From a virus: a DNA stretch of 41,851 nt. A program made the position numbers and the translations under genes. Position 1 is the stretch's first letter. The number at the start of each line of letters is the position of its first letter. Positions 1 to 41,851 of the stretch are shown here, in pieces. A model generated the notes under the pieces. That model searched no databases and was not told the DNA's origin. It worked only from the letters and a program-made list of their open reading frames with translations. The stretch lies in IMG/VR virus record IMGVR_UViG_3300010401_000019, positions 1-41,851 of that record. The stretch is one strand, 5' to 3'.

Positions 1-123
1 AAGTACGAAGCGCAGATGCAATTCCAGATGGCCTGCACGGGCCGGAAGTGGTGTGACTTCGCCTCTTACGATCCGCGCATGCCCGAGCATATGCGACTGT
101 TTGTCAAGCGCATGCCGCGAGAC
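1..123. repeat. 123-bp direct repeat, left copy (circular overlap)
   Basis: These 123 bases are identical to 41729-41851. The repeat lies wholly inside the coding sequence of the YqaJ-type exonuclease and joins its two halves in frame. That is what an assembly overlap of a circular or circularly permuted molecule looks like. A genuine short terminal repeat is less likely because packaging ends seldom sit in the middle of a metabolic gene. Confidence 0.95.
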
Positions 124-225
124 GACAAGCGCATTGCGGAGATAGAAGGCGAGATCGCGGCGTTTCTGCTCGAGATGGCCGTCAAGCTTTCCCAGCTCAA
201 TAGTCTCTATGCGGAGGCAGCATGA
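1..225 (+). CDS. YqaJ/lambda-type exonuclease, C-terminal part (continues from 41321)
   Basis: This is the 3' portion of the gene that starts at 41321; joined across the circle it is 633 nt (210 aa). Reading frame 1 runs open from the first base to a TGA at 223-225. The segment includes the conserved 'YEAQMQFQM' region, whose Gln residues are the motif III part of YqaJ/lambda exonuclease nucleases, and ends in a helical tail. NinB follows with an ATGA overlap, so the two are translationally coupled in one recombination operon. The ATG at 16 is an internal methionine, not the start. Confidence 0.9.
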   Translation, partial: KYEAQMQFQMACTGRKWCDFASYDPRMPEHMRLFVKRMPRDDKRIAEIEGEIAAFLLEMAVKLSQLNSLYAEAA

Positions 226-614
226 CCCGCGCCCTGGTCGAGATCAGAAGCCGTGCCGATCGCAATCTCATCGAGCGATGGGCGCATGGCGTTCCGGAAG
301 GAACGACAGTTGAGTTTCGTGCGCCTCGCCGTTCTCTCGATCAGAACGCGCTTATGTGGTCCCTCCTCCAGCAGATCAGCAAGCACGTCGACTGGTACGG
401 GCAGAAGCTGTCATCTGAAGATTGGAAGGACGTTCTGACCGCTTCGCTTCGCCGCACCCGCGTTGTTCCAGGCATCGACGCCGGCACATTCGTTCCGCTC
501 GGCATGCGGACTTCGCAGATGACGAAAGAGGAGATCAGCGAGCTAATTGAGCTGATCTACGCGTTCGGAGCGCAGAAGGAAGTTCGCTTCCGTGAGCTTG
601 AGGTGATCGCGTGA
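222..614 (+). CDS. ninB: NinB-like recombination protein
   Basis: This 130-aa protein resembles the NinB (lambda Orf) family, which binds single-stranded DNA or SSB and helps phage-encoded annealing proteins load. The family signature 'RRSLDQNALMWSLLQQIS' lies at residues 35-52, and 'WKDVLTASLRR' follows the expected spacing. The length agrees with the family (about 130-150 aa). The ATG at 222 overlaps the exonuclease stop (ATGA), and the gene ends overlapping the next start (GTGA). Its position after ERF and two exonucleases supports a role in phage recombination and replication. The call is by motif and neighbourhood. Confidence 0.88.
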   Translation: MTRALVEIRSRADRNLIERWAHGVPEGTTVEFRAPRRSLDQNALMWSLLQQISKHVDWYGQKLSSEDWKDVLTASLRRTRVVPGIDAGTFVPLGMRTSQMTKEEISELIELIYAFGAQKEVRFRELEVIA

Positions 615-979
615 GCCGTTCAACCGAGGAATGGATTGGCAAAAATGACGATGATGCGATCCCTCCTCGCGTTCGCCTTAGGGTGTTCGCTCGGGACAAT
701 GGTGTTTGTCATATCTCAGGCCGAAGAATCCGGCCGAGTGACGCATGGGACTGCGATCATATCGTCGCTCTTGCTAATGGCGGCGAGCATCGGGAGCGCA
801 ATCTTGCTCCAGCGCTTCGTGACAAGCACAGAGAAAAGACGGCCCAGGATGTAGCCGAAAAGGCCAAGAACGATCGCGTTCGCAAGCGCCATCTTGGCAT
901 CAAGAAGCCCAGCCGCTTCGCCTGCAGTCGAGACAGCCGATTCAAAAAACGAATTGATGGGACGGTGGTGCTGCGATGA
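611..979 (+). CDS. HNH endonuclease
   Basis: A 122-aa protein with a GTG start that overlaps the NinB stop (GTGA). The HNH core is visible: 'RDNGVCHISGRRIRP' followed by 'WDCDHIVALANGGEHRERN', giving the DH of the betabetaalpha-metal fold and the Asn about 18 residues later. The rest is Arg/Lys-rich and helical, as in many small phage HNH nucleases. It could process recombination intermediates or be a selfish endonuclease. Its tight coupling to ninB argues for a resident phage function, but no substrate can be inferred. A C-x-I-S-G variant replaces the usual second Cys of a CxxC zinc knuckle. Confidence 0.85.
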   Translation: MSRSTEEWIGKNDDDAIPPRVRLRVFARDNGVCHISGRRIRPSDAWDCDHIVALANGGEHRERNLAPALRDKHREKTAQDVAEKAKNDRVRKRHLGIKKPSRFACSRDSRFKKRIDGTVVLR

Positions 980-1146
980 CCGAAGCCGAGCGTTTCAAGA
1001 ACTTCCGCGAGCGCACCTTGCCGCCATCCCACCGCGAAACCAGTGCAGGTCAAAATGCATGTCGCGCCGCATACGAACTTTATCGCGAGAGCCGCATCCA
1101 GAATTGGGGCTGTCCCGATCTGACGCCGAGAAGCGAGGAGGCCTGA
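976..1146 (+). CDS. small hypothetical protein (56 aa)
   Basis: Starts MTEAERFKNFRER with an ATG overlapping the HNH stop (ATGA) and ends at TGA 1144-1146. The product is hydrophilic, with many Arg and Glu, and ends PDLTPRSEEA; no domain is recognised. The coupled start and one-base gap to the next ATG support it as a true gene of the early operon. Confidence 0.6.
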   Translation: MTEAERFKNFRERTLPPSHRETSAGQNACRAAYELYRESRIQNWGCPDLTPRSEEA

Positions 1147-1147
1147 C

Positions 1148-1306
1148 ATGGGTTTCATAATCGCAGCGGCGGTGCTGGCATTCCTCGCCACCGGGATGGC
1201 TTCAACGATCGCGCCGCGCGACCGCAAAAATCCGACGCTTATCGGCGGAGTTGCCATTCTGTTTTTCTTTGCTGTGCTTCTCGCCTTAGCTGGAGCGACG
1301 ACATGA
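1148..1306 (+). CDS. small membrane protein (52 aa)
   Basis: Two hydrophobic stretches (about residues 3-18 and 32-50) are separated by a short basic loop 'APRDRKNPT', so it is probably a two-span membrane protein. The SD is the GAGG of the upstream gene end (GAGGCCTGACATG). It overlaps the next gene by ATGA. Its function is unknown; tiny membrane proteins in this position can serve in superinfection exclusion, but nothing in the sequence shows this. Confidence 0.6.
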   Translation: MGFIIAAAVLAFLATGMASTIAPRDRKNPTLIGGVAILFFFAVLLALAGATT

Positions 1307-1407
1307 ACATCGCGAAGGGAGTTCTCTCCGCTATTGCGCTGATTGTAGTGACCGGCTGCATTATCGGCATCGCCGCGGGCCTGGCTCAGATGGCGGGACT
1401 TCGCTGA
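1303..1407 (+). CDS. single-span membrane peptide (34 aa)
   Basis: The ATG overlaps the preceding stop (ATGA). Nearly the whole peptide is one hydrophobic helix (about residues 6-26) with a Cys in 'VVTGC', a lipobox-like string, so it may be either a single-span peptide or a tiny lipoprotein. Function unknown. Coupling to the preceding membrane protein suggests the two act together. Confidence 0.5.
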   Translation: MNIAKGVLSAIALIVVTGCIIGIAAGLAQMAGLR

Positions 1408-1443
1408 GATGGGCATGTTCACGGGTCTTGGGAACTAAGGAAC

Positions 1444-1626
1444 ATGACTTTTCAGCAATGGGCAGCCGTGAACCATCTCGAAATCTCCGAACGGGGAGCT
1501 TTTGAGGCCGTGTGGAATGAACTGAGCGGAGGCGGCTGCTCGCCCGGCAGGTGCCGCGACCTTCTCGATGACGTTCTGGCGCTCATGGAGCGCGCCTCGG
1601 AGGATGAAGACGATGACGCTTTTTAG
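1444..1626 (+). CDS. small hypothetical protein (60 aa)
   Basis: Preceded by the start cassette AGGAACATGAC (1438-1448), with SD AGGAA just before the ATG. The product begins MTFQQWAAVNHLEIS and ends in an acidic tail 'SEDEDDDAF'; it is otherwise helical with no recognised domain. The next gene starts 14 nt before its stop in another frame. Confidence 0.6.
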   Translation: MTFQQWAAVNHLEISERGAFEAVWNELSGGGCSPGRCRDLLDDVLALMERASEDEDDDAF

Positions 1627-1939
1627 GGACCACATCTCGGACCATCTCACTGGCGCGCCGGCAGATCAGCTTGCACGCCAGACCTATCCAGGGATGGCTC
1701 ACTTCGCTGCGACGGGCCCGCGAGGGAAGACGTGCAGGGAATGCATTTTCTGGAACCACGGTCCGCATGATTACCGCGCGAAGAACGGGAAGTACCGTGG
1801 CCTGATCGAGCCAGCCCGGTGCAAGAAGTATCAGCAGCTCACGACCTTTGAGGGCGACAAGATTCCAGACGAGGCCGCGGCGTGTCGCTACTTCGATCAG
1901 AACGAGACGCCTCCTGATCGATTTGCAAAGTCATCTTAA
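1613..1939 (+). CDS. CxxC-containing hypothetical protein (108 aa)
   Basis: Start ATG 1613 lies inside the end of the previous gene (14-nt overlap). The product carries 'CRECIFW' and later 'ARCKKY' and 'AACRYF', four Cys spaced like a small zinc-binding module; it also has a 'KNGKYRGLIEPARCKKY' segment. The family is not certain. It is one of about ten Cys-rich small proteins on this arm. Confidence 0.6.
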   Translation: MTLFRDHISDHLTGAPADQLARQTYPGMAHFAATGPRGKTCRECIFWNHGPHDYRAKNGKYRGLIEPARCKKYQQLTTFEGDKIPDEAAACRYFDQNETPPDRFAKSS

Positions 1940-1960
1940 TCCCCCGAATAGGAACATGAC

Positions 1961-2374
1961 ATGAGCGAAGAAGGCAAAGCCAAAGCAGCCCTCGCATACC
2001 TGCTTGATAAGCTGGTCTATTCGGACAGCTACGGCGTTCCCGGCAGTGAGTTTCATTGTTGTTTCTTGTGTAGCGGCGGCGGCTCTCCGAATACGCCATT
2101 CAGGCATGATGAAGAATGCCCGGCTCTGAAATGCGAGGGCACTGGTGAGGAGTGGTGGCTAGAGCATCAGGAGGAGATCAAAGAAATAGAAGCTGAGAAC
2201 GCGAAGTTGCGAAAACAGCTTGGTAAGCGAACTGAGGCGCTGGAGTTTCTTCTCAAGACGAAATGGAAGTCCATCGACAGGGACAATATGGAATTTGAGG
2301 GGCGCGTTACCTGTTTCCAGCTTGATCAGGCCCGTGCCGCCTTAACTGACGAACAAGGGAAGTCCGATGTGTGA
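1961..2374 (+). CDS. hypothetical protein with Cys cluster and coiled coil (137 aa)
   Basis: N-terminal helix, then a Cys cluster 'HCCFLCSGGG' with a later 'CPALKCEG', likely one zinc site, then a coiled coil from about residue 65 to 95 ('EIKEIEAENAKLRKQLGKR'). The upstream AGGAACATGAC cassette (1950-1960) contains its own ATG, which reads only ATG-ACA-TGA; the true ATG is 5 nt further on at 1961. The gene overlaps the next start by 8 nt. Function unknown. Confidence 0.6.
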   Translation: MSEEGKAKAALAYLLDKLVYSDSYGVPGSEFHCCFLCSGGGSPNTPFRHDEECPALKCEGTGEEWWLEHQEEIKEIEAENAKLRKQLGKRTEALEFLLKTKWKSIDRDNMEFEGRVTCFQLDQARAALTDEQGKSDV

Positions 2375-2567
2375 CTGCATAGAGAGCGTCAACAGCGAGT
2401 TGGCCAAGCACAACACAAAAATCGTTGTGCCGATGTGGACAGCATCCGGTCGACTTACGCCATTCGTTGAGACCACGAAGCTGGACACGAAGCAGCGCGG
2501 CAAGGCGAAGGCACTGTTCGCCACCTTCTGCCCGTTCTGCGGCGAGAAATATTCACAACCGACTTAA
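2367..2567 (+). CDS. zinc-ribbon-like small protein (66 aa)
   Basis: Begins MCDCIESVNSELAKHNTKI and ends with 'FCPFCGEKYSQPT', so a CxC at the N-terminus and a CPFCG knuckle at the C-terminus could together make one zinc ribbon. This is a common architecture in small proteins of proteobacterial phages. It overlaps the preceding gene by 8 nt. No catalytic function is expected. Confidence 0.65.
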   Translation: MCDCIESVNSELAKHNTKIVVPMWTASGRLTPFVETTKLDTKQRGKAKALFATFCPFCGEKYSQPT

Positions 2568-2580
2568 CGAGTTGTCAACG

Positions 2581-2769
2581 ATGACAAGTACATGGACGCA
2601 GGAAGACATCGACCACGATATGGGCATTGATGATGACTGCCCGAACTGTGGCGGCGAAGGCTTCTATTATTCCTGCTTCGAGGAATGGGCTTGCGTTGAT
2701 CCGGACGGCGGCTGCGGTCTTTGTCGGCGCCGTTGCGATTGGTGCAATTCAAAGCAAACCATCGGTTAG
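2581..2769 (+). CDS. zinc-ribbon-like small protein (62 aa)
   Basis: The sequence 'DDDCPNCGGEGFYYSC' and a C-terminal 'GCGLCRRRCDWC' give at least four CxxC-type pairs. It resembles the zinc-finger domain of DnaJ-type or rubredoxin-like knuckles but is too short for family assignment. The region just before the ATG is GTTGTCAACG, without a clear SD. Confidence 0.55.
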   Translation: MTSTWTQEDIDHDMGIDDDCPNCGGEGFYYSCFEEWACVDPDGGCGLCRRRCDWCNSKQTIG

Positions 2770-2774
2770 GGAAC

Positions 2775-3011
2775 ATGACGGACGACTTCTGCATCATCCA
2801 TGGATACGAGCACATGCGCTCTCAAATGGGCAATCCGATTCCGTGGTGCGAGGCCTGTGACAACGATCGGGCCCGAAAGCGGATTGTAACCGAGGAGGGC
2901 TGCCCGACATGCGCTGAATTGGCGCGCGGAAGCTTTGGCCCTTCTCACGATCCATCGCCCCGGTGCGAGAGCGGCAAGCGCCCGCATTGCACCTGCGACA
3001 TATGCTTCTGA
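2775..3011 (+). CDS. Cys-rich small protein (78 aa)
   Basis: Three Cys pairs are visible, 'CEAC', 'CPTC' and the C-terminal 'HCTCDICF', together with several His. The start is the ATG of a repeated cassette (AGGGAACATGAC). Probably a small zinc protein of unknown role; it lies directly upstream of the PAPS-reductase-like gene. Confidence 0.6.
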   Translation: MTDDFCIIHGYEHMRSQMGNPIPWCEACDNDRARKRIVTEEGCPTCAELARGSFGPSHDPSPRCESGKRPHCTCDICF

Positions 3012-3030
3012 ACTCAAGGTTAAGGGAAAC

Positions 3031-3798
3031 ATGACTGAACCTCGGGTAGTTTGCAGGTTTTCATGCGGGGCCGCCTCTGCCGTCGCAACGAAATTGACGC
3101 TCAGAAAATATGATCCCGCGCGGGTCGTGATCACCTATAGCGATACACGGTCTGAGCATCCCGACAACAAACGCTTCCTTGGCGATTGCCAGCGCTGGTT
3201 CAGCCACGAGATCATCACTCTCGCCTCAACCGACTATGCTGACACCTGGGATGTTTGGGAAAAGGAACGATTCATCGTTAGCAGGCATGGTGCTCCGTGC
3301 ACGGGGCTTTTGAAGCGTGAACCGACATACAGCTTTGCCCGCTCCGATGACATCTTGGTGTTTGGATATACCGCCGAGGAGCGCGACCGCGCGGAGCAGT
3401 TCCGCAAACAGAACTTCGAAGTAATGTTTGAAACACCACTGATCGAGGCTGGTTTGGGTAAGGCTGATTGCCTAGCCATGATTGAGCGAGCCGGGATCGA
3501 ACTGCCAGCGATGTACAAGCTGGGCTATCAGAACAATAACTGCATCGGCTGCCCGAAAGGCGGGATGGGATACTGGAATAAAATCCGCATCGATTTCCCA
3601 GAGACATTCGAGCGCATGGCCGCATTGCAGCGCAAGCTTGGCAAAGGCTCATCCTTTTGGCGCGAGCGAGACACTGGCATACGCATTAGTTTGGACGATT
3701 TGGCTCCAGATCGCGGCCACCTTCTCACCGAGCCAAATATAGAATGTTCGCTGGCTTGCCATAGTGCCGAAGTCGCGATTGCGGAGGCCGCCGAATGA
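3031..3798 (+). CDS. phage PAPS-reductase/adenine nucleotide alpha-hydrolase-like protein
   Basis: A 255-aa protein of the PP-loop (PAPS reductase / ATP pyrophosphatase) superfamily. The N-terminus 'CRFSCGAASAVATKL' (residues 8-22) is the nucleotide-binding loop, with SCGAAS in place of the usual SGGxxS. 'VVITYSDTRSEHPDN' follows, the strand and acidic residue typical of the fold. The C-terminal half has 'NNNCIGCPKGGMGYW', a CxxC that in relatives binds a metal or Fe-S cluster, then 'IRIDFPETFERM'. Relatives in phages are annotated as phosphoadenosine phosphosulfate reductases but rarely carry the assimilatory residues. Roles in nucleotide or nucleic-acid thiolation or modification are possible and unproven. 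The start sits in a GGGAAACATGAC cassette and the stop overlaps the next ATG. Confidence 0.8.
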   Translation: MTEPRVVCRFSCGAASAVATKLTLRKYDPARVVITYSDTRSEHPDNKRFLGDCQRWFSHEIITLASTDYADTWDVWEKERFIVSRHGAPCTGLLKREPTYSFARSDDILVFGYTAEERDRAEQFRKQNFEVMFETPLIEAGLGKADCLAMIERAGIELPAMYKLGYQNNNCIGCPKGGMGYWNKIRIDFPETFERMAALQRKLGKGSSFWRERDTGIRISLDDLAPDRGHLLTEPNIECSLACHSAEVAIAEAAE

Positions 3799-3893
3799 GC
3801 GATTTTCAGTTTTGGTCATTAATAGTCGTGGGCCTATCGGCGGCAAGTGCGTCACTGGTTGTTGCCATTCGCATGATTCGATCTTTCCCTTAA
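3795..3893 (+). CDS. single-span membrane peptide (32 aa)
   Basis: Coupled to the PAPS-reductase-like gene by an ATGA overlap. It is one hydrophobic helix ('LIVVGLSAASASLVVAI') with a basic C-terminus (RMIRSFP), so a cytoplasmic-tail single-pass peptide. It is too short to classify, and could be an unselected ORF, though the overlap favours a gene. Confidence 0.4.
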   Translation: MSDFQFWSLIVVGLSAASASLVVAIRMIRSFP

Positions 3894-3909
3894 CCTCAAG
3901 TCAAAAGAC

Positions 3910-4278
3910 ATGAACGCCGACCGCCGCATGACCCTCAAGCAAGCCGCCCTCGCCTTCTTTGGTGACGTGCGTCATGCCGCTACCTTGCGAGCGGAAATCG
4001 GCCGTGGGAATCTTGCAGCTTCAAAGATTGGTCGGGCATACTGGACGACGTTGACAGCCTTGCATGAGATGGAAGCCAAATGCCGCGTCGAAAGTCAGGC
4101 CCTAAACTCTGGTGGGACAAGAACCGAAAATCCTGGACCATCATCGACGGCCGATCTCGCCATCGCACAGGGTGCGGCGCTGAGGACCTTGAGGGGGCTG
4201 AAGCAGCACTTCGGAGTTACAGCGAAAGAAAGTATCGACCGGCCAAGTCTGAAGCGCCGCCCATTGCCGACATCATAG
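3910..4278 (+). CDS. excisionase-like DNA-binding protein overlapping the integrase
   Basis: The N-terminal half, 'MTLKQAALAFFGDVRHAATL' then 'EIGRGNLAASKIGRAYWTT', has the pattern of a MerR/excisionase-type winged helix: helix, basic recognition segment with 'GRGNL', then a wing with the conserved Tyr/Trp. Position immediately before the integrase is the usual place for Xis. The frame stays open for 199 nt inside the integrase gene, giving a Ser/Thr-rich then helical tail ('AALRTLRGLK'). Starts at 3910 or 3928 are both possible; neither has a strong SD. If the tail is real, the two proteins are encoded in overlapping frames. Confidence 0.7.
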   Translation: MNADRRMTLKQAALAFFGDVRHAATLRAEIGRGNLAASKIGRAYWTTLTALHEMEAKCRVESQALNSGGTRTENPGPSSTADLAIAQGAALRTLRGLKQHFGVTAKESIDRPSLKRRPLPTS

Positions 4279-5075
4279 CAACATATGCCGAGGAGCACGT
4301 GAAGCACCTCGTTAGCGGAAAGCATATCAGTTACGACTTGGAGAAGCTGACAAAATGGTGGGGTACGAAGCGCGTCACGGATATTACTGCCACTACCTGC
4401 AGGGCCTATGCTTCCATGAGGAATGCACCGGTTTGCGCTCGGAGGGAGTTGGGTTTCCTACATGCCTCAATCCGGTATTGGCAGCGAGAGCACGCGCCGA
4501 TGATGGCCGTGCCAACGATCAAGCTACCTCCCAAGCCAGCGCCGCGGCAGGATTTCATGACCAGGGAGCAAGCCGCCATCTTCCTTTGGAAGGCCCGCAG
4601 GACGCCTCATCTGGCAAGGTTCTTTCTATTGGGTTGGTATACCGGAAGCCGACGTAGCGTGATTACGGGTCTGAAATGGTCGATGGTCGATCTTGAAACC
4701 GGGGTGATGCGAAGGAAAGAACGCAATGCCGTCCAAACCAAAAAACGAGCACCGCCTGTCCGATTGGGAAATCGGATACTTGCGCACCTTAAGCGATGGC
4801 ACAAGCTTGATGGTGGAAGAGGTCCAATTGTCCACTTTAGAGGCGTACAGATTCACCGTCCTGTTTCGTCCTGGGAGCGTATCCGGCGGGACGCTGGCCT
4901 TCCTGGATATGTTGTACCGCATGTGCTCCGACACAGCCGCGCAACCCATTTGCTGCGCGCCGGAGTCAGCCCTTGGGAAGTTTCGAACGCCCTCGGAATG
5001 AACATGCAGACTTTGATTTCAACATACGGTCACCACATGCCCGACTGGCAGAAGGATGCAGCCAATGTCCGATGA
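4080..5075 (+). CDS. int: tyrosine-type site-specific integrase
   Basis: A 331-aa tyrosine recombinase that would insert the phage into the host chromosome. The N-terminus 'MPRRKSGPKLWWDKNRKSW' is an arm-binding-type segment. The core-binding SAM-like domain covers about residues 55-160. The catalytic domain shows the first Arg in 'YTGSRRSVITGLKW', the HxxR box in 'HVLRHSRATHLLRAGVSP', and the nucleophile Tyr in 'LISTYGHHMP' near the C-terminus. The length is typical. It is preceded by the overlapping excisionase and followed by a 55-aa gene whose ATG lies 11 nt before the integrase stop. An attP is expected close by but no core could be identified without the host sequence. Confidence 0.93.
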   Translation: MPRRKSGPKLWWDKNRKSWTIIDGRSRHRTGCGAEDLEGAEAALRSYSERKYRPAKSEAPPIADIIATYAEEHVKHLVSGKHISYDLEKLTKWWGTKRVTDITATTCRAYASMRNAPVCARRELGFLHASIRYWQREHAPMMAVPTIKLPPKPAPRQDFMTREQAAIFLWKARRTPHLARFFLLGWYTGSRRSVITGLKWSMVDLETGVMRRKERNAVQTKKRAPPVRLGNRILAHLKRWHKLDGGRGPIVHFRGVQIHRPVSSWERIRRDAGLPGYVVPHVLRHSRATHLLRAGVSPWEVSNALGMNMQTLISTYGHHMPDWQKDAANVR

Positions 5076-5232
5076 TTTAAAACTCATACTGAAGACCATT
5101 GATGCGCTGGACGAAACCGATCCTCGGCAGACAATTCCCGCCATTCAGGCCGAGCGCCAAAAGCTTCTTCTTATGGCCGCTCGCCTCGTTAGCATTACCG
5201 AAAGATTACCAGAGACGCAGAAAACCCTATAA
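5065..5232 (+). CDS. small helical protein after integrase (55 aa)
   Basis: Starts MSDDLKLILKTIDALDET within the last 11 nt of the integrase and ends at TAA 5230-5232. The composition is amphipathic-helical ('IQAERQKLLLMAARLVS'). No domain is recognised. The overlap suggests it is translated with the integrase. Confidence 0.55.
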   Translation: MSDDLKLILKTIDALDETDPRQTIPAIQAERQKLLLMAARLVSITERLPETQKTL

Positions 5233-5326
5233 AATGGCTGAAAATCGTGCTAGCGTCCCAAATACTGGTCTTTAGCCTCACCACCTAACCCATTGATATT
5301 TCGAGACTGACACAGTGGAATACAGC
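5233..5326. other. 94-nt gap downstream of integrase; possible regulatory or attP segment
   Basis: The gap follows the int-coupled small gene and precedes the next small gene at 5327. It contains no ORF with an SD. It is the only noncoding stretch near the integrase and so the most natural place for attP or for a promoter of the downstream genes, but no tRNA-like core or clear -35/-10 pair is evident. Confidence 0.3.
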
Positions 5327-5545
5327 ATGAACGAACCGCGAAACAAAGGCCGTAGCGTTACCAATGCATTACCCCGTCGCTATCGTTTCACTGATGGTGA
5401 TGGTCGGCCCTACGCCCCCTTTCGCCTCAAGCCCGGCGTCGTCCTCTCAGAGGTTGTCGCCGCATCCTTCCCGGGCGAGGCGGCTGACACTGCTTGGGGC
5501 TTGGAGCAGGTTAACCGCCCGCGGCAGGGAGGAGAAGATGATTAA
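5327..5545 (+). CDS. small hypothetical protein (72 aa)
   Basis: The ATG at 5327 is chosen over an in-frame GTG at 5315. The product 'MNEPRNKGRSVTNALPRRYR' starts basic and ends acidic ('RPRQGGEDD'); the middle 'PYAPFRLKPGVVLSEVVAAS' may form a small beta structure. It overlaps the next start by 8 nt. Unknown family. Confidence 0.5.
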   Translation: MNEPRNKGRSVTNALPRRYRFTDGDGRPYAPFRLKPGVVLSEVVAASFPGEAADTAWGLEQVNRPRQGGEDD

Positions 5546-5972
5546 GGAATTGGTCGATCAAGTGGCGCAAGCCATGATGCGCGTAAATGAACATACGGAG
5601 GGATTGGCCTATTCGCATCTCATGCGTGAGATGGCCATCGTTGCCGTTGCTACCTGCGGAAAGGGAACGCTGCCGGCATCCAATGATATAAACGAAGACA
5701 ATATAACTCCCCTTCCCGTTGTCCGCGTTGAACGATGGGGCGAATATATGAGCGATGCAACATCCAGAGACTGGCGGCCGATTGAATCCGCCCCGCGGGA
5801 CGGGACCTGGATCGCAGCCCTTTATTCTAACAACCTCTACTACGAGCCCGTCATCGTGCATTGGGACGACGATGCAGGTCCCTATTCATGGGTTGGCCGC
5901 GAAAATGCTTATTCAGAAGGGCGCATCAGCCTGTGGGCACCGATTCCGCCGCTGCCAGAAATTCCAGACTGA
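5538..5972 (+). CDS. hypothetical protein with DUF551-like C-terminal part (144 aa)
   Basis: The first 45 or so residues are helical ('MIKELVDQVAQAMMRVN'). The second half, 'WRPIESAPRDGTWIAALYS' followed by 'IVHWDDDAGPYSWVGRENA' and a closing 'LWAPIPPLPE', has the W-x-P-I-x-x-A-P-x-D-G-T pattern of a small beta-rich domain common in phage and rhizobial proteins (DUF551-like). An internal ATG at 5748 (MSDATSRDW) could start that domain alone, so this may be a fusion of two small genes. The start at 5538 is next to AGGGAGGAGAAG, a good SD. Confidence 0.6.
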   Translation: MIKELVDQVAQAMMRVNEHTEGLAYSHLMREMAIVAVATCGKGTLPASNDINEDNITPLPVVRVERWGEYMSDATSRDWRPIESAPRDGTWIAALYSNNLYYEPVIVHWDDDAGPYSWVGRENAYSEGRISLWAPIPPLPEIPD

Positions 5973-5995
5973 ACGGCAAGGTAAGGGGACTGGTG

Positions 5996-6217
5996 ATGAT
6001 AGATGATCCCGATAGAGAAAGGCGCACGGGCGCGCATCTTCTCCAAACGGCACGATCTCTGGGCTGGAAAGATGATGGCGAGGGAGCGCTTGAATTTATG
6101 TTGAGACGCACCCGTGAGGTGGCAATTGAGGATTGTCAAGATGCGCCTGCTCCAGAAACATGCTTCGACTGCGGCAAACGCGAGCCCTGCGATGACGATT
6201 GTCCGAATGCCCCTTAA
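5996..6217 (+). CDS. Cys-rich small protein (73 aa)
   Basis: Helical N-terminal 50 residues, then a C-terminal cluster 'CFDCGKREPCDDDCPNAP' that can bind one zinc. The SD is AAGGGG before the GTG/ATG pair; the ATG at 5996 is preferred. Unknown role, one of the CxxC series. Confidence 0.55.
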   Translation: MIDDPDRERRTGAHLLQTARSLGWKDDGEGALEFMLRRTREVAIEDCQDAPAPETCFDCGKREPCDDDCPNAP

Positions 6218-6239
6218 CGCGCCCTCAAAGGAAACGACG

Positions 6240-6371
6240 ATGCTCAAGAGACTATGGTGCTACTTCCGAGGCCATCCATATCCGTGGGTTTACATCTGCG
6301 AGCCTGACGATTGGATTCTCAATAGCATGCCGCCGAGCAAGTGTTCGAACTGCGGGTGCACGTCTCACTAA
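6240..6371 (+). CDS. very small Cys-rich protein (43 aa)
   Basis: An SD AAGGAAA stands 8 nt before the ATG. The product begins MLKRLWCYFRGHPYPW and ends 'PSKCSNCGCTSH', so a zinc-knuckle-like end follows an aromatic, basic N-terminus. Short proteins of this style, a basic start then a CxxCG end, are frequent in rhizobial phages. Function unknown. Confidence 0.55.
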   Translation: MLKRLWCYFRGHPYPWVYICEPDDWILNSMPPSKCSNCGCTSH

Positions 6372-6381
6372 AGGAAGCCAC

Positions 6382-6651
6382 ATGAGCGACATTATGCAAT
6401 CGCTGGTCCGACAGAACCTCATGCAAAGGGAGGGCTACTCGCCCTATTGCGGAGCGGCCAAGTGCTCCCATCGCTGGCCGCGAACCGTATTCGATGGAGA
6501 GCAATTTAAGTGCGATTGCGGCTGGCGCTCACGCTTCGAACCCGAGTTCATCGCTCGATACAAAGAGCGGTGGGGATCGCCAAAGACAATGTCTGACCAG
6601 ATCGAACTGGCGGCAGCGCGGGCGGCGATCCGCAACGTCGTCATTCCTTAA
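6382..6651 (+). CDS. hypothetical protein with Cys pairs (89 aa)
   Basis: SD AAGGAAG precedes the ATG. Two Cys pairs, 'YCGAAKCSHRW' and 'KCDCGWRSRF', form a likely zinc-ribbon core; the C-terminus is helical ('IELAAARAAIRNVVIP'). No named family. Confidence 0.55.
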   Translation: MSDIMQSLVRQNLMQREGYSPYCGAAKCSHRWPRTVFDGEQFKCDCGWRSRFEPEFIARYKERWGSPKTMSDQIELAAARAAIRNVVIP

Positions 6652-6670
6652 CGCGTCGAATGGGTGAGCC

Positions 6671-6961
6671 ATGACACTTGCTGACGAATTGGAAGAAGCC
6701 GAGGCCCGCGTTGCCGAGCTAAAGCGTCGTGCAGCGACCGCGACGTGCGCGGAGATTGGCCACGACTGGCAATGCCTGGGCGGCCGGAATTGCGGCTGTC
6801 ACGATTGGTCGAACTGTTCGGTGCCCGTTCATGAGTGCCGGCGCTGCGGCGGATGCGACTATGGCGACAATACTGAGACAGCGGAGATCGTCCGCCACTG
6901 CAAGGAGCATTATCCGGAGTGGCACGATCCCGCGATCCAACTCGAAAACTTTCCTTCTTAG
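6671..6961 (+). CDS. Cys/His-rich hypothetical protein (96 aa)
   Basis: A short coiled coil 'LADELEEAEARVAELKRR' leads into a module with 'CAEIGHDW', 'CGCHDWSNC', 'VHECRRCGGC' and 'RHCKEHY', enough Cys and His for two zinc sites. The start ATG has a weak GTGAGCC leader. Unknown family. Confidence 0.6.
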   Translation: MTLADELEEAEARVAELKRRAATATCAEIGHDWQCLGGRNCGCHDWSNCSVPVHECRRCGGCDYGDNTETAEIVRHCKEHYPEWHDPAIQLENFPS

Positions 6962-6970
6962 ACAGGAACC

Positions 6971-7183
6971 GTGAATATGAAAAGGCCGAAGAAAAAACCC
7001 GCCAGAAAGCGCAAGCCATCGCCGCCGAAGCTGCAGGATACTACCGAGCTTTGCAAGGAACTCGTCGCGATGGCTGGCCTGCTTGAAGACACTTATGTTG
7101 CACAGAAAATCTACAAAGCGGTGCGACAGCTTCAGTTATTAGACGAGGCCGCGAATAACGCCGGCGTTTTACCAAATAGGTAG
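6971..7183 (+). CDS. basic small protein (70 aa)
   Basis: The N-terminus is strongly basic ('KRPKKKPARKRKPSPPK'), then comes a helical region ('LQDTTELCKELVAMAGLL'). SD AGGA precedes; the start may be the GTG at 6971 or the ATG at 6977. A nucleic-acid-binding role is plausible from charge alone. Confidence 0.5.
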   Translation: MNMKRPKKKPARKRKPSPPKLQDTTELCKELVAMAGLLEDTYVAQKIYKAVRQLQLLDEAANNAGVLPNR

Positions 7184-7192
7184 AACCCGCAC

Positions 7193-7711
7193 ATGGCCAA
7201 GGGCGACGGAAACCGAGATAAGGGAAAGGGCATCACATGGCTGCGGGCGCATGTTGCCTATTCAAAAGATGATTGCCTGAAGTGGCCTTACTCTACCGAT
7301 AGCCGTGTTGGGCGCGGCAGGGTCGGATACAAGAACAAGCTTTGCTGGGCACATCGCGTTATGTGCGAGCTGTCGCACGGCACCGCTCCGGAAGGCAAGC
7401 CGCAAGCAGCCCATAACTGCGGCAATGGCCATCTCGGCTGCGTGAACCCTCGTCATCTCGAATGGAAGTCGAACCAAGAGAATTGCCAGGACAAGATCCT
7501 GCATGGTCGCTCACAAAACCGTCTTGGCATCAAGGAACTGAAGCCCGAGCAAATTGCCGATATCAAGTCCCTCGGAGGAACGATGGCGCAGTTGGCGATA
7601 GCTGAACATCTTGGCGTGTCCTTGAGCTGCGTCCAGTATCATCTTCACGGCAAAGAGCGCTGGCCATCGCACAATCAACTATCTCAGCAGAAACAGGATT
7701 TGCATGAATAG
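7193..7711 (+). CDS. HNH endonuclease with C-terminal HTH
   Basis: A 172-aa protein with an HNH_3-type core: 'CWAHRVMCELSHG', 'QAAHNCGNGHLGCVNPRHLE' and 'SNQENCQDKILHGR'. The H of 'AHNC' and the N/H of 'CVNPRHL' are the active-site landmarks. After residue 115 a helix-turn-helix follows ('KPEQIADIKSLGGTMAQLAI', then a recognition helix 'VSLSCVQYHL'). This architecture is that of free-standing homing endonucleases, where the HTH gives site recognition. It ends overlapping the next ATG (ATGAATAG). A selfish insert in the accessory arm is the likeliest reading. Confidence 0.85.
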   Translation: MAKGDGNRDKGKGITWLRAHVAYSKDDCLKWPYSTDSRVGRGRVGYKNKLCWAHRVMCELSHGTAPEGKPQAAHNCGNGHLGCVNPRHLEWKSNQENCQDKILHGRSQNRLGIKELKPEQIADIKSLGGTMAQLAIAEHLGVSLSCVQYHLHGKERWPSHNQLSQQKQDLHE

Positions 7712-7883
7712 CAACGAGCGAGCCAGAGCGGCCTATGATTCCTTCCGCATGGGCCTGAGAACGCGCCAAAAAGAAATTCCGCATTGGGAGGATGCTCCGT
7801 CCTGGCTGAGAGACATCGCCTTGGCGGCATATCTACAGGGCAAGCTCGACGGACTTACTCAGCAGTTAAAGGAATTACCATGA
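7704..7883 (+). CDS. small hypothetical protein (59 aa)
   Basis: The ATG lies 8 nt inside the HNH gene end, and its TGA overlaps the exoribonuclease ATG (ATGA). The product 'MNSNERARAAYDSFRMGLRT' and 'WEDAPSWLRDIALAAYLQGK' is helical and polar. Unknown. Confidence 0.55.
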   Translation: MNSNERARAAYDSFRMGLRTRQKEIPHWEDAPSWLRDIALAAYLQGKLDGLTQQLKELP

Positions 7884-8383
7884 AAATCTGGTTTGATACC
7901 GAGTTCATCGAGGACGGCAAGACGATCGACCTGATCAGCATCGGTATGGTGCGTGAGGACGGCGCCACGCTCTATTATGAGCCTCGGGAATGCGAGCGCC
8001 AATATGCAACACCATGGGTGAAGGAAAATGTGTTCCCGCACTTACAGGGCGGCGAAGCGATAATGTCACGCAGTTTCATTGCCCGGAAGATTATTGAGTT
8101 CGCCGGAGAGAAACCCGAGTTTTGGGCCTATTATGCCGACTATGATTGGGTGGCGCTGTGTCAGCTTTTCGGTCGCATGATCGATCTGCCGAAAGGCTGG
8201 CCGATGTTCTGCCGTGACGTAAAGCAGTGGTGCGATGACTTGATGAACCCGGCGCTTCCGAAGCAGACTTCGATGGAGCACCACGCCCTTGCCGACGCTA
8301 TTTGGACCAAGGAAGCTTGGGAGTTTCTGCGGCAACAGCAATATGCCATCGGCGTGGCCAGCAGTCTGCCGTTTGCGCGGTAA
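7880..8383 (+). CDS. 3'-5' exoribonuclease, Rv2179c-like (DEDD fold)
   Basis: A 167-aa DnaQ-fold exonuclease. The first acidic pair is at the start, 'MKIWFDTEFIEDG' (D-x-E). A second acidic site is in 'WAYYADYDWVALCQLFGRM', and the third motif is 'EHHALADAIWTKEAW' (H...D). The order and size match the polyadenylate-specific exoribonuclease AS family typified by mycobacterial Rv2179c, rather than the proofreading subunit. Known members trim RNA 3' ends. A phage could use it to process or degrade host transcripts, which is inference. Coupled to the preceding gene by an ATGA overlap. Confidence 0.8.
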   Translation: MKIWFDTEFIEDGKTIDLISIGMVREDGATLYYEPRECERQYATPWVKENVFPHLQGGEAIMSRSFIARKIIEFAGEKPEFWAYYADYDWVALCQLFGRMIDLPKGWPMFCRDVKQWCDDLMNPALPKQTSMEHHALADAIWTKEAWEFLRQQQYAIGVASSLPFAR

Positions 8384-8418
8384 TGTTCCTTACCATCACA
8401 TTAAATCGGAGAACCGAA

Positions 8419-8601
8419 ATGCTGGCCGATCTTTTCTTGCAGGCGCTGGAGCGCGAAGAAGTTGTTCCTCAATCAATCGAGGTACTGGGCAAAGAAATGG
8501 CACGGCGTCTTAAGGAAGCTGAGCAGACGCTGGCGTCCATTGCGGCGATGTACGTCAAGACGTATCATGAACTAGACGATCTGAAGAAGGCTTCGCGGTA
8601 A
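8419..8601 (+). CDS. small coiled-coil protein (60 aa)
   Basis: The start at 8419 is chosen because GGAGA stands 6 nt upstream; an in-frame ATG at 8383 would overlap the exonuclease stop but has no SD. The product is one long amphipathic helix ('VLGKEMARRLKEAEQTLAS'). Function unknown. Confidence 0.55.
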   Translation: MLADLFLQALEREEVVPQSIEVLGKEMARRLKEAEQTLASIAAMYVKTYHELDDLKKASR

Positions 8602-8603
8602 CG

Positions 8604-8795
8604 ATGACGGAAAGCACATTGCTCCCCTGCCCGTTCTGCGGTAGCCCGGATGTCTCCGAGGAGAAGAACTCGGATGGATGGCCGATTGTCATGTGCGACG
8701 ATTGCGGAGCCTGTGGCCCCTGCACAATGCTAGATCGCGACAACTCCAACAACCTTTGGAATAGTCGCCAGGACGGTGAGGATAGGCACAAATGA
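8604..8795 (+). CDS. Lar-like CPFCG zinc protein (63 aa)
   Basis: 'LLPCPFCGSPDV' at the N-terminus, 'VMCDDCGACGPC' in the middle and 'NLWNSRQ' near the end are the marks of the Lar (restriction alleviation)-like family of small zinc ribbons. The C-terminal 'A/x-x-x-WN-x-R' signature is present as NNLWNSRQD. In Rac prophage Lar modulates type I restriction-modification; most phage relatives are untested. Two bases separate it from the upstream gene. Confidence 0.75.
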   Translation: MTESTLLPCPFCGSPDVSEEKNSDGWPIVMCDDCGACGPCTMLDRDNSNNLWNSRQDGEDRHK

Positions 8796-8965
8796 CCAAG
8801 AAGCCGAAGGTGGTTGCGAGCTACGGTGATCCCAGGAAGTCCAAGCGCTGGCCGGCGAAAAGGATCCGGCGCGAGTTTGCTAAGGAAATCCTCGAGGCCG
8901 ACAAGCGCCCTCCCGAGGCTGTATTCGACAACGCGAAAGACATGCTGGCATGGCTCGACAAATAG
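8792..8965 (+). CDS. small basic protein (57 aa), last gene of the + arm
   Basis: The ATG overlaps the Lar-like stop (ATGA), and it ends TAG at 8963-8965. 'MTKKPKVVASYGDPRKSKRW' is basic and 'EAVFDNAKDMLAWLDK' helical. Only 17 nt separate it from the convergent minus-strand gene, with no clear terminator between. Confidence 0.55.
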   Translation: MTKKPKVVASYGDPRKSKRWPAKRIRREFAKEILEADKRPPEAVFDNAKDMLAWLDK

Positions 8966-8982
8966 TCACCTTACTGAGCAAT

Positions 8983-9120
8983 TCAAGCCAACGCGATCCT
9001 GACGCACACGTAGATCAGCACTAGGACTAGCGCCGCTCTCCACAGGAACGGGAAGTATCCCGAGAGGATGCGATCCTCCAGCGTGCGCGGGTCGTGCGGA
9101 TCCGCATCAGGATCGGTCAT
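8983..9120 (-). CDS. small C-tail-anchored membrane protein (45 aa)
   Basis: The hydrophilic N-terminus 'MTDPDADPHDPRTLEDRIL' is followed by one hydrophobic helix to the end ('AALVLVLIYVCVRIALA'). Its ATG overlaps the previous stop (ATGA). It is the last gene of the minus arm. Confidence 0.55.
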   Translation of the reverse strand: MTDPDADPHDPRTLEDRILSGYFPFLWRAALVLVLIYVCVRIALA

Positions 9121-9314
9121 GTTTTCTTCCGTTCGCACGTCCGCAGCCCAAGCTTGCGCAGATAGACCACGATGAAGCGGGCTGTCAGACCGAGTTCTGC
9201 TGCCAGGATCGCAGGGTCGACGAAGTGGAATTCCCGCAAATAGGCGTCTCGCTCTGCAGTTCGGCCGCGGACCTTGAAGCGGGGCGTAAATAGGTCAGGT
9301 GCAAGGACCGTCAC
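9117..9314 (-). CDS. small HTH-like protein (65 aa)
   Basis: The GTG start overlaps the previous stop (GTGA). The middle 'VDPAILAAELGLTARFIVVY' reads as helix-turn-helix, and 'LRKLGLRTCERKKT' is a basic tail. Probably a small DNA-binding protein. The HTH call rests on pattern only. Confidence 0.5.
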   Translation of the reverse strand: MTVLAPDLFTPRFKVRGRTAERDAYLREFHFVDPAILAAELGLTARFIVVYLRKLGLRTCERKKT

Positions 9315-9481
9315 TTGGTCCTGTGCATCTTGACATTGATTGATCGGATGCCGGCCAGGAAGTTCGGCTGGTAGGCACAGGGCCTCATGGGATCAAGGTT
9401 ATCGCAAATGGCCTTGGGCTGATGAGCATCAGCGGCGGCGCAGCATAGGGCTAGCGCCGCCGCCAGGATGAGTCGGAGCAT
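9311..9481 (-). CDS. small secreted-type protein (56 aa)
   Basis: This short gene has a clear Sec-type signal: 'MLRLILAAALALCCAAADA' then a small Cys-containing domain 'AICDNLDPMRPCAYQPNFLA' and a basic end (VKMHRTK). Cleavage after ADA is likely; a lipid attachment at the CC is an alternative. The ATG shares a base with the preceding TAA, and the TGA overlaps the next GTG. Mature product about 37 aa, periplasmic. Function unknown. Confidence 0.6.
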   Translation of the reverse strand: MLRLILAAALALCCAAADAHQPKAICDNLDPMRPCAYQPNFLAGIRSINVKMHRTK

Positions 9482-9801
9482 TACGCGGCCGGCGGGGGAA
9501 GCGGCACGCCGGTAGCCCCAGTGAATGCGGTATGCATCGCCGTGGTAGCATCGGTGATCTGCGTGGTCAGTGCGACGATGGCCGGGTCCTGGTTCGTCTG
9601 GGTATTGATCTGCGCAACCAGCGCAGCAATGTCGGAAGTGCCTTCCTGGATAAACGCCGCAACTGCGGATTTGAGGTCGTCGATGGCAGCCATGATGGTC
9701 TCCTTTGTGAGGTCAATTTTGTCGTCAAGTTCCTCAAGGCGCCGCATTATATCGCAACGCGCCTCAAGATGGTGGTCGTGGATGTAAATGTGGATATCCA
9801 T
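9481..9801 (-). CDS. hypothetical helical protein (106 aa)
   Basis: 'MDIHIYIHDHHLEARCDIMR' is a short beta segment rich in His, then come long helices ('RLEELDDKIDLTKETIMAAI', 'DLKSAVAAFIQEGTSDIAAL') and a Pro-rich end 'GVPLPPPAA'. The pattern resembles small coiled-coil proteins found downstream of lysis genes in rhizobial phages, function unknown. The start is ATG 9801 with GGGGA upstream. Confidence 0.65.
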   Translation of the reverse strand: MDIHIYIHDHHLEARCDIMRRLEELDDKIDLTKETIMAAIDDLKSAVAAFIQEGTSDIAALVAQINTQTNQDPAIVALTTQITDATTAMHTAFTGATGVPLPPPAA

Positions 9802-9932
9802 CTCAACATCCCCGACAAATGCTAGGGCCGCGCTCTATCGGCGGCAGAGGTTCAACTCTTGAAGGCTGACTTCTGTCCGGGTGCGGACAGATGCCGGACT
9901 CGTTCTGGTTCTCGACTCGGCACTCTTGCTGA

Positions 9933-10178
9933 TCAGCGCGTGGGAAAGTGACCTAAGCCACCCCCGGCGCTCAAAAGACATGCGATGAGGCCAAAGATGA
10001 TATAGATGCAGATGATCGCGATGATCGCCCAAAGCACGATCTGGATGATTTGCACGACGATCGCCGGTAGGAACTGCGTCACGTAAGGCAGCAGCAGTTT
10101 GATGATCGACCAGATCGCAACTACAATGACGATGTAGATGCAAAGTTGCATGGCCCATGCGAGCGAGAAGCAGCCCAT
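9933..10178 (-). CDS. two-span membrane protein (81 aa)
   Basis: Two long hydrophobic segments (about residues 9-32 and 40-70) rich in Ile and Val: 'LCIYIVIVVAIWSIIKLLLP' and 'IIQIVLWAIIAIICIYIIFG'. The size and hairpin topology fit a holin or holin-like protein, and it is near but not adjacent to the endolysin. The alternate frame over the same DNA is Arg/His-rich and unlikely. A hairpin with stem TCTGTCC/GGACAGA lies downstream at 9872-9891. Confidence 0.65.
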   Translation of the reverse strand: MGCFSLAWAMQLCIYIVIVVAIWSIIKLLLPYVTQFLPAIVVQIIQIVLWAIIAIICIYIIFGLIACLLSAGGGLGHFPTR

Positions 10179-10229
10179 TGTGGATATCCTTCTTTGCTTG
10201 TGATGCTCACGACGCCATCGCCGTGAAAT

Positions 10230-10412
10230 TCAGTCGCCGATGATGATCGGATAAGTCTTGCCGTCCTCAAGGAGGCCGCGCTCGCGCAAGAGGTTCACCA
10301 CGATGTATTCAGGGAACAACTCCTTGCCCTGCTCAATGTCGAATTGAGCGCGTATAATACGGTAGTTCGGTTCGAAGAGACGGCAGCGAGCCTTGAGAAT
10401 GATGGGCATCAT
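10230..10412 (-). CDS. small hypothetical protein (60 aa)
   Basis: The ATG shares a base with the preceding stop (TGATG). 'IILKARCRLFEPNYRIIRAQ' and 'LLRERGLLEDGKTYPIIIGD' suggest a small alpha/beta fold. Unknown family. Confidence 0.5.
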   Translation of the reverse strand: MMPIILKARCRLFEPNYRIIRAQFDIEQGKELFPEYIVVNLLRERGLLEDGKTYPIIIGD

Positions 10413-10852
10413 CAGTGCCGCAGGAAAAGAGCCGCTACAGCGACACTTGCCATAAGCACAGCGATAGCCCAACCGAACAGCGCGTTCATCCCCATGCCGC
10501 GTCCGCCGGTCTCCCAGCGGAATTGCTCTAGCTTCGCGGTCCGGTCGGAGAGGTCGTTCTTGACTTCCTTGAGCTGGGTGGCAAGCAGGGTGGAGGCTGC
10601 GTCCTGGTTGGCGCGAAGCACCTTCGCCAGCTCCAGGTCAAAGGTTTGCTTCTGTGTAGCTAGTTCATTGTTGCGCCGGGTTTCAGCTTCAATCTTTTCA
10701 TTGACCCGACGCGTTTCGGCAGCGCGGAGATCGTCTTGGCGTTGGATGGCAGCCTGTACGAGATCAAGGACGTTCTTGGTAGGGTCGATGACCTGCCCCC
10801 CAAATGAATCGATCCCTATACCGGGACGCTGCTTAGGTGTGCCCTCCACCAT
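10412..10852 (-). CDS. coiled-coil protein with C-terminal membrane anchor (146 aa)
   Basis: The start is ATG 10852 ('MVEGTPKQRPG'), since upstream codons in frame belong to the overlapping 44-aa gene. Residues about 35-105 form a charged coiled coil ('AAETRRVNEKIEAETRRNNE'), followed by one transmembrane helix at the C-terminus ('FGWAIAVLMASVAVAALFL'). Tail-anchored coiled-coil proteins of this form occur near phage lysis genes; this could be an inner-membrane component of lysis, but no spanin signature is present. Confidence 0.65.
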   Translation of the reverse strand: MVEGTPKQRPGIGIDSFGGQVIDPTKNVLDLVQAAIQRQDDLRAAETRRVNEKIEAETRRNNELATQKQTFDLELAKVLRANQDAASTLLATQLKEVKNDLSDRTAKLEQFRWETGGRGMGMNALFGWAIAVLMASVAVAALFLRH

Positions 10853-10967
10853 CGATGATATTTTCCCCGCTCTCTTTCCGCCACTTCCACCATTCTGCGA
10901 TGCCGACCGCAACGCAGATGAGCCCGACAACGATCAGGAAGACGGCGAGCGAATAGAGCTCCACCAT
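10833..10967 (-). CDS. single-span membrane protein (44 aa)
   Basis: The ATG shares a base with the previous TGA (TGATG). 'MVELYSLAVFLIVVGLICVA' is a signal-anchor helix followed by a Trp/Lys-rich cytoplasmic face 'EWWKWRKESGE'. It overlaps the next gene by 20 nt in another frame. Unknown function. Confidence 0.55.
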   Translation of the reverse strand: MVELYSLAVFLIVVGLICVAVGIAEWWKWRKESGENIIDGGGHT

Positions 10968-11260
10968 CACTTGCCCATCAGGGTTTTGAAGCCAAGCCAG
11001 ACCGCGCCGATGAACCCGCCGACGATGGATGTGACCACGATTTTGAAGGTGTAACCTTGGGCCTGCTCGATACTCTTCCGCCAGCGCCGCAGATGCTGCA
11101 GGTCCGCCCGCAGCTCTACGCGATCCTCTTCCTCGATCCCGAACGAAGTCAGGATCGTGGCGAGCGTTTTCAGGACAACTTCGTCTATATCGCTGTTATG
11201 CAGACGTTTTTGCTCTGCGAGGACTTCGCTTACGACCTCGCGGATTTCTTGCTCTTGCAT
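10967..11260 (-). CDS. C-tail-anchored helical protein (97 aa)
   Basis: 'MQEQEIREVVSEVLAEQKRL' and the acidic helix 'GIEEEDRVELRADLQHLRRW' precede a C-terminal transmembrane helix ('IVVTSIVGGFIGAVWLGF'). It resembles small proteins with a D..xLRxWR motif and a C-terminal anchor that accompany holins in proteobacterial phages. The ATG at 11260 sits right after a perfect inverted repeat (11262-11284). Confidence 0.65.
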   Translation of the reverse strand: MQEQEIREVVSEVLAEQKRLHNSDIDEVVLKTLATILTSFGIEEEDRVELRADLQHLRRWRKSIEQAQGYTFKIVVTSIVGGFIGAVWLGFKTLMGK

Positions 11261-11261
11261 C

Positions 11262-11284
11262 TTGCTCACGGCGCTAGTGAGCAA
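11262..11284. repeat. perfect 8-bp inverted repeat upstream of a minus-strand start
   Basis: TTGCTCAC and GTGAGCAA are separated by 7 nt, directly before the ATG at 11260. On the minus strand it can fold in the leader of that mRNA and would enclose the weak SD (GAGCAAG). On the + strand it is followed by TTTT, so it could also stop antisense transcription. Confidence 0.6.
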
Positions 11285-11412
11285 TTTTGAACAGTATCCA
11301 TTAAGGAAGTTGTGATTTCCTGTAGTGCAGCCATCGTATCAAACCCCGCCTGGTTTGGTGTGGTGGTTAGGGCCTGTCGCTCTGTTCTAGCAGGGCGATG
11401 GGTCCGCTCGCT

Positions 11413-11622
11413 TTAAGTCCCCTGTGGACATAACGATTTGTAGGTCAGCTCGTTCGCCAGAAGTCGCTTTTTTACTCCCTCGGATGCAACGATTTTACCG
11501 TCACCTTTTTCAAGAACGACTCTCTGGTAGATTTGACAAAAGCTATCGATTTCATGCTGCGTGCAGCTACTTGGGCTCAAGGCCAGCAAGCTGAGCGTCA
11601 ACGGCATCATTCGTAAGAGCAT
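11413..11622 (-). CDS. o-spanin-like small lipoprotein or secreted protein (69 aa)
   Basis: A signal-like N-terminus 'MMPLTLSLLALSPSSC' leads into 'CTQHEIDSFCQIYQRVVL' and closes with 'LANELTYKSLCPQGT'. Small proteins with a signal, then F-C-x-x-Y-x-P/R and N-x-x-Y...C, lie downstream of endolysins in many rhizobial phages and are treated as Rz1-like outer-membrane spanins. Here the lipobox is weak (PSSC rather than L-A/S-G-C), so a disulfide-linked periplasmic protein is also possible. It starts 56 nt inside the upstream gene, an Rz/Rz1-type overlap. Confidence 0.6.
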   Translation of the reverse strand: MLLRMMPLTLSLLALSPSSCTQHEIDSFCQIYQRVVLEKGDGKIVASEGVKKRLLANELTYKSLCPQGT

Positions 11623-11794
11623 TAACCTGATCCTTTATTGTCTTGGCCGCCTGCGTCTTGGTGAGAATGGATGCAGAAATTTTTGCGATCTCTGCATCCG
11701 TCCCGGCCTGAAACTGCTTGGCATCTCCGACTTGCGTCATGATCGCATCGACGATCTTGAGAACAAGCAAAGCAATCTCGGCCCATGTGAACAT
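11567..11794 (-). CDS. i-spanin-like or small membrane-associated protein (75 aa)
   Basis: An N-terminal hydrophobic helix ('MFTWAEIALLVLKIVDAIM') is followed by a helical body with repeated Ala/Lys/Gln. Its ATG overlaps the holin-like stop, and the downstream lipoprotein-like gene starts inside it. Topology and arrangement fit an inner-membrane spanin partner, but it is shorter than typical Rz (about 100-150 aa) and lacks a strong coiled coil. Confidence 0.55.
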   Translation of the reverse strand: MFTWAEIALLVLKIVDAIMTQVGDAKQFQAGTDAEIAKISASILTKTQAAKTIKDQVNALTNDAVDAQLAGLEPK

Positions 11795-12066
11795 CAGGCG
11801 CCGCTCTTGGCGTCAGAAACCGCCGTTATCACAGCCGGCCCAGCCGCAGCAGTGGTCTGCACGTTGACGCCAGGAAGCGCCTGTGCGGAAGCCGCGATGG
11901 CCGCTGGACGATTGGAAACCCACGACCAGATTGCCGGTCCAATGGTCGCCGCGCCGCCGACAATCCAAGCCCATGTTTCGGAAGATACCCATCCCTTGGC
12001 AAGAACGAACCCGCCAATCGCCGCGAGAATGGCCCGGATAATTCCGGTGATTTGGTCTGAAGTCAT
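11794..12066 (-). CDS. holin-like protein (90 aa)
   Basis: Start at ATG 12066 with AAGGGA 7 nt upstream. 'MTSDQITGIIRAILAAIGGF' begins a first hydrophobic segment, and 'ETWAWIVGGAATIGPAIWSW' is the second; the rest is an Ala-rich soluble tail. Two spans, short length and position directly after the endolysin support a class II-type holin that would form the inner-membrane lesion for endolysin release. Confidence 0.7.
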   Translation of the reverse strand: MTSDQITGIIRAILAAIGGFVLAKGWVSSETWAWIVGGAATIGPAIWSWVSNRPAAIAASAQALPGVNVQTTAAAGPAVITAVSDAKSGA

Positions 12067-12149
12067 TTCAATTCCCTTATATGCCGAGATGCCGCTCGGC
12101 GTCGGACAGTTCTCCACAGTCACTCTAAGCGAGCCTGCAGAGAACTAAT

Positions 12150-12665
12150 TCAGGCAATTACCATTGCGACGGCGTTCTTCTGTACGAACGCAACGCGATT
12201 GAGCCAGCCCTGCGTAAACCGAGGCTGATGTAGCGCCCGATAGAATGCAGCACTGGCCGCCGATAGTTTCTTGATCAGGTCTAGCCCGTTGGCGTTCTTG
12301 ATCGCCTCGCGCGTGATCGGACCTATCCGGCCGTCAGGGGTGACGCCTAGCGCCTGTTGCAGCAGCTTTGCCGAACGACTAGGGCCATCGAGCACGTTAT
12401 TGTTGAAGACGATGTAATCAACGCCTGGAGGCAGGCTATCGCATAGCGATCCCCAATATTCATCATGGTAGATCGCAACGATATCAGCCTGAGGTGCCTT
12501 CCAGACATCTAGCGTCGGCTGGCCCTTTTCCCGGCGCCAAGCGTCGTATTCGCGCTGCGTGATGCCGCGGGAGGTGCGTCCCCCGTGGTCTGCCGGGTCA
12601 TCATCGTTGCCGCCTTCTGATTGCAGGACGTATTTCAGGCTTTGGGTGAAGTTCGAGGCTACCAT
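12150..12665 (-). CDS. endolysin, glycoside hydrolase family 108-like
   Basis: A 171-aa cell-wall hydrolase. The GH108 catalytic signature is near the N-terminus, 'VLQSEGGNDDDPADHGGRTS' continuing RGIT, with the catalytic Glu in SEGG. 'WGSLCDSLPPGVDYIVFN' and 'LLQQALGVTPDGRIGPITRE' follow; the latter is the peptidoglycan-binding_3 part. Length is as expected for ZliS/GH108 phage endolysins, and no signal peptide is present, so export depends on a holin. The ATG at 12665 has GGAGA 9 nt upstream. A terminator lies just before it, so it may be transcribed from its own promoter or through antitermination. Confidence 0.9.
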   Translation of the reverse strand: MVASNFTQSLKYVLQSEGGNDDDPADHGGRTSRGITQREYDAWRREKGQPTLDVWKAPQADIVAIYHDEYWGSLCDSLPPGVDYIVFNNNVLDGPSRSAKLLQQALGVTPDGRIGPITREAIKNANGLDLIKKLSAASAAFYRALHQPRFTQGWLNRVAFVQKNAVAMVIA

Positions 12666-12686
12666 TTTAGGTTTCTCCAAAGAAAA

Positions 12687-12702
12687 ACCGCCCGAAGGCG
12701 GC
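12687..12702 (-). terminator. rho-independent terminator upstream of endolysin
   Basis: On the minus strand the stem GCCGCC/GGCGGT with a TTCG tetraloop is followed by TTTTTCTTT. It would stop transcripts coming from the tail-fibre genes before the endolysin gene. Confidence 0.8.
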
Positions 12703-12708
12703 TATGGC

Positions 12709-12738
12709 TTGATCCCTAAAAGACAGCGGTGTTACGAT
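12709..12738 (+). promoter_or_regulatory. candidate promoter of the + strand acyltransferase cassette
   Basis: TTGATC (12709-12714), an 18-nt spacer, then TACGAT (12733-12738), each matching 4 of 6 consensus bases, upstream of a strong SD (AAGGAGG) and the ATG at 12766. It is the only reasonable pair in the short gap. Confidence 0.45.
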
Positions 12739-12765
12739 ACTTCGCCATCTTAAGGAGGCGTCTAT

Positions 12766-12960
12766 ATGAGTGCCGAAAGGACTATCGAAGAACAGCTTCT
12801 CTTTGCGTGCACTGAAGTCGTCTGCTGCGCTCGACAAGTCGGCACCATTATGCCAAAGGCCGATGAAATCGTGATTTCGATGGCAGTCTATAGAATGGTC
12901 ATCAACGCGATGCGTCGTGCTGAGGAAAAGCCTGAGATTACATCCGACCAAGAGAGATGA
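12766..12960 (+). CDS. small hypothetical protein of the acyltransferase cassette (64 aa)
   Basis: A strong SD AAGGAGG stands upstream of the ATG. 'MSAERTIEEQLLFACTEVVC' and 'IVISMAVYRMVINAMRRAEE' make two helices; no domain is recognised. It is on the opposite strand to the surrounding late genes and directly precedes the acyltransferase, so the two probably form an independently transcribed cassette. Confidence 0.65.
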   Translation: MSAERTIEEQLLFACTEVVCCARQVGTIMPKADEIVISMAVYRMVINAMRRAEEKPEITSDQER

Positions 12961-12988
12961 GCGTCCTGCTCGCGGTCCGGGATGCTCG

Positions 12989-13873
12989 ATGAAGAACCAC
13001 GTCTATAAGCTAGATGCGTTGCGCGGCTTGGCCGCGCAACCTGTCGTACTCAGCCATGCGGCAATATTAGTGGATCCTAAATCCTCACATGTGATCCTCG
13101 GCTGGGCCTCACTCCTCGCCGTAATCTTCTTTTTCATCCTGAGCGGATATGTGATCGTTGGCGGCCTACACCAATCCTTGAGCCGAACTGGGTCGATTGA
13201 CCTCAAGGATTTTTTCGTCAAGCGCCTCGCAAGGATCTATCCTCCATATCTCTTCACGATCATCGCTGTAGTGATCTTTAGCACGCTGCCGCACCGCGCC
13301 ACTTCCCCAATCCATATGGGCCTCTACCCATGGACGCCCGGCGCGCTGATTCGGGCGCTGACTTTTGCTTTCCACGGCACCGATCCGATTGTTATTGCGC
13401 CGGTTTGGTCGCTGCGCCTTGAAGTATGCCTTTATGTGATATCCGGACTTCTATTCGCGGCGCTAGCGGCAAATGGCTTGATCCGGATGATCCTTGCCAT
13501 CGGCGTAGCCGTGTTTTCTACGATATTCTTTTTCAGCCTCGCTTTTGCCTTCGCGTCGGCGTGCTTTTTCGCGCTAGGCGGCGTGGCGTATTTGCTGACG
13601 CGCAATATCATTGTAGATCAAGAGCATCGCGCGTGGATGATCTTGGCGCCGACCGGAGGATGGTCATATACACTATACCTGATCCACATGCCGATCGTCG
13701 CAGTCGTCGTGGATTATCTCACGCTTTCGATTACTGACCCTATAATTCTGATCGTGCTCTGCTGTCTGGTCGCAAACATTATCAGCTTTGCCCTTTCGAC
13801 GTTTCTAGAAAGGCCGAAGTTCTATGCATCGCTGCTGCGGAGGTTGACTATAGCGCCCGCACTGCGGCTTTAA
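12989..13873 (+). CDS. acyltransferase family 3 membrane protein (OafA/YrhL-like)
   Basis: A 294-aa multi-span membrane protein. The N-terminus 'YKLDALRGLAAQPVVLSHA' holds the acyltransferase-3 signature (D-x-L-R-G-x-A) with the catalytic-type His in LSHA. 'IFFFILSGYVI' and 'FFVKRLARIYPPYLFTI' follow in the canonical order (F-x-L-S-G then R-x-x-R-I-x-P). 'APVWSLRLEVCLYV' is the conserved W-S-L-x-x-E-x-x-Y box, and 'YTLYLIHMPI' the S-Y-x-x-Y-L-x-H box. Such enzymes O-acylate cell-surface polysaccharide, and prophage copies change the receptor and exclude related phages. The family is usually 330-400 aa, so this is a compact version. Its 3' end overlaps the convergent late gene by 26 nt. Confidence 0.85.
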   Translation: MKNHVYKLDALRGLAAQPVVLSHAAILVDPKSSHVILGWASLLAVIFFFILSGYVIVGGLHQSLSRTGSIDLKDFFVKRLARIYPPYLFTIIAVVIFSTLPHRATSPIHMGLYPWTPGALIRALTFAFHGTDPIVIAPVWSLRLEVCLYVISGLLFAALAANGLIRMILAIGVAVFSTIFFFSLAFAFASACFFALGGVAYLLTRNIIVDQEHRAWMILAPTGGWSYTLYLIHMPIVAVVVDYLTLSITDPIILIVLCCLVANIISFALSTFLERPKFYASLLRRLTIAPALRL

Positions 13874-14168
13874 ACTGCGCCAGTGTAATAGTTGCCTGCC
13901 CTTTGAGGACTCGAATATCGTTTTCGTGCTTGAAGCAGACTTTGAGCGTAACGACATCCCAGCTATCGAGCGGATCAGGCGTGATCGGAGTTGCATCGAA
14001 GGCCTGCACGAGAGGACCTGCAGCAGCATCCGTCAGCGCATTGATCTCCTTGCCGCCATTATACCAGATCGTCCATGTTGTCTTGTCGGTCCAGTTCGGA
14101 ACAGACACGCCGACGACGCCGATACCGGCAAGCGCCGCATTGAGGTTTATGAGTCTTTGATCTGCCAA
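13848..14168 (-). CDS. tail-fibre-cluster hypothetical protein (106 aa)
   Basis: The TTG at 14168 is chosen because AAGGAG stands 6 nt before it; a GTG at 14174 would abut the SD. The product 'INLNAALAGIGVVGVSVPNW' with 'KTTWTIWYNGG' is beta-rich. Small proteins starting with this N-L-N-A-A-L pattern follow tail fibre genes in rhizobial phages. Likely virion-associated, role unknown. Confidence 0.6.
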   Translation of the reverse strand: MADQRLINLNAALAGIGVVGVSVPNWTDKTTWTIWYNGGKEINALTDAAAGPLVQAFDATPITPDPLDSWDVVTLKVCFKHENDIRVLKGQATITLAQFKAAVRAL

Positions 14169-14180
14169 GTGCACCTCCTT

Positions 14181-15998
14181 CTAGTTCCAAAGCATGATGC
14201 TTAGATTGGCAACAGAAGAAGAATTAAAGCCGTTTGCGTTTGTCCCGTCGCTGGCTTCTAACGCTGCGATGAAATGCAATCCAATCGCTGGGAAAAACGC
14301 TTTTGTTGCAGAATTTGCCGCAACCGCCGAACTAGCTGCGCCCGTTATGACCTGAGATGCCTGTCCGGAAAAAGCAGACGTGCTATCGAGGCCTACCCCG
14401 AACGTTGCCCTTGCATTCGTAACTGCGGTAGTATCGCATCTGGTTGCATAGCTTGCATAGACCGCATTTTCCTGTTGCCCGATTACAAAGGAAACCTGAT
14501 TACCTGCGCTTGCTCGCGCCTGTCGCGTCGTCGCGGACGAATAGGTGTAAGATACGCCGCTATCTACAACATCAGTTGAGATGTTGACGCGATTGTACAT
14601 ATTCCAGACGCCGAAGAAACCGGCAGTGCCGCCCGACGCCGACGCACCAAAAATGAAATCGAGTTGTGACGAACCATTGCTTCGTGTCGTGCCGACATAA
14701 GTTCCGCGAGAGGCGGCTGGTCCATTCGTGATGCTGGCATTGTTTAGCCAGATGCCATTGACCAGGGTTAGCGCAGTGCCGGCCGAACGTGCTGTATCGC
14801 TTGTCCAGTCGGGGCCGTGACTTATTCGAATGGTCCCGCTATCGTTCCAGATAAACCAATCATTGACTTTGCTTGCTCCGATCGCTGCAGGATTCTTGGT
14901 GGTATCCGTCGTCAACACGGAAATTTCTGCGGTCGCAGTCGGCACCATGTTCGTGCCATCGTAGATCGGCACCATATTGCCAAGATATGGAGTATAAAAA
15001 ATTGTGGTCTTGGCGCTTTGCGTCGTGGTCATGACGGGAACGCCGGTCTGCAGCGTCAAGCGACCTTGAGGAGCGAAATATGAAACAACAGCACCGGTTT
15101 GGCCGTTTATCGATGCAACAGAACCTGCCGAGCCAACCGAGGAAATGGTTGCTCTCTTAAGTGCTCCCGATGCCGCCTGATCCGAAATCACGATCAGATC
15201 GGTCGCCGCTGGTGAGGCCTTCAATGTAAACGATGCGATATCAACTGCAGTTGGTGATGCTGCACCAGAAGTATTGTTGACGACGAATGACCAGGCTGCC
15301 TGAGTGGTCAGGCCGGACAGGGGCAAGCCCGTGGCGTTGGTGAGTGTCGCAGATGCTGGCGTTCCAAGAGCACCACCAATGAAATATGCCGCGCCGGTCC
15401 CTACTTCATCGGTCAGACATCCGCGGAGGTTGGCGCTAGATGGCGTGCCAAGGAACGTCGCACATCCAGCGCCGAGCCCACTAACACCCGTGCTAATTGG
15501 CAGCCCTGTGGCATTGGTAAGCGTCCCAGAGGACGGCGTACCGAGGGCACCATTGAAGGTGATGAAAGCGCCGGCCGACCCGATGTTGACACCGAGCGCC
15601 GTTGCAACGCCGGTCCCGAGTCCCGTGATGCTCCCGATGGCTGGGGCACATGTGGCAGCCGAGGCCGCGGTAATCAGTCCCTTGGCATTGACCGTGAAAG
15701 CTACACACTGCGTCGTCGAACCGAACGAACCAACGTTGGCATTGACCGTCGCAAGCGTGATCGCACCAGCGGCAGACAGGGTGACATCACCCGTTATCGT
15801 CTTGCAGAGTGGGTCGGCGGATGTTTGGCCAACCGCGATCTGCGCCGACGTGCATAGCGCTGAGCCGTATCCAGTGACGCCAGGACCCTTGCCAATGGCG
15901 AAGGCGTGATTGGTAACTGTGCCGCTTTGTGCGAACGCCGCAGAGGCAATAAAAAAGGCCGCCGAAGCGACCGTGAGAAGTCTATGCAGATATTTCAT
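14181..15998 (-). CDS. tail fibre-like protein with N-terminal signal sequence (605 aa)
   Basis: ATG 15998 overlaps the previous stop (ATGA). The product begins with a Sec-type signal, 'RLLTVASAAFFIASAAFA', before Gln-Ser. Residues about 40-260 are low-complexity fibre repeats including 'GALGTPSSGTLTNATGLPIS' and 'GALGTPASATLTNATGLPLS', a motif common in phage side-fibre shafts. The C-terminal 300 residues are beta-rich and probably include the receptor-binding part ('FGVWNMYNRVNISTDVV', 'LHFIAALEASDG'). A signal peptide on a fibre protein is odd for a Gram-negative phage. Alternatives are a fibre that passes the inner membrane or a decorated surface protein. Confidence 0.75.
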   Translation of the reverse strand: MKYLHRLLTVASAAFFIASAAFAQSGTVTNHAFAIGKGPGVTGYGSALCTSAQIAVGQTSADPLCKTITGDVTLSAAGAITLATVNANVGSFGSTTQCVAFTVNAKGLITAASAATCAPAIGSITGLGTGVATALGVNIGSAGAFITFNGALGTPSSGTLTNATGLPISTGVSGLGAGCATFLGTPSSANLRGCLTDEVGTGAAYFIGGALGTPASATLTNATGLPLSGLTTQAAWSFVVNNTSGAASPTAVDIASFTLKASPAATDLIVISDQAASGALKRATISSVGSAGSVASINGQTGAVVSYFAPQGRLTLQTGVPVMTTTQSAKTTIFYTPYLGNMVPIYDGTNMVPTATAEISVLTTDTTKNPAAIGASKVNDWFIWNDSGTIRISHGPDWTSDTARSAGTALTLVNGIWLNNASITNGPAASRGTYVGTTRSNGSSQLDFIFGASASGGTAGFFGVWNMYNRVNISTDVVDSGVSYTYSSATTRQARASAGNQVSFVIGQQENAVYASYATRCDTTAVTNARATFGVGLDSTSAFSGQASQVITGAASSAVAANSATKAFFPAIGLHFIAALEASDGTNANGFNSSSVANLSIMLWN

Positions 15999-16555
15999 CC
16001 GATGACGTATCCAGCTCCAGAAACAGGGGAAAGCCTCAGACTTCCGGTGTCGCCCGCAATCGTCCAAGAGGTGAGAGCACCGGGAAACTTATCCGTGCCG
16101 GTCAGGTTAACCGTGATATTGTTCGTGCCGGCGTCGCCCTTCCAGTCATTGATAACGACCGGGCATGTCTTGGCAGAGGCAAGCGGCATGTTGAGCGTAA
16201 TTGCAGCGCCAACCGTCTGATCAACGCGAACGATACCGGCATTCGGCAACACGGAGACGGGACCCGCTGCGATGATGTGCTGATCAATCTGCCCCGCCGC
16301 GGCGATGAAGGACGAGAGCGAACCTGCTTTCCAACTCTGCGTCGTTACATCCCAGATCGCAATCAGCGTTGCCGCTGGATTGATGATCGGGCTCGGATCA
16401 AGGATCGTATAGTCGGCTCCAAAGGTATAGGTGCCATTGGCCTTGACGACTGTAAGGAAGTCGTCGACCGCGATATTCGCGGGAAAGCGAACATCCATCT
16501 TCCCCTTGAGGATCGGCTTGGGAAGAACCTTGATCTTGAGGACGGGGATCGTCAT
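15995..16555 (-). CDS. tail-associated beta-rich protein (186 aa)
   Basis: 'VLKIKVLPKPILKGKMDVRF' and 'NGTYTFGADYTILDPSPIIN' are beta-strand rich, followed by a C-terminal region with regular Thr/Val/Asn ('DAGTNNITVNLTGTDKFPGA'). The C-terminal part has the look of a small tail-fibre or head-fibre domain that repeats in phage receptor complexes. It is flanked by ATGA overlaps on both sides in the fibre cluster. Confidence 0.6.
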   Translation of the reverse strand: MTIPVLKIKVLPKPILKGKMDVRFPANIAVDDFLTVVKANGTYTFGADYTILDPSPIINPAATLIAIWDVTTQSWKAGSLSSFIAAAGQIDQHIIAAGPVSVLPNAGIVRVDQTVGAAITLNMPLASAKTCPVVINDWKGDAGTNNITVNLTGTDKFPGALTSWTIAGDTGSLRLSPVSGAGYVIG

Positions 16556-16893
16556 ATGCGCGCTACGCCATCAATGATCGAGAGCGTTCCGGTAAAGAGC
16601 GAGATTGTTTCACCGTTCAATAGATAGAGGCCGCCGATCTTGTAGGCACCGGGGCATAGGTTCTGCATCTCAGTCACCGATATATCGACCTCAAAAATGC
16701 CGAGCGAGACAATGACGATTTTGCCATTGGCGACCGATGCCTGGATGCGCCGGCATCCGTCGAAATCCTTCACATCGACCTCGATGCTCGCACCAGTGAA
16801 ATCCAGCAGATCGCCAGTGTCAGCATCGTTGAACTGGAATTGAGTTTTCCAGTCGGCTTTGTTGGTGAGAGTCGTGTTGAGGATAATGGTCAT
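16552..16893 (-). CDS. hypothetical tail-cluster protein (113 aa)
   Basis: A predicted beta-sandwich, 'TGASIEVDVKDFDGCRRIQA' and 'SLGIFEVDISVTEMQNLCPG' then 'YLLNGETISLFTGTLSIIDG'. This pattern (strand, short helix at M..L.PG.Y, then three strands) is that of small baseplate or fibre-associated proteins of unknown function. Confidence 0.6.
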   Translation of the reverse strand: MTIILNTTLTNKADWKTQFQFNDADTGDLLDFTGASIEVDVKDFDGCRRIQASVANGKIVIVSLGIFEVDISVTEMQNLCPGAYKIGGLYLLNGETISLFTGTLSIIDGVARI

Positions 16894-16895
16894 GC

Positions 16896-17900
16896 TCAGA
16901 GCTTGATATAGATTGTTATTAGAATGGCTGGTGACGCGATCGAATGCGCACCACCACCAGATGGATTAATAGTAAGTGTAAATAACGTTGCGCTGAGCGA
17001 TGTAAGATCACCGAGAGCATGTGATCCTGATCCGAAGTTCAAAGCTCCACTATGGTTGAATGAAAGCCAGTTGCTGGCTCCGGAATCTCCAAGATTGATT
17101 TGAGCATTGTTCCAGGGAATATTCGCAGGAATTTCGCCAATGGAGAGCGTATGGCTTTGGTTGCCGCCTGCAGCTCCAAGGACTGTTGCTGCCGTCCCAA
17201 AATAAGTAGCTGTAAGACGACCAGCCGCGGTGTTTCCCATGTCATCGACGCCAGCCATGGCTCGACCACGACAATCAGGAAGCGTCAATGCTTTGTTGGC
17301 CGCCCAGTCTGCCGCAGCGGTCAGACCGCGTCCGCCGGAGACAGCCAGGTTTGCATCAGCACCCCAGAGGTATTGAAACAACGCTTGCGTATCCAAGTTG
17401 GCGCGTTCCGTTGCGCCTGAGGTCGCCGAGCCGATCGTGCGGCCGTTGCAACGGACAAATCCGGTTAGAGTGCCCGTGCCGTAGAACGGCTCGAGGTGGC
17501 CGGTCTGCATGACTGTCGTTGGATCGACGACGCCACCGCCGCCGCCTCCAGACGAGGCGCCAACGACAAGCAGATTGTCTCCCACAAAGACTTGAACGCC
17601 GGCCGAACTCTGGAGCCGAACCTTGATCAGCCCATCTGCGACGAAGAATTGTGGCAGGCGCCCTGCCGCATCACAGGTAAGCGGGTTGGGCTGGACGAGC
17701 GTTAACCCGCTGTCTGAATAGGAGTTTTGCGGAGTGGAAACCGTGCCAGCCTGGATCACATAGAGTTTGCAACCCGGCATGATATGCGCGGTCAGGTCGA
17801 ATTGCGGAGTGAGGCTGAAACCGGGTATAGTGCCGGCGCCCTGAGCGACCGCGACAAATGCAAAAAGCCCCGCTAGAGCGAGGCTGAGGCGTTTCATCAT
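16896..17900 (-). CDS. tail collar-domain protein with N-terminal signal sequence (334 aa)
   Basis: ATG 17900 opens a Sec-type signal ('MMKRLSLALAGLFAFVAVAQ', cut after QG). Residues about 25-140 form an Ig-like region ('MPGCKLYVIQAGTVSTPQNS'). A Gly-rich linker 'GASSGGGGGGVVDPTTV' then leads to a phage tail-collar domain: 'FVRCNGRTIGSATSG', 'LPDCRGRAMAGVDDMGN' and 'GGNQSHTLSIGEIPANI', which is the classic L-P-D-x-R-G-R then G-x-x-x-H-T-L-x-x-x-E-x-P order. It probably makes part of the distal tail. The start codon overlaps a + strand ORF start (17899). Confidence 0.8.
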   Translation of the reverse strand: MMKRLSLALAGLFAFVAVAQGAGTIPGFSLTPQFDLTAHIMPGCKLYVIQAGTVSTPQNSYSDSGLTLVQPNPLTCDAAGRLPQFFVADGLIKVRLQSSAGVQVFVGDNLLVVGASSGGGGGGVVDPTTVMQTGHLEPFYGTGTLTGFVRCNGRTIGSATSGATERANLDTQALFQYLWGADANLAVSGGRGLTAAADWAANKALTLPDCRGRAMAGVDDMGNTAAGRLTATYFGTAATVLGAAGGNQSHTLSIGEIPANIPWNNAQINLGDSGASNWLSFNHSGALNFGSGSHALGDLTSLSATLFTLTINPSGGGAHSIASPAILITIYIKL

Positions 17901-18198
17901 GATGCGATTGATCCAGTTTTCAGTGATATGCGCGACGACTTGGGCGCACATCCATTACAAGCTGACAGACAACGGATATTTGATTGGTATCGTTTCGCTA
18001 TTCGCCGCGTTCGCGGCAACGGTACTCATTGTCGAGATCGGGTTACTGCCGGCTCGGTTCGCGCGTGTTCGCGATCGATTGTTCGGCCTGAAGGATCAGC
18101 CGGGAGACGAGATAACCAGCCTCGCTCGACCCCTTTGGCATCGCCGCGATACGCTCCAGGATTTTTCCCGACCGCGGATCGGTCAGGATCGTCGCTAG
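17899..18198 (+). CDS. candidate + strand membrane protein in the tail cluster (99 aa)
   Basis: An ORF opposite in direction to its neighbours, filling the 142-nt gap between two minus genes. Its first 55 residues look like a real two-span membrane protein ('MMRLIQFSVICATTWAHIHY', 'IGIVSLFAAFAATVLIVEIG'), with GAGGCG 8 nt before the ATG. From about residue 50 it is antisense to the 3' end of the ejection-protein gene, with second codon positions aligned, so that part mirrors the other gene. May be a real short gene that terminates late, or chance. Confidence 0.35.
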   Translation: MMRLIQFSVICATTWAHIHYKLTDNGYLIGIVSLFAAFAATVLIVEIGLLPARFARVRDRLFGLKDQPGDEITSLARPLWHRRDTLQDFSRPRIGQDRR

Positions 18199-20055
18199 TT
18201 CATTCAGGTTATTGCCGAGCTTCCACTTTGACCATTTGTCGTTGACGATCGACCACCATTTGCCGGGGCTAAGGCCGGTTTTGACCGCTTCGCCCATCGT
18301 GGTGGATCCCTCCAGCATCTTGCGATCGGCCGCATTGAAAGCGGTCAACGAGCCCTTGGCCTGGCGCGTCCCGCTTGCTTCTGCGGCTTGCAGGAAACCA
18401 TCAAAGCCAGCCCATAGCTTGTTGCCATTCGGGAGAGCTTCAATCGCGGCCCTCAGGTTTTCGCGCTGCTGAGGATTGCCGACAATGGCCTTGGCAAATC
18501 CAGCGGCGCCAAACTGATTAGGACCGGATTGAAGCACGCGAGTTGCTTCGTTGAACACCGACTCCAGATGCGCCCGCACAAGCTGGGTTGCGGCATATGG
18601 GCTTTTCCTGGAGAGCGCGGAGACAGCCGTCGAAATCTCGGCGTGGCTGTTTGGCAAGGGATTGGTCGGAAACAGCGCGTTGATCGCCTTGCGCGTATCA
18701 GGCTTGTCGGCGATCCTGCCCAACGGGCCGTCAAGGAGCGGCTGCAAGAACCTCTCCCGCGCCTGAGACTGGATATCGAGCGCGACGCTATAGTCTGCCG
18801 ACTTGGCCTCTCCTATCTGCTTCAGCAAGCCGGCCGCGCGCTCATTCGCCGCGCTCACCTGTTGATTGGCCTGCGGGTTGAATTTTGAGCCTGCGTTCTT
18901 CGCGCCCTGGTCGAAGTATTTTTTGACCTCATTCAGGAAGCCAACGCTGTTGTCCGGCAGATGACTGACATAGCTATTGAGTTGCGGGTTCTTGCGAACC
19001 GCGTCCCGCGCCTCCTTGAAGCCCGGGATCATCTTCACTGCCGCCATTTCAGTCGGCGTCAGGCGCACGCTTTCAGCATTCTTGTAATACGGTTCGGAAG
19101 CCCTGTTGATGCTCTTGCGAACGTCAGTCAGAACACCCTGAGCGGCATCGCTCGCTTGCCGGCCGACCGTTGAAGGATTGGCCGTGCCCGGAGAGACATT
19201 GCCGAACTCATTGAGTGCCGCCTGATCGAACTGCTGAGGCCGATCGGCAAAAACCTTCTGCATTCGCGAGCGCGTTTCCGGAGAGCTCTCCAGAATGCGC
19301 TGGGTGTCCGTTAGCACCGGCTTTTTTGTGACCTGGCTCAGCGCCTCAGGCCACGTCAGATCAATGCCGCGGCTCTTGGCATCGATCATCAATTTTCGTG
19401 CAGCATCGACATCTGCCTTCCCTAAGCCTTCCGGCAGTTGAGATCGGATGACATCTGATGCCGAGCCCGGACGCGACAGGATCGCGCCTGCGCCTCCAGT
19501 CACCAAGGCAGCCCCAGCCTTTGCATAGGGCTGATAGGGTGTTCCTTCCGTCGCTTGGCTCGCTGCTTCAGCGGCAAGCCCTGGCGCCACCGCCTGCAAT
19601 CCGATCTTGCGTGCAAGGCCACCCGGGCCGGTTAAGGCTGCAGGCACGAACTCGCCGACCGTCTCGGCATATTTGCCCGGCGTCGTCTGCGGCGTGTAAA
19701 GCGGCGCAATGTTCTCTTCAACTGCATCCTTGATCTGGCCTGATCCGAGCAGCGGCGGCCGATCCTCACGCCGCGTCGTCTCAACCCCGAAGGCTTTACC
19801 CACCGCAGCCGTTGCCCGGTCAAGACCGCGTGTAAGGTATTCTGAAGCATCACCAGGCAGGCCGGCGAGACTAATCACCCCCTTTTCGATGCCGGTAGCT
19901 GCTGACTTTGCGATATCACCAAGATCGACCGCAAACGGGTCATGGTCGACGGGCTCGAGCTTTGGGCCAGTCGGAGCCGGGCCGACATAGATCCTGCCTG
20001 AGCTGGTCGTTGGACCGCCTGCAAATGGATCATGATCGACGGGCTGGAGGTCCAT
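18043..20055 (-). CDS. large ejection-type virion protein (670 aa)
   Basis: The N-terminus has two copies of the motif PVDHDPFA (residues about 5-12 and 36-43). Then comes a glycine/alanine-rich amphipathic region ('GIEKGVISLAGLPGDASEYL') and a long helical body with Ala/Gln/Asn richness and 'FNPQANQQVSAANERAAGLL'. No enzyme motif is visible. Order in the genome (after two smaller Gln/Ala/Gly-rich proteins, before the fibre cluster) is that of P22-type ejection proteins (gp7, gp20, gp16), which pass into the host with the DNA. The ATG shares a base with the preceding TAA (TAATG). Confidence 0.7.
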   Translation of the reverse strand: MDLQPVDHDPFAGGPTTSSGRIYVGPAPTGPKLEPVDHDPFAVDLGDIAKSAATGIEKGVISLAGLPGDASEYLTRGLDRATAAVGKAFGVETTRREDRPPLLGSGQIKDAVEENIAPLYTPQTTPGKYAETVGEFVPAALTGPGGLARKIGLQAVAPGLAAEAASQATEGTPYQPYAKAGAALVTGGAGAILSRPGSASDVIRSQLPEGLGKADVDAARKLMIDAKSRGIDLTWPEALSQVTKKPVLTDTQRILESSPETRSRMQKVFADRPQQFDQAALNEFGNVSPGTANPSTVGRQASDAAQGVLTDVRKSINRASEPYYKNAESVRLTPTEMAAVKMIPGFKEARDAVRKNPQLNSYVSHLPDNSVGFLNEVKKYFDQGAKNAGSKFNPQANQQVSAANERAAGLLKQIGEAKSADYSVALDIQSQARERFLQPLLDGPLGRIADKPDTRKAINALFPTNPLPNSHAEISTAVSALSRKSPYAATQLVRAHLESVFNEATRVLQSGPNQFGAAGFAKAIVGNPQQRENLRAAIEALPNGNKLWAGFDGFLQAAEASGTRQAKGSLTAFNAADRKMLEGSTTMGEAVKTGLSPGKWWSIVNDKWSKWKLGNNLNELATILTDPRSGKILERIAAMPKGSSEAGYLVSRLILQAEQSIANTREPSRQ

Positions 20056-21710
20056 TATTGAACGACCTTCAGATATTTGCCCTGCCGATTGGGATCAGGC
20101 ACATACCAATTCCCGTCAGGAGCCTTTTTTGCGCCATCCATCGGAGGCTGCGCGGATGCCGTAGTAGTCTTCGGCGCTTCGTTTATCGCCTTGTGGAAGT
20201 CCTTAATTTCACCCTCGGTGAACATCGGGTGCGCCTTGAAGTAGGCCGTCACCTGCTTATCGAAGCCTGCATCTAAGCTGCCATTCTGCTCCTTGTAGTT
20301 CTGCGCCATCTCGGCGATATCGCCCTGACGCTGATACGTCCGCTTCTGGATTTCAACGAGCAGCTTGTTGGCCGGGATCGAGTTTTCCGGAGCCGCCGCG
20401 GCCTGCTTGGCGAGGTTCATTTCCGCAACGCGAATAGGACCGAGCCCCTTAAGAGCGCCAAAGGATGCCAGCACGCCGGCCGCCGTTGCCTTGCGCAAGA
20501 ACTCCTGCGGGACCGCGGCGTCCGGATCGATGCCAGCCGCACTCTTCAGGCGCTTGTAAAGCAGATTGTACTTTTCGCCCGCACCGGAGAAGAAGTTCGG
20601 GTCTTCCATCTGCTTCTGGAGCATTTCCAGCTGCGGAATTTCCTGTTGTGCCTTCACGCCAGCATCGACAAGGGTCTGATACTTCGCGGTACCAGCCTTG
20701 GCTTCTTCAGTCGCGGCGGTTTTCTTGGCCTCGGTCTCGGCCATGAAATCCTGCAGCGTTCCCTTATAGCCCTGTCGCCGCGCGAGGTCATATTCCTTGA
20801 TCGGGCCAGTCGGCGCACTCTGCTCTTGCAGGGCTTTAAGCCGCGTCATGGCCGCTTCCTGCACCGACTTTGGATAAGCTGGGTTGCTTGCAATCGCGGT
20901 ATATGTCGCGATCTGCTTTTGAACTTCAGGGTCAGTCCCGGTCGGAATAGCGCCGCGCGTGGCGATCGCGGAAGGCGCGCCGAACGTGCCCTGGTTCTGC
21001 TGGGGATCAGGCTGCGGCGCGGCCTGCGGAGGCGGCTGAGGCGCTTGCGGCTGAGGCTGTCCTGGCTGCGGAGCGCCTGCCTGCACCACCTGACCGATGC
21101 CGGCGCGCTTAAGCTGCTGGATGGCAGGGACGATCACATTGCGGACGCGCGGGTCATTCAGATCGATCGGAGCCATGGGATCGTCGACGCCGAGTTGGCG
21201 CGCAACGGCGGCACTCGCGGCTCCGAGCTGATCGTTTGGGATACCCTGCGCCGCGACAACGCTCATGACCGTATCCGGCGGCTTTTGCTGAGGTGCAGGT
21301 GATCCGCCCTGTCCTCCCCGCTGCAACGGAGGCGCGACGGTCGTAGATGCATTGCGGTTGCTTGAGGGAGGGCTGACGATCGGAGATGCACCGCCGCCGC
21401 TTTCCATCTGGCCCATCTTGCTAGCGACATCCTGGCCAAGCTTTAGCTGATCCCTCTGAATGCCAAGATTTGAGGCCGCAACGCCCTCGTTCAGTCCGCC
21501 TTTCTCGAACAGCGTTTTCGCCATTGCGGCGAAATCAGGCTGCCCATTGGCATCAGTTGGAACGCCACCGCGGAACGCATCGCGCAATTCGTTTTTGGCA
21601 AACTCATCACGGCCCTTATAGTAACTGTCGAACAGGTTCGAGAGGCCAGAGAAGTTCGCCCGCGAGCTCGCACCAGCGCCACCCGCAATGATTTGGTCGA
21701 TGTCAGCCAT
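20055..21710 (-). CDS. ejection-type virion protein with Pro/Gln-rich linker (551 aa)
   Basis: The N-terminus 'MADIDQIIAGGAGASSRANF' leads to helical segments. A Pro/Gln-rich linker ('GAPQPGQPQPQAPQPPPQAA') sits near residue 220, then a long coiled-coil region to about 500. The C-terminus 'WYVPDPNRQGKYLKVV' forms a small beta-like closing motif. The overall form is typical of injected virion proteins of podoviruses, which have little sequence conservation. No lytic transglycosylase motif was found. Confidence 0.68.
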   Translation of the reverse strand: MADIDQIIAGGAGASSRANFSGLSNLFDSYYKGRDEFAKNELRDAFRGGVPTDANGQPDFAAMAKTLFEKGGLNEGVAASNLGIQRDQLKLGQDVASKMGQMESGGGASPIVSPPSSNRNASTTVAPPLQRGGQGGSPAPQQKPPDTVMSVVAAQGIPNDQLGAASAAVARQLGVDDPMAPIDLNDPRVRNVIVPAIQQLKRAGIGQVVQAGAPQPGQPQPQAPQPPPQAAPQPDPQQNQGTFGAPSAIATRGAIPTGTDPEVQKQIATYTAIASNPAYPKSVQEAAMTRLKALQEQSAPTGPIKEYDLARRQGYKGTLQDFMAETEAKKTAATEEAKAGTAKYQTLVDAGVKAQQEIPQLEMLQKQMEDPNFFSGAGEKYNLLYKRLKSAAGIDPDAAVPQEFLRKATAAGVLASFGALKGLGPIRVAEMNLAKQAAAAPENSIPANKLLVEIQKRTYQRQGDIAEMAQNYKEQNGSLDAGFDKQVTAYFKAHPMFTEGEIKDFHKAINEAPKTTTASAQPPMDGAKKAPDGNWYVPDPNRQGKYLKVVQ

Positions 21711-21718
21711 GTGCGCCC

Positions 21719-22495
21719 TTACTTGAACATGCTGAATAGGCCGCCGCTGACTGGCGCACCGCCAACCGAAGTCGGCCCGAGACTGAATCCATTGCCGCCA
21801 AAGCCGCCAGTCAGCCCTCCTAATCCGCCGACGCCGCCCACTCCACCGAGTGCCAAACTACCGACCCCAAGCAGTGCGCCGAGTTGATTCTGTCCGACGT
21901 TGTAGTTGTTCATTGTTGCCGCGGCGTTCGATGCGCCCTGCCCTGTATAGTTGGCATTCGCTGCAGCGCCTTGTCCTTGGAAGGAAGCGTTGAGAGCATT
22001 CGCGCCACCCGTGGCGGCATTCGCGCCGCCAGCAACCGCATTGGCATTCGCGCCTAGATATGGCTGGAGGCCAGCCAGATAGCTATTATAGGTGCTGTCC
22101 GCCAGTCCGGTGGCATATTTCAACGTGTCGGCATCCGCGTTGCCTGAAGCGAGATTCCCAGCAGCAGCATGAGTACGATCAAGCGCTTGCAACCCGTTGG
22201 TCAGGGCGAAGCCAAAATTTCCATATTGGCCAGAATTGTGGAACGTATCCATGGCATCTTTCAAGCCACTAACACCGTTCGCGCCTGACGCATTACCGTA
22301 GGCCGTAGCACCCGCGCCGGTCGATGCAATCAGCGGATTATAGAGATTGGTGGCCTGCCCGTATCCCGCAGTGATCGCGTTACGCCCCTGTCCATAGCTT
22401 GACGACAGCGCGTCATATCCCTGCTGAAGGCCCTGATTGCGTTGGCGTGCCGCTTCCTCGGCGGTATCGTTTGAAAACAGGTCAAACAGCCCCAT
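21719..22495 (-). CDS. Gly/Ala/Asn-rich ejection-type protein (258 aa)
   Basis: Very rich in Gly, Ala and Asn, with Tyr at intervals: 'QQGYDALSSSYGQGRNAITA', 'LAGLQPYLGANANAVAGGAN' and 'LGGVGGVGGLGGLTGGFGGN'. Similar Y-x-x-L and N-A-x-x-G-Y repeats are seen in P22 gp7/gp14-type and 'DNA transfer protein' families. It ends SGGLFSMFK, and its start overlaps a short upstream gene (TGATG). Confidence 0.65.
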   Translation of the reverse strand: MGLFDLFSNDTAEEAARQRNQGLQQGYDALSSSYGQGRNAITAGYGQATNLYNPLIASTGAGATAYGNASGANGVSGLKDAMDTFHNSGQYGNFGFALTNGLQALDRTHAAAGNLASGNADADTLKYATGLADSTYNSYLAGLQPYLGANANAVAGGANAATGGANALNASFQGQGAAANANYTGQGASNAAATMNNYNVGQNQLGALLGVGSLALGGVGGVGGLGGLTGGFGGNGFSLGPTSVGGAPVSGGLFSMFK

Positions 22496-22689
22496 CAGTT
22501 AGCTCCCGGAGTCCAAAGCTTGGTTGTGCTGTTGTAAATCAAGACCTGTCCGTTCGTCGGCGCAGTCGTCGAGACATCAGGTAACTGCGCTAGCTTCTGA
22601 TGAAATTGAAACCACTCGTACCAAGTCTGATTCATGGTGCCGGTTTTTGGATCAACGACAGGAACATCTTTGCCGGGAAAAGCTGCCAT
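22495..22689 (-). CDS. small tail-cluster protein (64 aa)
   Basis: 'MAAFPGKDVPVVDPKTGTMN' then 'QTWYEWFQFHQKLAQLPDV' and a beta-like end 'GQVLIYNSTTKLWTPG'. Short proteins with this F-P-G-K-x-x-P-x-V-D-P start recur after the gp10-like gene in rhizobial phages. Role unknown; it is flanked by ATGA/TGATG overlaps. Confidence 0.65.
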   Translation of the reverse strand: MAAFPGKDVPVVDPKTGTMNQTWYEWFQFHQKLAQLPDVSTTAPTNGQVLIYNSTTKLWTPGAN

Positions 22690-24134
22690 TAATTCCGCCT
22701 GATCTGCATCGACTGCGTTGCGCCGAGAAATCCGACATACACTGCGTCACTGACCTTCAATCTCCAGCGCCGCCCCTGCACGCCTGTCATTCCTGTCCTG
22801 AGAACTGTGATACGTTGCGGCGTTGCCTGAGCACCGAGAGCGCGAACCAATTCATTGCTCCAGTTAATTCCACCATCGTCCGACCATGAAATCCCAACGC
22901 TCGGAGTTGTCTGTGTTGGATCCACGCCAGTTGCCTGCCCGACGCCAACCACGAAGTTGAAATCCGCTCTGCCGACTTTCGTCCTGTTCGGAAAGCCTAC
23001 GACGGGCCCGCTATCGAGCTGGAACTGCAGCGGGTTGGTCACCTCGCCGTAGTTCGTCGGATCGACATAGAGAAGCTGGCCGGCCTGCGTGTCGCCCGTG
23101 ATCCACTTGCCAAACGCGAAATGTCCGCTGACCGCGCGCGTCCGAACCTGCAGATAGCTCGAACACTCATTCCACTTCTGTGAGCCGATATCAAATTCCC
23201 ATGTGAAGGTCGAGCACGTCAGTCGCCATTTGGGATGACCGCCAGAGATGTATACCGATGCTTCAAGCTCGGTCTTGTTCGCGACCTTCGCGATCAGCCG
23301 GTCTAGATCAGGCGGAGATATCTTCTGCGGGTTCGGCGTGCCATTGTGCAGCACGACCGAGTTATCATCCGCAGCCCAAATCAGCGCAGACCCGAACCCA
23401 TCCTCATGTCCAGCCACAGCGTAAGGGCTCATCAAACCGCGTTGGATCACATAGGAGCGCGTGAAGGGAAAGCCTGTGGGTTGCGCTGTGTTCGAATAGA
23501 CCGCGCCGAACGTCGGTCCCCAGACGTAGTATTGACCGTTGAAGGCTAGCCCGCGGGTGAGGCCTCCCGGCTTAGCCTGCTCTTTTGTCTTGTCCGTTGT
23601 GGCGATCGTGACATCGTTCAAGCCCGATGCTTGGATCGTGCCATCGCCATAGGTGAAGATGAAAAACCCATCCATGAACCCGACGCTGTTCGGCGTACCG
23701 ATATCGGGATCAGCAAACGAGATGACCGTGGTAGAGGATACCGAAAACGCTCCCGTTCCTGGAGCCACGCAAACCAGATCAGGCGTCGGCGTCTTGTTGT
23801 TGCGCGCCCAGAACACCTTCTCCGTTCCATTGAGCGTTCCAGTCAGGGCTGTTTCAGCGCCCGTGGAATCAAAGAACGAGGCCTTGCCGCTCCATGCCGC
23901 ATAGAGGAAATTGTTGACAAGCTGCATGCCGCGGAAGCCGGTATTTGCCGATGTTGCGAACCTCGTCAGGCCCGGATTTTTGCGCCAGACAACCGCGGGT
24001 GGCAGAAGCTTCTTGCTGGCTTCTACATCTTTGCCGAGTGGTTCGGCCGCACAATTTATTAATCTCCCCGCCGACTCCTGAGTACTCGCGCCCGGCGAGC
24101 TGGACAATGGGAAGGGTATACTGACTGTTGTCAT
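22689..24134 (-). CDS. P22 gp10-like packaged-DNA stabilisation / tail hub protein (481 aa)
   Basis: 'MTTVSIPFPLSSSPGAS' followed by 'ESAGRLINCAAEPLGKD' is the start of the gp10 (Phage_stabilise) family: the N-terminus of these hub proteins reads x-R-L-I-N-x-Y/A-A-E. The body has repeated beta-propeller-like strands ('FMDGFFIFTYGDGTIQASGL', 'LIWAADDNSVVLHNGTP'). Length is close to P22 gp10 (472 aa). In P22 gp10 closes the portal-adaptor channel and anchors the tail needle. The start overlaps the stop of the inserted HNH gene. Confidence 0.85.
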   Translation of the reverse strand: MTTVSIPFPLSSSPGASTQESAGRLINCAAEPLGKDVEASKKLLPPAVVWRKNPGLTRFATSANTGFRGMQLVNNFLYAAWSGKASFFDSTGAETALTGTLNGTEKVFWARNNKTPTPDLVCVAPGTGAFSVSSTTVISFADPDIGTPNSVGFMDGFFIFTYGDGTIQASGLNDVTIATTDKTKEQAKPGGLTRGLAFNGQYYVWGPTFGAVYSNTAQPTGFPFTRSYVIQRGLMSPYAVAGHEDGFGSALIWAADDNSVVLHNGTPNPQKISPPDLDRLIAKVANKTELEASVYISGGHPKWRLTCSTFTWEFDIGSQKWNECSSYLQVRTRAVSGHFAFGKWITGDTQAGQLLYVDPTNYGEVTNPLQFQLDSGPVVGFPNRTKVGRADFNFVVGVGQATGVDPTQTTPSVGISWSDDGGINWSNELVRALGAQATPQRITVLRTGMTGVQGRRWRLKVSDAVYVGFLGATQSMQIRRN

Positions 24135-24622
24135 TCAAACCGCGCAAACTCGCCGAAGAGGCGGCTTGCAGCTTCGCAATAAGCGGCATGAGCTTCTTCA
24201 GGAGTTGGAAAGTATCCGATTGTCTTATGGACACCCTGGAAGCCTATCTGCGCTACCCACCTCTTGGTCTGCCTATACCAGGAAACTCCCTTGAAGCCGC
24301 TCTTGTTGTCGATCCTCTTTCCCGCATTCGCTTTGTTTTGGCTATTAGTAGCCAGCCTCAAATTACCCCACGCATTGTTTCCTCGATCATAATCTCGGTG
24401 ATCAATGCGTTCAGTTGGCCACTCTCCTGTCATAAGAAGCCAAGCAAGCTGATGACCCTTGTATCTGCCCCCGCAAATCCTAATCAGAACGTAGCCATCA
24501 CAATCTGCGCCAGCTATCGACCCGCGAGGCGTGTTATTCGCGGGCGAAACTTTCCAAATAAAACCCCCCGTGAGGGGGTTATAATCGAGCAATTCGCGGA
24601 CACGTTCGGCAGTAGGTTTCAT
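24131..24622 (-). CDS. HNH homing endonuclease with AP2 domain, inserted between tail genes
   Basis: 163 aa. It begins MKPTAERVRELLDYNPLTGG then 'FIWKVSPANNTPRGSIAG', the N-terminal motif of HNH_3 homing enzymes. 'HQLAWLLMTGEWPTERIDHR' and 'NNAWGNLRLATNSQNKAN' give the H...D-H-x-N-x-x-x-N core. The C-terminal 'KSGFKGVSWYRQTKRWVAQI' is an AP2-type DNA-binding domain. It sits between the gp4-like and gp10-like genes with TGATG and ATGA junctions, so it was inserted without breaking coupling. A terminator-like hairpin lies in its first codons. Probably selfish. Confidence 0.88.
   Translation of the reverse strand: MKPTAERVRELLDYNPLTGGFIWKVSPANNTPRGSIAGADCDGYVLIRICGGRYKGHQLAWLLMTGEWPTERIDHRDYDRGNNAWGNLRLATNSQNKANAGKRIDNKSGFKGVSWYRQTKRWVAQIGFQGVHKTIGYFPTPEEAHAAYCEAASRLFGEFARFE
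24562..24580 (-). terminator. terminator-like hairpin inside the HNH gene
   Basis: On the minus strand AACCCCC, a 5-nt loop, GGGGGTT then TTATTT. It lies 42-60 nt after the HNH start codon, so it may limit expression of the endonuclease and of the downstream hub gene from the same transcript. Confidence 0.5.
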
Positions 24623-24960
24623 CAAAAAAATTCCACGGATTGCGGCCCATAGCCGGGCTGCTGTCTCGCAATTACCCGAATACGGTTGCGGAGCTGCTGT
24701 GCAACCTGTTCGTTGGACTGCGCGCCAAATTCCTCAGCCGCAGCATTCGCGACCAGCTTGCAGAATGTCACGAATAGCGAGTCGTCCAGGTCATCGGGAT
24801 CGCCGATGTAGATCGTCCCATCCGCATTCAATTCCGACACTTCGTCGTCAATGTAGCCGTCGATCGTATCGGCATCTTCAGCGGACGGCGTTTGGCCCAC
24901 GTCTCCCCCGACAAGGATCGCAATCGTCTTGAATTGGATGTCTTGACGGGTTTTGGACAT
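24622..24960 (-). CDS. gp4-like head-to-tail adaptor protein (112 aa)
   Basis: 'MSKTRQDIQFKTIAILVGGD' then 'TIDGYIDDEVSELNADGTIY' and a helical end 'QVAQQLRNRIRVIARQQPGY'. The pattern (I-D-x-x-I-D-x-x-x-x-E-L then C-K-L-x-A-x-x-A-A-E-E-F) resembles small adaptor proteins that bind below the portal in P22-like phages. Gene order, following coat and preceding gp10-like, supports this. A terminator is upstream and a strong SD (GGAAAAGG... GGTCC) precedes the ATG. Confidence 0.65.
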   Translation of the reverse strand: MSKTRQDIQFKTIAILVGGDVGQTPSAEDADTIDGYIDDEVSELNADGTIYIGDPDDLDDSLFVTFCKLVANAAAEEFGAQSNEQVAQQLRNRIRVIARQQPGYGPQSVEFF

Positions 24961-24978
24961 CGGACCTCACAAAGGAAA

Positions 24979-25000
24979 AGGGGCGGCCGAAACCGCCCCT
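24979..25000 (-). terminator. rho-independent terminator between coat-cluster and adaptor genes
   Basis: AGGGGCGG, a 6-nt loop, CCGCCCCT then TTTTCC on the minus strand. An 8-bp GC-rich stem with U-run lies in the 48-nt gap between the 140-aa gene and the gp4-like gene. Would reduce tail-gene transcription relative to coat. Confidence 0.8.
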
Positions 25001-25008
25001 CTCAAGTT

Positions 25009-25431
25009 TCAGACTGCCGGGGAGGGCGTCGGCAGCGGTGCGGGAGCCGGCTTGGTGTCGGGCTGCGAGGTGGTCGCAGCCTTGACGGCAGGCTTCTCTT
25101 CCTTGGTGATGGCCTCGTGGACCGCCTTGGCTTCCTTGGCCTTCTCGGCCGCTTCCTTGGCAGCCTGCTCGGCTTCAGCAGCGGCTTTCGCCGCCGCTGC
25201 CTTGTCCAGGTTCGAGGGGCGTCCGCGCTTCACCGGAGGCTTCACCGTATCCGGCGCATCCTTGCCCATGGCAAAATCGAAGTACGGATTGCCCTGGAGC
25301 TTGTTGAACAGATGCGGGTTATCGTGGTCGTTGATCTCTTGCGACTTGCCGTCGAAGAACGTCAGTCCGCCCATTTCAACAACCTTGCTGTCGCCGATCG
25401 GGGCGACATAGGTCACAGTTGCAGTTTTCAT
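25009..25431 (-). CDS. virion-cluster protein with Ala/Lys-rich coiled coil and Pro tail (140 aa)
   Basis: The N-terminal 60 residues ('TVTYVAPIGDSKVVEMGGLT') form a small beta domain resembling short phage head or head-tail linker proteins. 'RGRPSNLDKAAAAKAAAEAE' begins a coiled coil, and the C-terminus is Pro/Ala-rich ('TKPAPAPLPTPSPAV'). Position after the decoration-like gene suggests a virion component. Possibly a head-completion or fibre-linker protein. Confidence 0.6.
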   Translation of the reverse strand: MKTATVTYVAPIGDSKVVEMGGLTFFDGKSQEINDHDNPHLFNKLQGNPYFDFAMGKDAPDTVKPPVKRGRPSNLDKAAAAKAAAEAEQAAKEAAEKAKEAKAVHEAITKEEKPAVKAATTSQPDTKPAPAPLPTPSPAV

Positions 25432-25441
25432 GTCATTTCTC

Positions 25442-25870
25442 CTATTGGGCCATGAAGCCTTCGAGATACACCTTCATCGTTCCGGCCACGGAGGCCGCAC
25501 CCTGAAGCGTGCAGGTGATGAGGATTTCCGTGTCAACCGTGTACAGGAAGTACAGGTTGGTACCGTCAACCGGCGTGGTGAATGCCGTCTTGGTCGCGCC
25601 GGCCTGACCACCCGTATCGGACGACAGGAAGCGAGTACCCAAGACCGCGTCACCAACGCTGAGCAGAAGCGCCGCGCCAGAGTCCATGTCGGTCATGACG
25701 AAGTAACCGCCCGTCACGGTGAAGCCGGCCGGCACCTTGAAGGCGCCCACCGTATTGCCCGTCACGAGATCGGCCGCCGTCAACGCGACGGTTCGGCCGA
25801 TGACCTTCTTGGTGCCCATAAAGCCCATCGGGCCGACTTGAGGCTGCCCCCAATCCTTACGATAAGTCAT
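25442..25870 (-). CDS. head decoration- or fibre-like protein (142 aa)
   Basis: 'MTYRKDWGQPQVGPMGFMGT' then beta-rich strands ('FKVPAGFTVTGGYFVMTDMD', 'TNLYFLYTVDTEILITCTLQ') and a final 'GTMKVYLEGFMAQ'. Placement next to the coat gene and the beta-barrel-like pattern suit a capsid decoration or vertex protein. SD AAGGAG precedes the ATG. Confidence 0.62.
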   Translation of the reverse strand: MTYRKDWGQPQVGPMGFMGTKKVIGRTVALTAADLVTGNTVGAFKVPAGFTVTGGYFVMTDMDSGAALLLSVGDAVLGTRFLSSDTGGQAGATKTAFTTPVDGTNLYFLYTVDTEILITCTLQGAASVAGTMKVYLEGFMAQ

Positions 25871-25891
25871 GTTTCATTCTCCTTGATTGGG

Positions 25892-27088
25892 TTAGGCGTT
25901 CGCGACGCCAGAGACGAAGCCTGTCACCATGCCCCAGTCGACAAGCGTGTTGCTGGAGTCATTGATCGAGGCCTTGGCGACCTTGCCCACGCCGTACTGG
26001 GCTTCGATGCCCATGCCCGTGATAAAATCATAATCCCCGTCTTCAAGCTGGGTCGGACGCGGCATCTGGCCCATGGCATAGGCAAGCGCGCCTTGGCCAC
26101 AGAGGAACACGGGCTCAACCGCGATCGAGCCGGCGCCGACACCCGACAGGAGCAGGCGCTGGGTGATCTCAGGAATTTCCAGATAGATCACACCGTCGAA
26201 GATCAGACCGCCGCCGTGGAAGATCGGATTGGTCTTGGTCGGATCGGCACCCTCACGTTCGCGGGCATCGCGGTTCGCCTGGAACATGACGGGATCGGCT
26301 TTCAGATCGCGCATCGCACGCGAGCCGAGGAAGCAAACGTACCATTCCTGGTCTGTGCTCTTCATCTGGAACGGCGTGATCTTGGGAAGGCCATTGTAGG
26401 TGCCAGGGTTCGACGCGCTAACGCCGGTCTGCTGGGCGACGCTCTTCATCAGAGAGCCGACCGCGGCCGTCATCTTGTCGTTGGTGGAGTCGACGTTGGC
26501 CACTGCAGTTGCGAACGTCGCGCTATAGTTCGCAATCACGGAGCCGAACACGACGCGATCGACGTTCGCAGCCGTCCAGGCATTCTTCTGGGCAGTCGTG
26601 GCAGCCGACCATTTGACGCCGTTGACACGGTTGCCGCCGCCGGTTGCCGTCAGACGGCCAGCTTGGACCGCCGCGGTCGGGATCGACAACAGGCTGTCCA
26701 CGATGTCATCGCGAACAATGCGCCGCGCCCAGCCGCCGAGCAGCGAACGTGCCGTCGAGCGGATGTTGAAGCTCGATTCCTTGTTGACCGCCCGGTTGTT
26801 GGCCACAGCGTTACGAGCCCAGTCCGCCCAGACCGGAAAGCCGTAGCTGTCGAGCTGTTCCTCATTGCCTCGCAGGAGGCCAGCGCCGACACCTGAGCCG
26901 GTGAGCTGAGTGACGAGCGGGATATTGATCTCTTTGCCGTCGCCGGTGAGATCGGACATGCGCACGATAACGGAAGTCGAGTCCGGCCCCATGAAAGGGT
27001 CGAAACGTGATTTGCGGAGGAAATCAACGGCCGCAGTCCTGCGGAATTTGATGATTTCGTTGTTAACATGATTGGAAGTGAGGGCCAT
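25892..27088 (-). CDS. major capsid (coat) protein, N4-gp56/DUF4043-like
   Basis: 398 aa. 'NHVNNEIIKFRRTAAVDFLR' then 'PFMGPDSTSVIVRMSDLTGD' and 'EINIPLVTQLTGSGVGAGLL' is the opening of the N4gp56/DUF4043 capsid family (HK97 fold). 'TDQEWYVCFLGSRAMRDLKA' and 'GDYDFITGMGIEAQYGVGKV' are later conserved segments. It follows the scaffold gene, as in P22. A terminator precedes it and an AAGGAGATG SD is present, so it may have its own strong promoter in the gap 27089-27135. Confidence 0.88.
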   Translation of the reverse strand: MALTSNHVNNEIIKFRRTAAVDFLRKSRFDPFMGPDSTSVIVRMSDLTGDGKEINIPLVTQLTGSGVGAGLLRGNEEQLDSYGFPVWADWARNAVANNRAVNKESSFNIRSTARSLLGGWARRIVRDDIVDSLLSIPTAAVQAGRLTATGGGNRVNGVKWSAATTAQKNAWTAANVDRVVFGSVIANYSATFATAVANVDSTNDKMTAAVGSLMKSVAQQTGVSASNPGTYNGLPKITPFQMKSTDQEWYVCFLGSRAMRDLKADPVMFQANRDAREREGADPTKTNPIFHGGGLIFDGVIYLEIPEITQRLLLSGVGAGSIAVEPVFLCGQGALAYAMGQMPRPTQLEDGDYDFITGMGIEAQYGVGKVAKASINDSSNTLVDWGMVTGFVSGVANA

Positions 27089-27135
27089 TTAAGGCATCTC
27101 CTTATGGTTGTCGGCCCTCACCCGCCCAACAAAAA

Positions 27136-27155
27136 ACCCGCCTCTAAGGGCGGGT
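27136..27155 (-). terminator. rho-independent terminator between scaffold and coat
   Basis: Minus strand: ACCCGCC, a 6-nt loop, GGCGGGT then TTTTTG. A 7-bp stem with U-run sits 24 nt after the scaffold stop and 48 nt before the coat ATG. Confidence 0.85.
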
Positions 27156-27179
27156 GGTTTTCATCGGATTGAGGCGAGA

Positions 27180-27998
27180 TCAGCCGGCTATTTCTCGGAA
27201 CAGCTCTCCATCCGAGACATCTGTGTTCTCGGACCTGAGCGCTGCATTTGAACGGCTTGCGCCGCTGAGTGATGGAGGCAGTTCCACACGGGGACGGCCA
27301 TTGGTCTGTTGAGGTTGAGCATCAGTGCGCCAAGCTTCCATCGCCGCCTTTCGAAACTCAGGGTCTTTCAGAGCTTCTTCGCGCAGGCGCTGCTTGTAAG
27401 CCGTCAGATCGTTGCCGATCTCAGCCTGGGTCTTTCGCTCACGATGCCATTCTAGAAGCGTCTTGCCGGGATCGCGTGAGCCCTGCATTCGAGCCTTCAG
27501 TGCCGGATCGACGGCCTTCTGAGCGGCTGCATACGCCTCATCGAACTCGGTTTGGTTGGCTTCACGGGCGCGGAGGAGACTGTCCTCGCGACGTTCGTTG
27601 AGCATTTCCTCGCGGAGTTCGTCACGGACAGCTTTGGCGTAGCCTTCTGGATCAAGCAGAGGATCAGGCCGTGCGGGCTTCTCGACCTTGGGCTGCTCGA
27701 TATGTCGCTGCGGAGCCTGACGCGATTGGGCCAATTCGGCCTTCAGGCGCTCATTCTCTTCGGCAACGCGCCGCTTTTCCTCGTTGATCTCCCGAAGTCG
27801 CCATGACGGAACAAGCGGCGCATTGTCGTCGACTGTGGGCTTCTCAGCCTCGGCTGGCGTCTCTGCAATAACTTCCGTTTCAGGCTTTTCGGGCTGCTCA
27901 GCCTCCACCACAGGCGTTTCGGTCGTCTCGACCGGCTCATCCGTCACGGCTTGGTTGAACAGTTCGGCTTCGTCCAGCTCTTGGTTCTCAACAGTCAT
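27180..27998 (-). CDS. scaffolding protein-like (272 aa)
   Basis: Acidic N-terminal third ('EQPEKPETEVIAETPAEAEK'), then a long coiled coil ('LREINEEKRRVAEENERLKA'), a second helical stretch ('DELREEMLNERREDSLLRAR') and a short basic/Ala end. No catalytic motif. This is the usual make-up of internal scaffolds that co-assemble with coat and leave the procapsid. Location immediately upstream of the coat gene supports it. Confidence 0.78.
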   Translation of the reverse strand: MTVENQELDEAELFNQAVTDEPVETTETPVVEAEQPEKPETEVIAETPAEAEKPTVDDNAPLVPSWRLREINEEKRRVAEENERLKAELAQSRQAPQRHIEQPKVEKPARPDPLLDPEGYAKAVRDELREEMLNERREDSLLRAREANQTEFDEAYAAAQKAVDPALKARMQGSRDPGKTLLEWHRERKTQAEIGNDLTAYKQRLREEALKDPEFRKAAMEAWRTDAQPQQTNGRPRVELPPSLSGASRSNAALRSENTDVSDGELFREIAG

Positions 27999-28135
27999 GG
28001 TCTTCCTTCTTCTGCGTTTCGTGCAGCGACGTGATGCCCTCTATCGCTTGGGCTGGCGTGGTAGTCTTTGCCCTTTATCGTGCAGGCGAACGATTGGTGT
28101 GCTATGATTTGCGCTCAACCTTACGGGAGCGGCAA

Positions 28136-28435
28136 ATGAGTGAGATGATAGAGCAGGTAGCTTTGGCTATATTTCGCTCTCGATATTCCGATAGCGAACA
28201 TTTGGCTTACTGGCCTGATCGGCTCGACGAACTGGTAAACGGGCCGCCCTTCGACGCTGAAGGCTATCGCGACATGGCTCGCGCCGCGATCGAGGCGATG
28301 CGGGAGCCTAGCGAAGAGATGACCCTTTGTGGGGCCGAGATAGAGCCATTTCGAGAGACATTTATCGGAAAGACAGCTGCAGCCATCGCTTGGCGATCCA
28401 TGATCGACGCTGTGCTAGGCAAGGTTGATGCCTAA
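28136..28435 (+). CDS. + strand inserted gene in the head cluster (99 aa)
   Basis: 'MSEMIEQVALAIFRSRYSDS' and 'YRDMARAAIEAMREPSEEMT' are helical; the motif M-A-R-A-A-I-E-A-M-R-E-P belongs to a family of short proteins seen repeatedly in rhizobial phages. The ATG has GGGAGCGG upstream, and a TATGAT (28103-28108) could be a -10 box, although no good -35 is found. It opposes all surrounding genes, so it is a moron-like insert with its own promoter. Function unknown. Confidence 0.7.
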   Translation: MSEMIEQVALAIFRSRYSDSEHLAYWPDRLDELVNGPPFDAEGYRDMARAAIEAMREPSEEMTLCGAEIEPFRETFIGKTAAAIAWRSMIDAVLGKVDA

Positions 28436-28437
28436 GC

Positions 28438-28866
28438 TCACTGATAATAGCCCCACACCGTAGTCGTCGCGACGGTCGCGCCGGCACCTAGCGCGGGTCC
28501 CGTCACAACGATCGCCACACCAACCGAGGTTGCCGGCACGCAAGGCAGGAATGCCTCATCAACCGGCCCCGTATTCGGAACCGCCGCGCCTGCCGCAAGC
28601 GTGGGATAACCGAACGACATCGTTCCGCCGACGACGCCTGTCATCGTCACGGAGCCAGCTTGCGCTGCAGTGGCATTCGAGCCTGCGAAGTAGAAACCGC
28701 AGATGACAGCCGTCTTGTTGGCGAGCGCTGGAATTGACGCCGCAACTGCGGCAGTCGTGCCGCTCGCGCTGTTTGTGATCGGAATAGCGCCCGGGGGATA
28801 GCCTGCCTGAGCAAGGGCCGTGCACGACCAAAGCAGCGCGGCGAGAATGACCAAGATACGTTTCAT
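28438..28866 (-). CDS. signal-peptide-bearing virion-cluster protein (142 aa)
   Basis: 'MKRILVILAALLWSCTALAQ' is a Sec-type signal with cleavage after AQA. The mature part is small-residue-rich, with Gly/Ala/Thr/Val and strands ('SVTMTGVVGGTMSFGYPT', 'VGVAIVVTGPALGAGATV'). Sits between portal and scaffold, overlapping the portal stop (ATGA). Reason for export is unknown. It could be a periplasmic or surface protein or a mis-sorted head fibre. Confidence 0.65.
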   Translation of the reverse strand: MKRILVILAALLWSCTALAQAGYPPGAIPITNSASGTTAAVAASIPALANKTAVICGFYFAGSNATAAQAGSVTMTGVVGGTMSFGYPTLAAGAAVPNTGPVDEAFLPCVPATSVGVAIVVTGPALGAGATVATTTVWGYYQ

Positions 28867-30836
28867 ACGGTTGCCTCTTGCGGTTGCTGGGCCGCCTGCT
28901 GAGCTAATTGCTGCTCATGCGCCCGATCTGCATCGTTCTGCACTGCCTCATGGGCGCGGTCCTGAGCCGCGGCAATGTGGTCGCTGGCGATCTGGCTAAA
29001 ACCAAGGATGCCTTCCAGCTTCGCGGCGAGCATTGAACTATCCTGATCCGTCTTGGCGCCGATGCGCGCAACCTCGATTTTGGTCAGCGCGTCAAGCTGG
29101 GCCTTGCGCCATTCCAGGCTGATATCGGCCGCAGCCTTCTGGCCCTCTGCGGCGATTTCCATCTGCTTGATCTGGCCTTGCGCGGCAACCTTTGGATCAA
29201 CCGGCGGGGGCTGGTTCTGCTTGGCCGTGATCTTGTCTATCATCGGCTTCTTTACCGACTGCGGCAGCGGCGACAGTTCCAGCGCGATCTCCGGATTGGC
29301 CTGCACGAACTGCGGTCCAAGCGTCTGCAGGACCATCATCGCATCGCCCTGCATGTTGACCGCGTCCGGGCCTTCGTCGATGATGATATCCACATCAATC
29401 GAGCCGATATCGTTGACGATCGACGGCCGCCCATATTGATCTACGTCCAGCTTGTTGATCTGGAAGAATTGCGCCAGGTTCTGGTCATCGGTGACGCGAA
29501 TCCAGCGCTCCGAGGTCCAGTAGCGCTGGACGATATTTGCAATGTCGCGATAGACCCGGATTTTCCAGTTCTTGAACGCGCTCAGATATGGCCCAAGCTC
29601 TGCGATACCGGCTTGCTGAAGCAGTTGGATAGCTCGGCCGCTTGAATCCTCCAACCCTTGACCGATCAACGCAGGATTAGGCCCGAAATTCTCGATCTCG
29701 TTCTTGGCTTCCTGGAGCATTTCCAGTTGGCCCTTGAAATCCTGGATCGTGGTTTGATCCGGCTCCATCTTCAGGCCGGGATTGGTTTCAACCCAGCCGT
29801 CCGGCTTCGCCCATTCGCGACGGGCTACCTCGATATCGTCGACGGCGCCCTTTTCGGACACCACGCGGCGACTATTGAGCAGGTGCAGCGCCTTGGAGCG
29901 CCGATGGTTCACTTCATCCTGGGGCGATTTCAGGTTCCGCACAAACCCGTAGCGATCGCCATCATGATCCACGTTCGCCGAGAACATCCGGTAGCGCGGG
30001 AACGTCTTGCCCTTCTCATCGATGAACGGAGACACGCCCTGCATCAGCATCAAGTTGCCGATGTACAGGCACCATTTCCATTTGCCGCCACGGATATACC
30101 AGTGATCAATCAGCCTGACCTTTTTCTCGGTCGTATTGATCCAGTTCCGCTCTTTGTCCTGGTCGTTGATCGTGATCATGTCGGAGCCAGACTCCATCAT
30201 GGCATCGATCTCTTTAGCCTTGGCCGGAACGATCTCCTTTGCGAGCTCTATGTCGACCCATTTCGCAACGCCGAGATAGCGCGCGTCCGTAAAGCCCTCA
30301 TCGTATGAGCGGGGGTCGTAGAAAAACCCGTCGCCGTATGCGATATGCATCTCTAGGGAGGGATCGCCTTCATCGCCCGGAACTAGATCGTATTCAATGC
30401 CAGCGATGCCATCAATGCCGGCCGCGCGGGCAATCCTCGCCGACTTGGACTTCCAGTCGTTATTATCCAGCACAAACCGCAGAACCGCAGTCATCAGCTC
30501 CGCGCCCTCGTCATGCTTAGGCGTGCGAGGATAAGCCTTAGGGTCCTGCCTCAGCCTCTCCACAAGTCCAACAACGGCGTCGATCTTACGGACAATCCTG
30601 TTTGAGGTAACAACCGGCTGCTTGCGGCGGCGCAGCACCTCGATCTCATGCTTTGTCCACTGATCGCAGTGGTAATAGTGGCGAGACTCGACCATCTCGC
30701 GGCCTTCAGCGTCCTTGGCAGCCGCATAGTCCGTATATTGCCGGCGCAGGCGCGTGATGTCGTAGTAGTCCTCATCCTTTCCCTGGTCGATTGCTGGCGC
30801 TACTGAGCGCTGAGCTGGGAGGGGAGCGGTTTGCAT
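28863..30836 (-). CDS. P22-like portal protein (657 aa)
   Basis: The start is taken as ATG 30836 ('MQTAPLPAQRSVAPAID'), which shares a base with the preceding TAA. 'ARAAGIDGIAGIEYDLVPGD' and 'MHIAYGDGFFYDPRSYDEGF' continue into DARYLG, which are hallmarks of the P22-type portal (PF16510 family): the G-x-x-Y-D-P-x-S segment. 'GPNPALIGQGLEDSSGRAIQ' and the long C-terminal coiled-coil ('AHEQQLAQQAAQQPQEA') match the barrel of long portals. Length is near the P22 portal (725 aa). It forms the dodecameric DNA channel. The SD before this start is weak, consistent with coupling to the tiny gene upstream. Confidence 0.88.
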   Translation of the reverse strand: MQTAPLPAQRSVAPAIDQGKDEDYYDITRLRRQYTDYAAAKDAEGREMVESRHYYHCDQWTKHEIEVLRRRKQPVVTSNRIVRKIDAVVGLVERLRQDPKAYPRTPKHDEGAELMTAVLRFVLDNNDWKSKSARIARAAGIDGIAGIEYDLVPGDEGDPSLEMHIAYGDGFFYDPRSYDEGFTDARYLGVAKWVDIELAKEIVPAKAKEIDAMMESGSDMITINDQDKERNWINTTEKKVRLIDHWYIRGGKWKWCLYIGNLMLMQGVSPFIDEKGKTFPRYRMFSANVDHDGDRYGFVRNLKSPQDEVNHRRSKALHLLNSRRVVSEKGAVDDIEVARREWAKPDGWVETNPGLKMEPDQTTIQDFKGQLEMLQEAKNEIENFGPNPALIGQGLEDSSGRAIQLLQQAGIAELGPYLSAFKNWKIRVYRDIANIVQRYWTSERWIRVTDDQNLAQFFQINKLDVDQYGRPSIVNDIGSIDVDIIIDEGPDAVNMQGDAMMVLQTLGPQFVQANPEIALELSPLPQSVKKPMIDKITAKQNQPPPVDPKVAAQGQIKQMEIAAEGQKAAADISLEWRKAQLDALTKIEVARIGAKTDQDSSMLAAKLEGILGFSQIASDHIAAAQDRAHEAVQNDADRAHEQQLAQQAAQQPQEATV

Positions 30837-30904
30837 TAGAAGACCGCGTCGACCGTAAGCCAGAATAAGATCGAGAAAACAAAGATCGCGATAGCGGCCA
30901 TCAT
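30836..30904 (-). CDS. candidate 22-aa membrane peptide
   Basis: 'MMAAIAIFVFSILFWLTVDA' ending VF is a single hydrophobic helix. The start shares a base with the preceding TGA (TGATG) and the TAA shares a base with the portal ATG (TAATG). Very short, so real only if the coupling is used. Confidence 0.4.
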   Translation of the reverse strand: MMAAIAIFVFSILFWLTVDAVF

Positions 30905-31053
30905 CACTCGTCGGCCTTGAATTTGTACACAACGTCGCCGTTCCAGCGGCGACCTATCAGCCAACCTTTGTACATAGGTGTCACCTCTTCTCGCCCAAAA
31001 GTCCGCACCAGAAACCAATAAAGGCTCGAAACCGCATCGCGCATCGTGATCAT
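30904..31053 (-). CDS. small hypothetical protein (49 aa)
   Basis: 'MITMRDAVSSLYWFLVRTFG' and 'MYKGWLIGRRWNGDVVYKFK' form a short alpha/beta unit. The start overlaps the previous stop (ATGA). Unknown. Confidence 0.5.
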   Translation of the reverse strand: MITMRDAVSSLYWFLVRTFGREEVTPMYKGWLIGRRWNGDVVYKFKADE

Positions 31054-31142
31054 TTCGGCTTCCCCGGGCGGCCGCAATACCAGCCGTAGTCGTATGGGGT
31101 GTAAGGCGGCACTGGATTGTACGGCGTCGGGTTATAGCGCAT
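31050..31142 (-). CDS. Pro/Tyr-rich peptide (30 aa)
   Basis: 'MRYNPTPYNPVPPYTPYDYG' followed by WYCGRPGKPK. Ten of the 30 residues are Pro or Tyr in a near-repeat pattern. Coupled on both sides (TGATG at its start and ATGA at its end). Such short P/Y-rich peptides are not assigned to any family. Confidence 0.45.
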   Translation of the reverse strand: MRYNPTPYNPVPPYTPYDYGWYCGRPGKPK

Positions 31143-31336
31143 CAAACTCTCCTGACCTGTGTGATTTCCACACCGCGACATAAACGAATTGAATTGCTTA
31201 TCGAGCCAGTCAACTTTATGCGCTGACGATCTTGGTCCGACAAAGAACACTCAGTGACGGGATACCAATAACTGAATGTTACCTTCCCTCGAGAGTAGGA
31301 GATTTCGACCCCGAATCTCTTGGTCCCAATTCGCAT
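31142..31336 (-). CDS. small hypothetical protein (64 aa)
   Basis: ATG 31336 shares a base with the large terminase stop (TGATG). 'MRIGTKRFGVEISYSRGKVT' and 'SYWYPVTECSLSDQDRQRIK' suggest a small beta-rich protein. Unknown. Confidence 0.5.
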   Translation of the reverse strand: MRIGTKRFGVEISYSRGKVTFSYWYPVTECSLSDQDRQRIKLTGSISNSIRLCRGVEITQVRRV

Positions 31337-32856
31337 CACAGCACCTTCAATGAATCTGCGTCGGATCGATCGGCCATAGATTTATAGCCACTGACATTCT
31401 TGGGCTTCTCGTCTGCCGGCGGCTTCCTGATCCAGGGCCGCGACATACAGGCGTATCGAGTTTCGTCCGGCGCATGGTCTTCCATGTCGCTATCTACATC
31501 TTCCGCCTTCAGCGGATCATGCTGCAGCGCAGGCAATGTGCGGATCAGGTCAATACAGGTTGAAAACACGACCAGCATCGGCAGTCCTTCTTCATCGCCA
31601 TCTAATCGGCCACGGACCTGATCCCAACCGCCCATCGCGCCGCGGCCTGGCACGCGCTTGTTGTCGGCAGGCCGGAACGGAACGAGCTTTGCCTTGATCA
31701 GCTCTGCGTTGATCCGCTCTGATATAGGCGGCCCGCCATCCTCGCTGAATGCTGCAGGATCAAGAACACCACCAATAAGCTTAGGATCAGAAGCTTCCAG
31801 CACCGCAAGATGTTGGCCCACCTTATCAGCATGCATTTTAAGGCCGACATTGGGCTTCCCCGGTTGCATCCCGTACCACTCGCGATAACGCACCATGCAA
31901 CCACGCGGCAACCAAACGCCCTGCGGCGTCTTGAACTTGTCTCCTACAACGGCCCACCAACCGAATGAGAATGGCTTGGCCGAGCCCCAGTCCCCGGATC
32001 GGAAGCGGGTCCAATCCTCAGGGATTTCGAATGGCCTTACGACGTGGCGCTGAGCATCCCAGCAATCGAAGAATGCGCCTTCAACAACGTCCCAATCGCC
32101 GGCAAGCCAAGCCCTGACGAGTTCCTTCGAACCCGATTGATAAAGGTTCGCCACATAACCCGAGCCGAGATATCGATTGTCGCTCAGCTTCGACGGGATG
32201 AACACCCGGTTCTTGCGAATGACTTCGCCTGTAAAAGGATTTGTGAAATCATCCCACATAAGCTGCCAGCCGTGCGGCGCGGGCGTGATATAACGGGCCT
32301 TCACCCATTGATGGCCAGGCCCTCCTGGATTCCCCGTTGCATGAAATTGGCATGGAACATCAGTCGGCGATCGCAGCGTGGCCCTTAGCTTATTGACGGG
32401 CGCCGGATCAGCCCAATGTGTCAGCTCCTCAAAGAAAACGTCAGTATAATTGTGGCCCTGGTAGTTGTCCGCGTCCGCGTCCCGATCAAGGTATTCGAAC
32501 TTGAGCCGAGCCCCGTTCGGAAACGTCCACCATTTCTTTTGCTCGCTCCACTTCGCTCCGATCGGCCCGTAAATCTGCCGAGAGCGCTCAATGGCCTCCT
32601 TCAAATCCTCGCGCGACCGACGAAAGAACACCCCCACGCAATGCTCGCCGTATCGAGAAGCCTTAATGGCGAACTTGCCAAGCATCCCATCAGTCTTGCC
32701 GCCGCCTCGAGCCCCGCCATAGAAAATCTCATCGGCCGGGCATTTGACGAGAGCAGTTTGCGGACCAACCTGAGGCGACCAGGCCAGCTTAGTGTTTCGG
32801 GGCGTGCTCCCGTTCCCAGTCCTCAACGTTGTCGACGGGATCGCTGGAGACAACAT
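31336..32856 (-). CDS. terL: terminase large subunit (ATPase and nuclease)
   Basis: 506 aa. The Walker A box is 'YGGARGGGKTDGMLG' (about residues 46-60) and the Walker B is 'YTDVFFEELTHWAD', with the catalytic Glu. The nuclease domain shows 'FRSGDWGSAKPFSFGWWAV' and 'GGVLDPAAFSEDGG', giving the RNase H-like acidic residues, and a late 'HAPDETRYACM', typical of headful-type large terminases. It pumps DNA into the procapsid and cuts it. The ATG at 32856 lies 68 nt inside the small terminase gene. A shorter start nearer 32789 has no good codon, so the overlap is probably real. Confidence 0.93.
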   Translation of the reverse strand: MLSPAIPSTTLRTGNGSTPRNTKLAWSPQVGPQTALVKCPADEIFYGGARGGGKTDGMLGKFAIKASRYGEHCVGVFFRRSREDLKEAIERSRQIYGPIGAKWSEQKKWWTFPNGARLKFEYLDRDADADNYQGHNYTDVFFEELTHWADPAPVNKLRATLRSPTDVPCQFHATGNPGGPGHQWVKARYITPAPHGWQLMWDDFTNPFTGEVIRKNRVFIPSKLSDNRYLGSGYVANLYQSGSKELVRAWLAGDWDVVEGAFFDCWDAQRHVVRPFEIPEDWTRFRSGDWGSAKPFSFGWWAVVGDKFKTPQGVWLPRGCMVRYREWYGMQPGKPNVGLKMHADKVGQHLAVLEASDPKLIGGVLDPAAFSEDGGPPISERINAELIKAKLVPFRPADNKRVPGRGAMGGWDQVRGRLDGDEEGLPMLVVFSTCIDLIRTLPALQHDPLKAEDVDSDMEDHAPDETRYACMSRPWIRKPPADEKPKNVSGYKSMADRSDADSLKVL

Positions 32857-33283
32857 ACGTCGTGTTCACATTCTGGTTTTCAGTGCGCTCAATGAACATC
32901 CCGAGTTCCTTACCAAGCAATTCAAGCGCGCGGTTCGCAACGCTGCCCTGGTACTGGTACTCGCCGATCGCCTCGCCCTCATCATCGGTCTTTACCGGTG
33001 TGGCCTGCATGGCCCTAGCGACGTTCTCCATGAGCGTTTGAATGATCCACTCCTTGGTAAGGGCCGTGGATTTAATCGCCTCGGCGGTCGCCTGCGCGTG
33101 AATGGACTCACGTTCTGCGAGAATTTCAGACACTCTGTTTGAAATGCTTTGCTTCTGCTTTAACGTTGCCGCGTTTCCGCGATTTGGTTTAAAGCCTGCG
33201 GTCTCATATGCTTTATCCGCAGCAAAGCCTTTCGCCAGTTCCTGCGCAAAGCGTTCGTGGCGCTGATTATCAAGCGGTGGCAT
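32789..33283 (-). CDS. terS: terminase small subunit
   Basis: 164 aa. 'QRHERFAQELAKGFAADKAY' then 'AGFKPNRGNAATLKQ' is the HTH-bearing N-terminus of the small terminase family (R-H-E-R-F-A-x-x-L-A-K-G...A-Y-x-x-A-G-Y/F). A helical oligomerisation region follows ('LTKEWIIQTLMENVARAMQA'), then a C-terminal segment for the large subunit ('ANRALELLGKELGMFIERTE'). It recognises the packaging site and delivers DNA to TerL. The ATG shares no bases with the preceding TAA but abuts it. Confidence 0.9.
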   Translation of the reverse strand: MPPLDNQRHERFAQELAKGFAADKAYETAGFKPNRGNAATLKQKQSISNRVSEILAERESIHAQATAEAIKSTALTKEWIIQTLMENVARAMQATPVKTDDEGEAIGEYQYQGSVANRALELLGKELGMFIERTENQNVNTTYVVSSDPVDNVEDWEREHAPKH

Positions 33284-33748
33284 TTATTCCGGGCCCATAT
33301 TGCTCAGTTGCCCGAGGCTCGACTTGATATCGTCAGCCTCAGACCTCAGAGCCTTGGCAACGCCCTTAACCGTGTTGATGCCCGTTCGGACTTCGCCAGC
33401 CGCGGCGATCAAGTCCTGGTTGGCCGCGTCGACTTCGCCTTTGATGGCTGAGATTAGCCTTTCGACTGATGAGCCGAGCCCCGCTGCGCCTGTGACATTG
33501 CGCTTCAGGGGTTCCGACACAGCGACCGCGGTCATAGGGGCTGTAGCGGGCAACTCGTTCGGAGGGAGCGGCGTTACATTCGCTGCATCGTTCATGGGCT
33601 TCTCTGGCTTTGGTCTGACTGGCCATCCACGAGGCGGCATTTCCCTGCTCAGTCCAAGAACGGCTTGCTGGAGGTCTTTGGCGTAGGCGCTGAAGCGGAT
33701 AGGACTGAACGTCGGGCGATGGCAACCCTCAGCGCACGATGCCTTCAT
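33284..33748 (-). CDS. hypothetical protein upstream of the terminases (154 aa)
   Basis: The ORF starts at ATG 33748, 20 nt inside the end of the frameshifted upstream gene, which would couple it. Alternatives are ATG 33640 and ATG 33595 (AGAGAAG upstream). The C-terminal 100 residues are helical ('LISAIKGEVDAANQDLIAAA', 'VKGVAKALRSEADDIKSSLG'), with a Pro-rich linker before. No known domain; position just before terS is like that of small packaging accessory genes. Confidence 0.55.
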   Translation of the reverse strand: MKASCAEGCHRPTFSPIRFSAYAKDLQQAVLGLSREMPPRGWPVRPKPEKPMNDAANVTPLPPNELPATAPMTAVAVSEPLKRNVTGAAGLGSSVERLISAIKGEVDAANQDLIAAAGEVRTGINTVKGVAKALRSEADDIKSSLGQLSNMGPE

Positions 33749-33778
33749 AGCTTCGCTGAAGCCGATTGACGGCCTCCA

Positions 33779-33934
33779 TCAGGATCGACACGCGAGCCGA
33801 AATGCTGTCCTGTCCGACACCCTGCTTTTCGATGCCGGCATCAGGCCGCTTGAACTCTGAACGTTGGGATCACCGGCGCCTGCAAGCTGACCGGGCCCAT
33901 AACCAGCATTGATTGCGTTCGAAGCGTAATCCAT
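33779..33934 (-). CDS. frameshifted small gene before the terminase cluster (51 aa as read; about 67 aa if restored)
   Basis: The N-terminus 'MDYASNAINAGYGPGQLAGA' then GDPNVQ looks like a real start, but after GDPNVQ the frame turns into Ser/Arg-rich sequence. In the -1 frame the text continues as 'FKRPDAGIEKQGVGQDSISA' and then 'RVSILMEAVNRLQRSYEGIV', an orderly helical protein ending at TGA 33729-33731. The -1 frame has no start codon of its own. A single-base deletion or insertion near 33857 (CGTTCAGAGTTC) splits the gene. No slippery heptamer is present, so an indel is more likely than programmed frameshifting. Confidence 0.6.
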   Translation of the reverse strand: MDYASNAINAGYGPGQLAGAGDPNVQSSSGLMPASKSRVSDRTAFRLACRS

Positions 33935-33955
33935 TTTCGATCTCCCAAATAAAAA

Positions 33956-33982
33956 CGCCCCGCTGGATTTCTCCAGGAGGCG
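33956..33982 (-). terminator. rho-independent terminator upstream of the terminase cluster
   Basis: Minus strand: CGCCTC-C-CTGGA, a GAAA tetraloop, TCCAGCGGGGCG then TTTTTATTT. An 11-pair stem with one bulge and one G-U pair. It lies 20 nt before the frameshifted gene's ATG and would end transcripts from the replication region. Confidence 0.85.
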
Positions 33983-34034
33983 CAAATCATCATCTTGGCT
34001 GATTTGGTCATATTCCTGACGGGATTGCAAGGGC

Positions 34035-34370
34035 CTAGGAATGAGCAAGCGGCTTATGGCTAAAGGCGTAGAAAACTGTGAACGATGTGCCGTCTTCACC
34101 TTTGCAAACTGGGAGCCGGAAATAATTCCGAACAAAAAACCGCTTCCGCCATCCCTCTCCGGAAAAGTCACTCCAAAAATCACGCACGGCGATCATATGA
34201 ACCCCGTTGTCATCTCGGTCGCCTGCGATCGTTCCTCCAAGCATGTGCGGACCAAATTCAAATGAATAGACTGATTTTGCGTTGCCCGCTTCGCAAGACT
34301 TATCCACAAACCATTGAAGAGCACCAGCAAGGCAGAACATAGCCGACAACCCAAAGAAAATGAATTTCAT
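34035..34370 (-). CDS. secreted or membrane-anchored hypothetical protein (111 aa)
   Basis: 'MKFIFFGLSAMFCLAGALQW' is a signal or N-terminal anchor. The rest is polar and beta-rich with Cys at 'VDKSCEAGNAKSVYSFEF' and 'YFRLPVCKGEDGTSFTVF', and could form one disulfide. Starts one nt after the previous stop. A periplasmic role, such as superinfection exclusion, is possible but not shown. Confidence 0.6.
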   Translation of the reverse strand: MKFIFFGLSAMFCLAGALQWFVDKSCEAGNAKSVYSFEFGPHMLGGTIAGDRDDNGVHMIAVRDFWSDFSGEGWRKRFFVRNYFRLPVCKGEDGTSFTVFYAFSHKPLAHS

Positions 34371-34371
34371 T

Positions 34372-34983
34372 TCAAATCCCCCAATGCTTCGCCAGCTTTC
34401 TAGCACATTCCCGCAAAATCTTCTCAGCTCCATCCCGAGCCGATGTCCGTGAGGTGAAAACCCCGATCGACCAGCCCGCGACCTCGAGCGAGGTTTCCGC
34501 GCACATCACGTTCTCCACAACAATATGCGGTTTCCAGCCAAGTAATTCCTTTGCATCCCGATATTGCCGGCGGTGGTGAGCCTGCTTTTCGGTCTTCGGC
34601 ATGCCAGACATTCCGGATGGATCCGACGCGAATATCCGGTTGAGATCGACGCTGCCGATCGAGCATTCCAGGCCACCATGGTGCCAGTGGTGTTTGTAGC
34701 GCTGCAGGGCGAGATATTCGGACCTGACTGTCTCCTCCTGCCCCCTCCCCTTGGCTCGCTTTGCAAGGCGGCTATAAAGGCGGTCAACCGTCGTATCCAG
34801 GAAATGATAGACTCGCGTGCCCTGTTTGTCGTCGCCTATGGCGTAGCTTCCCTGAGCCTTTGCGATGCGTTCCGCGGTCGGGCCGTCGAAAACTGACCGG
34901 GTATACTCCGGATTCGGAACGCCCTTGATCGTTGCGGGAACGCCGGTTCGGCGGATGTTTTTCGTCACTGTGGCCCCGTGCAT
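34372..34983 (-). CDS. conserved phage protein between replication and packaging genes (203 aa)
   Basis: The start at ATG 34983 has GGAAGG 10 nt upstream; an in-frame ATG at 35022 would overlap the preceding stop by 8 nt. 'TRVYHFLDTTVDRLYSRLAK', 'LALQRYKHHWHHGGLECSIG' and 'SVDLNRIFASDPSGMSGMPK' are distinctive and resemble a family found in rhizobial phages between replication genes and terminases. 'ECARKLAKHWGI' closes it. Charge and position raise the possibility of a late regulator or antiterminator. The name is unknown and the role not shown. Confidence 0.65.
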   Translation of the reverse strand: MHGATVTKNIRRTGVPATIKGVPNPEYTRSVFDGPTAERIAKAQGSYAIGDDKQGTRVYHFLDTTVDRLYSRLAKRAKGRGQEETVRSEYLALQRYKHHWHHGGLECSIGSVDLNRIFASDPSGMSGMPKTEKQAHHRRQYRDAKELLGWKPHIVVENVMCAETSLEVAGWSIGVFTSRTSARDGAEKILRECARKLAKHWGI

Positions 34984-35014
34984 GATTATTTGCCCTTCCG
35001 TTCGTGATAGTCTT

Positions 35015-35545
35015 TCAGCCATTCGCGAAGCTGCGTTTCATCAAGCCGAGGTCGACCAAATATTGCGCCGGCACAAGCAGTCCTTTTTTCCCGTCCGGCG
35101 AAGTCCATGGCTCACAGCGAAATTCGATTTTCGAATAGCCTGGATGGTCTTGCGCCACGAAAACCTTGCCGATATTCGGGCTCGGCTTCTCGTATGGCTT
35201 CGGGATTAGCTTGAGCACTGGCTTGCGGAGACGCTCCAAATGTTCCTGATGTTCCTCGCAAGCTTCCACGATTTCACTAATTGTCGGCGGCCACTTGGAA
35301 CGGCGCTGGATGCCCGTCCGCGGGTCGCAGACGTACTTGATCACCTCATCCGGGAAGCCCTCCAGGACCGCTCCGAGCGAATTCTTGAATCCGTCCGCAT
35401 CCGAATACTGATCAATTCGATATGCGGAAAAAAGAGCTATCTGACAGCGTATTATCAGCGCTTTCCTGTCCCTCAAGCTCAGCGAGCTCGCGGTGGAGTG
35501 CGTCCGTGAGACTGCGGTTGGGTCGATCGGCCTGAGCTTTTCCAT
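35015..35545 (-). CDS. replication accessory protein, helicase-loader-like (176 aa)
   Basis: Start ATG 35545 ('MEKLRPIDPTAVSRTHSTAS'). 'FKNSLGAVLEGFPDEVIKYV' and 'RSKWPPTISEIVEACEEH' match a phage protein pattern that pairs with the winged-helix initiator in rhizobial phages; the P-P-S/T-I-x-E-x-x-x-A-C-E motif is common among loader-type partners. It overlaps the upstream initiator gene by 134 nt in another frame, and no later start codon is suitable, so the overlap seems real. C-terminus is Lys/Pro-rich then folded. Confidence 0.6.
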   Translation of the reverse strand: MEKLRPIDPTAVSRTHSTASSLSLRDRKALIIRCQIALFSAYRIDQYSDADGFKNSLGAVLEGFPDEVIKYVCDPRTGIQRRSKWPPTISEIVEACEEHQEHLERLRKPVLKLIPKPYEKPSPNIGKVFVAQDHPGYSKIEFRCEPWTSPDGKKGLLVPAQYLVDLGLMKRSFANG

Positions 35546-36296
35546 GATACACCGTGAGTTTTGAAGCTTCTCGAATTTCGACGATTGGGACCGGGGCGGA
35601 TTGTCGGGCAAATAGCTCTGCTACGGCGTTTTCGAAATAATCGACCGTGTGAGCGGGAGGTCCGCGTTTTCGCACTGCGGCTCCCCTTACCCCAGCGATG
35701 ATGATTTCAGGAGGCCATCCGGCCGTGAGCCACGCCTGCACGCGAAGCGCGGCCCCGCACCAACCAGGAGGAACGAAATCGAGACTGTGACCGGCTATGA
35801 CGCAGAGTTCGTCGGCAAGATCGCGAGCTTCCTTCGAAACGATCACGCGCGGAGTAACAGCATCATCTTCTTCCTTGTCTTCCCTGCTTTCTTCTTTGTC
35901 CCGAGACTGTCCCGCTTGTGTCCCAGACTCGTCCCGATCATTGTCCCGAGACGGCAGGCTTACTTTCTGGTATTCGTCGTATTTGCATATGGTTATGATT
36001 GTTATCGACTGTCCCGCTTGCGCTTCTATCATCGTATCGCTTTTGAGAAGGTCCAAAAATCTCCCTACGGACGACTTCGACCAACCCCATTGCTCCGCCA
36101 GAAACCTAATCGAAAATGCAAGCTGGCCCCGCTTGAGTTGCACCCTCTTGCGATCAACAAAAACCGACTTCGCCTTCCAGGTCGCAGACGAAATCAGCCA
36201 TAGCCAAGCCTCGCGCCGGCTGAATGGCTCGCGCGATTGAAATATGGGATGATCCCAAATGCCGCGATCAACGGCGAAAACTCCACGTTCACTCAA
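35412..36296 (-). CDS. winged-helix replication protein (initiator/DnaD-like; 294 aa)
   Basis: A TTG start at 36296, the only start codon upstream of the conserved beginning. 'FAVDRGIWDHPIFQSREPFS' and 'RREAWLWLISSATWKAK' are the opening of a phage replication initiator family whose N-terminal winged helix includes 'QLAFSIRFLAEQWGWSKSSV' and GRFL. A charged linker ('DNDRDESGTQAGQSRDKEES') leads to a C-terminal helical domain ('GAALRVQAWLTAGWPPEIII'). It would bind an origin within or near itself; no iteron array could be read. Its last 134 nt overlap the loader-like gene. Confidence 0.78.
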   Translation of the reverse strand: MSERGVFAVDRGIWDHPIFQSREPFSRREAWLWLISSATWKAKSVFVDRKRVQLKRGQLAFSIRFLAEQWGWSKSSVGRFLDLLKSDTMIEAQAGQSITIITICKYDEYQKVSLPSRDNDRDESGTQAGQSRDKEESREDKEEDDAVTPRVIVSKEARDLADELCVIAGHSLDFVPPGWCGAALRVQAWLTAGWPPEIIIAGVRGAAVRKRGPPAHTVDYFENAVAELFARQSAPVPIVEIREASKLTVYHGKAQADRPNRSLTDALHRELAELEGQESADNTLSDSSFFRISN

Positions 36297-36303
36297 GCTT
36301 AAT

Positions 36304-36516
36304 TCACCCGCCTTCCTGTGTTTCGGGAACGCGGTGATCTACTGTTTCACGTGACACAAAAAACGGTTTCACGGGTTCACCGCTTCCCGTCCATTCCATC
36401 AGCGTTGACCATTGGCCGTGATGCGTGTCGGCTAGTGAATCATGCTTAATCCAGCCGACGCGGAGCCAGTCTTCGACTTCCTGGTTGCGGACGAAATGGA
36501 AAATCTTGCCGGTCAT
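36304..36516 (-). CDS. small hypothetical protein (70 aa)
   Basis: 'MTGKIFHFVRNQEVEDWLRV' and 'GWIKHDSLADTHHGQWSTLM' followed by EW. Compact alpha/beta; no named family. Overlaps the previous stop (ATGA) and lies 8 nt before the initiator gene, so it is part of the replication operon. Confidence 0.6.
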   Translation of the reverse strand: MTGKIFHFVRNQEVEDWLRVGWIKHDSLADTHHGQWSTLMEWTGSGEPVKPFFVSRETVDHRVPETQEGG

Positions 36517-36701
36517 GCTGCGGATTTCCGAGCCTTATTGTCTCGGCGAATACGCTTGTGGAGCACCAGCGATATTTCTCGCTGGAGATGCCCATGATCA
36601 ATGCTCCGCGGCTTGAATTGCCCTCTGGCGGACATCAGACAGGCGTAACGTTCATCAAGGGGCATTCGACGGGCCCGATTGAGCAATTCAATGAGGTTCA
36701 T
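36513..36701 (-). CDS. small basic protein (62 aa)
   Basis: 'MNLIELLNRARRMPLDERYA' and 'ISLVLHKRIRRDNKARKSAA'. Helical with a basic tail; may bind nucleic acid. The ATG overlaps the GcrA-like stop. Confidence 0.55.
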   Translation of the reverse strand: MNLIELLNRARRMPLDERYACLMSARGQFKPRSIDHGHLQREISLVLHKRIRRDNKARKSAA

Positions 36702-37126
36702 ATACCTACCTCCATCAGTGCCGTATTACGGACGGCATCCGAAAGCATGGCGCGAAGCTCGCTTCTGGACATTTCCGGGAGTTTTGGAAGATGGATGCGA
36801 TAGTCGCGCGAGGTCTTGGACGTACCTTTGGCGACGAAGGATGCGCGGATTTGCTTCTTCTCGGCCTTCCGCTCGGCGGATGGCTCCGCTTTCCATCGCT
36901 TCCCCTCGGCCTTCTTCGAAAGGTTGCGTTGTTTTGTTGCGGCTCGCGCTACCGGAGCCGGCCTTTTGTATCCCATGCGATGTGCGCGGCCGATGAGCGA
37001 ACTGCGGGTGTAGTCGGTCCCGAAATTCCGATTGATGTATCCAACCATGTCTCTAAAGCTGCGGTCGCCGCGTGCGATCATTGAGCGCAGAAAATCAGAA
37101 TGTTCGTCGGGCCAGATGATGCTCAA
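36698..37126 (-). CDS. GcrA-like cell-cycle regulator homologue (142 aa)
   Basis: The start is TTG 37126, with AAGGGG 7 nt upstream. 'IIWPDEHSDFLRSMIARGD' then 'YTRSSLIGRAHRMGYKRPAP' correspond to the N-terminal helix-turn-helix of GcrA (W-x-x-E/D...L-x-x-L-x-x-x-G, then S-R-S-x-x-x-G-R-x-H-R-x-G), which binds GANTC-containing DNA and sigma70 in Caulobacter. The rest is Lys/Arg-rich, with a C-terminal helix 'PKLPEMSRSELRAMLSDAVR'. Host GcrA is about 170-180 aa. A phage copy could tie phage transcription to host methylation state, which is inference. Confidence 0.75.
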   Translation of the reverse strand: MSIIWPDEHSDFLRSMIARGDRSFRDMVGYINRNFGTDYTRSSLIGRAHRMGYKRPAPVARAATKQRNLSKKAEGKRWKAEPSAERKAEKKQIRASFVAKGTSKTSRDYRIHLPKLPEMSRSELRAMLSDAVRNTALMEVGI

Positions 37127-37151
37127 TTAGTTCCCCTTCCCTGATGCTAAT

Positions 37152-37520
37152 TCAGGCGCGATCCATATCGCGAAGCTGGCGCAGCGCGCTGAGAAGCGCA
37201 GCAATCTCCGGGCTATGAAAATCCGGATCCCGCGCATTGAGTCCTCCAAGTATTTTTTCGTATTGGGCCGCGAGTGCATCAACTTCCTTGCGGCCCGCTT
37301 GGATAGCGTCCGCAGCTCTCCGTATGTCTCGGGCGGCCCAATGCTCAGGATCGTCAATCTCGCCATACCAAAGAGCCTTTACCGTTCGGAATGTGACTGT
37401 CGAGACGCGGCGAGGAACGCGGGATAACCAGCTTTCGCGGGTATCTCCCCAGCCCCTAGGTCCTGCAACAATCGCTATCTCTTTACGCACGGAACGCTCT
37501 CCGGATTGAATTTCCGACAT
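37152..37520 (-). CDS. conserved small phage protein (122 aa)
   Basis: 'GPRGWGDTRESWLSRVPRRV' then 'TFRTVKALWYGEIDDPEHWA' and AARDIRRAAD, followed by a coiled coil. The S-W-L-S-R-V-x-R/x-x-x-x-x-x-R-x-x-K-A-L-W-Y-G-E string is distinctive of proteins that lie near replication genes of rhizobial phages, with a likely HTH in the middle. A GAATC (37524-37528), a CcrM/GcrA-type site, lies just before the start. Confidence 0.65.
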   Translation of the reverse strand: MSEIQSGERSVRKEIAIVAGPRGWGDTRESWLSRVPRRVSTVTFRTVKALWYGEIDDPEHWAARDIRRAADAIQAGRKEVDALAAQYEKILGGLNARDPDFHSPEIAALLSALRQLRDMDRA

Positions 37521-37550
37521 CTGGAATCCTCATGTGATGAACTCATTCGC

Positions 37551-37802
37551 ATGAAGAGTGACAACGATAATGACCCGTTACCTTTTATCGCGCTCGCTGC
37601 GCTAACAGCGAACGTCGTAAGACACTTAGAACTCGACCATGAAAAACGAAAAGACACAGACCGCGAAAAGGCCCCAGAGGCCCAGCGCGAGCAGGATGAC
37701 GTAGCCAAACGAGATTTTATCGCTCGACGAATCCGGGATATCGAAGCCTTCGAAAGGCGAGCGGCCGGAATCGTCAAGCGAACCGGAGGGCAAAGGGAAT
37801 AA
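37551..37802 (+). CDS. candidate + strand ORF antisense to a membrane-protein gene (83 aa)
   Basis: 'MKSDNDNDPLPFIALAALTA' then a charged helix ('HLELDHEKRKDTDREKAPEA'). It overlaps the minus ORF 37626-37898 for most of its length with second codon positions paired, so a charged region here mirrors a hydrophobic one there. Only one is probably real. The minus ORF has the better linkage to neighbours. Confidence 0.25.
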   Translation: MKSDNDNDPLPFIALAALTANVVRHLELDHEKRKDTDREKAPEAQREQDDVAKRDFIARRIRDIEAFERRAAGIVKRTGGQRE

Positions 37803-37898
37803 GAGATCGCGCTGCGTTGTTTGCGCGTAGTGAGAGTCGGCAGGCTGATGTGCCCCCGTCATGGCCTGCCGACTTGTCACGCCAAGGTTTCTGCTCAT
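37626..37898 (-). CDS. tail-anchored membrane protein (90 aa)
   Basis: ATG 37898 overlaps the preceding stop (ATGA). Polar N-terminus ('MSRNLGVTSRQAMTGAHQPA') and one C-terminal hydrophobic helix ('ISFGYVILLALGLWGLFAVC'). Probably an inner-membrane protein of unknown role. See the + strand ORF listed for the same region. Confidence 0.55.
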   Translation of the reverse strand: MSRNLGVTSRQAMTGAHQPADSHYAQTTQRDLLFPLPSGSLDDSGRSPFEGFDIPDSSSDKISFGYVILLALGLWGLFAVCVFSFFMVEF

Positions 37899-38119
37899 CG
37901 GCATTGCTCGATCTCCAGTCCGTTGGTGGCGTTCTTGAGACAGCGGCGGTGCTCTGAATTGTATCTATCGACTCCGTCCATCATTGATCCGAGAACAAGC
38001 AGGCCTCCGACCAACATGCCAAGACAGATCGCCGATGCGATGATCCAAGAGAGAACGGTTTGGCCGCGCTCGCCCCAAGTTTTCTCGCGCCACGTCAGAT
38101 AGAGCCAATCTCGACTCAT
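37895..38119 (-). CDS. small membrane protein (74 aa)
   Basis: 'MSRDWLYLTWREKTWGERGQ' then a hydrophobic helix ('LSWIIASAICLGMLVGGLLV') and a polar Cys-bearing tail 'RRCLKNATNGLEIEQCR'. Paired with the next gene by ATGA. Function unknown. Confidence 0.6.
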   Translation of the reverse strand: MSRDWLYLTWREKTWGERGQTVLSWIIASAICLGMLVGGLLVLGSMMDGVDRYNSEHRRCLKNATNGLEIEQCR

Positions 38120-38450
38120 GCTGCCCTCGCGCGAATAGCTGCGGCGCCCGCCGGGCGGGTTGGGGGGAGGATTGCTGGCGAGCGCCGCTCTACGTCAGGA
38201 GAGGATGCAACTGACGCAAATGAATCTGGATTTGAAAGGTGAGCAAAATTGCACACCGGATATAAAGAAATCGCGATGTTATATGTCGGCTCCAGTGCGT
38301 ACGGTTTCAAACTTGGAACGCAATACCGAAAGTTGTGATCAAAATTCGTCACATTTCCGTTGCCTGATCGACAAGATGGTGTCTCAATCCCAGAGAGAAA
38401 ATTCTGGGGGACGCCAGCATGAGCGGGACAGCAGACGTGATCAATTTTGC
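38120..38450. other. 331-nt region without a convincing gene
   Basis: A minus ORF (38454-38116, 112 aa) spans this stretch and overlaps both neighbours by ATGA, but its composition (Cys, Pro and Ser scattered, no helix or strand pattern) looks non-coding. The region is AT-rich from about 38220 to 38370 and has a GC-rich palindrome near 38146-38160. In a lambda-like layout this is the place for a CII-type gene or for promoters of the replication operon. None was recognised. Confidence 0.35.
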
Positions 38451-38663
38451 TCATGCGCGTGCCTCGGCCTTGAAGCCAAACACAGATCCATCCACTTCCC
38501 TTCCAGAGGCCGCCAGCGCCTCACGGATAAGCAAGAATTTGTCGGAGGCGATCTTGCCCCGCTCGCGCCAATTGCTCACAGCGGGCGCGCTGACGCCGGC
38601 CAGAGAGGCCGCTGCGGCGGTCCCTCCCAAAGCTTCAATGACTTCGTCAACGGTGGTCAGCAT
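38451..38663 (-). CDS. Cro/YdaS-like helix-turn-helix regulator (70 aa)
   Basis: 'MLTTVDEVIEALGGTAAAAS' and 'LAGVSAPAVSNWRERGKIAS' then 'DKFLLIREALAASGREVDGS' form a compact Cro/YdaS-type HTH; the recognition helix is APAVSNWR. It is transcribed leftward from a promoter whose -10 box lies only 5 nt before the ATG, so the message appears leaderless. It is followed by the replication and late genes, the position of Cro in lambda. Length is right for Cro. The operator TTCAC-N5-GTGAA lies in its own promoter spacer, so autoregulation is likely. Confidence 0.8.
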   Translation of the reverse strand: MLTTVDEVIEALGGTAAAASLAGVSAPAVSNWRERGKIASDKFLLIREALAASGREVDGSVFGFKAEARA

Positions 38664-38668
38664 GCCCC

Positions 38669-38698
38669 TTGATACTTCACGAAACGTGAAGTTGTCAA
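38669..38698 (-). promoter_or_regulatory. leftward early promoter (PR-like) with operator in its spacer
   Basis: On the minus strand TTGACA (38698-38693, perfect consensus), an 18-nt spacer filled by the operator, and TATCAA (38674-38669) as -10. The start codon of the Cro-like gene begins 5 nt after the -10. Confidence 0.8.
38674..38692. promoter_or_regulatory. operator O1 (19-bp palindrome)
   Basis: ACTTCACGAAACGTGAAGT, with 8-bp perfect arms around AAA. Matches the two other operators in TTCAC-NNAAC-GTGAA. Confidence 0.85.
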
Positions 38699-38709
38699 GG
38701 GCTCACGCA

Positions 38710-39018
38710 ATGGGAATAGTCACAGATTGTGAATTCGGGCCTGATGCCCGGGTCATGAGATCGATCCCGGACATTGCAGACCGACTTATTGCAACGCAAA
38801 AAGCGCTGGGGATTACTCCGGCGGAACTTTCGCGCCAGGCTGACATCCCTGCCAATCAATGGACCCAGTTCACCGATCCGAAGTATAAGCGCCGGATTAC
38901 CCTCGCTGCGGCCTATAAGCTAAAGGATACCTTCGGGATCACCCTCGAATGGATATTCGACGGCGATCGCACCCGCCTTCCCCATGAGATCGCGGTAAAG
39001 CTGCGTAAAGCGGCCTGA
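38710..39018 (+). CDS. XRE-type repressor-like protein (102 aa), CI analogue
   Basis: ATG 38710 with AAGGG 8 nt upstream; ATG 38755 is a later alternative. 'SIPDIADRLIATQKALGITP' and 'AELSRQADIPANQWTQFTDP' form a helix-turn-helix of the Cro/CI class, and 'RITLAAAYKLKDTFGITLEW' then IFDGDRTRLP complete the fold. No C-terminal S24/LexA peptidase domain is present, so RecA-induced self-cleavage is not available. It lies between O1 and the O2/O3 pair, as cI lies between OR and OL in lambda. Role as the lysogenic repressor is inferred from layout. Confidence 0.72.
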   Translation: MGIVTDCEFGPDARVMRSIPDIADRLIATQKALGITPAELSRQADIPANQWTQFTDPKYKRRITLAAAYKLKDTFGITLEWIFDGDRTRLPHEIAVKLRKAA

Positions 39019-39053
39019 CCTAAGCTCCCAGCCCCATTTAATTTTTGGCGAAG

Positions 39054-39068
39054 TTCACAAAACGTGAA
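39054..39068. promoter_or_regulatory. operator O2
   Basis: TTCACAAAACGTGAA, arms TTCAC/GTGAA. Its centre is 31 bp from O3, about three helical turns, so dimers on O2 and O3 could contact each other on one face. Confidence 0.75.
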
Positions 39069-39076
39069 AATTGTGC

Positions 39077-39106
39077 TTGACGACTTCACATAACGTGAAG
39101 TAGGCT
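39077..39106 (+). promoter_or_regulatory. rightward early promoter (PL-like) with operator in its spacer
   Basis: TTGACG (39077-39082), an 18-nt spacer containing O3, then TAGGCT (39101-39106). The register is identical to that of the leftward promoter. It drives the HNH and recombination genes. Confidence 0.65.
39083..39101. promoter_or_regulatory. operator O3 (19-bp palindrome)
   Basis: ACTTCACATAACGTGAAGT. Same outer arms as O1; sits between the -35 and -10 of the rightward promoter. Confidence 0.85.
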
Positions 39107-39130
39107 GCTCTTCACAAACTGGGAGCAGCC
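39103..39130 (+). promoter_or_regulatory. leader hairpin enclosing the SD of the HNH gene
   Basis: GGCTGCTC and GAGCAGCC (8 perfect pairs) with a 12-nt loop. The GGGAG at 39121-39125 is largely in the 3' arm, so folding would lower translation from the GTG at 39136. Confidence 0.55.
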
Positions 39131-39135
39131 TCCAA

Positions 39136-39579
39136 GTGGCCTACGATTGGCAATCTCTTCAAATCATTCCTGAGCCCAATAGCGGCTGCTGGATTTGGCT
39201 GGGGCCGATAAACCAACACGGTTATGGACGCGTGCGCTTGAAGAGCGGCCGCTCGCAAGTAGCTCACCGGGCTTTTTACGAAGCTCATCATGGCATCGTC
39301 GCGCCTATAGGAATGCAGATAGATCATCTTTGCTTCCTTCGGTGCTGTGTAAATCCGGATCATTTGGAAGCTGTTACGCCTGCCGTTAACACGAGGCGCA
39401 TGTTCGTTCGCATTCGCGGAATTGGGAGTGCATCCAACACTCATTGCCTCTACGGCCACGAACTTGACGAAGGCAACATTTGGACTCGCAAAAGTAACGG
39501 CAGACCCACGCAAGTTTGCCGAACGTGCGCCAAACAATACCGAGCCAGATATCGCAATAAGCAAAGGATATCTCAATGA
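39136..39579 (+). CDS. HNH endonuclease, first gene of the rightward operon
   Basis: 147 aa from a GTG start (39136). 'NSGCWIWLGPINQHGYGRVR' then 'QVAHRAFYEAHHGIVAPIGM' and 'QIDHLCFLRCCVNPDHLEAV' are the HNH_3 core, with the D-H and N-P-x-H-L sites. A second Cys group, 'HCLYGHELDEGNIWTRKSNG' and 'QVCRTCAKQYRARYRNK', can bind zinc. Such genes are common as mobile endonucleases; its place as the first gene after the early promoter is unusual and may give it early expression. Overlaps the next gene by ATGA. Confidence 0.88.
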   Translation: MAYDWQSLQIIPEPNSGCWIWLGPINQHGYGRVRLKSGRSQVAHRAFYEAHHGIVAPIGMQIDHLCFLRCCVNPDHLEAVTPAVNTRRMFVRIRGIGSASNTHCLYGHELDEGNIWTRKSNGRPTQVCRTCAKQYRARYRNKQRISQ

Positions 39580-39809
39580 CCATCCACTCCTACTACGTCG
39601 TCATGATCGACTATGGCCAGCGCGGCCTTGAAGCCGTCGTGCAGCCCGAAGTCACCCGTCGCGAGATCATCTCCCGCATTGCATCCGGCGAATACCCCAA
39701 GGATGCAATCGAGTTCATCCACTTCATCGTGAACAGCCGATACATCGAGGACGTGACGCAGGACATCTTTGATGGTGCCGATGAAGTCATGATGGAAGCG
39801 GCGGAGTAA
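39576..39809 (+). CDS. small hypothetical protein (77 aa)
   Basis: 'MTIHSYYVVMIDYGQRGLEA' and 'RREIISRIASGEYPKDAIEF' then an acidic C-terminus ('EDVTQDIFDGADEVMMEAAE'). ATGA overlap with the HNH gene. No named family; an alpha/beta mini-protein of the recombination operon. Confidence 0.65.
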   Translation: MTIHSYYVVMIDYGQRGLEAVVQPEVTRREIISRIASGEYPKDAIEFIHFIVNSRYIEDVTQDIFDGADEVMMEAAE

Positions 39810-39814
39810 GGGCG

Positions 39815-39979
39815 ATGCTCACTCCGCAGCAAGAAGCCGACCAACTTCTCAAACACTGGCAACTCCTCTGGCCCCTTCCGGCTGCAGAGCGGATCAAGCT
39901 CATCGACGAGATCACCAAGGACTATCGGTACGAACACGAGTTGCGCGTTGTGACGCATGAAATGGAGTCGATGCAATGA
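39815..39979 (+). CDS. small helical protein (54 aa)
   Basis: 'MLTPQQEADQLLKHWQLLWP' and 'AERIKLIDEITKDYRYEHEL'. The ATG is 5 nt after the preceding stop and the TGA overlaps the ERF start (ATGA). Not assigned to a family. Confidence 0.55.
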   Translation: MLTPQQEADQLLKHWQLLWPLPAAERIKLIDEITKDYRYEHELRVVTHEMESMQ

Positions 39980-40737
39980 CCCTACCCGCTGAAAACGTTC
40001 ACCAGATCGAAGGTCCTGTTTCGCACCTTCCCGCGCCGCAGTCCGAGACTTCCGCCGTGCTCCACATGATCGAGCGCGCGGCCCGAGACCCCGCGGTCGA
40101 TATCAATAAGCTACAGCAGTTGATGGAAATGCGCGAGCGCATCGAAGCGCGCACATCCGAGGCGGATTTTGACCGCGCTCTCACCGAAGCCCAAGCAGGA
40201 ATGGGGCGCGTTCGGACCGACAGCAATAATCCGCAGACCAAGAGCCGATACGCCTCTTATGGCGCCCTGGATGCCGCCATGCGCCCTGTCTACACCAGCA
40301 ACGGCTTCGCGCTGAGCTTCAACACGGAAAACCCGGCATCGGAAGTCGTCCGCGTCATTTGCCGTGTTTCCCATCAGCGCGGACATTCCCGCACCTATCA
40401 GATCGATATGCCGGCCGATGGCAAGGGTGCCAAGGGCGGCGATGTGATGACCAAGACGCATGCGACGGGATCGGCCGTATCCTACGGCATGCGTTACCTG
40501 CTCAAGATGATCTTCAACATCGCCGTGAGCGACAAGGACGATGACGGCAATAGCGCCGGCAGTGGCGACAAGATCAGCCAGGATCAAGCCACTGAATTGA
40601 TCGCGCTTTGCGATGAAGTCGGCGCCGACAAGCGGGCCTTCTGCGAATACTTCGGGATCGAAGGGATTCCGATGCTTGCCGCAAAGGACTTCAACCGCGC
40701 CAAGTCAGCACTCAACAAAAAGCGGGGACAGAAATGA
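39976..40737 (+). CDS. erf: ERF-family single-strand annealing protein
   Basis: 253 aa. 'EADFDRALTEAQAGMGRVRT' and 'KSRYASYGALDAAMRPVYTS' are the ERF superfamily core (F-x-x-A-L-x-x-A-Q...S-x-Y-A-x-x-x-x-x-x-x-x-x-x-x-P-x). 'KTHATGSAVSYGMRYLLKMI' is the conserved A-x-G-S-A-x-x-Y-x-x-R-Y-x-L. The C-terminus 'ISQDQATELIALCDEVGADK' is a helical tail domain. ERF proteins anneal complementary single strands and circularise or repair incoming DNA; the gene lies two genes upstream of the YqaJ exonuclease that would supply them. Confidence 0.92.
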   Translation: MTLPAENVHQIEGPVSHLPAPQSETSAVLHMIERAARDPAVDINKLQQLMEMRERIEARTSEADFDRALTEAQAGMGRVRTDSNNPQTKSRYASYGALDAAMRPVYTSNGFALSFNTENPASEVVRVICRVSHQRGHSRTYQIDMPADGKGAKGGDVMTKTHATGSAVSYGMRYLLKMIFNIAVSDKDDDGNSAGSGDKISQDQATELIALCDEVGADKRAFCEYFGIEGIPMLAAKDFNRAKSALNKKRGQK

Positions 40738-41324
40738 TCCTCTTTTTTGATACCGAGACGACGGGATTTTTTGATGATCGGCTTCCGGTCGATCATGACG
40801 CACAGCCCTACCTAGTTCAACTCGCCGCCCAATTGTGCGACAAAAACGGAGCCTCTGTCGCGGGGTTTTCCTTCATCGTTTGCTATCCGGGAGTTGAGAT
40901 TCCGGAGCGCGCGGCAGCGGTGCATGGCATCACGACTGAAAAGGCCATTCAATTCGGCATCGCGCCGGAATTTGCGCTTGCCGCATTCACCCATCTGTAT
41001 CAGCGCGCCGATGTGATCTGCGCCCATAACATCAAATTTGACAAAGGCATCATGGAGGTCGCGATAGCGCGGCATTACGGCAAGACGATGCCACTACGCA
41101 AGCCATTGTTCTGCACGATGGAGGCCGCTTCGCCCATCGTCAATCTGCCTCCCACCGAAAAGATGCGTGCGGCTGGCTTTGATAAGCCGAAGCCTCCGAA
41201 GCTGGAAGAATGCGTCCGACATTTCTTCAATGAAGAACTGGATGGCGCTCACGATGCGATGGTCGATCTGTCGGCATGCCGTCGCGTTTATTTGCATCTC
41301 AAATCTATCGAGGTCGCGGCATGA
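40734..41324 (+). CDS. DnaQ-like 3'-5' exonuclease (DEDDh)
   Basis: 196 aa. Exo I is 'MILFFDTETTGFFDDRLPVD' (D-x-E), Exo II 'VICAHNIKFDKGIMEVAIA' (N-x-x-F-D), and Exo III 'LDGAHDAMVDLSACRRVYL' (H-D-A-x-x-D). This is the proofreading/RNase T class. In this operon it likely trims ends for recombination. The start overlaps the ERF stop and the end overlaps the YqaJ gene, both by ATGA. Confidence 0.88.
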   Translation: MILFFDTETTGFFDDRLPVDHDAQPYLVQLAAQLCDKNGASVAGFSFIVCYPGVEIPERAAAVHGITTEKAIQFGIAPEFALAAFTHLYQRADVICAHNIKFDKGIMEVAIARHYGKTMPLRKPLFCTMEAASPIVNLPPTEKMRAAGFDKPKPPKLEECVRHFFNEELDGAHDAMVDLSACRRVYLHLKSIEVAA

Positions 41325-41851
41325 CCGAAGAAATCATTCAGGGATCTGACGAGTGGAAGGCCTTGCGCCTTGGCAAGGTGACGGCCTCCCGCGTCTCCGA
41401 CGTGACTGCTAAGACCAAGACCGGATATAGCGCCTCCCGCGCCAACTACATGGCGCAGCTCATCGCCGAGCGGCTGACGGGCACGGTTGCGGAAGCCTAC
41501 ACCAACGCCGCCATGCAGCACGGCACGGAGACCGAGCCGGAAGCGCGAGCGGCTTACTCCTTCTACCAGGGCGCCTCAGTAAAGGAGGTGGCGTTCGTAC
41601 CGCACCCGAAGATCGATCAGGCCGGCTGCTCCCCCGATGGCTTGGTCGGCGACGACGGCTTGGTCGAGATCAAGTGCCCGAATACGGCGGGGCATTTGGA
41701 AACCCTTCTCGGCCAAGCCGTGCCCGCTAAGTACGAAGCGCAGATGCAATTCCAGATGGCCTGCACGGGCCGGAAGTGGTGTGACTTCGCCTCTTACGAT
41801 CCGCGCATGCCCGAGCATATGCGACTGTTTGTCAAGCGCATGCCGCGAGAC
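41321..41851 (+). CDS. YqaJ/lambda-type recombination exonuclease, N-terminal part (runs past the window; ends at base 225)
   Basis: 'QGSDEWKALRLGKVTASRV' begins the YqaJ viral recombinase domain. 'MQHGTETEPEARAAYSFYQG' (G-x-x-x-E/x-E) and 'AGCSPDGLVGDDGLVEIKCP' (D then E-x-K) hold the metal-binding residues of the PD-(D/E)XK nuclease. It degrades the 5' strand from double-stranded ends, leaving 3' tails for ERF. Joined to 1-225 the protein is 210 aa, normal for the family. The start overlaps the upstream exonuclease stop. Confidence 0.92.
   Translation, partial: MTEEIIQGSDEWKALRLGKVTASRVSDVTAKTKTGYSASRANYMAQLIAERLTGTVAEAYTNAAMQHGTETEPEARAAYSFYQGASVKEVAFVPHPKIDQAGCSPDGLVGDDGLVEIKCPNTAGHLETLLGQAVPAKYEAQMQFQMACTGRKWCDFASYDPRMPEHMRLFVKRMPRD
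41729..41851. repeat. 123-bp direct repeat, right copy
   Basis: Identical to bases 1-123. Removing one copy gives a circular sequence of 41,728 bp with the exonuclease gene intact. Confidence 0.95.

Follow-up and report, generated by a model that had tools for sequence, protein, structure and literature searches.

The window analysed here is the whole 41,851-nucleotide stretch of viral DNA at positions 1 to 41,851 of the IMG/VR virus record IMGVR_UViG_3300010401_000019. Near its right end, two short genes diverge, one on the minus strand (38451-38663, 70 aa) and one on the plus strand (38755-39018, 87 aa). The leftward promoter, TTGACA-18-TATCAA, lies between them on the minus strand at 38669-38698 and reads TTGACA-ACTTCACGTTTCGTGAAG-TATCAA from 38698 to 38669. 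The rightward early promoter, TTGACG-18-TAGGCT, follows the right gene on the plus strand at 39077-39106 and reads TTGACG-ACTTCACATAACGTGAAG-TAGGCT. A sequence-only reading of this DNA had described both promoters, each with the 18 bases ACTTCAC-N4-CGTGAAG between its hexamers, and we found that description accurate at every base. The two promoter/operator blocks of 26 bp are exact, operators overlap both early promoters in the window, and the hexamers of the leftward promoter as well as the rightward promoter are kept in relatives.

The pattern TTGACNACTTCACNNNNCGTGAAGTA matches exactly twice in the window, at the two promoters, and has no match in 100 dinucleotide shuffles of the window, even with two mismatches allowed. 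With at most one mismatch, TTCAC-N5-GTGAA occurs at six sites in the window compared to 1.3 expected, a number reached in none of 100 shuffles, and four of the six sites fall within 38676-39099. A simple consensus scanner reported neither promoter, which could be taken to mean that promoter and operator coincide by chance. However, the shuffles gave no matches and the arrangement is independently conserved across dozens of loci, making chance an exceedingly improbable explanation. A perfect TTCAC-N5-GTGAA core is also found at 20208-20222 in the structural gene region, where it is probably fortuitous.

A scan with the sequence pattern placed operator O1 (ACTTCACGAAACGTGAAGT, 38674-38692) within the leftward promoter and operator O3 (ACTTCACATAACGTGAAGT, 39083-39101) within the rightward promoter. 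O2 (AGTTCACAAAACGTGAAAA, 39052-39070), which lacks the outer palindromic bases, is located 31 bp from O3 when measured from 39054-39068 to 39085-39099, the spacing that had been claimed from the sequence; a spacing of 30-32 bp is conserved in relatives. Two further sites, together with an inverted repeat described below, had been missed in that reading. O4 (GTCACAGATTGTGAA, 38719-38733) lies 43 bp from O1 and matches the word at 9 of 10 positions as GTCAC-N5-GTGAA, and its offset is identical in three relatives (L020, L021 and L045). On weaker evidence, a degenerate site (CTCACGCAATGGGAA on the plus strand, 38702-38716) lies 26 bp from O1; its GTGAA half, of the TTCAC type, is kept in relatives. 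The spacings are therefore 43 (26+17) bp on the O1 side and 31 bp on the O3 side, and some relatives have a third distal operator at a spacing of 22 bp.

The left gene encodes a 70-aa protein and is the first gene of the leftward transcript. Its predicted model is confident, and the nine best matches in the PDB are all Cro or Cro-derived proteins, including Xfaso1, N15 and P22 Cro. The Pfam profiles P22_Cro and YdaS matched the protein below their cut-offs. At an E value of 0.001, the P22_Cro profile matches 18 of 24 relatives, with the window protein below the curated cut-off. The model thus supports a Cro-like protein with a Cro fold, and conserved start geometry is further evidence for the Cro-like gene. 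In the window, 5 nt separate the -10 hexamer from the cro start codon, and in the pattern-matched loci this distance is about 5 nt, so that cro mRNA is predicted to be leaderless. Leaderless cro and cI mRNAs are known from experiment in phage PY54 (PMC4488713), and leaderless mRNAs have been mapped in Sinorhizobium (PMC3616915). At the other end of the gene, the stop codon overlaps the ATG of the next open reading frame (ATGA, 38451-38454), and relatives often end likewise, which suggests translational coupling.

The 87-aa product of the right gene is predicted by AlphaFold to be a single compact helical domain (pLDDT 91) and lacks a C-terminal oligomerisation/self-cleavage domain. Foldseek returned weak matches (E about 0.1) to the DNA-binding domains of P22 c2 and 434 and to restriction controller proteins. 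According to its model, this protein is a bare P22-c2-like helix-turn-helix domain, and we refer to it as CI-like. The RstR-type minimal repressor model NF041951 matches 15 of 24 relatives at an E value of 0.001 and leaves the window protein unmatched. In most loci, 88 bp separate the start codons of the CI-like and cro genes, and no convincing -35 was found for a CI promoter. In five relatives (L018, L040, L045, L081 and L083), the distal operators lie farther from the CI-like gene, across gaps of 190-515 nt. Some of these gaps hold small open reading frames at the position of lambda rex, such as a 93-aa lipoprotein-like frame in L018, and these are candidates for genes expressed in the lysogen.

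As the sequence-only reading had claimed, the repressor gene lies between O1 and the O2/O3 pair and the Cro-like gene is first on the left. The recombination genes are also on the right as described, but the rightward transcript opens with an HNH endonuclease (39136-39579, plus strand, GTG start; PHROG 826 at E 1e-37, Pfam HNH_3) and they come only after it. They comprise an Erf-like single-strand annealing protein (39976-40737), an exonuclease of the RNase_T family (40734-41324) and a YqaJ-type recombination exonuclease (41321-41851) that is cut by the window end, all on the plus strand. Left of O1 are genes for a DnaD-like helicase loader and then terminase, portal (phrog_156), major head protein and head closure Hc3. 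One arm thus leads to replication and capsid genes and the other to recombination genes. A tyrosine integrase (4080-5075, plus) is encoded on the same strand as the rightward genes. The gene order suggests that the record is circularly permuted; if so, the recombination arm reaches the integrase, which is the lambda PL order. Very likely, the window belongs to a temperate phage, one with P22-like capsid genes, and this region is its immunity switch, wired in the manner of lambda. The leftward transcript also includes a GcrA-like gene (36698-37126, minus) whose product scores slightly over the Pfam cut-off, and a gene of the phosphoadenosine phosphosulfate reductase family (2935-3798, plus) is located close to the integrase.

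Relatives were collected with a pattern fixed from the first of them, TTGAC-N3-TTCAC-N5-GTGAA-N-W-W-N9-ATG. It matched 18 viral stretches, and in 17 of these the ATG starts such a Cro protein. In genomes, a scan with a DNA pattern gave six matches, about the handful estimated by chance, and a real switch only in L062, a locus from an uncultured Sulfitobacter genome. Searching viral sequences with the CI-like protein alone as query found no relatives, and none was confirmed when genomes were scanned with the first Cro alignment; alignments of the relatives themselves found more. A hand-made consensus Cro served only as a search query, and the results rest on natural loci. Loci were counted after removal of Cro proteins more than 75% identical, which left 53 loci with an operator at the cro promoter. 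More distant versions occur in two cultured Bradyrhizobium phages, ppBeUSDA76-1 and ppBdUSDA122-1. These phages and the Sulfitobacter locus are the reason that the host of the window phage, itself uncultured, is probably an alphaproteobacterium.

The layout is kept in about 50 relatives while the operator word differs: TTCAC, TTCTC, TCCAC, TACAC, TACAG, ATAAC, TTCAA, TTGGC and TTTAC are all found. In 30 of the 53 loci, the two distal operators are separated by 30-32 bp, regardless of the word. To relate the words to the proteins, we calculated mutual information between every alignment column of each protein and each word position and compared the values to shuffles. For Cro, the most informative columns are P27 (word position 2), N31 (position 4) and R35 (position 5), all of which lie within the recognition helix (residues 26-35). 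For the CI-like protein, they are N34 followed closely by Q38 (position 2), Q38 (position 4) and R46 (position 5), which belong to helix 33-40 and the loop after it. Word position 1 showed no clear co-variation with columns of either protein. The residues change in step with the words. Nine loci with TAC words (L131, L035, L034, L041, L101, L121, L161, L049 and L135) carry glutamine at Cro position 27, which is absent from that position in TTCAC loci, and in TTCTC and TTGGC loci position 31 is threonine rather than asparagine. Hall, Lefevre and Cordes reportedly proposed such residue-word rules for Cro in 2005 (cited in PMC4488713). Shared ancestry inflates the z-scores of co-variation, yet columns outside the helices, which have the same ancestry, rank lower.

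Because columns in or next to the recognition helix rank first in both proteins, the Cro-like and CI-like proteins probably read one shared word. An alternative is that only the Cro-like protein reads TTCAC, repressing its own promoter and the second one, and that the CI-like protein binds elsewhere or acts differently. The co-variation signals are indeed stronger for Cro, and L022/L023, L027 and L032 keep a Cro-like gene and operator-like sites with no CI-like gene beside them, so Cro alone must suffice in those loci. However, this alternative leaves unexplained why N34, Q38 and R46 of the CI-like protein are its top columns for word positions 2, 4 and 5 and why the CI-like gene has operators on both sides, and we regard it as unlikely. 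The comparison of operator words that the sequence-only reading had proposed shows a constant layout, a changing word and two proteins that co-vary with it. Its assignment of the elements as PR, PL, CI and Cro in a lambda-like switch gains support from the predicted Cro fold, the word co-variation, the gene order and the conserved layout.

Based on these observations we propose how the switch may work, with binding, promoter activity and the identity of the protein that holds lysogeny being what we infer from sequence. Both proteins would read TTCAC-N5-GTGAA, present in about four good copies and one degenerate copy, with Cro made first, on the leftward transcript toward replication and capsid genes, and the minimal CI-like protein made from the opposite strand. 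In the lysogen, CI-like dimers on O1 and on O3/O2 would block both early promoters. O1 and O3 lie exactly between the -35 and -10 hexamers, so a bound dimer at either site should exclude RNA polymerase. Repression of the rightward promoter is probably reinforced by O2, which is three helical turns away from O3. O4 and the degenerate site fall in the region expected to contain the CI promoter, and their probable role is to tune CI synthesis. During lytic growth, Cro would accumulate from its probably leaderless RNA and act at O4 and the degenerate site to repress CI; at a later stage it would damp the two early promoters as well. Because the CI-like protein has no C-terminal domain, RecA-driven cleavage is unlikely to be the route of induction. 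Lysogens of the cultured Bradyrhizobium phages produce phage spontaneously (PMC10127595), which is compatible with induction that does not involve RecA and is not evidence for it.

The rightward promoter carries a further element, recognised from the sequence and from comparison with relatives. An inverted repeat spans 39103-39130 on the plus strand, with arms at 39103-39112 and 39121-39130. The 5' arm overlaps the end of the -10 hexamer and the discriminator, and the 3' arm contains the Shine-Dalgarno sequence GGGAG (39121-39125) of the first gene; a pyrimidine-rich stretch directly after the -10 is complementary to that sequence. The repeat is found in 23 of the 24 relatives analysed, the window included and L033 being the exception; in L026 it is present and the start-codon assignment is doubtful. 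It is also visible by eye in the more distant loci L058, L060, L062, L131 and L135, which have other words, and inspection of L118, L120 and L134 found no simple inverted repeat. The complementarity to the Shine-Dalgarno sequence is not coincidental, as arm swapping shows. Arms from the same locus form duplexes with a mean of -10.7 kcal/mol, compared to -8.0 when arms are swapped between loci, and none of 100,000 permutations reached the observed value. Several arm pairs are retained through G-U pairing.

Transcription is predicted to start at a pyrimidine-purine step 5-9 nt after the -10, near 39114 in the window, which would leave most of the 5' arm outside the promoter's own RNA. The Shine-Dalgarno sequence has a predicted exposure of 0.18 in read-through RNA, compared to 0.34 when RNA starts at the promoter, a moderate difference. 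Exposure is higher in promoter-initiated RNA in 19 of 24 loci (Wilcoxon p = 7e-4) and reversed or absent in the other five. The CI-like gene points toward the rightward promoter, and in 16 of 23 loci its stop codon and the -35 are separated by 4-72 nt. No intrinsic terminator was found in these CI-to-promoter gaps in 22 of 23 loci. We therefore propose, with less certainty than for the operators, that the repeat prevents translation of the early genes from lysogenic CI transcripts that read through: in read-through RNA from the CI gene it would hide the Shine-Dalgarno sequence, and initiation at the rightward promoter would cut it in half.

Two other explanations for the repeat were weighed. 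It could form a hairpin at the 5' end of the rightward transcript that acts as a stabiliser or protein-binding site, or it could be a binding site in DNA, rather than a silencer. The start site is a predicted one, and some leaders (L018 and L030) have longer loops with inner stems, which would fit such a role. But RNA with a normal start would not include the 5' arm, which sets in where the -10 ends; the arms vary in sequence with pairing kept partly by G-U, unlike a DNA word bound by protein; and the 3' arm holds the Shine-Dalgarno sequence. We consider this explanation less likely. The first gene in the window is an HNH gene, and homing endonucleases of the T4 family carry such hairpins (PMC2988022), so the repeat could instead be a property of that gene and unconnected to the switch. 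We reject this origin as highly improbable, since the repeat occurs in 23 of 24 relatives, whose first genes are unrelated to one another. The first genes behind the rightward promoter form 24 separate sequence clusters in 24 loci, indicating that the repeat belongs to the promoter and not to any gene. Judging by these 24 unrelated genes, the position behind the operator-bearing promoter is a hotspot of gene exchange. Even L024 and L025, whose remaining locus is nearly identical, have unrelated first genes.

The two early transcripts may be insulated at translation in different ways, Cro through a leaderless start fused to its promoter and the early operon through the anti-Shine-Dalgarno arm that its promoter has in the discriminator, with the result that only RNA from repressor-controlled promoters is translated. 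We give this proposal an even chance of being correct. If it is true, the lysogenic transcript can continue past the promoter with no terminator, and whichever gene follows the promoter is exchangeable. The operator-promoter-hairpin unit would then be a compact insulated promoter whose genes are left untranslated in read-through RNA.

A related device is known from T4 (PMC2988022). There, upstream RNA of I-TevI, segB, soc and e forms a hairpin that covers the ribosome site, and RNA initiated at the genes' own promoters is missing the 5' arm of that hairpin. The geometry predicted for the window is equivalent, and here the arms co-vary. T4 uses such hairpins for late genes in early and middle RNA, whereas the proposed hairpin of the window lies in a prophage immunity region and, unlike those of T4, goes with the promoter while the genes behind it are unrelated. 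Comparable devices occur in IS10 and IS50. A search of the open-access literature found no description of a promoter-embedded anti-Shine-Dalgarno arm in a phage immunity region.

As a lambda-like switch, the locus is an expected kind of object. It resembles lambda and P22 in its divergent repressor and Cro genes, its common operators over both early promoters, the Cro fold, the division of replication from recombination and, given circular permutation, integrase between the two arms, the P22-like capsid genes and Erf. What it adds is a minimal repressor, a fixed 31-bp spacing, a word exchange tracked by both proteins and a promoter-embedded anti-Shine-Dalgarno arm. The CI-like repressor is a bare helix-turn-helix domain without the C-terminal domain that provides cooperativity and the RecA response in lambda CI. 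In lambda, OR and OL have three sites each at a spacing of about 24 bp, in contrast to 43 (26+17), 31 and sometimes 22 bp here. Unlike in lambda and P22, cro is predicted to be leaderless, and the early promoter discriminator holds the anti-Shine-Dalgarno arm. The switch of the telomere phages PY54 and N15 is also lambda-like; PY54 has leaderless cro and cI mRNAs (PMC4488713), and N15 Cro is among the best structural matches of the window protein. PY54 Cro has one binding site and does not repress itself, whereas an operator sits inside the cro promoter of the window.

The relatives form a series of natural variants of a lambda-like switch that share a fixed architecture and differ in operator word, which makes it possible to test the rules that let two proteins follow one changing word. 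The series also helps to annotate little-known repressors in environmental temperate phages that are probably alphaproteobacterial. The Bradyrhizobium phages have a homologous CI-like/Cro-like pair with operators on both sides of the CI-like gene, TTCAC in ppBeUSDA76-1 and TACAC in ppBdUSDA122-1. Their CI-like proteins are just 29-33% identical to that of the window, and their switch proteins are annotated merely as helix-turn-helix or hypothetical proteins.
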